NCBI GenBank assembly: GCA_019096065.1
Contig: JAGUCH010000008.1
Coordinates: 2,113,001 to 2,177,000, forward strand
DNA from: Paracyclopina nana
Lineage: Eukaryota; Arthropoda; Copepoda; Cyclopoida; Cyclopettidae
DNA length: 64,000 bases
Direction: 5' to 3'
Shown: positions 1 through 64,000 of the stretch, in pieces
Layout of the letters: every line of letters begins with the position of its first letter
Position numbering within the stretch: the first letter of the stretch is position 1
The notes under the pieces: generated by a model
What the model was told of the DNA's origin: nothing
What the model saw: only the letters and a program-made list of their open reading frames with translations
The model's database searches: none
Position numbers and translations under genes: made by a program

Positions 1-1478
1 AGGCGCTACCTTCCATACGAAGGCGTAGAGCTGCCTGAGTCCCATTGCCAGCAGAGTGTTGAGAGCCGAGAGTAGAGCGTAGGATTTGCCCAGCTCGTTG
101 GGGCTGACGCAGGAGGCGATCATGGCATTCATAACGAAAGAGCCGTACACTGAGAGCATGTCCACAAATCCACTGAGGTAAAACATCCATGGCTGAGAGG
201 CCACGCAACGAATAATGTGCCTCAGCAGGGCGCTCGAGTAAGCCAAGGCCATGACCCAGGCCTCGTTGAAATTGAGCACTTTCACGGCTGGGATGAAGAT
301 GATTTGGGCGACGAGGCCGGCGAAGAGGACGAGGCTTTGGAATTGGGTGAACTCGGTCACCTCCCAACCGAACATGGTTCTCACGTAGTTGTACAGGATG
401 GTGTACTCGCCTTGGAAAGGCAGCACATCGAAAATGCTGATGGCGAACAGCACGAGCAAGTATTTCCTACTGGGGCCAGCTCGCTTTTTCAGCACGCTCT
501 CCACGGAATCTTTGATCACCAACGGACTGAACATGTGTCGTTGCCTCTGAAAAGCAAGCTTTTAGATAGGCACCTATATGAGAATCGGCATCAAATGTAC
601 GTCTGGCTTTCCTGGCTGCCATTTTTGCCTTCGGATTGCGAGCATCAGAGCAAGTCCGGCAGATACGATGCCAGTCAACGTGACGGCGTAAACGCAAACA
701 AATCCCCCTGCAAAAAATCGAGACACTTTGCCGCAGCAAAAATGCAGCTTTCATTATACTAGTACCTGCGCTCAGCAAATAAGCTCCGAAAAGTCCTCCC
801 AAGGTAGCCCCGAGTGACATTGAAACGCTCACCAGGCCAATCTTTGAAGCGCGGTCGTCAGGAGCGCACGTATCAGCAATGTAGGCATTCATGGCTATTG
901 CCCAAGTGGCATAACCTCCTATGACACAAGGAAGAGAAAGAGGCAGAATCGAATAGGTCAATCTAGTATACCTGCCACCGAGACCGGCAAGCCAGACAAA
1001 AGGAGAAATTCTTTCTTGGATTCCGCGAAAACGGCACATATAATGATGATGACCTCGGTCAGAGACTGAGCCGCAAAATAGATGAAAAACAAAGGCTTTC
1101 TTCCAAACAAATCAGCCCATGCTCCCATGTAGAAGGCAAAAAATATTGGAAACACTGAATCAATCACGCTTTTGTTGGCAGCAAACTGGGAGAGCTGAAC
1201 GATGCAAGAGATCGAGTAAAAGTATCTGATTTAGGGTACTGTTAGCATTGATTGACCTCTGCCTGAATCTCGAGGTTGATTTCGGTGTAGTTCAAAAGGT
1301 TGGCGCATACGGTATCGTTGTAGCCAGATTGTCTGCAGCTTTTGTCGATGACCATTTGGCTGAGAGCAATGTCGTCAATCACCACGGAGAAAGTGAGCAG
1401 AAAAGCGGCTGGCTCAACATTGATTGAGCTCAGCCCTTTGCTCGCCTTTGAGATCAAATCACGCGAGAAAGGCTTCAT
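1..1478 (-). CDS. SLC46-type MFS transporter, C-terminus cut by window edge
   Basis: Predicted proton-coupled solute carrier of the SLC46 family (folate or other small-solute transporters) in the plasma or lysosomal membrane. Minus-strand exons: 1257-1478, 972-1194, 766-918, 601-707 and 1-546 (continues off the left edge); all junctions keep frame. The N-terminus has the family look: a short cytosolic leader, a first hydrophobic segment, then a luminal loop with Cys and NDT-like glycosylation sites. Exon 2 carries the MFS loop motif GAWADLFGRK between TM2 and TM3. Exon 3 has a run of small-residue helices (LGATLGGLFGAYLL). About 370 residues plus the last exon are visible, so only the last TM helices are missing. 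Substrate cannot be inferred. The start at 1478 is the only Met that precedes TM1 in frame. Confidence 0.85.
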
Positions 1479-1679
1479 TTGCCTTCAACACTTTTAAACT
1501 GTGCAATAGCGGAGTTCGCAGAAACACCAAATCATTTCGCAATTAGTTTTCAACCGCAGACGCGCGATAATAATAAAGTTCCTAAATTCCCTCTTATTTG
1601 TTTTTTTTATTTGCCCGACGCAAATACTCCCAAAATGGAGGCATAATTAAATAAATTAAGATCTCTTTTCAGCAGCAAG

Positions 1680-1755
1680 ATTTGGCCGGGACCGGGATTC
1701 GAACTCGAGACCTCGCGCATGTCCGACGCGCGCTCTACTCAACAGCAAACAAAAA
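1680..1755 (-). repeat. tRNA-like pol III fragment (decayed tRNA or SINE head)
   Basis: On the minus strand a TTGAGTAGAGCGCG box-A-like stretch is followed about 25 nt later by GAGTTCGAATCC, a good box B. The anticodon arm region is GC-rich (GCGCG...TGCGC), but the acceptor and T stems do not pair properly, so I do not call a functional tRNA. Confidence 0.45.
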
Positions 1756-1887
1756 AGGTCACGAGACCGCGTTGACTGGCCTCGATAATTGAAAGTGATT
1801 GAAAGTATGGTTGATCAAAGGCATCAAATTTCTTTTGATGAAGGGGGTTTTATTGAGGCATTAAGTTACAAAAGGTCATGCATGAAT

Positions 1888-3680
1888 TTAATTCTGAAAT
1901 TGTTGTTCATCCTTAGTAGCGATTCCCAAGTTTTTGGCTGATAGGCATAACACCTCGACATCAGCATCGTATTCTTCTTCGGTGCCGGCCATCGATTCTG
2001 AGTCAGTTGATTCTTCAGATACGGTGTCACTTTCCGCAGCCGCACTGGCGCCATCTCTAGGCTTCCCATCTCGAACAAAATCAAAGCAGCTCAAATCCAG
2101 GGTGGCGTAACTGTTCTCAGGCGCCGTATGCGACTGAAAGTCGTTGGCCTCGAGAAGCTGATCAAATTCAGGTATGGAGGGAATACTCATGTCTTGGTAC
2201 GACAAATACGACAAATCGTCTGAATTTGTCACCACACTTTGAGGACTGGACACACCCGACGTTGTCGACTCGTATCGGTGCCTGGGGCTGGCTTTCCTCT
2301 TTTTGGCAGAGGAAGAGCCGAACGTTGAGCCGCGGTATGAAGTCTTGGAAGAGATGCAGCAAAATGCGCAATCCTCCTCAGTTTCGTCATGGACCTCATA
2401 GTCGAATTTGATCATGTTTTTGGCGTATTTCCCGTCCGATTGCCTGAACAGGGTGACATAGAGGCTCTCACTGTATTGCTCCAGAGCCTTGACCACAAAC
2501 TTGTCCTGGCTGGGCACGGTGAAAATGAAGGTGGAATTGTGCCTGACTTCCGTCTCCGCTGAAGATATTTGGCGGAAATTCTTGAACAGATTCTCCACTT
2601 TTTGCGGGCTCTCCTCGTCATTCGTCTTGGCGAGAACAAATACCGGATAGCAGCCGCCATTGGAGCCCGTCTTGTTATTGCTGGTGCCCACCTCAGCTTT
2701 GGAGATGAGGAAATATTTCCAATTGCCGTTGCTGCAGCAACCATGGGGCTCACTCATGCAGTCAACTTCGAATGTGCCAAAGTTCTGGAATTAGCAATTA
2801 AAAAGTTGCGATTGCTTGCCAACAGGGTTTTCAACTGAACTAATTACTTTGTCCCGAGTGTCACTGATGGTTTCAGAAATTTGCTCGGACACTTTGAAGG
2901 CCGCCGTTTCATCCTCGTACAAGCACGCCCTTAATCGGCACCTTTTCAGCTGGTGCTTTTCAGAGCTCTTGGAATCCGTGTACTGCTTCGTCACTGTTTG
3001 AGGAGTACCATTCCAGAAGGGCCGATTGACATCAAAGTTGAATCGCTCCTTCACAATATCATCCACCGTCACTCCCTTCCCCCTCGTATTGGTCTTCAGT
3101 GGAGTGATGATGGTCAACTTCAAGCTGTCATTTCCTGCACGGCAAAAATGAAGCATCGCTCTCTAAAACCACTAGATCAAAGTCATTTACCCAGGCTCAA
3201 GCAGTTCTCATTCTCTGGAATTGTGCAGATGGGAACTTTCATGTCTGCGTCATCGACAAAGTAGACCTGCCTTTTGTGGATGATGAGGGGCAGTCTCCAG
3301 GATTGGGGCTTGTTCAAGTCCGTCTTGAAGACGCGACTTCTCTGCTCCTTCAGTGTTAAGCAAATCAGGCTGGGATGGATCATATGCTGCGTTAGAGTCG
3401 GACTGGACTCGCTTGGCACCATGCTGATCTCGAGCCTTTGAGGCTGAATAAGATGACTGGTAATCAATAAGAATCTAACGTAACAGTGCTTGCAGCTTAC
3501 ATGATGAGATCCGGGAAGATGATCAAAAACAATCGCACCATCCAGATAATTTCCGTGAGGCGTGCTCATCTCTGAGGCAGTTCTGAAGTACCTCATTGGC
3601 TTGTTCATGACCACCTTGGTGATGGCTGGTGGCGTTGAAATGATTCCCTCCATTGTGACAGCCATTTCAAGAACGTCCAT
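1888..3680 (-). CDS. Divergent Rel/NF-kB-like transcription factor
   Basis: Probable Rel-homology transcription factor (538 aa). Exons 3501-3680, 3191-3443, 2848-3134 and 1888-2784, all in frame. What I see: an N-terminal Rel-like segment (residues about 15-140) with a PMRYFRTASEM stretch where NF-kB has the RFRYxCEG DNA-contact loop. Next comes a block resembling the end of the first RHD half (LKRCRLRACLYEDE, then SDTRDK). A second immunoglobulin-like (IPT) half follows, ending LYVTLFRQSDGKYAKN...FDYEV, close to the family's VxMQLRRPSD...EPxxFxYLP. It is followed at once by KKRK within AKKRKASPRHR, the usual position of the Rel nuclear localisation signal. The C-terminal 130 residues are Ser/acidic-rich and may be an activation region. 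No ankyrin repeats. The first half is strongly diverged, so DNA specificity is uncertain. Start chosen at 3680, the first Met just upstream of the domain. Confidence 0.68.
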
Positions 3681-3924
3681 GTTGTGCGCAAGCTTGCAGC
3701 TAACTATACAGATCGCACGGATCAGAGATGCATGCGTTTCTTGCTGTGCGGCCGGGAATTCCCCGGATTGCCAGGTAGACGCGCGTACCAATGTGCCTTT
3801 GTGGCCAATGTGGCCTTTCCAGCCAGTTGCACAGGTTGAAAACCGTGCCCGCCTATGCCTTTTTATGCTGTACGGTTGAATCCCTCCCACATCATGTAAT
3901 GACAAACTTTGGACATCGAGATCT

Positions 3925-4746
3925 TTATTCAAAAATATTGCTGATAATAAAAGTCGCACAAATGGTTAAGCAAGGATAAAAGTTTTGAGCAGCACTTTTA
4001 CTCGACTTAACGCCTTCGGGGCCATCCGTTTGATTGGAGATGGGGTGGCTCGTTGAGGAATTTGATTTGAGCGTCACATCAAAAGTAGTGAACAAGTGCG
4101 TATGGTCCGATAGAGACCCGGAGCCCAGATATTTGTCGACCAGCCTAAAGTACGCATCAAAATTAGAACACAATATGCTTCACTTGGAAATGTACTACAT
4201 CTAAATCTGTCATGTAGGCGTAATATGAATTGACGATTTACTGGTAATCTTTAGCATGGATGTCTATGGGCGATTGCGGTCCTGGCTTCCTGTAGAATAT
4301 GTAGTCCAAGATGCCTTTTTGTTTGCTAGGCAACTCGACTGTGTACATGTTCTTCGGGTTGCCGTAAGTCAAGTGGCTCTCGTTGTTTACATAATGCGGC
4401 ATCGAGACTACGTCCAGTGCCGAGTTTCTCAGCTTTTCAGCCACCAAATGGATTACGGCTGCAAATGGAGATTATATAGTAGGTTTGAAGGCTTCAACGA
4501 TCCCTATCGTACGTGAGCTGGGCACATCGTTGAAATCCCCGCCCAGGATGACCAAATCAGCATTGCTGAGGTGAACTTGTGGCAAGACTTGTCTCATCTG
4601 CAGATATCTGTGCCGCCTCATCTGGCCCACATCATTTTCATCGGCCTGAGTGTGCGTGACAAATAAGTCAATTGTCACCTTCACACCCTCGATTGGCACC
4701 CTGACTCGAACTCTTCCCATCCCCTTAGTTGCATAGCAATCGTACC
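3925..4746 (-). CDS. Neutral sphingomyelinase-like phosphodiesterase, 3' part
   Basis: Member of the DNase-I-like endonuclease/exonuclease/phosphatase superfamily, most like neutral sphingomyelinases that hydrolyse sphingomyelin to ceramide. Three minus-strand exons: 4513-4746, 4242-4458, 3925-4144. Visible motifs in order: YDCYATKG, VTHTQAD (the THxQA catalytic block), ILGGDFND (metal/catalytic Asp and Asn), and LSDHTHL (the terminal SDH catalytic His). The C-terminal 20 residues are hydrophobic, as in membrane-attached members. The first exon shown begins at an acceptor (ACTAG) inside the conserved core, so the N-terminal third, including the metal-binding Glu, must lie upstream. A candidate short exon around 4815-4905 fits loosely and is not claimed. 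The stop lies 244 bp upstream of the Rel-like gene start, on the same strand. Confidence 0.75.
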
Positions 4747-5444
4747 CTAGTTTGAAGTGTGCGGTCAATTTACGCGTTCATGCATTAATAAGTTAAAGGA
4801 AGTTAGAGGCTGTGCGCTAAATGACTTTAAATTCAAATGGCTTGACGTCATGTTTGCGTGATCGCATATGCCCTATCGGCCATTTTGGATCGGAGTCGTT
4901 ACGAGAATTTGATCTCAATAAAAGCCATAAAGAGCCAGCTGAATAAATTAAAGCAGCCACTTTAATGCTTTGGCTCATCTGGTAGCACTTTTAATTGATG
5001 CACTAGCAGCCCCAAAAGCAAGCCCAAACGCCAGCCTTAAAATTGGCTAAAAAATTGATTATTTAGCAATCAAAGACCTTGCAAAATGGAAAGATCGTAT
5101 TTTTTGGAGCCATAAGTAAATTAGGCTTGAAAAAAGGCCTCTTTTCTAAATAAATTAAGGCAGAACTAAGCATTTTGCCATCTGAGATGGCACACGCAGG
5201 CAGCTTTCAGCCATCTAAAAAACGCGCTGACCGCTGCGCGAAGTATGTGGGCCGATTTTTTTTATTGAATGACGAGACATAATGGTAAGCTGCAATGCGC
5301 CCGCGGGATTGCGGTGATATTTGCTACTCGAAAGGCGTTCGGTTTTGCTTTGGGCTTTACCAGAGCTTCATGACACATTCCTGGTTTTTTTTGAATTTAT
5401 TAGTGACTGCAGGTGGCAAACTTTTACCTGGTTAACAATCAAAA
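4747..5444. other. No gene recognised
   Basis: About 700 bp with no convincing ORF. It may hide 5' exons of the phosphodiesterase gene on the minus strand, but I could not fix any. Confidence 0.5.
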
Positions 5445-5590
5445 GGTCGTAATATACTGTTCCTTAAGGAATCCATGATGACAAATCCATGCATAATGAC
5501 TCGACCCAGCTAGTTCATGTACTGAGAACTCCTTATCGCAAAGGAATTTCGCGTTCCGATTCTTTAAGGAGTTGGTAGATAAACAGAGCA
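5445..5590 (-). mobile_element. MITE, TGCTCTGTTCATCTAC family
   Basis: Inverted-orientation relative of the element at 18492-18676. It shares the terminal TGCTCTGTT(C/T)ATCTAC, followed by a CTCCTTAAxGAATCGG block, GAGTTCTCAGTACATGAAC and a CATTATGCAT block. TTA follows the terminus at 5591. No coding capacity. Confidence 0.65.
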
Positions 5591-5674
5591 TTAGCCTTTT
5601 CACTTCTAACTTTTCTCATAAGTTTGCCATGACTTTGCTTTACAGCATTTTCACTGATTCCGTTCCAACATTTA

Positions 5675-6073
5675 TGCCCTGTTCATGTATTAAGAATGCC
5701 TTTAGGTATGGAAAAAATTGTCTTAAGGAAAAGTGAATCTGTTGCTGACTGCCACTATACGAGTTCAGCTTGGGGCGGAGCAGCGTTTTTTAAAGGCAAT
5801 TTTTGCAATTTTGTCTCATGGTTTTCAGCAGTTCTGAACACAAAGTATCTTTCATCATGTATCTCTCATAAAAGATGAAATTTAACTTTTGTTTCTGCTC
5901 AAAAGGACTAAAATGTGGAGCACTTAATAGCCAAAATTAGATTTGTTTACTTTGAAGTTGTCTTAAAGTCGATCTGATTTTTTCAGTATAAGCTGGCCCT
6001 TGTCATAAGACAATTTTTCTCCTTTCCATGAGGTGTTTTTCCTAAGGAGTTTGGGGCGTACATGAACAGGACA
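5675..6073. mobile_element. Harbinger-like MITE, copy 1
   Basis: A 399-bp element with terminal inverted repeats TGCCCTGTTCATGTA / TACATGAACAGGACA flanked by TTA on both sides, the 3-bp duplication typical of PIF/Harbinger elements. A second copy, 408 bp with the same flanking TTA, sits at 25211-25618. A 60-codon ORF inside is not conserved between the copies. Confidence 0.8.
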
Positions 6074-6159
6074 TTAGAGCTGCGAATCATTGTGCCACCG
6101 AAAAATGGCTTTTTTTGCTATTAAAACTTTGGAAAGAATCCTCCTAGTTCAACTGAATA

Positions 6160-6512
6160 CAAGAGAGAGCGGCAATCTTGGCTAGATGTCCAATTTTGTT
6201 CCACCGTTTATGATATCATGAAATGCTATTTTGTATTTGGTAATTGTACCGAGAAACCATGGACCCCTCAAATTTTGTTCCGATCGGAGCTGTAGTTTGA
6301 GCTGTACCTTAGTAATTTTTTTCCCATAAAAAGTTTTGTTGTTGTTGAGAACGAGATACTCTCATCAAAATTCAGTGCTGTAGGTCGAACTTATTAACTT
6401 GGCGAGGTGGAGTGACAGATTTCCTAAAAGTTGCGCCACCTATGACTTCGACCAGAGTTTCGACCTTTGAAATCTACTCAGCAATGTGCGCTGGATGATT
6501 GCCGCTCTCTTG
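6160..6512. mobile_element. Tc/mariner-like MITE
   Basis: A 353-bp element with 16-bp inverted ends CAAGAGAGCGGCAATC / GATTGCCGCTCTCTTG and TA at each flank. No coding sequence. Confidence 0.7.
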
Positions 6513-7825
6513 TAATAAAGTTTAACAAATCCCCCGAATGATAGACCTAGCAGAATGTTTTGGTCGGCCCTAGCAGACTGGTCTTACGCTGAAGCTGACT
6601 TTTAACTACAAATTGTAAGGCTCTTGAAGTTACGACTGAAATAGTCGTTGTAGATGAACAGGGCATTATTTCATTGTGGCGCTGTTACGGTCATTACCTC
6701 GACCTACCTTAGCACATGAGAATCGATAATGACCACGGCTATTGCAGGATGAAATCTCTGGAAATATTGTCTATGCTACGGAATGATGCGCAGCAAATTG
6801 GCAATTTTACCTGAGCAGGTGTTCTTGTTGAATGTTGTGAATTGGGTGCTGACAAATCTAAATTTGGAGGCAACGGTGAGGCCAGAGCAACTGAAGCTTG
6901 CTTAGTAGGTGATACTACAGTTCAGCCAAGGAGAATCCAGCATTGAGTCCAGTCAGATTTGAGTAGCATATTCTACATGTCTATGGACCAGCAGATATGC
7001 TTTTTAGTAGCTCTAAGATCAAAATATCTTTTTTTTTAAATAGCTGCTACTTCCAACTGTTGCATTCGCAGCTGGTAGAAAGATTGAGCCATAAATGCAA
7101 GGTGAGTCCCCCAAAACTATCGGCACAACTTTGGCTTATTTTAAGTATTACAGCTGAATTGTAATCGGTTGAACTGCAAAGTAACCCCATGGCAATTTTT
7201 TGCCCAAAGAGCATCCTGAAACTGACAAATCACCGAACTTGGTGACATGATATCCTCCGCATCTTTTAAGCGAATCCGCCATGCGATTTACGTCTCTCTC
7301 CCTCCACAATTCCTCAAAGTAGAATCAAGCATTATGCACTATTTTAAGAGCGTATCATTAACTTTAGTACTTGAAAGAGCACGAAGTCGTAGCCTGCGGA
7401 GCAAATTTCCGATATCACAGTTCCTACTCTTGCTACTACGTCACAACTTTCCTGTAGAATTAAGAATACACGTTGTATACAGTATATTGTCAATATGGAA
7501 AGCTGTAATACAAGAAGGGGTGCCATTTTCTGGAACCATTGCGGCCCTTATAAGAAGCTATACTGCCTTGACGGATCGTGCTTGGTGCTTCGGAACGCAT
7601 CGTTATTGAAACAATTGCAATGACGAATCCTAAAATATTTCTTGTTTAACGCAAAAATTCGTTTGTGCCAGTACTCTGTATTATAATATTAAACTAGGCA
7701 AGATTTTTTAAACTAAAACAAAACGCTATTTTGATAATCACACAAGAAGACAAATGAAGTCGGATGAATGTACAGGGCGTCCTACGAAAAGCGGAGTAGA
7801 TAAGTTTTCTGATAAAACGAACCTA
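6513..7825. other. No gene recognised; solitary transposon end
   Basis: GTAGATGAACAGGGCATTA at about 6650-6668 matches the end of the neighbouring MITE families, but I found no partner. Nothing else supported; ORFs here lack any recognisable motif. Confidence 0.4.
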
Positions 7826-7878
7826 TAGCCCGGTTCCAACAAGGAAAATCAGCATAGTCAAGAGACGTAACTTGACTT

Positions 7879-8270
7879 TTTAGCTTGTTCTCATAAAACT
7901 CAGTAAGGCAGGCGGTAAGCAAAGCAAGGCACTTTGGAAGCTCATAACTCAGTAAGTACTGAGCCGATTGGAACCAAATTTGGAGGTATTCATTAGAGCA
8001 TATTGAAGAATCTTGATGCCAATTTTCATCCGGATCGGAGAACTCTAAGGTGGTGGCTGATTTTTCTCCTTTGCTTAACTGATTTGCCTCACTTTCAGTA
8101 AGGCGGCCTTAGCGTCCTCCAATCCGGATGAAAATTGGCATGAAGATTCTTCAATACGTCCTTATGAATTCCACCAAATTTGGTTCCAATCAGACGAGTA
8201 GATGCTGAGATATAAGCGCGCAAAGTGCCTTGCTTACCTTATAGAAATGTTTATGAGAACAAGCTTTTAG
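7879..8270. mobile_element. Palindromic foldback element inside the nest
   Basis: Two arms of roughly 160 bp in opposite orientation (AGCTTGTTCTCATAAA ... TTTATGAGAACAAGCT), sharing CCAATTTTCATCCGGAT and its complement on either side of an 80-bp centre. No ORF. Confidence 0.8.
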
Positions 8271-8281
8271 CATAGTCAGGT

Positions 8282-8873
8282 CCAGGGTGATCAGATGTGG
8301 CTATTTATACCCAAAGTGGTTATTTTTGACTCATGTGTGGCTACGGAAATTTAGGCCGAATAGCCACATTTGTGGCTATTTTTGAAAAGTCAAAGATTTT
8401 ATATTTTTACTGGCTCTACTGGTTAAAGGCTAATCGGTAAAAGGCTATTTGGTGTAAGGCTAATTGGTAAAAGGCGAAATGGTGAAAGGCCAATTGGCCA
8501 AAGGCTAGATTGGAGAAAGGCCTTTTGCCGATTAGCCTTTAACCAGTACACCCTTTTTACTTAATACCCGCTTGAAAATCATGAACAAAGTAGGGGGTAA
8601 AATGAAATTTGCAAAAATGGCTGACTTTTTTTATAAATCTTTTGCCACTAATCTATGAAGAAAATACTTATTTAATCCTTGATTTCAGCCACTGCAATTT
8701 CAAAAATTGGAACTTTTTCATAATAATTTAATATTACCTTGAAAATTCCTAAAAGATGTGGCTATTTTTCACCAATTTGTGGCAATTTTGAGCAATTTTT
8801 CTGAGATAGCCAAACGTGGCTATTTTAGGGGAAAATCTGGCTACAACCCGCTCAAATATTCTGGTCACCCTGG
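8282..8873. mobile_element. CCAGGGTGA-ended element inside the nest
   Basis: A 592-bp element with inverted ends CCAGGGTGATCAGA / TCTGGTCACCCTGG and a clean 6-bp target duplication TCAGGT at 8276-8281 and 8874-8879. Interior AT-rich with repeated TGTGGCTATTT words on both strands. Confidence 0.8.
8420..8555. repeat. Short tandem repeat, AAAGGCTAATTGG-like unit
   Basis: About eight degenerate 15-bp units (xxTTGGTxAAAGGCTA), ending in an inverted copy (GATTAGCCTTTAACCAG). Lies inside the CCAGGGTGA-ended element. Confidence 0.7.
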
Positions 8874-8934
8874 TCAGGTCACAGCTAGCTCGCGCGCTCA
8901 GCTCGACCTGACTTAACTGGTTTACCGTATTGCC

Positions 8935-9396
8935 CTATGCAAAAGATTTTGCATCACTTAAAGAGTGGACAAGCTATTTTGCGATCTCAGCGCGGAGACT
9001 GAAATTTTATTAGCGTGGGTCGGAATTCTGATTTTGATGAAACGAGCCAACTTATTTGGGCCAAAAAATTGCTTGTTTTTTTATAAAACAATGACTTAAT
9101 TTCGTTAATGAAATAGGAGCATTTAATTAAAAATAATCATCGTTGGGCAATTCCTAACACAAGCTTTCATTTTCACCATTTTAGTCGCATATTTGTTTTA
9201 AGTTCTTCAAAAGAAAATTGCTTGGCTCATTTAGTCAAACCTTTCCTGAAGCAGCAGCATCTCGGCGGAACAAATAAGGTATTATCACTCAACTACACTT
9301 AAAACAGCTATTAGCGCAGAAAATCGCTGAGCACGGGCTGGCTTTTTTCGACCCACAAAATTGAACGTCCACTCTTTCAGTGATGCAAAATCTTTT
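8935..9396. mobile_element. Third insertion in the nest, about 35-bp inverted ends
   Basis: Ends contain TTTTGCATCACTTAAAGAGT at left and the inverted ACTCTTTCAGTGATGCAAAA at right. Boundaries are approximate, because the ends run into the outer element's CTATGC words. Confidence 0.6.
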
Positions 9397-9559
9397 CCCT
9401 ATGCTGATATCCCGAGTTGGAACCGGGCTTATGACTTTTAGGCTAGAAAATCAAGTAGCGTTCTTAGCTGTCATGAAGCCTATGAAGCCTCATAACACAC
9501 AAGCGCTATTTTAAAAAACTGCTTTCGGTAGGACACTCTGTACGGTAAATCGTTACGAT

Positions 9560-9835
9560 CTAAGTAAATATACAGACCCCACAAAAACATGTGTATCTTT
9601 CGTTGTGAATTTGCTGATTTCTAAGAAAGATTTCTTTAGGAACGATCTTGATCTTAGAATGTGTTGCGTCCAGCCCCCACATATTCTTGCTGGCCACCTT
9701 GAACTCTGCGCAAATTGAAATCTTCATAAGCATGCATAATATGGTCATTGATATGAAATTACCTCTGAAGGAGCCCGGTGCAGCAAGAAAGGCCAAAATG
9801 ATGAGCAACAAAGCAGCCATTTGACGCCTAGACAT
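9560..9835 (-). CDS. Small secreted peptide, hypothetical
   Basis: Two minus-strand exons, 9763-9835 and 9560-9705, joined across a 57-bp GT-AG intron, give 72 aa; because the intron is a multiple of three the unspliced frame is also open. The first 22 residues are a strong signal peptide (MSRRQMAALLLIILAFLAAP). The mature part is about 50 residues, basic, with two Cys near the end (CFCGVC). I do not recognise the family. A secreted peptide is inferred from the signal sequence alone. Confidence 0.4.
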   Translation of the reverse strand: MSRRQMAALLLIILAFLAAPGSFRGNFISMTILCMLMKISICAEFKVASKNMWGLDATHSKIKIVPKEIFLRNQQIHNERYTCFCGVCIFT

Positions 9836-10089
9836 GTAACTTGATCCTCTTCATTGATCTTCTTTTTTTAAAAGTATTATTTGCTTTCACAACAAATGCA
9901 TTGCTCCAACTTTAAGCTAGTCCGTTCCTTATTAATATAATAAATTATCTTTTACCAAATACAAGATATGCAACTTTATATCTGATCGAGTAGCATTTTG
10001 ACGAACATATGTGGCCATGTGGAAACGCAACTGTTATATTGTTGAAAGCTGCGACCGCCTTAACTGATTCTGTTAGTCATGCTCGCACC

Positions 10090-10660
10090 ATGACAAAGCC
10101 AGCCATCTACCAACGCAAGGACCTCGTGAAGCCTGACAAAGATGCCACGGGCCTTGAGGCCCCATTCAAGGCCAGCGAGGTTTCGGTCATTGTCAGTGGT
10201 CGCCAAAGGCTGGCCTCGGCCTCGTACATTCTGAACCAAGGCCCGAATTCGGCGTGGTGTCGGGTGCTCATCTTCTGGAGCTTCATCACGACCTTGTCCT
10301 CGGTGTTCAGCATCTACTACGCGATCGAGGCCCAAGGCCGGCTGGCCGAGGCGAGGGAGAATAATGCGGCCTTCATTTTGTCTGGGGGCAGCAATGGCCC
10401 TGCAATGGTGACTAGCAGCAACGAGCCAAGGTACAACGATTTAGCACATCGATTCGCGTCGCTCTTCCAAAAGGCTAATGCTGCTCGAAGAATCAAGCAT
10501 AGGCACCGACATGGCCACAACAAGCATAGCTATAATAAGCCGTCAAAGCCAAATAATAACTATTATCCTCCCAAAAACAGCAGGCGATTATCGCAGCAGC
10601 CCACCCATTTCGAGGCCGACGCCATTGTGAGGCGAACATTGGCAGGAGCAAAGAATCAAG
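10090..10660 (+). CDS. Single-pass membrane protein, probable 5' exon of the acidic gene
   Basis: 190 codons from ATG 10090. A 75-residue N-terminal region without signal peptide is followed by one hydrophobic helix (VLIFWSFITTLSSVFSIYYA) and then a basic His/Asn/Lys-rich stretch, which fits a type II membrane protein. No family recognised. The frame hits a stop at 10669-10671, but a GT donor (CAAG|GTACC) sits just before it, in phase 1. A polypyrimidine-AG acceptor at 11251 in the matching phase would join it to the acidic exon at 11252-12906, giving one 741-aa protein. Otherwise it is a 194-aa protein ending at 10671. The join is my inference. Confidence 0.6.
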
Positions 10661-11251
10661 GTACCGTGTAAAGCCTCAACACAAAGAGCTGGCAGCTAAT
10701 TTAGATCACTTCTTTGATGTCAGTTATTTGTTTTGAGGCACTAGACCCTGAAAGATACTTTATGTTTAACAAAGACCCATGTAATTTTGCAATTGCCATT
10801 TGTTATATCTGTGCCGTTCTAAAAATTGTGACTTAAATAAAAAATCAATTCTCAACAAACTGCGTAGTATATTTCATACATGTCAAAAAAAACCCCAAAC
10901 ATCTGGCAATGTAAGCTGCATGGGCCTCTCTTTTTTTATTTTCTATCATAACCAGAATATTAAACCCTTTTCAAAGCAATCAAAATTGAAAATATTTAGG
11001 GCAAGGCGAATCAGCTCTAAAATGAGCACTGAGCATCTCTCACAACAAGTTGAGTTTTGAGATCGAGCAGCGTTTTCATGGGGAAATTTGGCTAATTTTG
11101 GTCTCCGTAATTGTAGTGTGTTACTTTAAAGTCAAATTTTAGTGTTTGAGCAAGCTGAACAAAGCTGGTGCATTGAGCAGCAAAATAACTTTGTAATTAA
11201 TGTTGATTGTTGCGATGATCTCAAGAAAGTTTTCTTGTTGCAATTTTCAAG

Positions 11252-12906
11252 TTTGGGCTTCATTACATGAACAGGGCACCGCATTATGCATTAAAAACGG
11301 TCTTTTTCGAATTGAAGCTCTCCGAGAAATCAACAGCTTTTTCGATGACTCTGCTATGAACAATGCTGACGAGTCGCTGGTGGTTGTGGAAATAGACGGG
11401 TATGCGTCCAATAATGAGCCGAGGATTCTCAACTTGCCTCAGTTCATCGTGGACTTTCACAGCCTTCTCCACCCTCTCAGTGAGATCATCAAGGAGTCCA
11501 AAACCAACTTGGAGACGAATGACAAGACAATGCTGCTCAAGGATGCTCCGGAGTTTGTGCAAAAATGGCATGATTTGATGCACACCAGCGCTGAGTACCA
11601 TCATCCAAAGGATGTATCATTGAAATTCGACCTGGACAAGAAGGCTAACAAAATCACGGAGACCATTTCTTCCGGACCCGGGGAAAATGTGGAGCTGATT
11701 GCGGACAATCTCAAAGTAGTAGAAGGACAGCAACAAATCAACTCCAACTTCAACCTGGAGGATCCGGATTTTGCCTACCAAGACAATTTCACTCCGGAAT
11801 CTGAAGACGACGAGGAGCACTCATTAGAGGATAATGCTTTGGATCACTTCCAATCCGACTTTGAGAGCCACCATGCATCTGATATTTTGCCTGAAGGAAG
11901 TCATAGACAAGAAAAAGCTCTCAATATTTTGAAAGGAGTAGAAAGCATTAAGTTTCAAGACTCAAGATTTGTTGACCATACCTATGAAGATGACAACAGT
12001 GATTTTTCTGACTACGATGAGAGTGACGAGTACAGTGATGAGCATGACTCGGTTTACGATGAGAGCGACGAGTATAGTGATGAAGGCTCGGACGAGTACT
12101 ACTATGATGACCCTTCGGATGAATCCGTTTCCTCGAAGGAAAATGCCGACGTTTCCATCGACATTGGCTACGATGAAGCTGCCAAGGAGCTGTACGAAAC
12201 ATTTGATGATGGCATCATGGTGACAAGCATCAAAGCCAAGACTCTTGCTGAGCTCGAGCAAAAAGAGCTTGAGATGGCAAAGAACCTGAAGGACGCGGAC
12301 AGGTTTTTCGGAGATCATCACAACAGGAAAAAAATTGAGCTCATTGAGGAGCTGTACAAGCTTCAGCAGAGTGAAGGAGCATCTCAATTTGAGGAGTCTT
12401 TGGGGAACTTTTCAAACGAGGAGACTTTCAGGGAGGAGCTGGAAAACAGCATCGAAGAGGCAATTCAATTTCTGGAAGCTGAAAGCCCTGAAGCCGACAC
12501 CCCCAACCACTTTGAGTATGACGAATCCAATGCATCGGCCGATTCTAAAATGGAGATGGAGGATGAGTATTTCAATTCTGTTTCTTACGAGTACAGCGAC
12601 GAGCTGCCCATTTTGGAAGGTGGAAACCGAGTTGGAGGTTTCGATGAACGTGGCTTTGCCCAAGCTCTGAATTTGCTTAGTCAATTGACGTTTGAGGCCA
12701 AGGAAAACGGGAAAGATTTGGCTCCACATGACCAAGAGCATCATTATGTTGAGCAAGCGGACTCTGATGAGCATTATCATGAATCGGTAGATGAAGTCAA
12801 ATCTTCTTTGGAAATGATGAACGCTAAAGTTGGCCGTCGACCTCTGATTTTGTCAGACCTTGATGATCTAGTTAATGCTTGGCTGGCTAAAAACAATCAA
12901 AAATAA
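11252..12906 (+). CDS. Long acidic low-complexity protein or ectodomain
   Basis: An open frame of 551 codons, very rich in Asp, Glu, Ser and Tyr. Two near-identical blocks YDESDEYSDE occur near 12013-12110, followed by poly-acidic/Tyr runs. The first 110 residues are less biased (EINSFFDDS, LPQFIVDFHSLL) and may be folded. No Cys-rich module, no recognisable domain. If translated alone it would need the Met at 11200 or 11356 and has no signal peptide. If joined to the upstream TM exon it becomes a large acidic extracellular domain, possibly cation binding (inference from composition). Poly(A) signal AATAAAATAAATAAA lies about 75 bp past the stop. Confidence 0.8.
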
Positions 12907-13304
12907 TGAAGTTGCACTGAGAGGTTTTTTTTTTCGTTTTTCGATGCTGCACATTTGTAAAACAATGCATATTTCGTAAATAAAATAAATAAAGCTAGGC
13001 TTCTTCCATGTACGTGCGGGTGACCTTGGCAACTTCTTTTTTTGCGTGCCAAGGCCTACTGCGTTATTTTCCTGCAAAACTGATTGGCCTTCAAGGTCAA
13101 CATGCAATGTTTCAAAATGTTGAATTAACCGCTTTTACCAGCCTAGATTCGCTATCATGGTGTGATTAATGTGGTATAGCATAAGGGCGCCGTTTCACGA
13201 CTTCGCGTAGCACATTGGTTGGATTGTTTTTATGGCTAGATCGACCAGTGTGCCAGATTAGGGGAAAGCCATTTCCAGTTCGAGACTTCAGTCTGGTTTT
13301 GACA
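12907..13304. other. 3' UTR and intergenic
   Basis: Contains AATAAA motifs at about 12977-12992 that would end the upstream transcript. No further gene. Confidence 0.5.
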
Positions 13305-14034
13305 ATGTGCAAAGCAATCAGCATCGCCGTGCTTGGCACATTTTGCCTGCTCTTCAGCTTTGGTGGTAATTATTCGAAATAGTAGCTTTTCCAAATTCAA
13401 GTTACGGTCATCTGCAGAATTGCATTTGTTAGACAGCCACTTTGTGGTTTATTGTTGTTTACTTTGCTTACCAACTTTCCAAGCATGTTTGATCGGTACC
13501 GGAAGCTATACTATAGTGGTGAAAGCACAACATTTTCTGGCCATTTTACTAGGGTCGGCTTTGGGACTGGAGTGCTTGGTGGGAACCGGAGATGCTTCCA
13601 ATGCAGATGCTGGGGAAACAATGAATTTCAAGGTGTTTAAGTGCGGCGAACGGGGCTCCCAATTGGCCACTGTGGATAATTTGGTGAAGAACGTCACCGA
13701 TACAATTGCAAACAGTTGGAATACATTGACGAGCTCCATAAGTAAGTTGGCTGGTGGCGATGAGCGAGCCAAGCGCCAGGTGGAATATGATGAAGAGGTC
13801 GAGGACGAAGATGACAAAGAGGACGATGATGAGAACTATGCTTGCGTCAAGGTTGTTCTGGGAAAAACTGCTTACAGGTCCTGTATTCCGAAATACGGCG
13901 AAATACGCATCAACTGCACGACGGCCATCGGGCACAACGTTTTGTGCTATTGCCACGAGGATCAGTGCAACAGTGCCCATTTCGCACAATATTCAGCATT
14001 GCTGCTCATTATCATGCTCTTATTGCATTTCTAG
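13305..14034 (+). CDS. Ly6/uPAR-like GPI-anchored surface protein
   Basis: Two exons, 13305-13365 and 13553-14034 (180 aa). Signal peptide residues 1-20, then a Ly6/three-finger pattern: Cys 28 near the mature N-terminus, FKVFKCGE, YACVKV, YRSCIP, and the closing CYCHEDQCN, the family's C-terminal CCxxDxCN-like signature. It ends in a hydrophobic tail (LLLIIMLLLHF) of GPI type. Between the first finger and the rest lies an insertion with a furin-type site RAKR (92-95) followed by a run of about 20 acidic residues, which is unusual for the family. Known members modulate ion channels or epithelial junctions; the role here is unknown. The exon 1 donor and exon 2 acceptor (TTTTACTAG) are both phase 1. 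Confidence 0.82.
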
Positions 14035-14481
14035 AATATACTCGTATATATGCAATTACCTATTTTATTCACAGCGCAAGATGCTACCTAGAGCATTACG
14101 CAACCTATTCTTTAACTGCTTTTAATATTTTTTTCCCCATTTGTCAACATGTTTTGAACGTGAATCGAAAATTTCCTCTATTTTTGAAGAAATCATCAAC
14201 AAAGATGAATTGTTACACAATCTAGCGTTTGTACTCCATTGAAGAAAACACTCATGGCCCATCATTTACCCCTTTCCTTTGCATCACTTAAGTCTTTGGT
14301 CATCATTAATCAATGAACGAATGTTTCTTTGCCCAGCACTCAGAAGTTTATTGGTAAGCCTCTTTAGGTGAAAGTACTGTTATAGATAAAAAAGGATGAC
14401 GATTGACTAATAAACTAAACACACAGTTAGGTAACTTCAAAGATTCCTGTCGATCAAAGGAAGTGGAAAAAAGTTTGAACT
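14035..14481. other. No gene recognised
   Basis: AT-rich spacer between the Ly6-like gene and the first protease; no repeat or motif noticed. Confidence 0.4.
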
Positions 14482-16063
14482 ATGGCCAACTTCGTTTGGC
14501 TTTTGCTGCTTAGCATTCATTCTGCCGAGTCGATAAAAGGAGGCTGCGATGGGTTCTTGAGTAACATCTAACAAATACAGCTCATTTCACTTATTTACGA
14601 CCTTGCCAGTTCGTAGATTCGCCGTGGATAGTTTTCATTTCCCACTGCAGGAGTCCTCACATTTATGGAACTGAGCCAACTCGACCAACAACGCCAACTC
14701 AGCAAAGCAGCACAGCAAGTGTTGATATCTATGATTTGATAGAGGAAGCAGATGAAGGTTCCTTTTAGCCTGCTAACAAATACGCACGGAACATTCAGCT
14801 TTTTTTGCATGTGTAGAAGGATCGGAGATAGATTTTCTGGAGGCAAGAAAGTGCAGTCCCATGGGAAGCACTTGCTCGTTGGCATGCTCGGATCAGAAGC
14901 CCGACTTGTTGAACGAGAATGGAACTTTGGTACGTAATCTCTTGAGTACCTTTAAAAGGGACATACTACACACACTGGTCCGCAGTTAAATGGCACTCAG
15001 CTACAGGACAACGAAATCGATGCATGCTTTCTGAAATACGCCACCAATTCTTCCAGTCGAGCCAGGGCCGAAGGTAGCTCTTGCTGAATTATTTTTCTTT
15101 TCGAGATTTTCGAGCATTTTTCTTTGCTAGACGCGAGACCTGCTTGCACAGGGGTGCTAATCTCGTTGAAAGCTGTACTCACTTCCTCGCACTGCATCAT
15201 TATGTCCAAGATAAAGCTGGGGTTTTGTGACCTCCAAGTGAGACGCCAATGCTGTACCCTTATTTTTTCCCAGTCCTATCCTCATTTTCAGGTGGTTGCA
15301 GGGGCAACAAGCGCCAACAAATCAGGCAACCAAATTCGAGCAGTGGACAAAATATTGTCACTGAGAGAGCCCACCGAGCCTCGTGTGGGCAATGACTTGG
15401 CCATTTTGATCCTAAAAACGCCTTTTTCTAAAGAGTGCGGGATCGACGTGATTCTGCTCCCATTGCTAAAAGACTACCGGCCCTCGAGTGAGTGATTGTT
15501 CTTCAATTGACTTTTGGTTCACAGACGAGCATTTCTCATGATTATAGAGGGCACCAAATGTCACGTGTTCGGTTGGGGCAGAACCTCCAATGCCAACAGA
15601 GAGTATGCTCTGACCAAAAAGTTGGTCAAGGTGTCCAAGACAATGTGTCGGTGGAAAACGTTTGGAGCTATCAAAAAGTCCAACAAGGATCGGACGATTT
15701 GCTTGAATCCTGGAGCTGTCAACATGTGCCTCGTAAGCGTGATATCAGCTCGCAGGTCATGAAAATCCAGGCAAAGTACCACTTTTATAGGGTGATAGTG
15801 GAGCTCCCATGATTTGCGGACAAGATAACTTCAATTTCGTGGCCGGAATTGCTACCTTCATGGGTGCCTCGACCTGCTACACCAAACTGCAAAAAATGTA
15901 CCCCACCATTCTGACCAATGTGGCGCCTTACAGAGATAAAATATCGGCCATATTGAAGGTTGGCTACAATCAACGAAATGGACAGGCAAAGATTTCTCCT
16001 CGATTTCAAGCATTACTACTATGTATTAGAATAGTAATTTTGGCAGTATTCGCAATGCAATAA
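14482..16063 (+). CDS. S1-family serine protease, membrane-anchored, tandem copy 1
   Basis: Exons 14482-14560, 14617-14757, 14799-14929, 14986-15073, 15131-15237, 15292-15487, 15548-15732, 15791-16063 (399 aa). Signal peptide, then CDGFL and SPWIVFIS, an acidic/Thr-rich insertion, and the S1 core: LTSSHC (catalytic His), GNDLAIL (catalytic Asp), CHVFGWG, and GDSGAP (catalytic Ser). All three catalytic residues are present. I see no R/K-IVGG activation site. The residue at the position equivalent to chymotrypsinogen 189 is Asn. The C-terminus is hydrophobic (IRIVILAVFAMQ), suggesting a GPI or membrane anchor. The intron after 14757 is only 41 bp. Paralogue of the gene 70 bp downstream, with most intron positions and phases shared. 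Catalysis is likely from the triad; substrate unknown. Confidence 0.85.
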
Positions 16064-16133
16064 ATGCAGAGCTTCAAAGATAGTTTCTTCGCGGATCAAA
16101 CGAGACCTTTTTGATTGATGTTTCTCTACTGTT

Positions 16134-17814
16134 ATGATCCAAGTTTGGCTGTTTTTCCTCCTAATAAAAGATGCCAAGTGCATCTTTGAAGGCTGTGATG
16201 GATTCTTGGGTGAGAGCAATACATACGTAGTTGATTTGACTCTTTTCATGCTTGCGAACTAGGCTCTCCTTGGGTTGTTTTCATATCGACCTGTGAAAGG
16301 GAATTTGCCTGGGGCGGCATGAGCAGTAATACAACTGCGAGAACCACAGCGCAGCGATCAACAACGAAAAGGACCACTAAACGTTTTCCAGTTGGAGCAG
16401 AATCTTCAGAAAGTGAGGACGATGGCAGTCCCAAGGGCTACTTTAAATTTTTCGGCATCAAGATGTGCCTGGAGAATTACTACGAGTATGAAGATGACTG
16501 CGAGTTAGCATGCAGCAGTCGAAAGCCACGCATGATCAACCGCGAAGGAGTCGCCGTAAGCTTTCTAAGACGCACTTTTTTAGCAATGGACTGAAGGGCG
16601 TTCTCATACTCGACTTTTGGCTACCGAAAAACCTGATGATTTGTTGCCGACTGTAGCTACCTAGCACCTGTTTTCGGTAACAAGTCGAAAATATGCGAAC
16701 GCCCTTATATGTGGTAAAAGTATAACGGACATGAAAGCCAAAAAGGAAGAAGCTGCTTCGCGCAAAGCTCAAACACTGAGGAAGAGCCGGGCCTCCGCGC
16801 CAGGAATGACTGTAAGGAAACGCGCACATAACCCGAAATGGCCTTTATTTCAACGTGTTCACATTTCAGGGCCAGCAAAGGTCAGGCCGGTTTGCACCGG
16901 CGTGCTCGTCTCCCTGAATGTTGTGCTCACCTCAGCGCATTGCATCTCCACAGCGATGGCCATTCCAGAGCTGTGCAATCTCGAGGTAAATCAAAAGGCA
17001 ATAATCTTATTCATTTTTATAGTAGCAGCACTGTTAAAGGTAGTGGCCGGAGCCACTTACACCCGAAAGGCTGGCAACCAGCTAAGGTCGGTGAAGAAGA
17101 TTTTCTCGATGGTGCCGCCTGGCCAGGCTCAGTCTTATCGTCGGAGCGTGGGCAGCGATTTGGCCCTCTTGGTCCTGGATACGCCTTTTAAAAAAGAGTG
17201 CGGGGTCGGAGTCATTCCACTCCCCACCTACAATGGATACAAGCCAAAAAGTAATACAGAAGCTCCCCCAAAAAATAGTCGAGCTGGCTGGATGCACCTT
17301 TTTTCAGGTGGGCTCAGGTGCAACGTGTACGGGTGGGGTCGGCCCAGCAAGATCAGTTTTGAACACACGCTCATGCAGAAGGAGGTGAAAATTCGCAACA
17401 ACAAACTTTGCAAATGGCTCTCTTGGGGCACCATCCACAAAGACAACAAGGAGAGAGCCATCTGCTTGTACCCAACTGAGCTCAAAATGTGCCCTGTAGG
17501 CTAGCTGAATTGTAATAGGAAAGCCATTGCATTATCTTTTGTTGTAGGGGGATAGCGGGGGGCCGTTGATTTGCAGTCAAGGCCCAAATATGAACGTGGT
17601 CGCTGGAATCGCCACTTATATGGGGAAAAGCAAATGTGCGCAGCATCGTCTCAACCCCACGGTCTTAACGAACGTTGGCTCCTTCAAAAACAAAATTGAG
17701 GCCATAATTCAAAGCTACGAGTCAGACATCAGGAGTGACGCCAGCGTACGTGACGCTAAATCATCTAGCAGACAGATATTAATAACCCTGCTCCACTTGC
17801 TTCTAATAAAATAA
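16134..17814 (+). CDS. S1-family serine protease, membrane-anchored, tandem copy 2
   Basis: Exons 16134-16209, 16263-16555, 16721-16811, 16870-16985, 17040-17250, 17308-17495, 17548-17814 (413 aa). Same plan as the upstream paralogue: signal peptide, CDGFLGSPWVVFIS, a Thr-rich then acidic insertion, LTSAHC (His), GSDLALL (Asp), CNVYGWG, GDSGGP (Ser), and a C-terminal DAKSSS followed by a hydrophobic stretch, a good GPI-signal shape. No IVGG-type activation cleavage is visible. The position equivalent to 189 at the bottom of the S1 pocket is Lys, not the Asp of trypsin. The intron after 16555 contains a foldback MITE (16596-16704). Poly(A) signal AATAAA overlaps the stop region. Confidence 0.87.
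16596..16704. mobile_element. Foldback MITE, GGGCGTTCTCATA family, inside a protease intron
   Basis: Arms GGGCGTTCTCATACTCGACT and the inverted AAGTCGAAAATATGCGAACGCCC, with CTACCGAAAA/TTTTCGGTA inside. Relatives with the same ends at 22176-22343 and 37860-38097. Confidence 0.75.
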
Positions 17815-18043
17815 AACGGACCTCTCGAAGAAAAGGCTCAGTCAACTGTGCTCAGTCCCTTCAGATGCTTAAATGCGAGGCTTATTGCTCAGTGCAAAAT
17901 ATCTAACATCTCTCCTAGCTAGGGCGTTCGTGTACGTACATTGAAGCCATATTTAAATTCTGAGCTTGTGGAATGCCTTCAGAAAATGGATTATCGTAAA
18001 TACCTGCTACTATATTCCATCAAACAAGCGTGATTACGTGAAT

Positions 18044-18331
18044 TCCCAACCAGAAATTTTCCCAAGTTTTCTGAAAGTTATCGTAACGTGTTAGCACTCC
18101 TTCGTTTTACCCAGGTTGAGTTTATGTCGTTATGTAACATTAACTTCCATACCACCTATGTAAAAAAATTGAGAAAAATCGAATGTGTCACAGAAAATTT
18201 GTATTTTCGATTTTACCTAGGTGTCAAGGCAATTAATGTTACATAATGACTTGAACTCTATGTTGATAAAACGTACAAGTTTCACTGAGGGTTTTTTTGC
18301 CGTATGAGGGCTCAGAATTTCTGGTTGGGTT
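18044..18331. mobile_element. Foldback element, CCCAACCAGAAATT ends
   Basis: TCCCAACCAGAAATTT at left and AATTTCTGGTTGGGTTA at right; inner arms GTTATGTAACATTAA / TTAATGTTACATAATGAC. No ORF. The stretch 17815-18043 before it is ordinary spacer. Confidence 0.7.
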
Positions 18332-18491
18332 AGTTATGGGAGAAAACCATATGTTTCTGGCTAACATCAATTTGGGCATAAGTCCACTAAGCCAGGTCAA
18401 CATAACAGAAAAATTAACGATGGTCGCGTAGTTCTAGGTACAAAACGACTAATATCAGCCTATAATCCTGGATCACAAAATTCTGCACGGT

Positions 18492-18676
18492 ATGCTCTGT
18501 TCATCTACAAACTCCTTAAGGAATCGGAACGCGAAATTCCCTTGCGCAAAGGAGTTCTCAGTACATGAACTAGCTGCGTAGAGTTGTATTTCTGCATGGT
18601 TTCGTCATTATGCATTCCTTAATACTCTGTTCATCTACCGTTCTTTAAGGAATGCATAATGACGAAACCATGCAGA
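18492..18676. mobile_element. MITE of the TGCTCTGTTCATCTAC family with a perfect 32-bp hairpin
   Basis: Starts TATGCTCTGTTCATCTAC. Positions 18591-18622 are the exact reverse complement of 18645-18676 (32 of 32) around a 22-nt loop that itself contains CTCTGTTCATCTAC. Relative of 5445-5590. Confidence 0.75.
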
Positions 18677-18767
18677 AGGACAACTAAATCACTTTATTGC
18701 AGATAGCGAGCGTGAGCTCATCAAAGTTGACCCAGCTGTCTAGCCTTCATAGTCTTCCTAGTCTTCA

Positions 18768-19028
18768 CAATCAAATTAATGGCTCAGAGGTAGAGCGTCG
18801 GCGTACTGTCCCGGTGCCCCGAGTTCGATTCTTACTAAGTCAAACCTTATTTCTATGACATTCAAATAAAATAGACTGCGCAAGGATCAAGCGAGGTATA
18901 ATGATCATTATCCACTTGTAGATGCATAATGTTCATTATCCTCCTCAAGATCAGACAACAATGAAATATCATGGAATTTATAAGGTCGGAACTTATGTAT
19001 TGCTCAGCCGTCTAAGCTAATAGTAATA
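18768..19028 (+). mobile_element. tRNA-derived SINE, copy 1
   Basis: A tRNA-like head with box A (TGGCTCAGAGGTAGAGCG) and box B (GAGTTCGATTC), followed by a body containing GGATCAAGCGAGG, CATTATCCACTTGTAGATG and TATTGCTCAGCCGTCT. A second copy of about the same length lies at 19346-19610. No ORF. Confidence 0.8.
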
Positions 19029-19179
19029 TAACTTAGGGGTAGACGCTACTCTTCTCACTTCTGAAGTCATCAGATTTGGTGGCAAATCAAAATGCCAAGC
19101 AAAAATAACCAGGTGAAAAGTACTTAGCGACACTTGATATAACAATGATTAATATAGGATTATACACCTCTAGGATGGA

Positions 19180-19254
19180 GGATAACACAAATTATTTTTT
19201 AGTGAGCGGAGCAAACGAGTGATTGTCGACACTAAAAAATAATGAGTGTTATCC
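19180..19254. repeat. 25-bp inverted repeat hairpin
   Basis: GGATAACACAAATTATTTTT.. (19180-19204) pairs with 19230-19254 except for two mismatches. It abuts the outer foldback arm that starts at 19262. Confidence 0.7.
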
Positions 19255-19345
19255 GACAAAATTTGCTCAGCTATTTTATTAGCTTGTTTTATAAATTGTT
19301 TACATATAAAAATAGATATTAACCGCTTGCTCCTAAGCAATTCCT

Positions 19346-19610
19346 ATAATCAAATTGATGGCTTAATAGAGGTAGAGCGACGGCGCGCTACCTGGGTAAC
19401 CCCGGTCCGATTCTTACTGCCATCTTCCTTTTTTTATATGAAATTTAAATAAGATAGATGGTGCAAGGATCAAGCGAGGCATAATGGTCATTATCCACTT
19501 GTAGATGCATAATGTTCATTATCCTCCTCTACATCAAACAACAATGAAAAATCATGGAAATTATATGGTCGGAGCTTATGTATTGCTCAGCCGTCTCAGC
19601 TAATAGTAAT
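19346..19610 (+). mobile_element. tRNA-derived SINE, copy 2, inserted in the foldback arm
   Basis: Head with AGAGGTAGAGCG and GGTCCGATTC, body with GGATCAAGCGAGG, CATTATCCACTTGTAGATG and TATTGCTCAGCCGTCT, as in copy 1. It separates two blocks of the left foldback arm that are contiguous on the right. Confidence 0.8.
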
Positions 19611-19659
19611 AGTATTTTATATGATGGAAAGCAATTTTCGCATGTATAATTCAGTTGGC

Positions 19660-20255
19660 GGCCGTACTTGGATCGACTAGGACATGCTGTCTTTGGATAG
19701 ACTGCAACGGATCGCCCTTGGATAGACTGACAGAACTCATAGTCCCTGGATCGACGTGACAGATCATCCTTGGATCTACAATGAAGACAAACAGTCCGTG
19801 GATCAAAGACACGGATAGTCCTTGGATCGACTACTATGAAATAACAGGACCTGGGTCGACTAGAACGAACTGTGCTTGGATAGACTGACATAACTGACTG
19901 TCCCTGCAGCGAAAAACGGATCGTACTTGGATCGACAACTAGAACATACTGTACAATGTTAGAATTCAATAAAACCTGTTGATCTATCCAAGGACTGTAT
20001 GTTCTCATAGTAGATCCAAGGACGATTCGTCTTGTCGATCCAAGTACAGTTCGTTTTTCTTGTCTAACCAAAAACATGTCAGTCCTGGTATATCCAAGGA
20101 CTGTGTGTTCTGACAGTTGATCCAAGGATGATTCGTCTCGTCGATCTGGGGACTGTCCGTAGTAGTAGTCAATCCAGGGATAATACGTTTTGTCGATGCA
20201 AGGCCGGTTCGTTGTAGTCTATCCACGGACGATCCGTTGTCGATCCAAGGGTAGG
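19660..20255. repeat. Head-to-head minisatellite, GGATCGAC unit
   Basis: About 11 degenerate units of 25-30 bp carrying TTGGATMGACT (19660-19965), then about 11 units in the opposite orientation carrying GATCCAAGGA (19980-20255). The long minus-strand ORFs here are an effect of the repeat. Confidence 0.8.
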
Positions 20256-20439
20256 AGTCCAATTCAGTTTACCAATTCGTCTCAGTTCATATTACTGCAC
20301 ATATATAAAATCTCTGACGTTTAACTTTATCAAGTGACACACATTATAAAGTATTTTATAAGGTGTGTTGCTCCTCTCTTACCATGATATTGTCCAAGAA
20401 GAAAATCCGATTGCAGAAAAAGGACAAAAATGCCAAGTA

Positions 20440-20504
20440 TATGGATCAAACCCAGTACGCCAGGATTAGGAGTCCGGCGCTTTACTGACTGAGCTACCAT
20501 TACA
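20440..20504 (-). repeat. tRNA-like SINE head or decayed tRNA
   Basis: On the minus strand: GGTAGCTCAGTCAGTAAAGC (box A type), an arm with GACTCCTAATCC, and GGGTTTGATCC (box B). Stems are imperfect. Confidence 0.5.
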
Positions 20505-20865
20505 GTTACAAAAGTTGTTGTTAGAATTCCTTTGTTATTCTTCTTCTGAGCTGAGCTAAGCTTAGTAGAAGAGTAGAGTCTTTTCAGAGATACCAGATAA
20601 AACTTAACCTAACACATCTTTTAGCTCGAAAAAGTGCCAAATCCAAAATGCACAATTTTTAATTGATTGATTAACGCTTTCAATTACTCTTGCCCTACTG
20701 AGGGCCTCTCAACCCAAGCCTTCAAAGTAATGGATCAGATGCTAAGTCAAGATTGCCTGGTCTCTTAACTTCATTAACATTTGAAAATTGCTTTCCATCA
20801 TTTAAAATCGTATATTTATGTAAACAAATTATAAAACAGGCTTACTAAATGTCTGAGCTCATTTT

Positions 20866-21924
20866 ACATAGTAAACATCTCATAGCATTACTTGGCTCTC
20901 GCAAGCTCGAGCCCGCAAAGTTGCCACTCGATTTTTACTTTACAAGCTCAGCTATTTTATTAGCTTGATTTATAAATTGTTTACATATATAAAATCTTTT
21001 AAATATGTGCATTCAAGCTTACTTAATGCACATTATTTTGCTGTAAAGTTCTTCCTTGAAAGTGTTCAAGCTCACTTTTTTCGAAGTTGAATCATATTTG
21101 CTTGGCTGCTTTTACCAAGCGTCTGCATATGGCCCAGAAAAAATGGGCAAAAAACGAAGAAACGTACTCTTCTACTGGTATACGTACATTACGTACATAC
21201 TACTTCGAAGGATGTTTGAAATCTCAAATTTCATCTGTAGCTTCCTTGCCTCAAATTAGATCAGCTTCTTCCAACTTCCCCCATTTTATCTTCGCGTACT
21301 CTTCGCCTCGTGGCTGCAGCTGGAAATTTTCCCCGACCTAAAATATCAGCAGGAAAGGCTGCAAAAAATCCTCCAGCTTGTTAAGCATTAATTGGGCAGA
21401 GCTTTGATGTTTGATTGATGATACGACAGGCCTTCTCGAGCGAAAGAAAAGAAGAAAATTGATTCACTGATGCAAGTTGCATCATTATATTTCAGAGGCT
21501 TTCAATTCAACAATGTCCTTAAATATGGCACAATCCTTGCAAAACGTGCTAACGGAGCGGATTGGCTAAGTCAAGCAAAAGCTGATGTTCCGCCAAGCAT
21601 CATTTATCCACAAATTCTGTTGGTGAGAGTCAAGTTGGATGTGGAGCATGAATATGGAATGAAAAATAAGCAGCCTCATCGATTACGTAGCATGTTTTGG
21701 ATCTCCCGAGCGAGAAAGTGGCACAATGCAGCCTCTGAGGCTGTTAAAAACTACAAATCTCTGCTCTACACAAGATGATGCATCCCCGCCACAACTCAGC
21801 CTCAAAATCTCCTCCTTTTCGATGCGCCAAAGGAGCAGAGAGGAGAAAGAAAGCAATACAGTCATCCGGTACGTCTGACCAAGCAAGAGCTCGCAATTCC
21901 CAAAGAAGTGATCGGAGAGGGAAC
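20866..21924. other. No gene recognised; upstream region of the GPCR
   Basis: Apart from the repeated arm at 20943-20990 I see nothing supported. ORFs at 21470-21778 and 21775-21924 have no motif; the latter is probably 5' UTR of the GPCR. Confidence 0.4.
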
Positions 21925-24900
21925 ATGGAATCCCTCAACAACAGCACAAGTGGTAACGTCCAGGAAGACCAGAGGCAAAACATCGTTGACATTGTCCAAT
22001 TTTATGTGGAAGGAGTGGGCATTTTGTTGATTGGCTCCATTGGATTGGTGATCAATATCATGGCGTTATACATCCTCTTTAGGAAGCAAGTGAGTGTGGA
22101 CAAAAAACTGCAAATGTACTCATCACAATTGATTGCCATATGACACGCAGACATATGAGATGAGCATAGAGCTAAAACGTTCTCATATCGCCTTTTGGTT
22201 TAACCAAAACTGATACTGGTTAGACCAAACTGACTTTTGTCCGGACAAAAGTCAGCATTCCTGTGTTGTTTAGTTTAATCAGAATCAGTGTGGTTTAACT
22301 AAAATCAGTTTTGGTCAGACCAAACTGCGATATGAGAACGCCCTACCCCACAAAACAAAAAGCCTGTAGTAATTCCCTAGTAATGCCAGTCTGAAAATCA
22401 ATCGCGTCCAAATTGATTAATTTTGGCATACATCAATTCGTCTAAGTTCCTAGATTACTCCCATGTTATTTTTTTCGCTCTATCATAATTAGTCTTTAAG
22501 ATATTCAATTTTAAAAGATTCGAAATGGCGACAAATTGACGTACTCGATGGCGTAAAAAAATTTTCATTAATCTTTAATTTTTGAATTGATATGAATATT
22601 ACAGTATGTAATTAAGTCATTTCATGTTTAATTTTTTTCGAAAACCTAAAAAACAATATCCCTACTTTATTTATATTTATTTCCTATTTCTTTCATTTAA
22701 TAGAAATAAAGTTTACACTTATTTTTATTACAACTGTCAAGCTTCCATTGTACCGAAAATTGTTATATTGAAATGTATACTAATTCAAAATAGTTTAGAA
22801 TTATAGGTGTGAATTTTATTACTACTCGATTGTTTCTTTATCGATTCATTTTTAGCCTATTAAATCCCTACTTTCTTGACTTTGTATGTAGCTATTTTAT
22901 CCTGACTTTGCTTTTTAACTTACTACAATAAAAATTCACTTTATATAATAATTTTCATGATTTCGTAGGTAACTAATTTAATACAATTTTGCTACTTTTG
23001 CCAATAGCAAATCTGTCCCCTCTCAATCGCAACAAAATAGACTAAGGTCTAATGCCCAATAGTGAATTGGCCCGAGTTTGAAGTAAACAAAAATTGTATA
23101 CTTTTTCCCCACTAATTCCCTGTTCTCCCGATTTTGTAGGTAGCTATTTTATGTGGACTTTGCCACTTTCGCCAATAGCAAATCTGTCCCCTCTTAATTG
23201 CCACAAAATACACTAAGCTCTAATGCCCAATTGTCAATTGGCTAAACTTTCACCTAAACAAAAATTGCACACTTTTTCCCCACTAATTCCCCGTTCTCCC
23301 GATTTCGTAGGTAGCTATTTTATCTGGACTCTGCCACTTTCGCCAATAATAAATCTGTCCCCTCTCAATCACAACGAAATACACTAAGCTCTAATGCCCA
23401 ATAGTCAATTGGCCCGAGTTTCACCTAAACAAAAATGGTATACTTTTTCCCCACTAATTCCCCATTCTCCCGATTTTGTAAGAAGCTATTTTATCTGGAC
23501 TTTGCCACTTTTGCCTATAGCAAATCTGTCCCCTCTTAATTGCCACAAAATACAATAAAGACTAAACAAAAATTGTGATTTTAATCCATATTTTTAAGAA
23601 TTTTTAAATTTAACTTTGTAAACTGTTCAGAGATGGCTCTGCTTGCAATTCAATAATATGTGAAATTGTTCTTATCAACAACTTTTAGTGGTTTTGATAT
23701 TTCAAAAATCCTCATTAATAGATGTGGTTTAGAACAACATGAAAGGTGAGTTAGTAAGTATCATGAACCTCAGTTTTTATACAAAAACTGAGATTTTTAG
23801 AATATTTCAATATTTTTTTCCATGTACCACAATCAATTTAGTCCACTCTAGCTTTTCCAAATCAGAACTTTCAATGTCTAAAGACTTACAAATGAAATGG
23901 GTCATTAGAGTGGAGAGAGCCTTCAAATTTCAGGCTCACATAAAAATTCAAAACATTATGTTATTTAGTTGATTTTCAGGATTTGTATGTATCTTGCTAA
24001 TTAGTTGGGGATTAAATAAATCCCCCTTTAGTGCATAAAACCATTAAAAGTAAAAAGCAATAAATACAAAATTACATAATTTAAAAAAATCAAGATTAAA
24101 AGTAAGGAATAGAGAAAAAAGTTATTGAAATAATTCACATTTTAATTAATCCAAACAAATGTAATCAATAATTGACATTTCCGATGAGAAAATATAAGAA
24201 TATAAGTATGTATTATAACAGTCATAACACAAGTTTGAATAGAATTATTTAGGAACAAAATATTATTGAAATCCAGTTTGATTATAGATTTATTAGCAAA
24301 AATAGACATTTCATAGTTAAAAAAAAAAACACACGTTTGTGAGCAAAAACAAAAAAAAATCAAAAAAATTTAATTTGTGTCTTTTTCCCCATGAATGGGA
24401 AAAAATAGGAATAAAGACCATATAGGTCGAAATTTTAACAATGTATAAGTCTGTTATTAATTAATATATTAAATTTTTTATTTAATATTGGTAATCCTTA
24501 GAGGGTATTCATTATTACAAAATCAAAAAATAAGTCGTAGCGGTAAATTTTAGTCATCCCTATTTACGATTTCTTATGTTTAGCGATATAGTTACGGATC
24601 AAGCTGTAGTAACTGGCATTACGACACATTTTAATTCACAATTTAGTCCAACTTAATTCCATACTATTTTTTGATTTGTTTTGTGGGGTAGTAAGGTACT
24701 TAAGTTTGTCCTCTTACGAAGATACTATAAAGTCCTTAAAATGGTGGCCATGTGTGACAGGGGAAAGTTAGTAATTAAAATGGAGATGAACAGTGTGGTG
24801 GTGAATCTTTTCCATTTATTATAATGAAATTCAGAAAACTCGAGCCTGCCACCCGCATATCGATCCATTTTGCCTCGCAACGCAAATAGCTGGAAGACCT

Positions 24901-27900
24901 AACGAGCCTCAATATAGACGCATATGCAATGAAGTGGATGGCGTTTGACAACCACAAGTGTCATAATTGTCTATCTCCTACGCATGGCAATTAAGGCAAA
25001 CCTGTTGATGTCATTCGAGCACAATTACGGCGTTCTTTGCTTCTGCGAAATTAAGGACAATCCTGGCCTTAGCTAGTCATTGGGCCAATAAAAGGTTAAT
25101 TGGTATAATGGCGTTCAGCTCAGCATTAGCTGCACTTTGCAGCTGGCGAGAACTCAATATCCAAATGAGCATGGCTTACCTTAAAGAACTCCATAGCATG
25201 GAGTTTCTTATGCCCCGTTCATGTATTAAGAATGCCTTAAGGTATGGAAAAAATTGTCATAAGGAAAAGTGAATCTGCTGCTGACTGCCACTCTACGAGT
25301 TCAGCTTGGGGCCGAGCAGCGTTTTTAATGGCAATTTTTGCTATTTTGTCACATGGTTTTTATCATATTTAATAACAAACAATCTTTTATCAAGCTTCTT
25401 TGATAAAAGATGAAATTTAGCTTTTGATTTTGCTCAAAAGGATTAAAATGTTGAGCACTTAAAAGCCAAAATTAGATTTGTTTACTTTCAAGTTGGCTTA
25501 AAGTCAATCTGATTTTTTTAGTATCAGCTGGCGGTTGTCATAAGACAATTTTTCTCCTTTCCTTGAGGTGTTTTTCGTGCATTTTCCTAAGGAGTTTGGG
25601 GCGTACATGAACGGGACATTAAGCTTACCTAAACAGCTTTTATGTACTCTTATGTTCTGCCTGATAGCGCTGCGCATTGCGCACGCGCGCGCACCTTGAA
25701 AAAAGGACGCCGAGTCAGCTGATTTGACCGCCTTTGTACTTATTTTCGTCAGTTGGGACATTGCTAGCCAAAGCACAGTGGACAAAAAAGCCGTTTTCGC
25801 GCTCACTAGAAATTCTGCCAAATCGCCAAATTCTCATTTCAAGACCAATTTTCAGCTTCCTATTTGAATGACTTCTAGGCTATCAAAGGTGTCAAAATTA
25901 GTAGATATTGACAAATTAAGATGAAAGTTTGCCTTAAAAATCTATTTTTCTTAGATAAAGTCCATTTTTGGAAAAATAGTAGAAGAGCCATTTTTGGCTA
26001 TTTTCAGGCAGCTATAACTTTTGTTTGGAACCGAATGTAATCAAGATACTGTGACAAAAAAATAACCAAGACACCATTTTAGGATAATCAATTGAAATTG
26101 GGCGCGGAAATTCGCGGAATGAGGAGCTATGATAGCCTGTTTTTAGCTTACGGCTATAAGAAAAAGGTGCTACGTCAATTTCGCGACTTTTTCGGGATGA
26201 GCGTGAAAGCGGCATTTTTAACCACTGTGCAAAGGGTTGATTTTGCCCACTTTATTAGCATTGCTAAGAACCGTTCGCATAGCGATCCCCACCAACAATT
26301 TTGAGGGCAACTTTCCAGGAGATTGCGGGCCACGACAGTGCTATAAAACTCAGTGAGGATGCTACTAGAACTGGTTATCGTGATGTCTCGGCTTCTATTC
26401 ACTGGCGCAATTCACGCAAAACCGCTTAAGAAAGGGAAAGAAACGAATGAACCCCAAGCCCGATTTGTGAACCACAAGAATTCGCCTGAAATTTTCTGAC
26501 CCGCCTTGAATTTGCTCCAATGAACCAAGCAATTTTTCGGACCTTCTTGTAGCAGCTGATTGCTTGCAACCTCTCTAAATACACCTCTCTGGGTATTTTC
26601 ACACAGTAAAGTGTTCGAAATGAGTACAGCTGATTTTTCTATGGGTTGCCCTGTAACGTAGTAGCAGAGGAATTTCTAGAACCAATAGTCTAGCCATGAA
26701 CACTTTTTTGCCGGAGCGGTAGTGAAATTGCATACAGCCAGCATCAGTGATTGGTAAGATCGTTTTCGAAAAATACGTACAGTCAACTAATTAATGGCCG
26801 AAAGTGGAAAACATTGAGTACGTTCGTAAATTATGTAAGTATAGAATCAAAATATCGTCGCTCTAATCTCACTAAAAGAAGCAGCTAATACATTTGGCTG
26901 CACTTAGCAACTAGCGAGTGCATATTAATTGTTGTACAAAAATACCTGCAAATATCTTCTGCTCGACGTTGCTTGAATCCTGAGGGCTCAGATTCGAATC
27001 CAGGTCGAGCTGGAAGATTTTTCTCCTTTTTTGGCGGTTTTGAAACTAATTGAAAAGTTTGAGGTTGCCAAGATGAGAGGAAAAAACCCGTGAATATGCT
27101 TATTAAATTCAAACAAATGCTAGTTTTGGTAAGTGAGTATAAGTATGCAGCGTCCAGAACGTTGTATGGTAGATTACTGCTGGGAAATATACACAAAGCT
27201 AGTCAAAATACATTCGGCTAAAGGAGAAAAATGGCTCACCACCCTGAGCAAGATGGCCTATAGGACACTCCGAAGTCTAGGCCAACTCGGCGTAGCATGG
27301 AGACATTTCTTCAACGAAGTTCGCCCCGTTGGGCGATGATAAAACTTGGTTAATTAAAGAGCAATTCACACTCTCACGCTAAGTTGAGATGGTTTCTTGC
27401 AGGTGATGCGAAACTTCCATTTGTTGATGTGCTCGCTGGCCCTGTACGATTTCATCCACCTGATCCTGGACATTGCCTGCTTTGCTCTGGGCCACTTCAG
27501 CAACGATTATCGAGATAAGGTTCTGCTCTACGCCATCCCCTATGCCATTCCTCTGACTCAAGTAAGGTTTCCTAGTTCTTCTAATTTGCCAAAGGAGAGC
27601 CTTTTGTGTTGTACTACGTACTTCTGCAGCCGCGAGCGCAAAAATGTACATTATGCAACTTTCAAAGAAGAAGTGCTACAAAGTAGTCAGTGAAGCTTTC
27701 CAATCCCATGGGATGGGAAACTATAAATTTTCGCAATCAACAGCATTTGAAGGGATTTCCTTGACAACAACAAAATTGAGGAAGGCCTTAAAAGCTCGAT
27801 TTCCTTTGTAGATCAGCCTGACAGGCTCCTGTTACACGACAATTGCCATCACCGTGGAGCGTTTTTTCGCCATTCGGCTGCCCTTCTTCATCCAGCGGTA

Positions 27901-29196
27901 CAACATCAAGGCCCGCCAGTTCATGGTGCCGGTCTTCGTCTACGGGCTGGTGTACAACGCGCCGCGGTTTTTCGAGTACCGCGTCGAGTACCAGGGCTGC
28001 CTGGATTTCGGCAACGGCTCCGTCTCCACCTTCGAGATGGACCAGCGCCTCAACGTCACGTGCGAAAATCCCTACAGCTTGGTCTACACTGAGATGAGGA
28101 AAACGCAGCTCTACATATCGGTACACACTATTCGATTTTGGCTTCGCATGAACCCTTTTTTGAGATGGCTTCTCGGTGGAAAAAACCCTGATTGCTTATT
28201 GATTCGCGAGACTGCTCAATTATAGAATACTGAGCTCATTTTGTGTGGCAAGCCAAGCGATCAACTCTTGTCATTGAAATATGAGACTGAGAGCCCCAAA
28301 CTGTCAAGAGAATGAGTTATGCTTTCCAACTGAGCCAATCTTCTCTTCGTTGCAGCTGTACGTGAACAGCATGACCCTGATTTTCAACACCATCCTCCCC
28401 CTGGTGACCATGGGCATCCTCAACTACCTCATTTACGAGGCCATGAAGAAAAGCCTCAAGTTGAGTCGAAACCAAATGAGTGAAACGCGCTCCACCTTGC
28501 TCCGGCCGCGTCAGTTCTCGGGTTTAACCGGTCTCAACGATCAGCAGCAGGCGGAAGGCTTGAGGAGCCACGGAGGCCAGAATGTGGTGAGGAAGCGGGA
28601 GGCCAGGATCACAAAGGCTTCCATTGGCATCACTCTCATGTTCGTCATCTGCCACACTCCCCGCGTGATACCGAATGTCTTCGAAGTCGTTGCTGACCCA
28701 AACACTTTTCCCAAGGTACGCTCGTTCCAAGCCAGCCTTGTTAGGAGAAACTTTTCTCCTTGCAACAAAGTGCAAGTGGCTGATTAGGGAAAATACTACT
28801 AAGCGTGCTGTAGGGGGCATTTTCAAAAATGGAAGAGGTTCCTTATAACTATCATTTTTCAGTGGCTACCCATTCTGGTGAGCTTCAATCACCTCCTGAT
28901 AACCATCAACTCCTCGTTCAATTTTCTGTTCTACCTGAGTTACTGCCGGGGTAATAAGTCCACCAGAGGTGAGCTAAGCTTTCCTGAAAATTAGTTAGCG
29001 AGCCAATTAACGCTTATTTTCAGGCCTAAGCAACTCGATGCAGGCCACGATGGTGACGGCAGCAGCAGCAGCTCAAATTATGCCCCGAAATGGCTCATCG
29101 GGTCAAACCGAGGGGGAAGCTGTGCAAATGCAGCACATTTTGGAAAGCCCGCCTCAAGTTGTCGTTCACGGATCATCGTCGTCCACTGTCGTTTGA
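21925..29196 (+). CDS. FMRFamide-receptor-like class A GPCR
   Basis: Seven-helix neuropeptide-type receptor (423 aa) for the plasma membrane. Exons 21925-22089, 27403-27561, 27812-28120, 28356-28715, 28863-28968, 29024-29196. The N-terminus has NNSTS glycosylation sites. TM1 is IGLVINIMALYIL; TM3 ends TVERFFAIR (ERF in place of DRY); TM4 leads into VYNAPRFFEYRVEY, very like the YNxPRFFE of FMRFamide receptors. TM7 is LLITINSSFNFLFYL, the group's LLITINSSxNFxxY. The 120-residue fourth exon adds a long third cytoplasmic loop. The tail ends in a Ser-rich VHGSSSSTVV, a possible PDZ ligand. Intron 1 is 5.3 kb and filled with repeats, while the others are 140-250 bp. The ligand is not deducible; an RFamide peptide is a reasonable guess. 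AATAAA follows the stop. Confidence 0.9.
22176..22343. mobile_element. Foldback MITE in GPCR intron 1
   Basis: Ends ACGTTCTCATATCGCC / GCGATATGAGAACGCCC; interior of repeated TTTGGTTTAACCAAAACTGA-like palindromes. Same end family as 16596-16704. Confidence 0.7.
22930..23560. repeat. Tandem satellite, 171-bp period, in GPCR intron 1
   Basis: CTTTTTCCCCACTAATTCCC recurs at 23101, 23272 and 23443, exactly 171 bp apart; a degraded unit precedes them. Each unit also has CCAATAGCAAATCTGTCCCC. It lies in a very AT-rich tract (about 22400-24620). Confidence 0.85.
25211..25618. mobile_element. Harbinger-like MITE, copy 2, in GPCR intron 1
   Basis: TGCCCCGTTCATGTA ... TACATGAACGGGACA flanked by TTA on both sides. 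Collinear with 5675-6073 over most of its length, with small indels. Confidence 0.8.
26957..27010 (+). repeat. Weak tRNA-like fragment
   Basis: GCTCGAC and GTCGAGC could pair as an acceptor stem around a box B (AGATTCGAATCC), but there is no D-arm. Probably a relic. Confidence 0.3.
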
Positions 29197-30362
29197 TGGA
29201 ACCGATCGCAGTTCAGTTTGAATGATCTCATTCGCATTTAAATAAATCATGATCATCAATGTGAAGCTTCTCAGCCTAAATATAGATGTCGCCTCTGCAA
29301 GTGGGTTGCTCCTAGGTTGGCGCCCTCTATTTTTGGAAAAAGCATCTACATCATGATGGAAACTGGAAAGGCAAGCTAGATCGGCGAAGGCCTCTGTACA
29401 TATTTTAGATCCAGAAAAAGTAGTTTTAAAGGATCTCGTTAAAATCCTCAAGCATTGCATGAATTCAGAGTGACGTACGGTCCTTCATTAACTGTAGACG
29501 TAGCCTTGATCCTGGCATAAAAAAATTTAAAAATAGCTTATTTTGCACGTAGGCAGGTGAAAAAATGCAAGCATAGGATTCGTCATTAACATCAGACGTT
29601 TGATCAATATGCGAGCAGCATTAAGAAAGCTTTCATTGCACTGCGAATATCCTTACCTTTTAGTGCAGATGTAGCAAAGGAAAACCGCCGCAATGACTTT
29701 TGACAGGTATTGCATTGTCATCATCTTGGGAAATCTCGAGGAGGCCGCACTCGAGATTTCTTTAGAACTCCGAGCTCCTCGATTGACCCGAAGACTTTTT
29801 TCACTTTGTATTACTTTCAAATGATCCACCGCGGAGAACGTATGTTTGCGAAGACGATCAGTTTTCAATTAGATTCATGTGAACTGGAGACATCTAGCGG
29901 AAATTAATGCTCCTAACAATCAGACTTAGCATAGCTAAGTCTCGACTTGGTAAAAAACAAATATCATCATGAATGAAAATGTGGGATTTTTCGGGAAAAA
30001 TGGCCGATGTGAATGAGGGGAAATCCGCGAGCAACATTGTTGAACAATGAATGGTGTTGCATTACGTCGATTGAGGGCTCGCGGGACAAATGAGACTTCT
30101 TGGAAGCATTACAAGAAAAAGCAATATTTATTTGATGCTCTAAAAAGCAATTTTCCACTCATCACCAAGTTCGAGCTAAACTGGAAAATCCACATTACTT
30201 ACCCTGCTAGAGGCCTAAACAAAGCAGAGCAAAGAGGATTATTTTAAGCAATAATAGCAACATCGATCAGTCATATCCCAAGTTGTGATTGAATGGGTTT
30301 TTTTTTTCGCTTTTTAAAAAGGCGCATCTCTGCAGGGATGAGCACTCTAGCGTCTTTCAGTG
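29197..30362. other. No gene recognised
   Basis: 3' UTR of the GPCR and spacer. No ORF with a motif on either strand. Confidence 0.4.
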
Positions 30363-30399
30363 TATAAAGGATCTAGCTGACCTCCGTTTGGACTCAGTT
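30363..30399 (+). promoter_or_regulatory. TATA plus initiator core promoter of the Kunitz gene
   Basis: TATAAA at 30363-30368 and TCAGTT at 30394-30399, with the initiator A (30396) 33 bp from the TATA start. This is the standard arthropod TATA-Inr arrangement; the predicted transcript begins 24 nt before the ATG. Confidence 0.75.
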
Positions 30400-30419
30400 G
30401 TGATCATCATCTTGCTGCA

Positions 30420-33400
30420 ATGATGCTGCTGTTGACCTATTTGGCTTTTTTAGCATCCATTCTGTCTTGCCTCTCGACAACAGACGCCACCAGTGATTTT
30501 TGCCTACTGTCAAAGGACTCTGGGCCTTGCCGAGCTCAGCAGGTGAAGTTCAGCTTCAACAAAGAGTCGGGAAAGTGTGAAGCTTTCATTTTTGGGGGTT
30601 GCAAAGGCAACCTCAACAAATTTGACAGCCTCCAAGAGTGCCACAGTGCTTGTCTCAATCCATTGGAGGATGAAAGCATCCACATCAAAACTGCTCACTG
30701 TCAAGAGCCACCGCTGAAATCCGCAAGGCATGCCCAACACAATTTAGTCTACCATGCTTTTTAAAAAAAACCGGCCTCATTTCCAGGGCCTGCATGGGCT
30801 TCTTCCCCAGGTTCACATTCAACCCAAAAACCCTCAAGTGTGAAAAGTACATTTATGGTGGGTGCGGGGCCTCAGCCAACATGTTCCTCAGTGTGGAGGA
30901 GTGCATGACCACCTGTTACTTTGGCGACCCTCTAGGAGCCGCCAAGGTGAGGTCATCTCCGAGCGGGGCTCGAACCAGGGGTCGGAATGAGGCTGTCCTT
31001 CTTGGGCCCCTGCCGATAGGCACTGGTGAGGAGAATGAGGACATTTGCAGCCTCCCCCCAGTCACTCCACATCTTAGAGCTTGTTTGGCCTTCATGCCAA
31101 AATGGACTTACGACACGAGGTAATTAATACAGTAATGCTTCCTCAATTTCAATACGATGCTTAACTTTACTCGAAGGCAAGGAAAATGCATTCCATACAC
31201 ATATGGTGGCTGCTATGGCACCAAAAACGTGTTCAACTCCGAGGCTGAATGCTCGAGTGTTTGTCCTTCACTGAAGCCAGCGAAGATGTGGGTGCAGCCT
31301 CCACAGTGCAGTGAGCCTCCGGTCCAGGGACTGGTGCAATGCATGGGATTCAGCGCCAAATTCACCTTCGATGGCACCAAGTGCGTGCCCTACACGTACG
31401 GGGGCTGTGGGGCCACAGGAAATGTATTCGACACCATGGAGCAGTGCTTCCAGACCTGTGACAAAAACAGCGTTGAGGACTCGCCCAAGGTCGTGCAAGA
31501 CGTTTGTGGCCTTGAAATCGAGACTGGGCCATGCAGAGGTTACATGCCAATGTTTGCTTTCAACAAGGAGACCAAACGATGCGAAAAGTTTATTTACGGA
31601 GGTATGAAAACTTTTTTTCTTGCATGAAGCTCTTGATAAGCTTTGATCAATTGTCAGGCTGCAAGGGCAATCTTAACCGGTTTTCGCGGGTGGAAGACTG
31701 CGTCAACACCTGCGGCGGCCAGGAGCCCCAAGACGAAAGCAGCCTCTGCTCAGCAGTCGCTTGTGAAAATTTGGACTTTATGAAGGCCAAAGGCTGCATC
31801 CCTCAAATCAACCCGGGAGAATGCTGTCCCTCCTCTTGGGATTGTTCCACTTGGACGAACTCAAGGCTGCAGAGAAGAGATGAATGCTTCTGGTCCAATG
31901 ACCTTCACCCAAATGGAAAGTTTTATGCCATTGGCGAGGCTGTCCCCGAGGCCAACCAAGGCTGCCGAACCTCTTGTGCCTGTGTTGGCATGGGCACAGA
32001 GGCCAAAATAATTTGCGCCATTATGGACTGTGCTCACAACCCAATTTTGCCAGGTAATACTATTTTTTGCCAATCTCACGTGACGTTGAAGATTTCTCTT
32101 ATCAAAAAAGGAGAGAACTGCACCTACCTCTACGACTCTCCTGATGCCTGCTGTCCCAAAAAAGTGTGCAACCAAGAATTGGAGGCCGTTCCACAATGTC
32201 AAAACTCAGTGCTGTCAGGCCAGAAAATTTACGACCCCAGTCACCCTTGCAAAGAGTGTTTTTGCACTGCACCTGGCACCCTGGAGTGCAGATCCGCGGA
32301 CTGTGCTCTCAATATGGAGGACAGGCTCATCCAAGGCTGCCTTCCTGTCTACACTGAGGGCAGATGCTGCCCCTCAGACTGGATTTGCCCCTCTGAGGCC
32401 GAAGAAAGGCCTCAACCAAGGCTCAGTGTTCCGAGTCTGGGTATCTCTGTGGCATGCCCACCAGGTATCAAAATCCTCTCTTGCTTCATCACCTTCATAC
32501 TCTACCTTTTTTCTTTTTTTTGGAAAAGGCATAAATGCAAGAAGGGATTATGTGGATTACCTCACCGTTCCTCCTTTGGAGGAAGCGCTCGACCAAATTG
32601 CAATTTTAACCAATTGGCCTTCGTCTACAAAAGAGCAAGCCTCTCTTAATAAGGAAGAGACCTCCAATTCAGGCCTGGATCCTTGCTTGGCTTCTCGACC
32701 TCCAGAAGGCCCTTGTGAGCCTTACATCGACAGGTGGACGTTTGATTTGTCTGCCAAAATGTGCAAGTAAGGGAAGCAAGAAGCAGTTGAATATTGAGAA
32801 TTATGTTGCAATTGCTAGGCCCTACAAAACTTCCTTCACCAAATCCACTGCCTTTGAGGTAGTCAACAGTTTTGACTCCCAGGAGACTTGTGAAAAAGCT
32901 TGTAAGGCTCATATTCCCTTGGAGAGAGACTGCAGGGCTAAAGCACACTTGAATCTAGGTACTATCTACTATGTGATGTAACTGTCGTATAATTGAAAAT
33001 TCTCCTTGTTTTTCTCATCGCTCCCAAATTAAAAAAAAGGTGGAACAAGGGGTGACAGATGTCTGCCTGAAAACAAGTACAGATTCAATGAGGAGACAGG
33101 GGAATGCCAGGATTACTCCAGCTTGGGATGTGCCCTTAATAAGGATAGCTACCACAGCCTCGAGGAATGCGAGGCTCACTGCAAGAAGCCAGCAGAAGAT
33201 TCTACATCTTCAGACGCGGCAGTCAAATTTCCGGGGAAAAGCTCGCACTGCAATTTACCCACTGAGGCAAGATTTATGAAAAATATCTATATAGTGCGTA
33301 TACGAAGACTGCAACTTGCTTGCATGCTCCGCATAATTATTTAGTAAATGCCCGTTCGTCAAGGATTTTTTTACAGTTTGGTTGCTTCACCCGTGAAATC

Positions 33401-35194
33401 TAAAGAGAGAAAGAAGGCCTTTGATTTGTAGGAATTTTCCTCCTTAATGAAAAATGCCAGTCAAGCACCAAGACTCCTATATTCATTACATTTTTGCTTT
33501 CAGATGGGCAATTGCAAAAGCATTCTCTTGAGGTTCTTCTACGATGCAGAGTCTGGCATTTGTCGTCCTTTCACCTACTCTGGCTGCCAGGGCAACCTCA
33601 ACAACTTTGTGAGTGAAAACTCCTGCATCCAAACGTGCGTGCCCCAGCTTGCAGACAACCAGAAGCCTGCAGCTGCCGAACTAGTCTATTTGGGGGATCC
33701 ATGCCAAATGGAAAAAGACCAGGGAAAATGCAGAGGGAAGCAGCCCATGTTCTTCTACGATTCTCACCTCAAAGTGTGCAAACTTTTCTACTTCGGAGGC
33801 TGTGGAGGAAATGCCAACAAGTAGGGAACCTTTTTCTATCAAACTTTCAACAGGCCTAGCCAATTTTTTGAAAGCAGGCTACTTTACTCAGATAATTGCA
33901 GAAACTTTTGCTCTACCTTAAATAGCTTATTTTTTATTCTTGCACAGATTTGCCACCGTGGAAGAGTGCCAGCAAACTTGCCCCACAGTGGACTCCCAGT
34001 CTCAGGCTTTGCTTGATTCTGGCTCAGTGTGCGACCAAAGTCTTGCTTGGTTCAAATGCCCTCGACTACGAACGAGCAATTCTGCCATTGCCAACAGCCA
34101 TGAAGTGTGGGCTTACGACCAGGCCTCTGGCCAGTGCCAAAACTTTGGCTTCTTGTGCGAAAATCGAGCCACATCTGGAAATGTCAACCGATTCGAGAGC
34201 AGAGACGTGTGCAATGCCTACTGCGTCACGAAGTCTGCTACAGTTGCTGTACGAGCATTGCCTCAGGTAAAACGAGCCTCAATTTTGAAACCGTGAAATA
34301 AGCTGTCATTTTTCTATAGGGAGATGCTGAAGAATCCTCAGTGGAAGATCCCTGCTTATCAAGCGTGGAAATTGGAAGATGTCGAGCCGCCATTCGAAGA
34401 TATTATTTTGACCTCACCAGCGGAGTCTGCAAAGGCTTCTTTTACGGAGGTACGAAGTCAATTGGCAATAATTTATCCTGGTGCTACATTTGAAATACCA
34501 TACAGGCTGCGGGGGCAACTTGAACAACTTTGCATCCAAGTCCACGTGTCAAGCCAGATGCCGCAGGCATTTGAAGAACCAGCAGCAGACTCAACAGCCA
34601 GAGACAAGTGTCATAACCAGCGTTGAAGAGCCGATCGACATTTGCCAACTGGCTGTGGAGACTGGGCCCTGCAAGGCCTCCAAGCCACGCTTCTTTTTCA
34701 ATTCCCATACGAGAAAGTGCGAGAGGTTCATCTATGGCGGCTGCAGAGGAAATGCCAACAACTTTGAGAGGTTTGAGGAATGCGTGAAAAAGTGCAGTAA
34801 TGGACAGCAGCAAGGGGCACGTGCAGATCTTGAACGAAAAGGCATCAGGCCAGCCCAGTGTGCTTTCCAAAATCAAATCTTCAACCTTGGCGACTATCTG
34901 AGGCTTGCCAATGACTCCTGCACCAGTTGCACCTGTTCAAGCCCTCCCAGCCTCACCTGCGTGAGGGAAAAGTGTGCAGAGGTGAAGATATTTGGCACCA
35001 CTGAGGGTTGCTCAGTTCTGAGTCCGCCAGGGTCTTGTTGCCAGAGGTCCATCATTTGCAGGCAGCCAGTGGACTCTTGCACAACCACCACATGTCCTCC
35101 GAGGCCAGAGGCTCAAAATATCAAAGGCTTTGATTGCCAACCTTTCCATGACTCATGTGGATGCCACAGGGGATTCTTTTGCATTGGAAAGTAA
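30420..35194 (+). CDS. Secreted multi-Kunitz protease inhibitor with VWC-like modules
   Basis: Twelve exons: 30420-30727, 30787-31119, 31177-31601, 31658-32053, 32111-32464, 32529-32766, 32819-32958, 33040-33266, 33504-33820, 33948-34266, 34320-34449, 34506-35194; 1291 aa with all phases consistent. Signal peptide, then five Kunitz/BPTI domains, a cysteine-rich block of VWC-like modules (CACVGMG, CFCTAPGT, GRCCPSDWIC), seven more Kunitz domains and a C-terminal VWC-like block. The predicted P1 residues in order are R, M, L, M, R, E, L, K, R, P, R, K, so both trypsin-type and elastase/chymotrypsin-type targets are possible. Domain 6 lacks the normal GGC core and domain 10 has a long insertion, so these may not inhibit. 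The introns after 30727 and 33266 start with GC. Resembles papilin-type multi-Kunitz proteins, but no thrombospondin repeats are visible. Extracellular. Confidence 0.87.
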
Positions 35195-35504
35195 TCCACA
35201 TGTAGTACTTCATTTGTTATTCCGATACATAACTGCTACAACATAAAACTACATATGTATATGTCTATCTGGAACAAGTTGCGCTTGTTCTAACATAAAA
35301 ATATGCCCTTTAGGGAATTGGGTAATTTTGGGTATGAATAAGCTCTTGTTGTGTCACAGGCATTTTCCTCCTGTTCAGATCATAAACTACGTAATACAGC
35401 TGCCAGAGGCAATCTGCCCGGTTCCAACGATGAAAATCGGTAAAGAATGGACACCTTCCTTAAACTTATAAGCATAGTATGATCCGTTCTAACTCGCGCG
35501 CCCA

Positions 35505-36496
35505 CCCCACTAAGTATTTTTAGGTCTATCAGGCCGATTTTGTGTTGCCACAAGGTACTTGAAAATGTTACCTAGTGACGGCCGGGCTCTTGCTAAGAGG
35601 TACGAACCTTGGTACGAACAGGTTAAGATAAGGTTGCTAATTTAGGTCGCTTTGCACCTGTAAGCTACCTAAAAGAAGTATTCATTAGCTCAAGATAAAG
35701 TTCCTGACATCATGTCACTAGGTTTTGTACAGGTACAAGACCATCATGTAGCATTACATGTAAGCAGGTTTGCTTTACTGCTATTCAGTCATGACCAGGC
35801 AGCCAATAGGCAATTGTAAGTCTTAAGAATAATAATTCTTAAACTATAAAAATGCTTGTTCACATTTTTCTGACCTAAAGTGACTGACACCCAATGGGTG
35901 ACTTAAGTCACTTAAGCACATTCAATGTGCGAACAAGCAATTATGCTGTAATATACATATTTCACTTGTAATTATTTTAGCAGACAAAATATTTTGGCTA
36001 TAACAAGGTAGTTGATTTTTTAAGTAAAATTAAGCATTATTAAGTAAAATACTGAGTAGGAAAGCTCAAAGAGTTGGAAAATGTTGGCAAAGAATTAATC
36101 ATCCATTTTATTCATTAACATTGTTATGCCATTATTGAGAATTCTTCAAATACTCAAAATTGAAAAGTAAGGATATGGCTTCTAGCGCCATCTCTTATTG
36201 TTCTTAGTAAATACATAAATCATGTGAGGTGCTACTACCTGGTGTAAGGTGCAAAACAACCTGGCAAAAGGTACAAGACCATCTACCTAGGATCAATCTG
36301 GTGACAGTCTGATTTCTCCTAAAATCTAAAAAAATTATCAGGTGCAAGACCACATTTACAGGTAGGTCGCAAGTAACTGGTCAATGTATAGTGACAACAT
36401 TATTTCGAATATTTTCTAAACAAATTTGATATGTTGTCACTAGGTAAGGTTCCACGAGTGATCAGGTTAAGTGACTAGTAAAAAATTTTAGTGGGG
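35505..36496. mobile_element. CCCCACTAA-ended element in the nest
   Basis: A 992-bp element with inverted ends CCCCACTAAGTATTTTT / AAAAATTTTAGTGGGG. Subterminal TGTCACTAGGTAA / TTACCTAGTGAC words are also inverted. No ORF. Confidence 0.7.
35853..35939. repeat. Palindrome inside the CCCCACTAA element
   Basis: TGCTTGTTCACATT pairs with AATGTGCGAACAAGCA around repeated GTGACTTAAGTCACTTAAG. Confidence 0.65.
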
Positions 36497-36512
36497 CAGC
36501 TGCACCATACTA

Positions 36513-36670
36513 TAGCCCGGTTCCAACAATGAAAATCAGTATAGTATGGACACCTTACTTGTACTTATAAGTATAGTATGGTCCGTGCTAGCTCGCGCGC
36601 TCAGCTGCACCATACTATACTGGTTAATCGTACTTATACTATACTTATTTTGTTGTTGGAACCGGGCTTA
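36513..36670. mobile_element. GCCCGGTTCCAAC-family MITE, intact copy
   Basis: 158 bp with ends TAGCCCGGTTCCAACAA / TTGTTGGAACCGGGCTTA and inner GTATAGTATGG / CCATACTATAC arms. It is inserted in an older copy of itself. Confidence 0.85.
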
Positions 36671-36709
36671 TACTAGTTAATCGTACTTATACCATCTTGA
36701 CTTGGCTTA

Positions 36710-36918
36710 GGGCCTGTTCACCTGCTTAGTATGACCGTTATTACGCAAACATTTTAACGCCAAAAAACAACTAGAAAAGGTTAAAAATTAAATGGCCTTA
36801 TCATGAATTGCCCAATAAGGCCGATTGTGGCGAAACAAAAGTGGAAAAATAGCGAAAAAATGCGAAAATTGGACACTTTTTAGTAATATTGGCAATAACT
36901 GACCAGGTGAACAGGGCC
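36710..36918. mobile_element. Harbinger-like MITE, GGGCCTGTTCACCTG ends
   Basis: 209 bp, ends GGGCCTGTTCACCTGCTTAG / CTGACCAGGTGAACAGGGCC, with TTA at 36707-36709 and 36919-36921. Confidence 0.85.
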
Positions 36919-37199
36919 TTATTTTGTTGTTGGACCCGCCTATCGACTGGGAAATTCAATTTGAAGATAGCCAATATTGGAAATTCAGCCAGATCCCATG
37001 CATGGATTTTCAGCAGCAAATCCTTTCCTGGCTCATTTGCAAGTTCAAACAAAATACATATGAAGAAGAAGTCTATTAATTGGTATTCTGAGCTTTTGGC
37101 CAATAGAAACTGTTTCTTCTTGTGATAGTAATTGATTCCCTTAGCAATTCCAATGAATTTGCGTGCCTTTGTAATTTAAGTAACACATGTTTCAGTAGT

Positions 37200-37400
37200 T
37201 AATTGTAGCAGGAACACGGGTAGACGGGGCAGGTGCGCAGTGGGCGCGACGTCCCGGTGAATCTAATTGTACAGAATCAGTAAATATACGGACGGGTCCG
37301 AGTAAATACCTCGACTAGGTATTCTATCGTATCCATCATCCGCTGTACGTATAAAGGCGCGGGTGTCACCCTCGGGGGGTCTATGCAAACCTCTTACATA
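37200..37400. other. GC-rich island, possible retroelement promoter remnant
   Basis: About 200 bp of clearly higher GC than its surroundings, with GTATAAAGGCGCGG near 37350. It could be part of an LTR or other pol II element; no coding sequence follows. Low confidence. Confidence 0.25.
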
Positions 37401-37718
37401 ATTTATCTTGGTTCCTTGCCTTTCTGAAAGGTGAATGTTTATCTCATTACCGTTTCACCTCTAAAAGGCTTGATGGTTGCTTCCTGCTGGAGAGAGAGCT
37501 AAAAGTTGAATTATATTTTTTTAAACCGAAGAGCAAGCTAAGCAGAGGTAACCTAATGCTTGAAAAAAATGATATAAGCCATTACCCATTTGCCAGAATT
37601 TCTTGTTGGCCTTTATCCTCCATTTCTTTTCTGAGGAGGCTAATAAATATGCAAAAAATGGTTTGTTTTCTCAACTTTTCGAAAATTGTGTAGGATATGC
37701 TAGTCTTTCGCACTATTT

Positions 37719-37846
37719 GCATAGTCACGCTATTTAAATAGCTCATAATTCATAAAACGTATTTAAATAGCAGCTATTTAAATACATTCAGAGGCTGTAT
37801 GAATATATTTTATGCTATGAGCTATTTAAAAATAACGTGACTATAC
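37719..37846. mobile_element. Foldback element, ATAGTCACG ends
   Basis: ATAGTCACGCTATTTAAATAGCTCATA pairs with TATGAGCTATTTAAAAATAACGTGACTAT, apart from small gaps. Confidence 0.7.
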
Positions 37847-37859
37847 AAAACTTGCGAAA

Positions 37860-38097
37860 GGCCGTTCTCATATTGCCGGAAAAAGTTAAGCTAAGGTAAA
37901 AATAGTTAAGCAAACGCTCAACCTTTCAAGCAAAGCAACTGCTTTTTGTGAATGTTGAGTGAAACTATGCAACGAAAACCAGTTATGTATAGCTTAACAT
38001 TCACAAAAAGCAGCTGCTTTGCTTGAAATGTTGAGCGCTTGCTTAGCTTTTTTACCTTAATCAGCTTGTTGCTATTTCTGGCAATATGAGAACGGCC
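37860..38097. mobile_element. Foldback MITE, GGCCGTTCTCATATTGCC ends
   Basis: Ends GGCCGTTCTCATATTGCCGG / GGCAATATGAGAACGGCC. Long inner arms share GCTCAACxTTTCAAGCAAAG and its complement. Confidence 0.8.
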
Positions 38098-38250
38098 TAC
38101 TAATATGTCAATGAATGAGTGAAGATAGATTAATGCACGATCTCATAAATATGTACAATCCTTCATAGACCAGATAGATTCCTCCAAATCGTCCTCTTCA
38201 AATATTTAAATGGATTTTTTCCACAATACACAATATATGGATCTGTTATA

Positions 38251-38974
38251 CAGTCTGTCCCGTAGATTTCTGTACACTTTGAAATCAAAAGTTTGTGTTA
38301 AAACTTCTGGAAATACTCGACACAATGGATACTGTTGGAAAGCTTGAAACTTAAGCCATCTTTTTTAGTTTTGATATTTTTAAAAAGTATTAATTCAAAT
38401 TTGGATTTAGACCACAAAATTGATAGTTACTCCAAATTCACGCCCATTTTCACTGATTTTTTGATGAAAAGTCACTTTAACAAAAAAATTATTTTTTCAA
38501 TTTCACATAAAATTGGCTATTCATTTGATCTTCATAAACAAAAAATCCCAAAGATGTGATGTTTAAAACACCAATTTTGAAACTTTTTTAGTAGGCAGTG
38601 GCCTCATTGTCTTTTATCTTTTCACTGAAAAGTATCCTTTCCAATCATCCACCTTTCTAATGAGCCAGCACAGTGCTGCAAGATTTTTTTTCATGAAAAA
38701 ATGTCAAAAAAATAGCCAGGATTAGCTTAGCTGAAAATTTGGTCAATAATAGCCGGTTTGGGCAAATTTGCTTTTTTGGGAGAAAAATTAAGGGTTCCTC
38801 AAGAAAATTAAGTTTTCTCATTTTTTTTTACTTTTACTTTTAACTATCCATTGAATCAAAAAAAGATGGCAAAAGATTCAAGCTTTCCAACGATATCCAT
38901 TGTGTCTAATATTTCCCGAATTTGTAACACAAACTTTTGATTTCAAAGTGTACAGAAATCTACGGGACAGACTG
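38251..38974. mobile_element. Tc/mariner-type foldback element
   Basis: 724 bp with inverted ends of over 60 bp beginning CAGTCTGTCCCGTAGATTTC and TA at both flanks. Similarity of the arms continues for about 110 bp (GGAAAGCTTGAA / TTCAAGCTTTCC). AT-rich interior without a transposase. Confidence 0.8.
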
Positions 38975-39353
38975 TATATTGTTAGAAATTGTTTGTATCA
39001 AAGCATGCCTCCATAAATACCGGTTATCTGAAAGGTTTATTCCTTTTTTGAGCCGAAGGGTTCCGTACTCGCTTCCTTCAAATATGAGCACAAAAAAACC
39101 CGACTCTAATGTGAATTGAAAAGTTGCTTGTCTAGGAAAATGCACATTCCGATGAGCCTTGACTTGGAAATTGGGAAAAGCGTGGAGTAAATAGTGTCGC
39201 GACTTGATCTTTCGTAAGGTAGACAATAATATGTAAGGAGTCCTCGTTCGAGGCCGCCTCGAGGCCAAAATTATAGAGCATTCGGGAAGAGAGCTGCTGC
39301 TGTTGTTGGTTCGAAGAGCTCAGTTTCTCTTTGAATGTGGCGCGCCGAGGATC

Positions 39354-40481
39354 ATGGCCAAGATGACAGCTGCTCCTTCTTCAGTGAGTTCAGCTGAGTC
39401 CGTCACCCGCTCGGAGGCCGAGGAGGCTGAGGTCGTCGAGCAGAAAGTAGCTGACCTAAGTAAACAAGAGCTGGCTCTCCATACCATGGAAGTTCAGAAT
39501 AAATTAACTGACATTCCTGACAGCAGCCTCGAGAATTGTTGTAAGCCCAATTAAGCAGTGCCAAGTACGCTACAACGATTCATTTTTATTGCTGTTCCAG
39601 GCCTGTCTCCTACCACGATTTGTACAACCATTACAGCCACCATCAGTGAGACCTCCACTCCCTCCCAAGTGATTCTCCAGAGACCAACAACTTTGGACCT
39701 CAAGAGTAAATCCGCACCTAGAAAGGGCGGCGGTGGTGGCAGCAGCGGCCTCAGAAAGTTGCAAAACAAAGAGGCTGCCACTTCGATTCAAAGCAAGAGC
39801 ATTTTCGTACGCTTGACCTCGCTGGGCCGCAGCAACGACAAGGTGATCACGAGTCTGGCTCTCAAGGCCCAGTCAGCCTCCAGCACCAACGGCCCCCCCA
39901 CCGAGGCCAACGGCCTCAAAGTGGCCTCCGTGGTGGAGGCCGGCATCAAGTACAAAACGCCCACTCCAGTGGCGGAAAACGCGGCCGCGGCCGCCTTGGC
40001 GTCCTCCGGGGGCCATGACTTGTTCAGTGAGGCCGAGGACACCGACAGTCTCCCCGAGGGCTACATCAACAGCCTTAAATTGAACGCCCTGATTGCCCTG
40101 ATAATTCTGTTAGTGGTGACCGCAGTGGGCACAGCCATGCTCTTGTCCATAGCCAAAATATGGGGCAACCACCAAGACAATGTTTGGCTGGCCGAGGACG
40201 CCTATCCAAAGCTGGCCTCTGATTATTCAGACCACATGATCCACTATGGAGGCCACGACCGAGACCGCCTTCTTCACCCCAAAGACCTGAGCACGTTTTT
40301 GTTCCAATATGAAAGAGCCAGGCGACACCAGAAGCTCAAGAAGATGAAGGAGGCCAGCAAGAAAACGAACGAGGCCGGTCAAAAGGTCAAAATGGCCGAC
40401 AGGCTGTCGATGGACTTGACGGCCTCGTCGATTCTCATGAAATCTCCCGAGACAACTCAGTTAGATGACTGGATGGATTGA
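39354..40481 (+). CDS. Orphan single-pass membrane protein
   Basis: Exons 39354-39540 and 39601-40481 (355 aa). A roughly 220-residue N-terminal region without signal peptide is Ala/Ser/Thr/Glu-rich and includes a GGGGGSSG linker and a basic patch. Then comes one strong helix (LNALIALIILLVVTAVGTAMLL). The 120-residue C-terminal part has a charged, Lys-rich predicted helix (RARRHQKLKKMKEASKK) and ends in an acidic DDWMD. Lack of a signal peptide suggests type II orientation. I do not recognise the family. The ATG at 39354 is preceded in frame by an open stretch, so a longer N-terminus is possible. Confidence 0.7.
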
Positions 40482-42116
40482 GCTAGTTTCGATGACCAAA
40501 CTTGGGCCTATCTTCATTAGAGGCCCAAGAATATAATTGCTGTGTTGCTCTATGGTCGTGATTAATTCCAAATTGGCCTCTGAACGTCAACATCTTCCAA
40601 TTGAGGCTGGAATCTGGAAGGAGAAAACGACAGCTAGTCAATAAATTCCATACATGCAGAAGCAAGCCTGTTGGCGGTGGCCTCTGGTCGGCTGAGGCTG
40701 CTGAAAATTGAGTTTGCTTTGAAGAAAAAGTAGTTTTGTGACTATCTCCCTCACAAAAAAGTTGAGCTAGCAAAGAAGCGCTTTACGTTCAGGAATGCTC
40801 GCGGATTAAAACTTCAAAGCTGGTTTCCCCCGAGACAACCACAATCAAGCTACTTTGATAGTAATTTCCTTCGCTTTTAAGTTGGCGCCATGCTGTCTCG
40901 AATTGGCTATAGACTCAACGGCGCCGCGAGCGTAGGCAGTACAACAGCCCGACCCCTCTTTAGAATAGCGCACGCGTGCATCCAAAAGAAGAACCTGTGA
41001 TATGAAAAATATTAGATGTTTGCTGTATGTGATTATCCTGATGCGATATATATTGACCTGAATATGCTAGAGTTAAAATGTGCGAATGATGGAAAAATAC
41101 ATTCAGTTTGACGCAATTTAAAAGAGCAGCAACAGCTGCACGGAAATTAGCAGCGTTTCATTTCTCCATTTCCCTTGTCCATGAAAAATATATGGTGAAT
41201 TCTTTTCATTTTTGCCGGCTCAACCTGGACTGCATCATTTTCCTGCAAACTAAGTGAGTTTTCTGGCCAATACAATAAGAAAACAATATTGGAAAATCTT
41301 TGGAAATTGAAGGGATACGATTTTCAAAATGGGAGCCAATAAACTTTTTTATTTTTAGGATTGTTTCTTGATTACAATGAAGTTGCCGTAAAGGTACGTG
41401 GTAACTGCTTTCACTTGTTTTCCTTTGACAGACCTGCATTTGTAATCGGGAACTGGTATCACATTTAGCCATGCAATAATTTACCTAGAACTCGCTTAGA
41501 AGAATTACCATGCTTGTATGTATTCACGTCAAACACGAGCGATCCAATATCGAATCCAGCTCGTACTCATGCTTCCTAATAAAAAGGAATTGAGTTGACA
41601 TGGTAGCAAAATTGGCAAAAATGTAAGGTTTTGTGGATTTTTTCTTAAGGAAAGGCGGAAAGGCTCTAAAAAATTAATTTCAATTTTGAAAGAAGTACTA
41701 TCTCTGAATGAGTGATGGTGCCCTCTGTGAGCCAAAAAAGAACTACAATCAAGCATGGAGAAAGCAGGCAAAAGTGGAGGGGAAAACCAGATAAACACTT
41801 TCATACCTGTGTTTTTCTGCATGCTAGATTGCCGTCAGGTAGCAGCCGCTATAGCAGCGTTATTTCCGGGGAAGCCTTTGAAGTTGCAAGTGTTGTTTGC
41901 TCCTCAACTAAGTGGATTTAAAAGGTGTCCAGTACATCTGGTGACATGCAAGAGGCGAAATGTGGCCTTGCTGAAAAAAATTTACTCTGTCAGCAATTAC
42001 ACAAGGTGAACCTCATTGAAAAGTGAATAAATTTGGTTCGCTGCTCTAAGATGGAAACTTTACGGCTCTTGCTAGCCCATGTGCCTTGTAGCTTCTGTTT
42101 GATATGAAGCCATGAC
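40482..42116. other. No gene recognised
   Basis: 1.6 kb without supported exon or repeat. ORFs up to about 100 codons on both strands have no motif. Confidence 0.4.
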
Positions 42117-45100
42117 ATGAGAAGTAAGATGAGGCTGTGGATTTTGATTCTGGCCTCCTTTGAGGCCATCAAAGGCTCAGAGGTTTCAGTTTTACTGGAT
42201 CTGTCTCGGGAATCTGAATGCAATCATGCAGAAAGCCATTTAGACAGTGAAGGTGCCAGACAAAAGGCTGAGGCTGTTCAATGGGCTTTGTCAAGGCTGC
42301 AGCAAAACGAGGTCACCGTCCTAGGTAAGACGCATTCAAAACCATCTAAACTTTTAATATGCATCAACTACAATGTCTCGATCCTTAGCAGATTTTCTAA
42401 TCATTACCAGGTGACGGGTATTTAAGAACCTTTTTACTACATAAGGAATTCAAAAATACCCGTCACCTGATAATGATGAGAAAATCTGCTGAGGATCGGG
42501 CCTTTATCTTGATTTGAGAAGAGTTTCAATTTATTCGCATTTTAAAAAACGAGAATCAAGTAAAGAAATCACAAGTGTCTATCCAATAAAGCAAGGGAAG
42601 CAAAATGATGTGCATGTGTGTATACGCGTATGCATGTACACAAGATCATAAGTTCTGCTAACAAGAAAACTTAAGTCGCACGCTCACAAAAATACACTGC
42701 ACTGTGGATACAATAGGATAAAATGTGGAAGCTTTTTCTCCTCGCTCTTACCAAGCATAAAAGGTACTCCATATTCCTGGAAAAACCTTTTCCAAATTAG
42801 GAGCTGTGATAGTTGCGACAGTGGATCGATGCATCCTTTGTTAACGTAGGAGCTCTTCTCCGAAAATGTAATTGGGAAAAGTCTGTGCCATTTATATAAA
42901 CGTAAATATAGCGAGAAGCAGAACTTAAACTACCTCTCCCAAGAAACGAGAGCTTTCTCTTCGTACGTAACTGGAAATAGATGAGGCTGTGGATCAGGAT
43001 ATCTTGATGAAAAACGATCATATTGCAGAGTCCAAGATTGAAGACACCTGTGGCAATGCCAGCCTAGCCACATCAAAGGTCTTGTCCTTGGCATCAGGCT
43101 ACAACCACCTGATCTCCAATGCAGGCTGCACCCATGGTTACATACTGGTATCCTCCAACTTGCAGATTTTAAAGCCTCTCGCTCAAGTAGTGAGACTCGA
43201 GTGGTTATTCAAGCCACAAAAGGAGGAACTTTTGGAGGAAAAGGCTGCAGCATTGGCCATGGCCAGGAGGCTGAAATGGAGCCACGTGGCCTTGCTTTCT
43301 AATGATTTTGAGCTAATGAAAGCCTTTGGGAAGTCCGCAGAGAGGGGAGAGATTTGTGTGGCTGCCGCCATCTCAATCAATACCGATAGGTACATGCACT
43401 CCCTAATTACACGTATCTAGCTCATTATACTGCGCACCTCTTCAATGGAGGTCCTACTATAACACGGCATGATTTTCCAATTGTAGGCAAAATGATGTGA
43501 GCAATTCTAGTTCTCTACCAAAAATTGCCGAGCAACTGTTGGCTTCTGGCTCCAAAAATGTGATTGCTTTTGTCGAGTCTTACTCCATAGCGGACTTGAT
43601 CAATGCGCCAGCGTTGAGTGGATTCACGTGGATCTTGTCAGTGCCACACTCCACAAATACTCAAATTGACATAGTCACCTCAGGTAACAAAAAAAGCCCC
43701 TTTGCATTTAGACTCTCACCTTCGGCTATCAAAAGTTAGAGTTGTATTTAACGAATAAACGATTTTATTTTAGGCACGACTTCAGTGGTGTACTCAATGG
43801 AAAACAATTTCAAAAGGGCGCCAGAATTCACTGACTTTTACCGAAACTTGTCTTCACACTCGAGCAAAAGTTACGAGGATCCTGCCCTGTTCCAACTTAT
43901 GAGATCGCTCACCGGCCTCCACAAACTGGCAGCCTCAAAAAATGGAGGTTGCCTTTTTTCTTTACCTTCAGAGAGTGAGGCTAGAGAAATGCTCAAACTG
44001 ACCTACGAGGAGCGAAAAATCAGCCCATTTTTAATGACAGCGGAAAGTCAGCATCTGCTTATTGGGGAATTCGAGGCCAACCTCGGCCTCGTCCTCAACA
44101 CTGAATTTGGTGCCAGTTACATTTTACCTGGTCAATCTGACTCGAATTGTCACAAATGCAAGTGTCTCAATTTGGAGGTTGTAAAAGCGGACCAAGGCAT
44201 CAAGTGGAAGTATGATCATTGGGTCACCATTGTGGCCACTGTGTCCAGCCTCGGCCTCATGGCCTCGGCCTCCTTTTTATTCTACATAATGGGCAAATCC
44301 TGCTCTGAGCTTTTGGAGGGCTCGCAATACACCAGCTTGGTGTTACTCTTGGCCATTATGCTGAGCTACATCAGTATTATACCCTTTGGTTTTGAGCCCA
44401 CTGACCTCATTTGTCCTCTGAGGTCGCAAGCCACGCGGCTGGCATTTGTGCTTTTATTTTCTGTCATTCTGTCAAGGTCGTTGATGCTGGCAACGTCTGA
44501 CGTTGATGGCTTACCCGGCCATCTTAGTGGCGCAATCCAGTTTTCATTGCTGGTATTTATGGCTGGAATTCAGGTATAAAGCACATTTTTTTCTTGTATA
44601 AAACGATGCAATAGACGAACTTGTCTGATATTTCGACATGAATCGATTAATTAAAGCTCGTTGAGTAAATCCTAGCTGCAACAAAAGTTATGAAATCGTC
44701 ACACGCAACTAATTATGAAATTAATTATCTCAGGTTGCCTTGGTGCTTCAAGAATGGTTTACGCCACTAAAGTCTTCACATGTCACGCTCCTCAATGGGT
44801 ACCAAGAGCGATTGGAATGCACAAACTTGTCAAATCCTGGATTTCTGCGAGAAAACTCATATGCCATGCTCCTTTTGGGCCTGCAAATCATGGTGTCACC
44901 CTTCATCATCAGTTCCAAAAGGAATTACAAGGAAGGCTTGCTATTTTGCTGTGGTTCCTTTGCCAGCCTCTTCATTTGGATTGGCTGGTCAACTGCATTT
45001 GCTTTAGTTGATGATGACAACAGGGACATCACGGTGTGCTGTGCTTTGGTAGCTTTGCCCACTGCACTCATTCTCATCATTTACATTCCGAAAGTAAGCT

Positions 45101-46193
45101 TTAAAAACATATTTTCCGGCACCGGCCTACTAAATGAAAGCAAGCAATCCTAACCCCTAGAACATGCCGGATAACTCTACTAGCTAGATTACCGGGCTAA
45201 AAAGTTACTTTCGCTGATGGCGAAAATACTTTCATACTTACATAACTGAGAGTACTCTATCATTCGAGCCTCTCTACAATACTATAAAAGAGGACTGTTT
45301 AGCAAAAACTTTTTTTCTACAATGAAAAGGAAAAGGTTTCCGGCACCGGGAATCGAACCCGGGCCTGCTGGGTGAGAGCCAGCTATCCTAACCCCTAGAC
45401 CATGCCGGATGACGCTGTCATAGTTATTAACACACTTTGTGTTGCATTGTAAAAAAGTAATCCTCTGACGAGGGAACTGTGAAAGCTTCCAAGCGGGATT
45501 TGAAGGCTCAAACAAAAAGTTTTTCCATGTCCACTAACGCACAAAAAAGCTGCAGTGGATGAAAAAATCTTGAAAACATTTGCTTGTTTTCTAGTGCTAC
45601 CTCATCTCCAGCTCAGGGTCCTTGTACTATAAAGGTCAAGCCAGCGAGCTGAACCTGCAAGGCTTCATGGGGCCTCTGCACACCAGTCAAGACACTAGCG
45701 CATCAACATCCTCCAGAATCGGCTATAATGATGTTAGCAGTCATGCTCTCAATACTGTGACATCCTCCTTGGCCTCCCATGAAAGGCACAACAGCCTCGC
45801 TGCCATAGGATCCATTAGGCAGATCCACCAACCATCTGACTTGTATGACACCTTGATTGGTAACTATGTTCAGCTCATCTAGAAAAGTACATTGACTCGT
45901 TCATTCAATATATTGCAGCCAAATCTCAAAATGGCAGTAATTTCCATCCTGGTGGAAGGACTGAGGCCAATCCTCTAAGGTCACATAACTTTGGCGGAGG
46001 ACATTCATTTTTGGCCTCTAGCCTCCCATGTGACAGCCCAGAGAGGAGAGCAGCCTCAGAGTATCCAACCTTCAAATTGGACCAAAATACTGAGGTTGAC
46101 ACCTCGATCAGCTGGGAGAGATACCCATCATATGGTTTGTCCAAAAATACAAGTACCAAGCACGGTGCCAAGAAAATGCAACAACTTGTGTGA
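42117..46193 (+). CDS. Class C GPCR, bride-of-sevenless-like
   Basis: Exons 42117-42324, 42981-43389, 43487-43683, 43774-44573, 44734-45093, 45595-45859, 45919-46193 (837 aa). Signal peptide (LWILILASFEAIKG), then an extracellular region of about 390 residues with the loose pattern of class C ligand-binding domains (SEGARQKAEAVQWALSRL; KRLKWSHVALL-like strands) and a short CHKCKC element before TM1. Seven helices follow from HWVTIVATVSSLGLM to ALPTALILIIYIP. TM3-TM4 reads LMLATSDVDGLPGHLSG, which I associate with bride-of-sevenless receptors. The cytosolic tail of about 180 residues is Ser-rich. If orthologous, it would act at the cell surface as a Sevenless ligand or nutrient sensor. The class C call is firm; the subfamily less so. 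The intron after 45093 carries a tRNA-Glu and a tRNA relic on the opposite strand. Confidence 0.82.
42379..42498. repeat. 45-bp-arm hairpin in intron 1 of the class C GPCR
   Basis: CGATCCTTAGCAGATTTTCT.. (42379-42423) is the inverted copy of 42454-42498 with about four mismatches, around a 30-nt loop. It looks like a short foldback transposon. Confidence 0.75.
45114..45171 (-). pseudogene. Decayed tRNA-Glu copy, T-arm deleted
   Basis: Minus strand: TCCGGCATGTTCTAGGGGTT matches the intact tRNA-Glu at 45338-45409 in the acceptor and D-arm, and CCGGTGCCGGA matches its 3' acceptor side. The T-arm is missing, and the anticodon region reads CTTTCAT (TTC by alignment). It lies 20 bp after a splice donor of the host gene. 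Confidence 0.75.
45338..45409 (-). tRNA. tRNA-Glu (CTC)
   Basis: 72 nt, minus strand. A 7-bp acceptor (TCCGGCA/TGCCGGA), D-arm GGTCTAGGGGTTAGGATA, a 5-bp anticodon stem GCTGG/CCAGC with loop CTCTCAC (anticodon CTC), and T-arm CCGGG-TTCGATT-CCCGG. No intron. All invariant bases are in place, so it should be functional. Sits inside an intron of the class C GPCR on the opposite strand. Confidence 0.95.
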
Positions 46194-46804
46194 GAGAGAG
46201 GCTCTCATTTCTTGCGATGAAGCGAAAGATGCCAGAAAAGAAGAATCCATGCATACCTAATTCTCGTCTCTCACATACGTACGTATATACAACTAAGCCA
46301 AATACAATTGATGTCTGATCGTCAGGATTAATGGATCAATCTTGGATGCCAAAGGTGGCATCACCACACTTTTCTACTTTTTCTTCTTGGCTATGATCCA
46401 AATAAGAGAAGTTTTTTCTTAAATAATCTAGGGACTTTTTCGTTTTGCATTACTCATATTTTAAGCAGTGAGTAGTAGCAGAAATAACCCGATTTTTGCG
46501 AAAATTCTGCCTTGACATTGATGAACAAGAATTTTTTCTCCAATACTGCATGAGGCATCGATATAACACGTAAGCTTGTCAATGGATTATGTAAGAGAGC
46601 TTCTTTTGATGAAGCTAATCGCGCATGTTAGGCCATTGATCGCTTTCTTGAAGGTGTGTTTTTATTATACACAACAGTATCGCAATACATTTATTGCATG
46701 GTATGTCTGTACATGGTATTTAGTATATGAGGAGAAGAAGCTGTTGATACAAAAATTCTGAATGAATATTTAATGAATGACGACAAGGATATTTGGAAAT
46801 GCTT
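46194..46804. other. Convergent 3' spacer, no gene recognised
   Basis: Between the ends of the class C GPCR (plus) and Sema2a (minus). AT-rich, no repeat noticed. Confidence 0.5.
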
Positions 46805-48883
46805 CTAAATGAGAGGATTGTTGTTGTAAACCGAGTTGGCATCAGCAGCCGAGTTGGGAGCTGGTGGAGGAGGACCACCGCACTTGCTCTTGTTGTCCTC
46901 CCAAGTCTTCAAGGCAGTTTTGTACTTTTGGAACTCCTGGCACCACTCCGAGTAGACCTTTTGGTAGTCTGCAGTTTTGTTGGGCGCTGCGCACCGCTGC
47001 ATGTCTACCGTAACGTGGTAGCTTGACACGGTCTCCCTCCCCAGTCGACACTCATATTGACCAGCATCGCTCTCCTGCATGCCAATGATGACCAAGCCAT
47101 TGTTTTGCGTGAAGACATGCTTGCCAGTGGCCGGCCTACCCAGCAAATGCCTCTTCTCCTTCATGTCATAGAAGACCCAGGAGATGGGCTGATCCACATG
47201 CTGGACAGCACAGGACAAGTGGACCGAGCTGCCAAAGTTGGCTGGCACCTTTTTTCGTGGGAGTGAGGCTTCGCAAATGCCCTCTGCCACACCTTGGGGA
47301 TCTTGCAGCATGTACGGGCCAGAGGGTTGGCACTCTCCGGTTTCACGGTTCCAACCGCAGTAGGGATCATGCGCACATTGGACACAGTTCTTGTACTGCT
47401 GGTTGCAGTTTCGGTCGGTGGAGACCTGCTTCACGCCATAGTCGGAGGTGACGATGAGGCTTCTGGATTTGCGAGACAAGACCATGGCCCGGACGGGCTC
47501 AGGGTTGGTCACATCCATGATGTCCAAGAGACGAGAGGCAAACTTGCCATCAGAAGTCGGCCATCGTGCAATCTTGAACACTCTTCCGTCATCAGTGCCG
47601 GCATAGTAGATCTTGAACTTTTGCCCGATGGCACCATAGGAAGTTTGCTTGACCACTTCATCAACCACCACCTTGACAAAGGTCACGTCTCTCTGGTAGA
47701 AGACAGGCCCATCGGCATCATGCGGCACATCAGAGTCCATCAGAGGGTGAGATCGAATAAAGTTTAAGACATTGTCTGGCACCTCTCGTGTGTCTTGAAC
47801 ACAAGAGCCTGGCCTTGGTTCCGGCACTTCATTGGAAGGCACTGGCAGCCACATGGAAGTACTTGTCGCTTGCTCCTTGAACTTGCCATCATCAAAGACG
47901 GCATTAATATCCTTGAGGTTGAAAGAGCAGACGGCTGATCCTCTCAGTCCATTCTGGTTGGTCGTGAAGACAGCATGGAAAGATAGGTCATCATTGGAAG
48001 CCTTGAACACATCTTGAATCTCATCGAAGAAGAACGGAAACTCTCCTGGAATTGAGCAGTTGAGCCTGGCTTTGAGATAGGTGACCCAGTTCTGGTGCAG
48101 AATGTTTTTGCCACCAGTGTCCTTTTTGCACACCCGAGCAATCCTGGAGTAGACAGTCTTGCCACAGTTCATGTACTCGACAGCAGTTTCTCGAAAGAAA
48201 AAGTAGACGTAATCTCCAACTTCATAGCTGCCAACAAAGTCTGGTTTGTCGAGCATGTGCGAGTCATACTTGATGGTTCTCTTAAAAGTGTATTCTCTCC
48301 TTCCAGTGCTTTCATCAAAGATGTCGCCCCGAAAGATGACAGCATCTGCCTTCGTGAATTCAGCATTGGTGCCAGAGTAGATGGCAGGGTGACCACCAGG
48401 ATTGCCAGCTTCCACCCACACTGCTGTGGAGTTGTCTTCGGGGTCAAATGGACACTTGGCAATGCCATCTCCGATTCCAGGATAGAACTCGTGCCTTGCC
48501 AAGTGAGTCAGGTTGGCATAGATGACCTCATCTTTGGGGCTGTGAGCATTGGTGCCACAAATATACATCCTTGATCCATCACCGATTGGCTGAATCACCC
48601 TAATGTGATTCCTGCAGTCATAATCAGAGGATTTACCCCTGGATACACAATTAGCAATGCTGGTGGCCTTCAAGACCAATGAGTCTTTCGTGCAGTCTGC
48701 TTCAGAGATATCTTGGAGATTCTTGATCTTGAACAGTCTATCCATAGCTCCAACATAGAGTTCATCATTGGCCTCATCAAGGTAAAGAGTTCTGTAGTAA
48801 AGATGACCACAGGTAAATTCTTTGAGGGGCTCTGGGGCCACCAAGGCCCCCCAAAAGGCCAAGAAAGGGACAATTCTCAGCAT
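46805..48883 (-). CDS. Sema2a: Secreted semaphorin, Sema2a type, intronless
   Basis: One uninterrupted frame of 692 codons. Extracellular axon-guidance ligand that in arthropods signals through plexin B. Order: short N-terminal hydrophobic leader (MLRIVPFLAFWGAL), sema domain (about 20-500) with LYVGAMDRLFK, SRGKSSDYDCRNHIRV, CGTNAHSPKDEVIYANLTHL, GNPGGHPAIYSGTNAEFTKA; PSI domain (CVQCAHDPYCGWN); Ig domain (HLSCAVQH ... SDAGQYECRLG); and the short Sema2-type C-terminal region (KVYSEWCQEFQKYKTALKTW). No TM segment. Length fits class 2. The complete absence of introns contrasts with almost every other gene here and suggests origin by retroposition. No disabling mutation is seen. Confidence 0.95.
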   Translation of the reverse strand: MLRIVPFLAFWGALVAPEPLKEFTCGHLYYRTLYLDEANDELYVGAMDRLFKIKNLQDISEADCTKDSLVLKATSIANCVSRGKSSDYDCRNHIRVIQPIGDGSRMYICGTNAHSPKDEVIYANLTHLARHEFYPGIGDGIAKCPFDPEDNSTAVWVEAGNPGGHPAIYSGTNAEFTKADAVIFRGDIFDESTGRREYTFKRTIKYDSHMLDKPDFVGSYEVGDYVYFFFRETAVEYMNCGKTVYSRIARVCKKDTGGKNILHQNWVTYLKARLNCSIPGEFPFFFDEIQDVFKASNDDLSFHAVFTTNQNGLRGSAVCSFNLKDINAVFDDGKFKEQATSTSMWLPVPSNEVPEPRPGSCVQDTREVPDNVLNFIRSHPLMDSDVPHDADGPVFYQRDVTFVKVVVDEVVKQTSYGAIGQKFKIYYAGTDDGRVFKIARWPTSDGKFASRLLDIMDVTNPEPVRAMVLSRKSRSLIVTSDYGVKQVSTDRNCNQQYKNCVQCAHDPYCGWNRETGECQPSGPYMLQDPQGVAEGICEASLPRKKVPANFGSSVHLSCAVQHVDQPISWVFYDMKEKRHLLGRPATGKHVFTQNNGLVIIGMQESDAGQYECRLGRETVSSYHVTVDMQRCAAPNKTADYQKVYSEWCQEFQKYKTALKTWEDNKSKCGGPPPPAPNSAADANSVYNNNPLI

Positions 48884-49218
48884 TATTATTGACTGCTACC
48901 CATTTAAGATGGCGTCACTTAGAGCTTTCTACTCAAGCGCTACCAGACTTCCACTTGCATAAACAGACAAAAGTTTTTGGAAAAAGCCTAATTAACAACT
49001 TTTATTTCATCTTTTTTCAATATCAAATAAAGCATTCAAAAGGACATTTATGTAAAAAGATTTTCGATAAGTCAATGATCTCGAATTAAGAATGGAAAAA
49101 GCCAAACTGGCAGCTCTGTCTTGCAGATGCCACCACCTGGCCCACTCACATCGTAAATCTGCCATTTACTGAGGGGTAATGATAGCTTTACATTTTTTGG
49201 GGCAGAGGGTCGAATATT
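48884..49218. other. Upstream region of Sema2a and 3' flank of the lipocalin gene
   Basis: 335 bp between Sema2a and the last lipocalin exon; both genes are on the minus strand. No clear TATA. Confidence 0.4.
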
Positions 49219-50463
49219 TTACAATTTGGGCTTTTCATCTTTGACGGGCATATTAAGCAGTTCAACATCAGCTTCTTCAACGGAGTCATCAAGAGCTCCT
49301 AATACGGTCTCAGCAGCTCCCCTCACAGTGTCTCCAATCTAAAAGTAAATGACATTTATTCAAAGAACCTTGAAGTGAAAGTTTAGGCCAAAATTAAGAA
49401 GGCTACACATGCATTAGGTTTTGACCTTAATTATTTAGCTAAATAAGCTCCACCAATTCTTTATCAAATTCATTATTGGTGATCCAGTCCCCATACTCTT
49501 CATACTCAGGAGAATTCTGCTCAGGATTAGCATAAGGAAAGACCTTAAAAATCGTAAAAGCATGAAATGAGGAGCAACCACAGTTTGTAACTACCTTTCT
49601 TTCAGTGTTGCCTATGATCTTGTCCACATCCAGTTGGAGTCCTTTGTCATTATCCTTATAGTCACATCCAACGTGAGAAATGATATCAAAGTCATGATCA
49701 GCTTTTTCATCGCCATCATCAGTAGGAATTTGCTCATTGAGCAAATCGTGTAGCTGAAATAATTGTAAAGAATCAAGGAGATTTGCTTCAGTAACTTCCA
49801 CGGGTTCTTTTTTTAAGCCTGGCTCATGTTAGATAAGAAAGAAAAATTCACACCTTTCTGGCAATTGTGGAATCATGCTCTGGTGACCTCTGAAGAATTG
49901 TGCATGACCTTCTGTGAAAAGTGAGGACATCAAAGATGAATTTTCGGGCTTGACAAGTGCAAACGAGGGCATAAGTGGCGTAGTCTGTGTCAAGGATGAC
50001 AAAACTAGCTGTGCCCAAAAGACCTACAAAAAATTGTATTGACAAAAAAGGAGACCTAAATTGAGAAGGATATACTTACTGAGTGGAAACCTGACAATCA
50101 TGTTGGCTGGTTCTGACACATATGGAGCAGATAGCTTTCCCCTGTATTTCACTTTGTTGTCCACTGAAAATCGCTTCAGCCCGGTCAGAACTGAAGTTTG
50201 CTCCACTACATATTCGTCAGTGTCTTCTTCAAAGAACTCATAAGTCAAACACTTGGATTGAGTGTCAAACTTTTCTGTGGCATACCAAACTCCATCTTTG
50301 AACTGAACAGAGACAATGACAAGTACTTGTACTTTTATTTACCCTAGATTACCTTTTGCCAATTGAACTCACTCATTGGAGTGAAAACTGGGCATTGGCC
50401 ATAATATTCATCATGAGCCTGAGCCAGAGTGAAAAATAGGCCAAATATCAAGTACCACTGCAT
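49219..50463 (-). CDS. Apolipoprotein-D-type lipocalin, two possible last exons
   Basis: Secreted carrier of small hydrophobic molecules. Exons 50353-50463, 50080-50302, 49854-50023, 49595-49753, then either 49439-49543 (255 aa) or 49219-49338 (260 aa). Both last exons start at good AG acceptors in phase 0 and end in a stop. Signal peptide (YLIFGLFFTLAQA), CPVFTPMSEFNW, then the lipocalin GxW block (DGVWYATEKF), KCLTYEF, the TDY block (DTDYATYALVCTC), and the closing Arg block (ILQRSP). The C-terminal 90 residues beyond the barrel are acidic and not typical of the family. The donor of exon 4 (AAAG|GTAG) would serve both ends. Ligand unknown. Confidence 0.85.
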
Positions 50464-51018
50464 TTTGTTACCAGGCCTGTCTTCTTTGATAGTGTATCAT
50501 CAACTGCTTTGTATGGTTTCTCATTTTGCTAGCAGCATATAGTTGCATGCGGCAGTGTCGCCCTCTATGCCTGCCACTATGGGAAAAAAGGCACAAAAAT
50601 GCCAACCTCTAAAAAAGGCCTCTTCATGCTTGGAAACTTTTTTAAAAATTTCTAGGCTTCCATAGAAAAATTTGAGCTTTTTTTCACTTTTTTCCACTTG
50701 ATGAAGCTACAAATTTCTAGCAAACTAGTTTTTTTAAATATTTGTGCGTTCGTAATAGAGGCCTAATAAACAGTCGTAGTCATTGGCAAAAAATGCAGCC
50801 TAGCGTGCGTGGCCATTGAACCAAACAATGAGAGGAAAGTGAGTCATCAATGTTCACTGGAAATCTATTGAACCCGAAAATCCAATCAAAAAGTGAAAAG
50901 TCCAGGCCTTGGTTTATTCCATCGAAAAATATAGAGTGTAGCAACCAAAAGGCAGGGCTCGGAAGTTGATCAAGAATATAAAAAAAGGCCGTCATCATAA
51001 ATAAGCAGTAGGGTTTAA
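50464..51018. other. Spacer, no gene recognised
   Basis: Upstream of the lipocalin and downstream of MCFD2. The ORF at 50780-51022 is an antisense shadow without motif. Confidence 0.4.
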
Positions 51019-51822
51019 TCATTGGGAATGTCTCGCTTGTGCGGCTTGCTGTGCTTGCACGAATTCCGGATAGTCAATGTAGCCATCCTGGTTTTTGTCA
51101 TCTGTGGCCAAGATCGGATCAATCATGTTCACCAGTTCGTCATCCTTGAAGATCTTCTCCTCGGGCAAGGGCTGGCCACTGTTTTGATCATGATTCGAGT
51201 GGTCTGCAAAAATATGCTTTTGGCATTGACAAAGAGAGTATTTTAGCGTTTACCATGCCAATGAATGAGAGACTTGACAAGTTCACAGCCATCAAGTTTG
51301 TTGTTGCCATCAGCGTCGTGCATCTTAAAGTAGTGGAATTGCAACTCTTGCTCAGACATGTTGGAAGTATCAATGGGCACATCCATATGTTCCTTCATGT
51401 GGCTGCGCAAAAAAGTTCAGAATCATCTCCCTGTGGACACCAAAAAGTGGCGCGTCTACTTACTCCCTTTCAGCATTCAGACTTTTGGAGTCTTGATGCA
51501 GAACCTTCTTTTGCTGATGTCCTCCATGCTGCTGCTGAAATTGCTGCTGTTGTTGTTGAGGAGGAGGCTGTTGCTGCTGAAACTGTTGTTGTTGAGGTGG
51601 CTGCTGAAATTGTTGTTGCTGCTGCTGCTGAGGCGGCTGCTGAAACTGCTGCTGCTGTTGAAACTGTTGTTGCTGCTGAAACTGCTGCTGTTGCTGGAAC
51701 TGCTGCTGTTGTGGTGGTGGAGGTTGGTGTTGATACTGACTCGGGTTGACGCCAGGAGGCGCTTTGTGCTGCCCTCTTGCGGCCGCTACGACCAAGGCCA
51801 AAAGGAAAACCGGCCTTAGCAT
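51019..51822 (-). CDS. MCFD2: MCFD2-like EF-hand ER cargo adaptor with Gln-rich insert
   Basis: Exons 51464-51822, 51254-51402, 51019-51203 (230 aa). In other animals MCFD2 binds the lectin LMAN1/ERGIC-53 and helps export glycoproteins from the ER in a calcium-dependent way. Signal peptide ([16 protein letters not shown]), then a Gln/Pro-rich stretch of about 70 residues (roughly 30-100). The conserved part follows: [27 protein letters not shown] (EF-hand 1, [10 protein letters not shown]) and EF-hand 2 ([14 protein letters not shown]). Both loops keep their calcium ligands. Vertebrate MCFD2 lacks the Gln tract. The start of the neighbouring dehydrogenase-RING gene lies 625 bp away in the divergent direction, so a shared promoter region is possible. 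Confidence 0.92.
51530..51725. repeat. CAG/CAA trinucleotide-rich tract in MCFD2 exon 1
   Basis: Mixed TTG/CTG triplets on the plus strand, i.e. CAA/CAG on the coding strand, in imperfect 15-18-bp units encoding QQFQQ. The long plus-strand ORFs here are artefacts of the triplet bias. Confidence 0.85.
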
Positions 51823-52447
51823 GACTAAAAATAACGCAATTTGTTTACTTTTTCTCGAAATCGTTTAAACCATGCCATGGAGTGACGTGGAATATAAAAA
51901 CGTGTCCAGACGCGTCGGACGCCTGACAGGCACGCGTGCCATCAAATACGAGTGGACAGACCGTATTTCTTCTACCTGTTCAGCTTACTGCGACAGGTTG
52001 ACGGATTCGCTTTTGGAGCGGCCTAAGAAAAGATGGCGAAGGGACAAATCTGCCGGTTTTACCTTGGCTTTGACGATGATGAACGGGAAGAAGCGATGAA
52101 TTCGGCCAATTCCACATCAGCAGCCGGAAAGATTCTTCTCTCAGTCTCTCACTTGACGAGAGAGCGCTTGTTATGGTGGAGGCGCGCGCGCGCGCAGCCC
52201 TCCACGCATGCGCCGTGCAATCCATGCGGGAAATGCATGGTGTACGCTGTATTTTAAATCTGTTCATTATCCTGATCGTAGCATTTCAACCTAAAATCGG
52301 GGTGACCCTTGAATTATAAATGCACGCATATGATTTCAAAAAGAGAAAGCTCTCCAGGCCACAGGTATGATGGCCGCTGCTTTCTCCGACAAATCAAGTT
52401 GACTTTTCCTAATAAGGTTCCTCCTTTTGAATTTTGGCAAGCAAGAA
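51823..52447. promoter_or_regulatory. Divergent intergenic region, possible shared promoter
   Basis: 625 bp between the start of MCFD2 (minus) and the dehydrogenase-RING gene (plus). GC-richer than average, with alternating GCGCGCGCGC near 52185-52196. No TATA in a convincing position. Confidence 0.35.
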
Positions 52448-53632
52448 ATGGTTGTTGTGACAGTTCTGGGCATCGGTAGGCTCGGTGGCAACATAGCCGG
52501 CGATTTAGCCTTCAATGGGCACTCGGTGAGGGTGTGGGATGCGGACAAGGCCACATTGGACAAATTGAACGAAAGGCTCAACTATGAAAAGAAGCGACTG
52601 AGGGATGACAAAGTTCTGGCCTATCCCGACTTTCTGGTATGCGTCAAAATGAACTCGCTCCGCAAACTCTGACCATTCCGCGTTTTCCCCAGGGAAACGT
52701 GTATTGCTTCGAAAAGCTGGAAGAGGCCTTGAGCGAAAGCAGGCTCGTCATTGAGGCCATCCATGAGGACGCCGAGGATAAAAAGTTGCTCTTTGAAAGT
52801 ACGACTCCGATTGCACTTTGAATTTTAATCAAGCCAAGTTCCTTTCATTCAGAGATTTCGCAGTTGTGCAAAGCCTCGGTGATTTTAGCCTCCAGCTCAA
52901 TGCGAATCCCATTGGAGGACATTTTTCAGGCTTCCACCTTCAAAGAGGTGAGCAAAAGCGCTTTCGCATGCGATGAAACTTTTTATGCATCACGTTCTTA
53001 GAGGTGCATCGGAATGAGGTTTTTGTTCCCCGTCTACTGCATACCCGAGGTGGAGTTAACCAAATCGCCGGACACCAGCATTCATACCGTGGACAAATGT
53101 AGTTCATTTACTCAGCTCGCGCGTTTTGCTTTATCCCTAAAATTGTGCTCTTTTTGGAGGCATCGCGTTTTTGGAGAAGTGCGGGAAAACGGCGTTTTTT
53201 CGGTCGGGTCCCGAGCCTTTGATCCTCACCGAGGAGCAGAGAGCGGAGCGCCGCAAATATCGCGCCGAGCAGTTCCGGCACAACAAAATGCTGAGCGGAC
53301 GCGGCCATTTTCTCGTGCCAAACTTGGCGCACAGCGGCAACTTCGCGCCCAGCCAGGATGACATGTCCGGTAAGTCAAAGCAGCTGGCTCGAACGCCGGC
53401 CCGAAACGTGTCCGCGCATCAGCTGACTCCCGCTTTGTTTGCAGCGCGAAAGAGCTCAGCTTTGGACGCTGAGTGCGTGATTTGCATGGACCGGCAAAGA
53501 AGCTGCATCTTGTCACCGTGCCACCATCTGTGCACCTGCGGAACGTGCGGGGACCTTTTGCTGAGGCGGAAAGATGCCTGTCCAATTTGCCGACGAGGCA
53601 TTGTCCAAATCATCCCTTATTACATTTCGTAA
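52448..53632 (+). CDS. 3-hydroxyacyl-CoA dehydrogenase NAD-domain fused to a C3HC4 RING finger
   Basis: Exons 52448-52636, 52693-52798, 52853-52947, 53002-53098, 53160-53369, 53445-53632 (294 aa). Residues 1-176 are a 3HCDH N-terminal Rossmann domain: VLGIGRLGGNIA (GxGxxG, 8-13), RVWDAD, RLVIEAIHED, ASSSMRIPLEDI, GMRFLFPVYCIPEVELTKSP and AFLEKCGKTAF. In active enzymes the GMRF block is GxHF; here the catalytic His is Arg136, and the following Asn is Phe139, while Glu148 of the His-Glu pair is kept. The family's C-terminal catalytic/dimer domain is absent. Instead a basic linker (about 177-232) leads to a RING finger with C243, C246, C258, H260, C264, C267, C278, C281. Exon 5 encodes both the dehydrogenase tail and the linker, so the fusion is not a gene-model accident. 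Inference: an NAD(H)- or acyl-CoA-binding E3 ubiquitin ligase, not an active dehydrogenase. Cytosolic (no signal peptide). Confidence 0.88.
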
Positions 53633-53894
53633 ATAGATGATTTCAGCGAAGTTGCGAGTCAGTTCCTCCGAGGTCATTGTTCCGCTTATAAATCACGGAA
53701 AAGTGATGAAAATACTTGCAACAATGCTGAGACGTTGCTCATCTCTCTTGATGTACTGAGTACCTATTCAAATGCTGTTTGGCCTCTTATGGCTCTTAAA
53801 AAATGCTGATTCTAGTGCATGAATTGGAATGCTGATAGAAGCTTCCTTTCAAAAGCGTTAGTCACTTATATGCACTGATTGTGTAAAAGCAGCC

Positions 53895-54488
53895 ATGTCA
53901 ATTGTGACTTTTCTTTGTTGTCCTCTCGTGGAATGTCTGATTCATATCTGGGTGATTTTGTATAGGGAAAACAGCAGCAGCTATAATGCTCAAGCACTGA
54001 CCAGCATCAAATACCTCAAACTATCCGATCTGCTCATGTATTTGGCCATTTTGAGCGGCATCCTCGCCATTGCGGCCTTCGTGGCCTTGCACTACATCAA
54101 CAAAAGGTAAAATTGCGCCGCGATAATCTACAAGCATATGCGCTAAAGCGTCACGCATCCCTGCAAACACGCACGGTTGAATTACTGAAATCTATGGAAT
54201 TCAGTCGTCACAGATATCTTACCAATTTAGAAATGTATCCATTTCAGGATTGTCCACAATAGGGGGCGGAAAACGAGACCACGAAAACGAGGAAGCCGAT
54301 CCTCGTTTTTCAGGGCACCAGTCAGGAAATATTACGATTTGGATCAATCCAATGTTTTCACCATTTTTGATGGGGTCGACTCAACGTATTATTGTAATAG
54401 GAATTCGAGAGCCCTTGCATTTCAGAGGAGTTTCTCCTTTGAAAGCCACGACTTTCTGGAAAGTAGCCCTACAACCAGCATGCTGTGA
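53895..54488 (+). CDS. Small orphan membrane protein
   Basis: Exons 53895-54106 and 54248-54488 (150 aa), joined in phase 2 through a clear donor (AAAAG|GTAAAA) and acceptor (ATTTCAG). One certain helix (LLMYLAILSGILAIAAFVALHYI), preceded by a weaker hydrophobic stretch at the N-terminus, then a basic cytosolic segment (RGRKTRPRKRGSR) and a Ser/Phe-rich tail. No family recognised. The ATG is the first after an upstream stop, but an acceptor-like TATAG inside exon 1 (about 53965) leaves open that the true 5' exon lies elsewhere. Confidence 0.6.
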
Positions 54489-55712
54489 TGCTAAGACGAC
54501 AACAACAAAAGAGAAAAATGTGGACCTGCTTCAAATGAGAAAACTTATTATTGTTCTGGGCCTGGCCTATATGTTTTTTTCCTGCAAATATTCCGCCAAG
54601 TGACATGTGTGCAAATTTCTTCTGCTACAACTTGGACAAGCCGCAAAAATAAGACATGTGCATGTTGAAATAATCTGGCAAGGGACACCACTGTTTTTCA
54701 TTGACCCCTAACCCATAATAAGCGAGGAAAGGAATGTCACATAACTTTTTCATTAGCAAGCGCAAGGGGAAAAAGTCCCATTTTTTGCTGCTCAACATGA
54801 TCGTTTTGCAAGCAACTACTTAACACTGAAGAGGCCACCGACTTCAGATTCTAAATTAGGATGACATTCATGGCTTCTTGATTTCAGCCTGTTAATGTCA
54901 AGGCTTGCTTGCTAGATTGGAGCAAAAAATGAAGAAAAAAGCTATGTTGACATGTAACCTCGCCTAGCGCGCTGAGTGTGAGTTGCTTTGCAAACCGCCA
55001 TTAATTCATCATGGTGACTTGTCATCTGCTCGTTTCTCAGTCCATTTGTCATTTCAGTTCCAGTTGCAGATGAGAAAGCTCAGACTTTCTGGCCCAGAAA
55101 ATCATCGCGAGGGTCAATTTTTGCCGTTCAAGTCATGCCTTGTTAGCTGCACAGAGAGACGTGTGTTTAAAGGTAGCAATCAAACGTAAATAAATACGCT
55201 TTTCCCACCAAAATTGTTCAAGAAATAATCTTTGCTTATGCAGATAATATGCCGTCAATTTGAGTCGAGCCAATTCCTCAACTGATAGAAACTCTAAATT
55301 ATTGCAAGCTACTTATGAAATTGAAGCATGTGTTCTAGAGACCTCAGCTCATTTTGTAGCTTCTCAGTGGAAATCCTTGTTTATGGGAACTCACCTCTTT
55401 AGTGAAGCTAAGGATTATCATTAGAGTGCTAATTTCGTGGGCCACAAAAGACTGTGTCAATTGGCTTAAGATGAGCTCTCAGCTCGCCCTGTTTGCAAGA
55501 CGCTACAGAAAAGTGAAAGCCAAGAAGTCAGTCGTCGATGAAGCTTCGGAGGCGCCGAAGCAACACCAAAAAAGCCACAATTACGTATGTGCATAACATT
55601 AGAAGAAGGATTAGTGTTGGCCAAGGGCTTCTTCACCTCTTATTCAATCTGACATGAATTAAAGCTGTGCACTCAAGCTATGGCCGTTCCTGCGAAAAAA
55701 GCCCATTTCATT
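54489..55712. other. No gene recognised
   Basis: 1.2 kb with no supported exon or repeat. Confidence 0.4.
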
Positions 55713-57095
55713 ATGACAAGCGGCAAGTGTAGAATATGGATCATGATAGTAGGGTTAGCATCAAATTTGGTCAACGGTAAGCCATGTAATTACTCCTATT
55801 ACAATTCTAAATTGATAAGCAAGTGGCAGATCCAGTTCAGCTGGTTTCAGGGCTACTTGATAACCCTGGGCTTTGATAGCCCATTAGAAATCAGTTAAAG
55901 CTCCAAAATTTGTCAACAAAAGCCTTAAAACTTTCATTCTGAGGGGAGAATTAATTGGCCATTTTTTACAGACTTGAGACAGATCCGCGGAAATTCTTTT
56001 CAATCTGAAACTGTCACAGTTGTTGGCATTCCGCAAATTCAATGTATGTTGTCGCTTGCTCCTCCTTTCTACATAGAATTGACAATTCCACTTCAAGCCC
56101 CATTTGAATCATCAGCCTGGACGGTGCTATAGCACTGTGACATTTGCAATTTAACCTACTACATAATTCTGTCAGCATAAATCTAATTCTCATGCTATCT
56201 GGTAGCCCCAAATCTCCACCAATCAATCTTATTTGGCTACACAAAAAATAGCCCAGCTTTCAAGCTTACTTCCCTTTTGGGCTTTCTAATCACAATTAAT
56301 CCTTCAAAATGTCAACCTTGATTTTTTTGGCTTTTTGTGCAAGTGCAACAACTTTTCTTTAGGAAATGGACAGTAAAAAATTCACATCCCTGACAGACAG
56401 AAATTTTTTATGCGTGGTGTTCGGCTTTCAAAAAAGCCATTCATTCTTGCCTGAAATTGACTGTTCAATTCTGAGCAGACAAAACTCAAATTGACAATTC
56501 AGAATTTCTTCGGCTTTCGGCCTGAAGAATCAATTGGATTTACGCACATTTCTGAGGGGGCAACATTTGCCGGTTACACATATTCCACGTAATATCGGCA
56601 AATGTTGCTTAAAAACGCCACTTGTCCGATAAGCTGTGCCAAGAGCAGAAATTAGAACTCGGTAAACGATTCTGGTTCATCGATAAACCATCATTTCGAT
56701 GGTGTTGTGCCATTTGAGAGAGTACCCGAAAAATACCTGGAAACGCCCGAGCGAGTTGATCGAAGTGTAAACAAAACGTGTTTTTTCCAGGTTTGTCGCC
56801 TGTGCGAGTGAAGTCGAGAGACGCCGTGGAAGTGGGCAAATCCACGACGCTACATTGTGATTATTTTCTGGACAATGTGGACGAGGAGCTGTTCAGTTTA
56901 GTGTGGTACTGGACGCCCTCGTCAGAATTAACCGGTCTGGACTTTCGGTTCTTCGGCCCTGCCAAGAAGAGCAGTGTCAACTGGCCAGAGCTGCCAGACC
57001 GAACCGTCGCCTTTTTTCGCTACTGGAAAAACGGCCAAGAGGGCGAGCAGAAAAAGGCCTGGGCCAACAACGTCCTTGGTATCTTCGACATCAAT
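55713..57095 (+). CDS. Ig-domain surface protein, N-terminal half
   Basis: Exons 55713-55776 and 56791-57095, both junctions in frame (phase 1). The first encodes a signal peptide (MTSGKCRIWIMIVGLASNLV). The second encodes the first half of a V-type immunoglobulin domain: VEVGKSTTLHCDYF (strand B Cys), SLVWYW (core Trp), and VAFFRYWKN, ending at a donor (ATCAAT|GTAAGC) before the second Cys. No following exon with a YxC motif is found on the plus strand. The missing half resembles the minus-strand ORF at 57134-57574. Reminiscent of beat-type arthropod Ig proteins, but that is only a resemblance. Confidence 0.7.
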
Positions 57096-57133
57096 GTAAG
57101 CCCCATTTTTATTCATCCAATTCAATGGGAATA

Positions 57134-57574
57134 TCACAGTTTTAGCAGGTTTTTGTTAAGTGCTTTGATGGATACCCTTTTTCTCATGAGCAATAGCTTT
57201 TTCCTCGAACTGGTTTTCAAGTCGTAGCAATCGGACAGTTGTGAGTCCTGGAAGTTCCAAAAGACTACTGCGACGACGCAGAAAAATAGGCCAAAGACCA
57301 CAAAGGTCACTGCCATCACTGGGTACAAAAAGTTGTCTTCCTCCACTGTAGAAATCGGGGGAGCCATGTAGTTGATAGATATTCTGATATTTTTCCTTTT
57401 CCTGCTGTAGCCTTTTTTTCGAAAAAAGGTAAACAAACTCACATGTGGCTTGAGTGTAAAAATAAACCTCATGTCGTCTGAAGTTCCAGTATTTACACAA
57501 AAATGTTCAAGAGTTGCAGTATCAGCTAGTTCTAATATTCCTCCAATTTGGCCAAGTGCGTTAAAGTGTTGCAT
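57134..57574 (-). CDS. Ig-domain C-terminal half plus transmembrane helix, opposite strand
   Basis: An open frame of 146 codons; an acceptor just upstream (CAAAG|GAGC at 57583) would extend it by three residues and mark it as an internal or last exon. ILELADTATLEHFCVNTG looks like strands E-F-G of an Ig domain with its second Cys; it lacks the first half. A helix follows (FLYPVMAVTFVVFGLFFCVVAVVFW) and a basic cytosolic tail. A possible internal intron (PH|GTGAGT to an AG near 57397) is not needed to keep the frame. It lies convergent to the half-Ig gene on the plus strand, 38 bp from its last exon. Confidence 0.5.
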   Translation of the reverse strand: MQHFNALGQIGGILELADTATLEHFCVNTGTSDDMRFIFTLKPHVSLFTFFRKKGYSRKRKNIRISINYMAPPISTVEEDNFLYPVMAVTFVVFGLFFCVVAVVFWNFQDSQLSDCYDLKTSSRKKLLLMRKRVSIKALNKNLLKL

Positions 57575-57995
57575 TGTTTGCTCCTTTGTTGCTTATCATG
57601 GTATGTTGATATGTTCAAAGGACTCGAGAGTGAATGCCATGCATTTTCTACGGTTGTCTACCACATTGGAACAGTCTGACTTTTTACATCTTCCGCATGT
57701 GGAATGATGACAATCTATGTATTTACCTTTAAATTTAGCATGATGAGTTTACTCCGGTGGCTGAAGATCCGGAATCAAACAGCTTTTTCGGCTATTCGAC
57801 TTTTGCATGGACTGAAAATATTTTGTTTGGCCTCTGTTTTATTATTTTTGATTTTTGACTCATTTTTTTCAACTCCGAATCTCTCTAATGGATGGATCAC
57901 CAATGTTAAAGTTTGTCTGGACAACAGTCAAATTTTGCTGATTAAACGTCACTTATCTTTGTTGATTCACCACTTTATATAGCGACCTGTTCAGG

Positions 57996-58493
57996 CTAAA
58001 CCTTTGAGCAAAGTTGACTTAAATCTGCGATTTTGTCGTATGCAGGTGGAGGCGGTTCCAAGGATCCTGCCAGATCAGATACAACACTGTATTCCGGCGG
58101 CTCTTCAACAGAATTGTAGTAATATATTCTTTCCTGCTCAGCTTCGACCTCAAATCTATGAAGGTCCAGAAAGCGCTGGTGGAATCGCACCCACTGTAGG
58201 ACATCTTGGCGCCTTCGATGCTCTTCGACGAGTGCAATTTTCTGTCGATTTTTTCGCACTCGACACATGTTGAGGACCATGGAAATCAAACTGAGGACCA
58301 ACAGCAAAGTTCCGACGGACAGCAGTAAAAGTTCGACAAATGATGCGGCACTTTTTCGCCTTTCTTCGTTCCTCGAAAAGTAGAATGTGGCGGAGGGAGC
58401 AATCAAAGCCAGACTACAAAAGGTGCCAATGCAGTGCCAAATTTTCCCTTTTTTCTCAGCATCCAGACTAAGTCTTCGTCTGGGTCTTCTCAT
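57996..58493 (-). CDS. Two-helix membrane protein with two PPxY motifs
   Basis: Single-exon frame of 165 codons. A basic N-terminus (MRRPRRR) precedes two hydrophobic segments (WHCIGTFCSLALIAPSATFY; FVELLLLSVGTLLLVLSLIS), then a charged linker and a C-terminal tail with PPEY and PPAY. PPxY motifs bind WW domains of Nedd4-type ubiquitin ligases, so this may be a ligase adaptor on internal membranes, by analogy with NDFIP and similar proteins (inference). No family recognised by sequence. The 57575-57995 stretch beside it holds nothing supported. Confidence 0.65.
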   Translation of the reverse strand: MRRPRRRLSLDAEKKGKIWHCIGTFCSLALIAPSATFYFSRNEERRKSAASFVELLLLSVGTLLLVLSLISMVLNMCRVRKNRQKIALVEEHRRRQDVLQWVRFHQRFLDLHRFEVEAEQERIYYYNSVEEPPEYSVVSDLAGSLEPPPPAYDKIADLSQLCSKV

Positions 58494-61400
58494 GTTGGTT
58501 TCGACATTTCACTACTTCAGAGCTCAAAACAGGTGACTTTTTGGCCCTCACATCAAGCTGGATGATGGACTGAGCAAAAAGTGCCTACCTATGCATGAGT
58601 TATACGGTGTGTACCAATTTGCACACTGGGCCTCTTGCCCCCAAAAAGGAGGCTGCCATCATGGACGACGTTTCTTAGAATTTGCAACTTTTTCAATCTT
58701 TATGTTCATCATTTTATATGGGGACACATGCCCACTTCCCCAGTGTGCAATGAATTGTTGCTACGAAGTGCAGCTAGGGCTAATCTGAAATTGTGCAGAT
58801 TATTTGGAGAGTTTTTAGATTTTTCTGGTTGGTCGGCCACAGATCCAAGATGGCCGCCGATTTCTCATTTATATTTTAGCTTCAATTCAGCTAACATGTA
58901 AGAAATACGTTTTTTCATTCTGCCACATTTATAAGTAAGGATACAGATCCACGTTATATTAAAGTGTCCATCATAGTTCATTTTTATGATTTCACTTGCA
59001 TAAAAATGACGAGTATTTTTCAGCTCTGATGACATTAGAAAAAAAGTGACACAGGATGTTGCTTCATGATTACTATTGCTGAGGGCAGCTGCTATCGCTA
59101 TGAAATTGGAATTGGCAGCCCAAAAACCAGAGCTGGTTCAGTAAATCATGAACTTTATCAAAAGTGGCACTGCTCAAAATAAAATTCAAAGGAAGAAAAA
59201 AAGATGATTAAAGGGTGATTTGAAAAAGCTCATATTCCAAGGTTCAGCAGGGGGCAAATTGAAGAGTTTTGAAAAATTGAATGTTCAGCAGCAGTGCAGG
59301 TGAAAGAGTGGAGCAGCAGTAAAAAGGAAATGATTAAAATCTACTTTCACCTGCGTTTTTCGGATTTCCTGTTGATACACACAATGGATGTTTTGGCCGC
59401 CATTTTGTCGGCCCTCTATTTTTATTTTTGTAGTCCGCGAAAACAGAAGAAGAAGAGTGACAGGTGGCAGACGACGCGACCACCCCTTTATCTCAATTTT
59501 TCCGATCCTTTGTCACTTTTCGCATGGATTTATGACTCCGCTACTGTGCCATGTACTATACTAAGCTAGGATCGGCTGAGATTTCCATTGAGCTGTATGT
59601 TCTTTACTGCTGCAGTGCTCATTTTTTATGCTTATAGACGAATGGTGCTGAGAGTAAGTGCTGGTTTTAGAGTTTGCTGATTGGTGCTAAGTACATTGCT
59701 TTTCTTTAGGTACAGCTGAGTTTTCATCGTTAACTGAGGTTGCTGAGCTTGCAAAGTTTGCTGAGTTTTTCTAGGCTGTGCTGAGAACCAAGGAAAACTT
59801 ATTAGAGTATCTATTGATGCTTAGTAGCGTGAAATGTCATACGAATGATTGATAACTTACGAAAAAATAAACAAAGGCGCTGGAGTGGCATCACTTTCAA
59901 GCTTATTTTGGCACTCTATATAGTCTTTGTATGAAAAATGGCGAGAACTTTGACCCAGTTGTTGTGGGCTGTTTGCAATTGTTTTTTGTTTCAAAGGAGT
60001 TGACAAGAAGAAAAATAATTAGACAAATAATAAGCCTTTGTTACTCGCCCGTGGCCACGCCCCATTTGCTACTTTATCAAGTGTCAACTGATTTTGCTTG
60101 AGCCTGATTCGCTTCAGAGCACCGAGAAATATGCGGCGCAAAATGTACAAGCTAGGGTTGATCGAATTGCATTAGCAATGGTCCATAAAATTCATGAGAT
60201 TCATGAGGAAACTTTTACTTTTGTGTGCTATGCTGGCATCTTCCAAAACTGATTGGAAAAATCTGGCGGCTGCAATTTGTGGTCCAATTGTGGAAGCAGA
60301 AATAATGGGGGAGATCGCACCACTGTGGTCTCCTTCGAGGAACATCCTGATCACGTAGACGTATTTATCTAGCCCAATCAGGAGCCTACGAGCTAAGTAG
60401 CACACGCAGATGTTGCAACTAATCATTCACATGTGCAATTCATTCCACTTGGCAAGTGTCAATCACAACATAAAGCCCCACCAAACGAACGAAGAATTTT
60501 GTGCGGGCCAAAAAATGCAAATTCATCTCCATGTTTGTTCAGCTTGTTTTTGAGGAAATAGGAAATATCACCGCCGTCCTTTTTATTCCAGCTCGCCAAA
60601 GGTTTATTAATAAACCTTAGAAGTTTTCGTCTCTTTTTCTTGTTTGTTTTTCCAGTCTTTTAAATGGTTTTGTTTGTCTAATCTCGATTGGCAATTGCCT
60701 TCGGACCACTGTGGGGCCAACGTTGAAAATTCACCCGTTTTTCTTCAAACTGCGTCCAACTATTTCCATCTTTTCTCGGCGCCACAGTTATTGTTAAGGT
60801 AAATTGGCAACTGCCGCACTGATATGGCATTTAATGATGATCCGACAGTTTCCTGCTTGTGGTGAGTTTTTGCGAGCGTTCCATCTCCTGTGCGCTGAAG
60901 ATAGTTATCACGAGGCAAGAATGTGAGCATTTTCAGAGGATTATTGAGCAGCGCAGCTCATTTATGAAACAAAGCAAATCCCGCGTCATCGAGAGGAAAT
61001 GAGCATATATGTCATGGGCTACTTCGAAGAAAGTGAGAGTTTGCTGACATCGTCATTGTCATCTAACGAAGCGTGTTTGTCACTACAGAGATCAAAATCG
61101 GCCGAGGGAAATCCGAGATGGGCCCAAAATCCCATGGCATCATCCTTCCAGCCATATTTTCTCTTCTTCCAGATTATATTCACTTTTCTTCTTCGCCAAA
61201 AACAAAAGAGGCTCAGCTGGGAAATGTTTTTCCGTTTTCGATGCAAATTCGGTATCAATTGACAAAGTGGCCAGCTGATGCGCGCAGTCTTGCGCAGTGC
61301 AGCGGCTGGTTGGAGTAGCAATTTTCCAATCTAGCAATAAAAAGGACGTCGCTCTTGAGAAAATGGCCGCTAAAAATGAACGTTGTTGCTCGCTGTCGCC

Positions 61401-62640
61401 GGCGCATTTTCTCCACTCAGGAATTTGATTGCGAATCGCCCAGGTAAACAATCGTGCATTCCAAAGACGGTTGGCACCATGTTACCAATGCGGCGCAACA
61501 GTCATAATGTAATATGACCGTTGCTGCTTAACGGAAAAAAACCACGATATTTTAAAGACAAGACTTAGCTGCACCATGTTTCGACTTCTTCAACAATGTT
61601 AACGGGGTGCCGATTGATTATTGATGTGAAAACTGCCGAGCCCGGTATGGGAAAGCTCGATGCTATAATTCGCGGAAATTTGATCGGGGTTTGTCAAACG
61701 TCCGTGGCATTCCGAGCGATAATTCACGGTCCCAAACTTGATCCCTTTCCTACTGCATTTTCGTTAAGGTTCAGCCGCGTGCAAGAGGGTGATGATGAAG
61801 GCATGGGGAAAAAAGGGCTGCCTGCCTCTCTCTCTCTCTCTTTTTCGGCAAAATCACGGTTTGGCTGGTCAGTGGAGAATGGTGGGTGATTGATATGCAT
61901 GAGCAGCGAGGTCCAAGGGTGGAGAAAGTAGCGGTGATCTTTTGACGCATTCCAGCTACTGCGGGAGCAAAACTTTCTTCTTCTTCTCGTTCGTTTTCAC
62001 GTCATGAGGTCTTGATCCTCATTTTCGGGAAGTCGAGCTCAATTTTCGGTCGCTGACGAGCGACTGCGCAGCGACCAAGGCAAGAAATCGCGAGGCATTT
62101 TCGGGGCGTGCCGTCCTTGGGCCCATATGCGCTACTTGAATGCCCTCGGGATCGAGAAACAGCTCGCGTCGACTGGGGTCGTTTCCTTTTGGGCAGCGTT
62201 AATTGCATCTCATTTGCTCCTTTGCACGTTGTCGCCGAACCATTCGCATAACGGCTTTGCGCAATCTCCGCGACATTGACGAGCTCGCAATTTTTTGCGT
62301 TACTTTTCGCCCGCTCCTTATGCCTTGCTTTGTTCTTGGGCGTTGAACGCGGGCAAAGGCCGCGACGCGACAATTTGCGGTTCAAGGCCCGAAATGCAGG
62401 CCAGGTGACAAAAAGCGCAAAAAAGTTCGCTAGCTTGAGTTGGACGTGACGCAACGAAGGATGCCAAGGCTCAAAAAGACGTCCACCAGGCTCGTTGCAC
62501 CACCCACTCGGCAACAACGCCCACGGGTCTACCCTTTTTTTTCATCGCTTGACCAAAACGTCTGCAGCTTGGGTTTGAAAGAGCGATTCTCGGCAGGCTT
62601 TTGGCACGCGCGCCTCGCTAATGACTCATTAGCCCGAAGA
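58494..62640. other. Long gene-poor stretch
   Basis: No exon or repeat family that I can support over 4.1 kb. Minus-strand frames at 60172-60426 and 62002-62517 are open but lack motifs. A CT microsatellite lies near 61828-61842. It may contain 5' UTR exons or enhancers of the RasGAP gene. Confidence 0.4.
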
Positions 62641-63266
62641 TAATCTCGGCATATAGCGCGCGGTGAAAAGAGCAATTCTTTTCACTCTCTCTTTTAGCGG
62701 AAGCCGATCTTCCATCCACCGCACCCATCAAGGCGCGGAAAAAGTTGACATCGCGCGTTTCTCCGCGACAAAATGCGCGCTTTGACTTTTTTTTGCGTCA
62801 AAGCTTTTGTTTGGGCGATAAAGTGCCCAAAGTGCTCATCGGAGCTCGGACAGCTCGGGCGGGGGTGCGATGAACCTTTTTTTTCGAAGTGAAACCGAGA
62901 AAACTAATAGCGTTCGCGTTGGCCCGGCCCGCCCGCCTGATGCCCAGTGACTCAGCTCGGCGCGGACGCGCGAGCGCGCGCGCTTCTCAGCTCGTGCGCG
63001 GGGCTGCTGGAGCGGCGCTAGCGCTAGCCTACCTGATAATAACTCAGTAAAGCTCGGTGCTCGCCTTCGTGAGCACGGCGCGCGACTTCATTCAGTGCCT
63101 TCAAGTTCAAAATCGCCATTTTTAACGGCTTTTCCGAGTGCAAAGTGCTTAGAAGAAACCGAGAAGAAACGGCTGAGCCGTCTCAGCAGTCCATTTACAA
63201 AAGTGAGGACGTCGGCCTTTTTGCGGAAGCGCGACTCGATGCGCGCACTGGCGAGGCTGCCAAGGG
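62641..63266 (+). promoter_or_regulatory. GC- and CpG-rich promoter region of the RasGAP gene
   Basis: Sharp rise in GC and CpG before the first coding exon, densest at about 62920-63090 (for example GCGCGAGCGCGCGCG and GCGCTAGCGCTAGC). No TATA box. The 5' UTR probably starts within this stretch. Confidence 0.5.
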
Positions 63267-64000
63267 ATGAAGGAAAACAAGTGGAGATCACTTAGCATCA
63301 TGGACTTGGCGAAAAAAGGCTCGTTCTCCGGCAGCAGCGGCATGGCGGCGACCGGGGCCCCGAATCCCCACGCGGTCGGGGGCAAACCGGCCAACCCGCA
63401 GGACCAAACCTCGGCCAGCAACGGACAGTCCTACGAGCTCATCAAATCCACCCAGGTAGGGATATCCGCGCGCTACTGTCCTCCGTGATTAATGCTTTTG
63501 CTGGGAAAATCCGACGCACCTGCGTTGATGCGACTTTACCTGCATAATATAAAAAGCTTTTTCGTCGATTCACGTGGCATTTGTTTGACGTATCGATTGC
63601 ACTCGATTGTCAGTCGTTATGGCTGGCGTGTGACTCATTCGCTTCATGCCACCTTTTATCACGCGAGTGTCCCTTTAAACTCGCTCCTTCGCACTCATTT
63701 GACGGCCGGAGTTATTTTTTTTTATTCAAGGCTGCTCACCAGTCGGCCTTTTTTACTGCATAACATTAGCAAATGCGCGCGGCATCGCCAACTCGATCCG
63801 TCATGTTAAACGCGATCCCTTTTCAGAGCCTCGTGGACCGGCTGCAGCTGAACGCGGAGGACATCACCATCCACCCCGTGCACCCCTCCATCATCGGGCA
63901 GGACACGTGGTTCCAAATTACGTACACCAGTTCGGGCAGCGCGCGCTATTTCAGCTGTCAGTCGCCCAAGGAGCGCGACGAGTGGATCGCCAGCCTCAAA
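63267..64000 (+). CDS. SynGAP/DAB2IP-family RasGAP, 5' end
   Basis: Exons 63267-63455 and 63827-64000 (runs off the window); phase 0 junction. The first exon encodes a Gly/Ser/Asn-rich N-terminus (start 63267 or 63300). The second begins the split PH domain typical of SynGAP, DAB2IP and RASAL2: EDITIHPVHPSIIGQDTWF, then ARYFSCQSPKERDEWIASL. In this family the PH domain is followed by C2 and RasGAP domains, which must lie to the right. These proteins switch off Ras/Rap at the plasma membrane and synapses. Confidence 0.9.

Follow-up and report, generated by a model that had tools for sequence, protein, structure and literature searches.

Gene structure and domain architecture

The window, a stretch of 64,000 nucleotides from the genome of the copepod Paracyclopina nana, contains a gene of six exons on the forward strand (52448-53632), all with GT-AG borders and in-frame joins, which encodes a protein of 294 amino acids followed by a stop codon (Table 1). 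The six exons and the reading frame agree with those proposed in the initial annotation; alternative acceptors of exon 3 and exon 4, the two ambiguous sites, were rejected because either shift breaks the frame. There is no N-terminal extension: in an alignment of 40 rows, in which the window protein is joined by 39 matches selected from the 63 of a single-sequence protein search (those with two domains and near full length), Met is found at the same position in 31 rows, and the other 9 are shorter there. The genome that holds the gene comprises 92 Mb in 10 contigs. No second copy was seen in this genome, where the 28 matches obtained are the six exons of the gene itself and canonical dehydrogenase or RING-only matches. 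A scan of genome contigs with the canonical enzyme as query yielded only two loci.

Pfam identifies a 3HCDH_N domain at residues 4-174 (112.2 bits) and a zf-C3HC4_3 domain at residues 241-287 (50.2 bits), both well above the cut-off. The C-terminal 3HCDH domain (PF00725) is absent from the 16 Pfam matches of the 294-residue protein (E-values up to 1). These results bear out the original reading of the protein as a dehydrogenase-type Rossmann domain followed by a C3HC4 RING finger that takes the place of the usual C-terminal catalytic domain.

Table 1. Exons of the dehydrogenase-RING gene and the principal sites of the encoded protein
Feature	Position	Strand	Content	Evidence
Exon 1	52448-52636	+	Residues 1-63; start of the 3HCDH_N Rossmann domain	Splice sites, frame
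Exon 2	52693-52798	+	Remaining Rossmann core including Glu84, Glu88, Lys93	Splice sites, frame
Exon 3	52853-52947	+		Splice sites, frame
Exon 4	53002-53098	+	RFLFPVYCIPEVE block	Splice sites, frame
Exon 5	53160-53369	+	Last Rossmann strand, invariant R177, PLxL hinge, helix, disordered linker	Splice sites, frame
Exon 6	53445-53632	+	RING finger, tail, stop codon	Splice sites, frame, Pfam
GxGxxG dinucleotide-binding loop	52469..52486	+	G8-I-G-R-L-G13	Motif, alignment
Met115	52900..52902	+	Replaces catalytic Ser (Ser137 of human HAD)	Alignment
Arg136	53017..53019	+	Replaces catalytic His (His158 of human HAD)	Alignment
Phe139	53026..53028	+	Canonical enzymes mostly carry Asn	Alignment
Glu148	53053..53055	+	Kept partner of the lost His (Glu170 of human HAD)	Alignment
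C3HC4 zinc ligands	53474..53590	+	C243, C246, C258, H260, C264, C267, C278, C281	Alignment
Linchpin and C-terminal tail	53591..53629	+	Arg282; tail of fixed length with Tyr292 at -3	Alignment

Lost and retained residues of the dehydrogenase-like domain

The family alignment consists of 146 rows, namely the window protein and 145 search matches, excluding the fragments fused with unrelated sequence (P0048-P0052) and the canonical dehydrogenases (P0053-P0063). As controls, 22 canonical sequences were used: nine of 16 matches (>150 bits), two of the four matches from the same genome (omitting two pieces of a CRYL1-like gene), and 11 matches of the single-sequence search.

In human HAD, the proton is taken by His158, which is held by Glu170 (PMC10988713). 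The initial annotation proposed that this His is lost in the window protein, and the family alignment agrees: Arg is present at position 136 in all 144 covering rows (two gaps), a count to be read in the light of the Arg136-bearing queries with which the rows were collected and which may favor similar rows. The same holds for each of the 133 rows that extend over residues 93 and 136 and show the last motif of the RING. No conserved His is found at this position, and the presence of Arg136 throughout the covering rows rules out a sequencing error or a merely local mutation. The catalytic Ser, which the initial annotation did not mention (it named His and Asn), is lost as well, with an aliphatic residue at position 115 in 144 of 144 covering rows (Leu in 103, Met in 34 and Ile in 7; two gaps). 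The partner of the lost His, Glu148, is present in 145 of 145 covering rows (one gap), and Ser, His and Glu are each found in 22 of the 22 canonical rows. The identities of Arg136, Phe139 and Glu148 are as originally given.

The Asn marker fares less well. Phe139 is indeed present in the window protein, and position 139, which we take to correspond to Asn161 of human HAD, is occupied by Phe (76), Tyr (57) or His (11) in the family (two gaps in 146 rows); Asn itself, however, is found in just 16 of the 22 canonical rows, the rest having Ser, Gln or Ala, which makes it the weakest of the markers. The 11 rows with His139 (RFLHPVY: P0080, P0085, P0087, P0099, P0107, P0111-P0115 and P0118) are hemichordate and echinoderm rows, with P0115 lacking a species name, and all other covering rows contain Phe or Tyr. 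This ambulacrarian His stands three residues after the lost catalytic His.

Among the hallmarks of an active 3HCDH-type dehydrogenase, the family proteins have the GxGxxG-containing Rossmann domain and lack the catalytic Ser and the catalytic His in every covering row, and the PF00725 domain is not found in the window protein. Judged by these residues, the dehydrogenase site is dead throughout the family set, with Ser and His replaced and the C-terminal catalytic domain missing. Because the replacement by Arg136 is invariant, it would seem to reflect more than relaxed decay, with the pocket kept for something else.

The GxGxxG loop is intact, as initially described, and its glycines are nearly invariant in the covering rows (G8 in 110 of 112, G10 in 111 of 111, G13 in 116 of 117). 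K93 is found in 144 of 144 covering rows, whereas Asp31 is replaced by Ser in 8 of 137; R177 and L185 are each present in all 146 rows. The retention of GxGxxG, Asp31, Glu/Asp88 and Lys93 from anthozoans to arthropods makes NAD(H) binding by the predicted NAD domain plausible. Binding of acyl-CoA seems less likely, given the loss of the C-terminal domain. In human HAD, this dimerization domain closes the active-site cleft, and its Asn208 packs over the nicotinamide and the substrate (PMC10988713).

Conservation was compared in 90 of the 131 full-length rows, mutually less than 80% identical. The 14 NAD-site positions, chosen partly on general background, do not clearly exceed the remaining positions of the domain in conservation (p 0.07 by random draws, n = 90 rows). 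Among the most conserved positions are Y142, P140, F175, P182, R177 and R136, which lie around the former active site and the hinge, the hinge positions having been chosen after their conservation was seen and given no p value; the glycines of GxGxxG score as high. After removal of near-copies, Arg136, Glu148, Arg177 and Lys93 are each present in 90 of 90 rows.

The RING finger and its C-terminal tail

All eight zinc ligands are found in C3HC4 order in 40 of the 40 aligned rows, and each of them is lost in only one to three covering rows of the 146-row family alignment. The RING also retains residues 245 and 279, which we take to be E2-contact positions (Ile/Val245 in 138 of 141 covering rows, Pro279 in 138 of 138), and Arg282 (136 of 138), which directly follows the last RING Cys and which we accordingly regard as the linchpin. 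The complete RING of the initial annotation is confirmed. In RING ligases, the donor ubiquitin is positioned by a cationic linchpin (PMC12326332). The residues of an active E3 are present in the family as far as these positions go, and E3 activity is predicted.

The tail beyond the last Cys has the same length in 134 of 136 rows and contains Tyr or Phe at -3 in 132 of 136. These counts refer to the rows of the family alignment in which CP[VI]C precedes R, K, M or Q; this motif is missing from the remaining 10 rows, most of which are truncated or unusual predictions. The RING in the PDB that matches best is that of MUL1, with 43 bits over the whole domain through the tail and Tyr at -3, followed by MDM2, MGRN1, cIAP and XIAP (MDM2, cIAP and XIAP at about 26-34 bits); the MDM2 chain also has an aromatic residue at -3. 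The MUL1, MDM2 and IAP proteins form a class of dimeric RINGs with a C-terminal tail, and the tails of MUL1 and MDM2 work like those of RNF4 and BIRC7. In the latter two, the tail of one subunit and the other subunit contact ubiquitin (PMC8586995). The RING of the family appears to be of this dimer type, and dimerization is predicted.

Distribution and phylogeny of the family

The closest relatives of the window protein show 65% identity (100% query coverage) and 64% identity (98% coverage), followed by a protein of Nymphon with 51%. Because the first two carry both domains, the pairing is not due to chance. Two-domain predicted proteins from short contigs of relatives (P0001 from 1,340 bases, P0002 from 2,373 bases), presumably with uninterrupted frames, provide indirect support for a joint transcript.

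In profile searches, the two-domain protein was found in at least 11 animal phyla, as assigned by us from species names, among the matches listed (120 of 299 and 120 of 146). The listed matches represent Mollusca, Annelida, Brachiopoda (Lingula), Nemertea (Lineus, Tubulanus), Platyhelminthes (Macrostomum) and Rotifera (Brachionus), as well as Priapulida and Arthropoda (spiders, mites, ticks, a millipede, a centipede and Nymphon); Hemichordata, Echinodermata and Cnidaria (Nematostella, Oculina, Desmophyllum) are also present. This breadth rules out a lineage-specific fusion, and the protein, by its sequence, belongs to a family conserved across Eumetazoa and is not confined to a single animal. 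The matches listed (120 of 299; 120 of 146; word-limited candidates) include no named vertebrate, insect or nematode, which within these limits does not demonstrate absence from the three groups. In the millipede Chamberlinius hualienensis, P0014 contains a PX domain (60 bits) N-terminal to the dehydrogenase-RING pair and is either a real three-domain form or the product of two merged gene models.

Many family proteins carry the names of metabolic dehydrogenases in the source databases despite the absence of the catalytic Ser and His, among them '3-hydroxybutyryl-CoA dehydrogenase-like', 'lambda-crystallin homolog', 'L-carnitine dehydrogenase' and 'peroxisomal bifunctional enzyme-like'. In a tree of the dehydrogenase part, which included 17 of the 22 canonical controls and in which the bootstrap had not fully settled, one branch with 100/100 support separates the 19 family rows, including those of cnidarians, from the 17 canonical rows. 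The dehydrogenase domain of the family is one clade apart from the canonical enzymes. In a quick tree of 56 rows, the chelicerates (with rows lacking a species name) group with support of 99 and the ambulacrarians with 100, as expected of an inherited gene. The deep branching order in this tree is unsettled because 21 of its 53 internal branches are open and only weak support values attach to the placement of the ambulacrarians among lophotrochozoan rows.

Predicted structure

An AlphaFold2 model of the single chain of the ortholog P0001, built with 58 sequences, has a mean pLDDT of 87 and a pTM of 0.68. Rossmann strands and helices extend to residue 176 (P0001 numbering) and are followed by a helix (187-210), a segment with pLDDT below 50 (208-240) and the RING. 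The first half matches 3HCDH-type structures, including solved Ser137 mutants; the aligned span in the VIA-align comparison is residues 1-186 of the model, and no RING is found among the comparison rows shown. A single-sequence model of the window RING alone is too poor for use (pLDDT 43). The two rigid modules of the P0001 model, joined by a flexible tether, would be well matched to a division of labor in which one recruits and the other transfers ubiquitin.

Functional interpretation

We regard it as probable, albeit with considerable reservation, that these proteins constitute an ancient eumetazoan family of RING E3 ligases with a dehydrogenase-dead, probably NAD(H)-binding domain that is substrate-recruiting or ligand-responsive. 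The fused architecture, the invariant losses, the complete RING with a dimer-type tail, the breadth of distribution and the single domain clade are all seen at the level of the sequences. In the proposed mechanism, the N-terminal NAD-binding domain of the 3-hydroxyacyl-CoA dehydrogenase type would no longer be capable of dehydrogenase chemistry; we infer that it most likely retains NAD(H) and recruits the substrate. A disordered linker of about 33 residues would tether this pseudo-dehydrogenase to the MUL1/MDM2-like RING, which would dimerize via its C-terminal tail and recruit E2~ubiquitin. Within the former active site, a salt bridge between Arg136 and Glu148 might substitute for the His-Glu pair, a guess that is based on the invariance of both residues. 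Nucleotide occupancy or redox state might tune recruitment or dimer geometry, which is the least certain step of the scheme, and regulation by a nucleotide or acyl ligand is speculative. Only tentatively, and with more doubt than confidence, do we suggest that the family has served since the cnidarian-bilaterian ancestor as a direct metabolite-to-ubiquitin switch, in which NAD(H), or another ligand in the former active site of the dead domain, switches the RING ligase of the same chain on or off or alters its substrate. Of the initial proposal, a pseudo-enzyme that senses NAD(H) or acyl-CoA and controls ubiquitination, the dead dehydrogenase site and the E3-type RING are supported by the sequences, and the sensing of a ligand with control over ubiquitination would be a hypothesis. 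The p value of the NAD-site positions, the replacement of Asp31 by Ser and the ambulacrarian His139 all count against the favored reading.

The same observations can be accommodated, at a probability that we consider low but appreciable, by a RING E3 in which the dehydrogenase-like half is a mere substrate-recognition fold, with NAD structural or absent and without metabolic control. The conservation of Y142, P140, F175, P182, R177 and R136 would be compatible with a rigid core or with a surface that binds proteins, and the NAD-site set is not significantly above the domain average; however, the glycines of GxGxxG are as conserved as these positions, and the nucleotide-site residues kept from anthozoans to arthropods would be needless for a mere scaffold. 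Improbable, in our view, is an enzyme with changed chemistry that employs Arg136, together with His139 in ambulacrarians, on a different substrate. Although no covering row departs from Arg136 or Glu148 and His139 is found in 11 of the 144 covering rows, the uniformly aliphatic residue in place of the catalytic Ser argues against such an enzyme, as does the lack of any detected dimerization domain, the source of Asn208 and of cleft closure in human HAD (PMC10988713); the model instead continues with a helix, a disordered linker and the RING.

Some RINGs are inactive, and the protein could be a dimerizing adaptor in which a pseudo-RING acts as a scaffold devoid of E3 activity; this appears highly improbable given that the zinc ligands, Ile/Val245, Pro279, Arg282 and the aromatic residue of the tail are present in almost every covering row. 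Least credible of all is an artifact in which an adjacent dehydrogenase fragment and a RING gene were wrongly joined. The joining in Paracyclopina nana is that of a gene model from DNA, but the same pair is present in relatives with short contigs and in annotated genomes of many phyla, and the hinge and helix that join the halves are also conserved.

Relation to known proteins

The putative RING ligase family shares the 3HCDH_N domain with the 3-hydroxyacyl-CoA dehydrogenases (HADH, CRYL1/L-gulonate dehydrogenase, MFE1 and bacterial 3-hydroxybutyryl-CoA dehydrogenases) and differs from them by the replacement of Ser and His, the undetected PF00725 domain, the added RING and its position in a separate clade. 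The closest RINGs belong to proteins of otherwise different organization: MUL1 (mitochondrial ubiquitin ligase activator of NFKB 1) resides in a membrane and differs in its N-terminal half, and the N-terminal domains of MDM2, cIAP and XIAP are unrelated to the dehydrogenase-like half. In CtBP and other NAD(H)-binding dehydrogenase-like regulators, a nucleotide-binding domain derived from a dehydrogenase serves regulation, but these proteins belong to another dehydrogenase family and are not known to contain a ubiquitin-ligase module. RING ligases and pseudoenzymes are known kinds of proteins, whereas their pairing as a conserved family was found nowhere in the literature searched: no paper on a dehydrogenase-RING fusion was found in a search of titles, abstract openings and main texts that reached few subscription journals, and the words 'dehydrogenase' and 'Rossmann' occur 0 times in the main text of a human E3 compendium (PMC13061254) and of a Drosophila RING survey (PMC3166285).

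It seems, within this literature, that an old and conserved family listed under the names of beta-oxidation enzymes has been overlooked as a ubiquitin ligase and pseudoenzyme, and these names may introduce a wrong enzyme into metabolic models of invertebrates. Should a nucleotide indeed tune the ligase, a single protein would link cellular redox state or lipid metabolism to protein turnover. Among the matches listed, the carriers include the tractable laboratory animals Nematostella, Strongylocentrotus, Capitella and the spider Parasteatoda.

Other features of the window

A divergent neighbor on the reverse strand (51019-51864), about 600 bases upstream of the gene, shows, by eye, a secreted-looking start, a long poly-Gln/Pro stretch and EF-hand-like frames. 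Also by eye, Kunitz-like cysteine patterns recur in a series of frames at 30381-35194 on the forward strand; Pfam matches to Kunitz_BPTI are located in 34472-35194, and the frame 31516-32649 has no Pfam match. An open frame of 696 residues on the reverse strand (46805-48895) contains a Sema domain (150 bits), with PSI and Ig just below the cut-offs, and is semaphorin-like. Pieces of a class C GPCR (7tm_3; 43752-44579), a rhodopsin-family GPCR (7tm_1; 28278-28787) and a trypsin-type serine protease (49 bits; 16665-17504) are present on the forward strand, and a tRNA-Glu (CTC) gene is found on the reverse strand (45338-45409).
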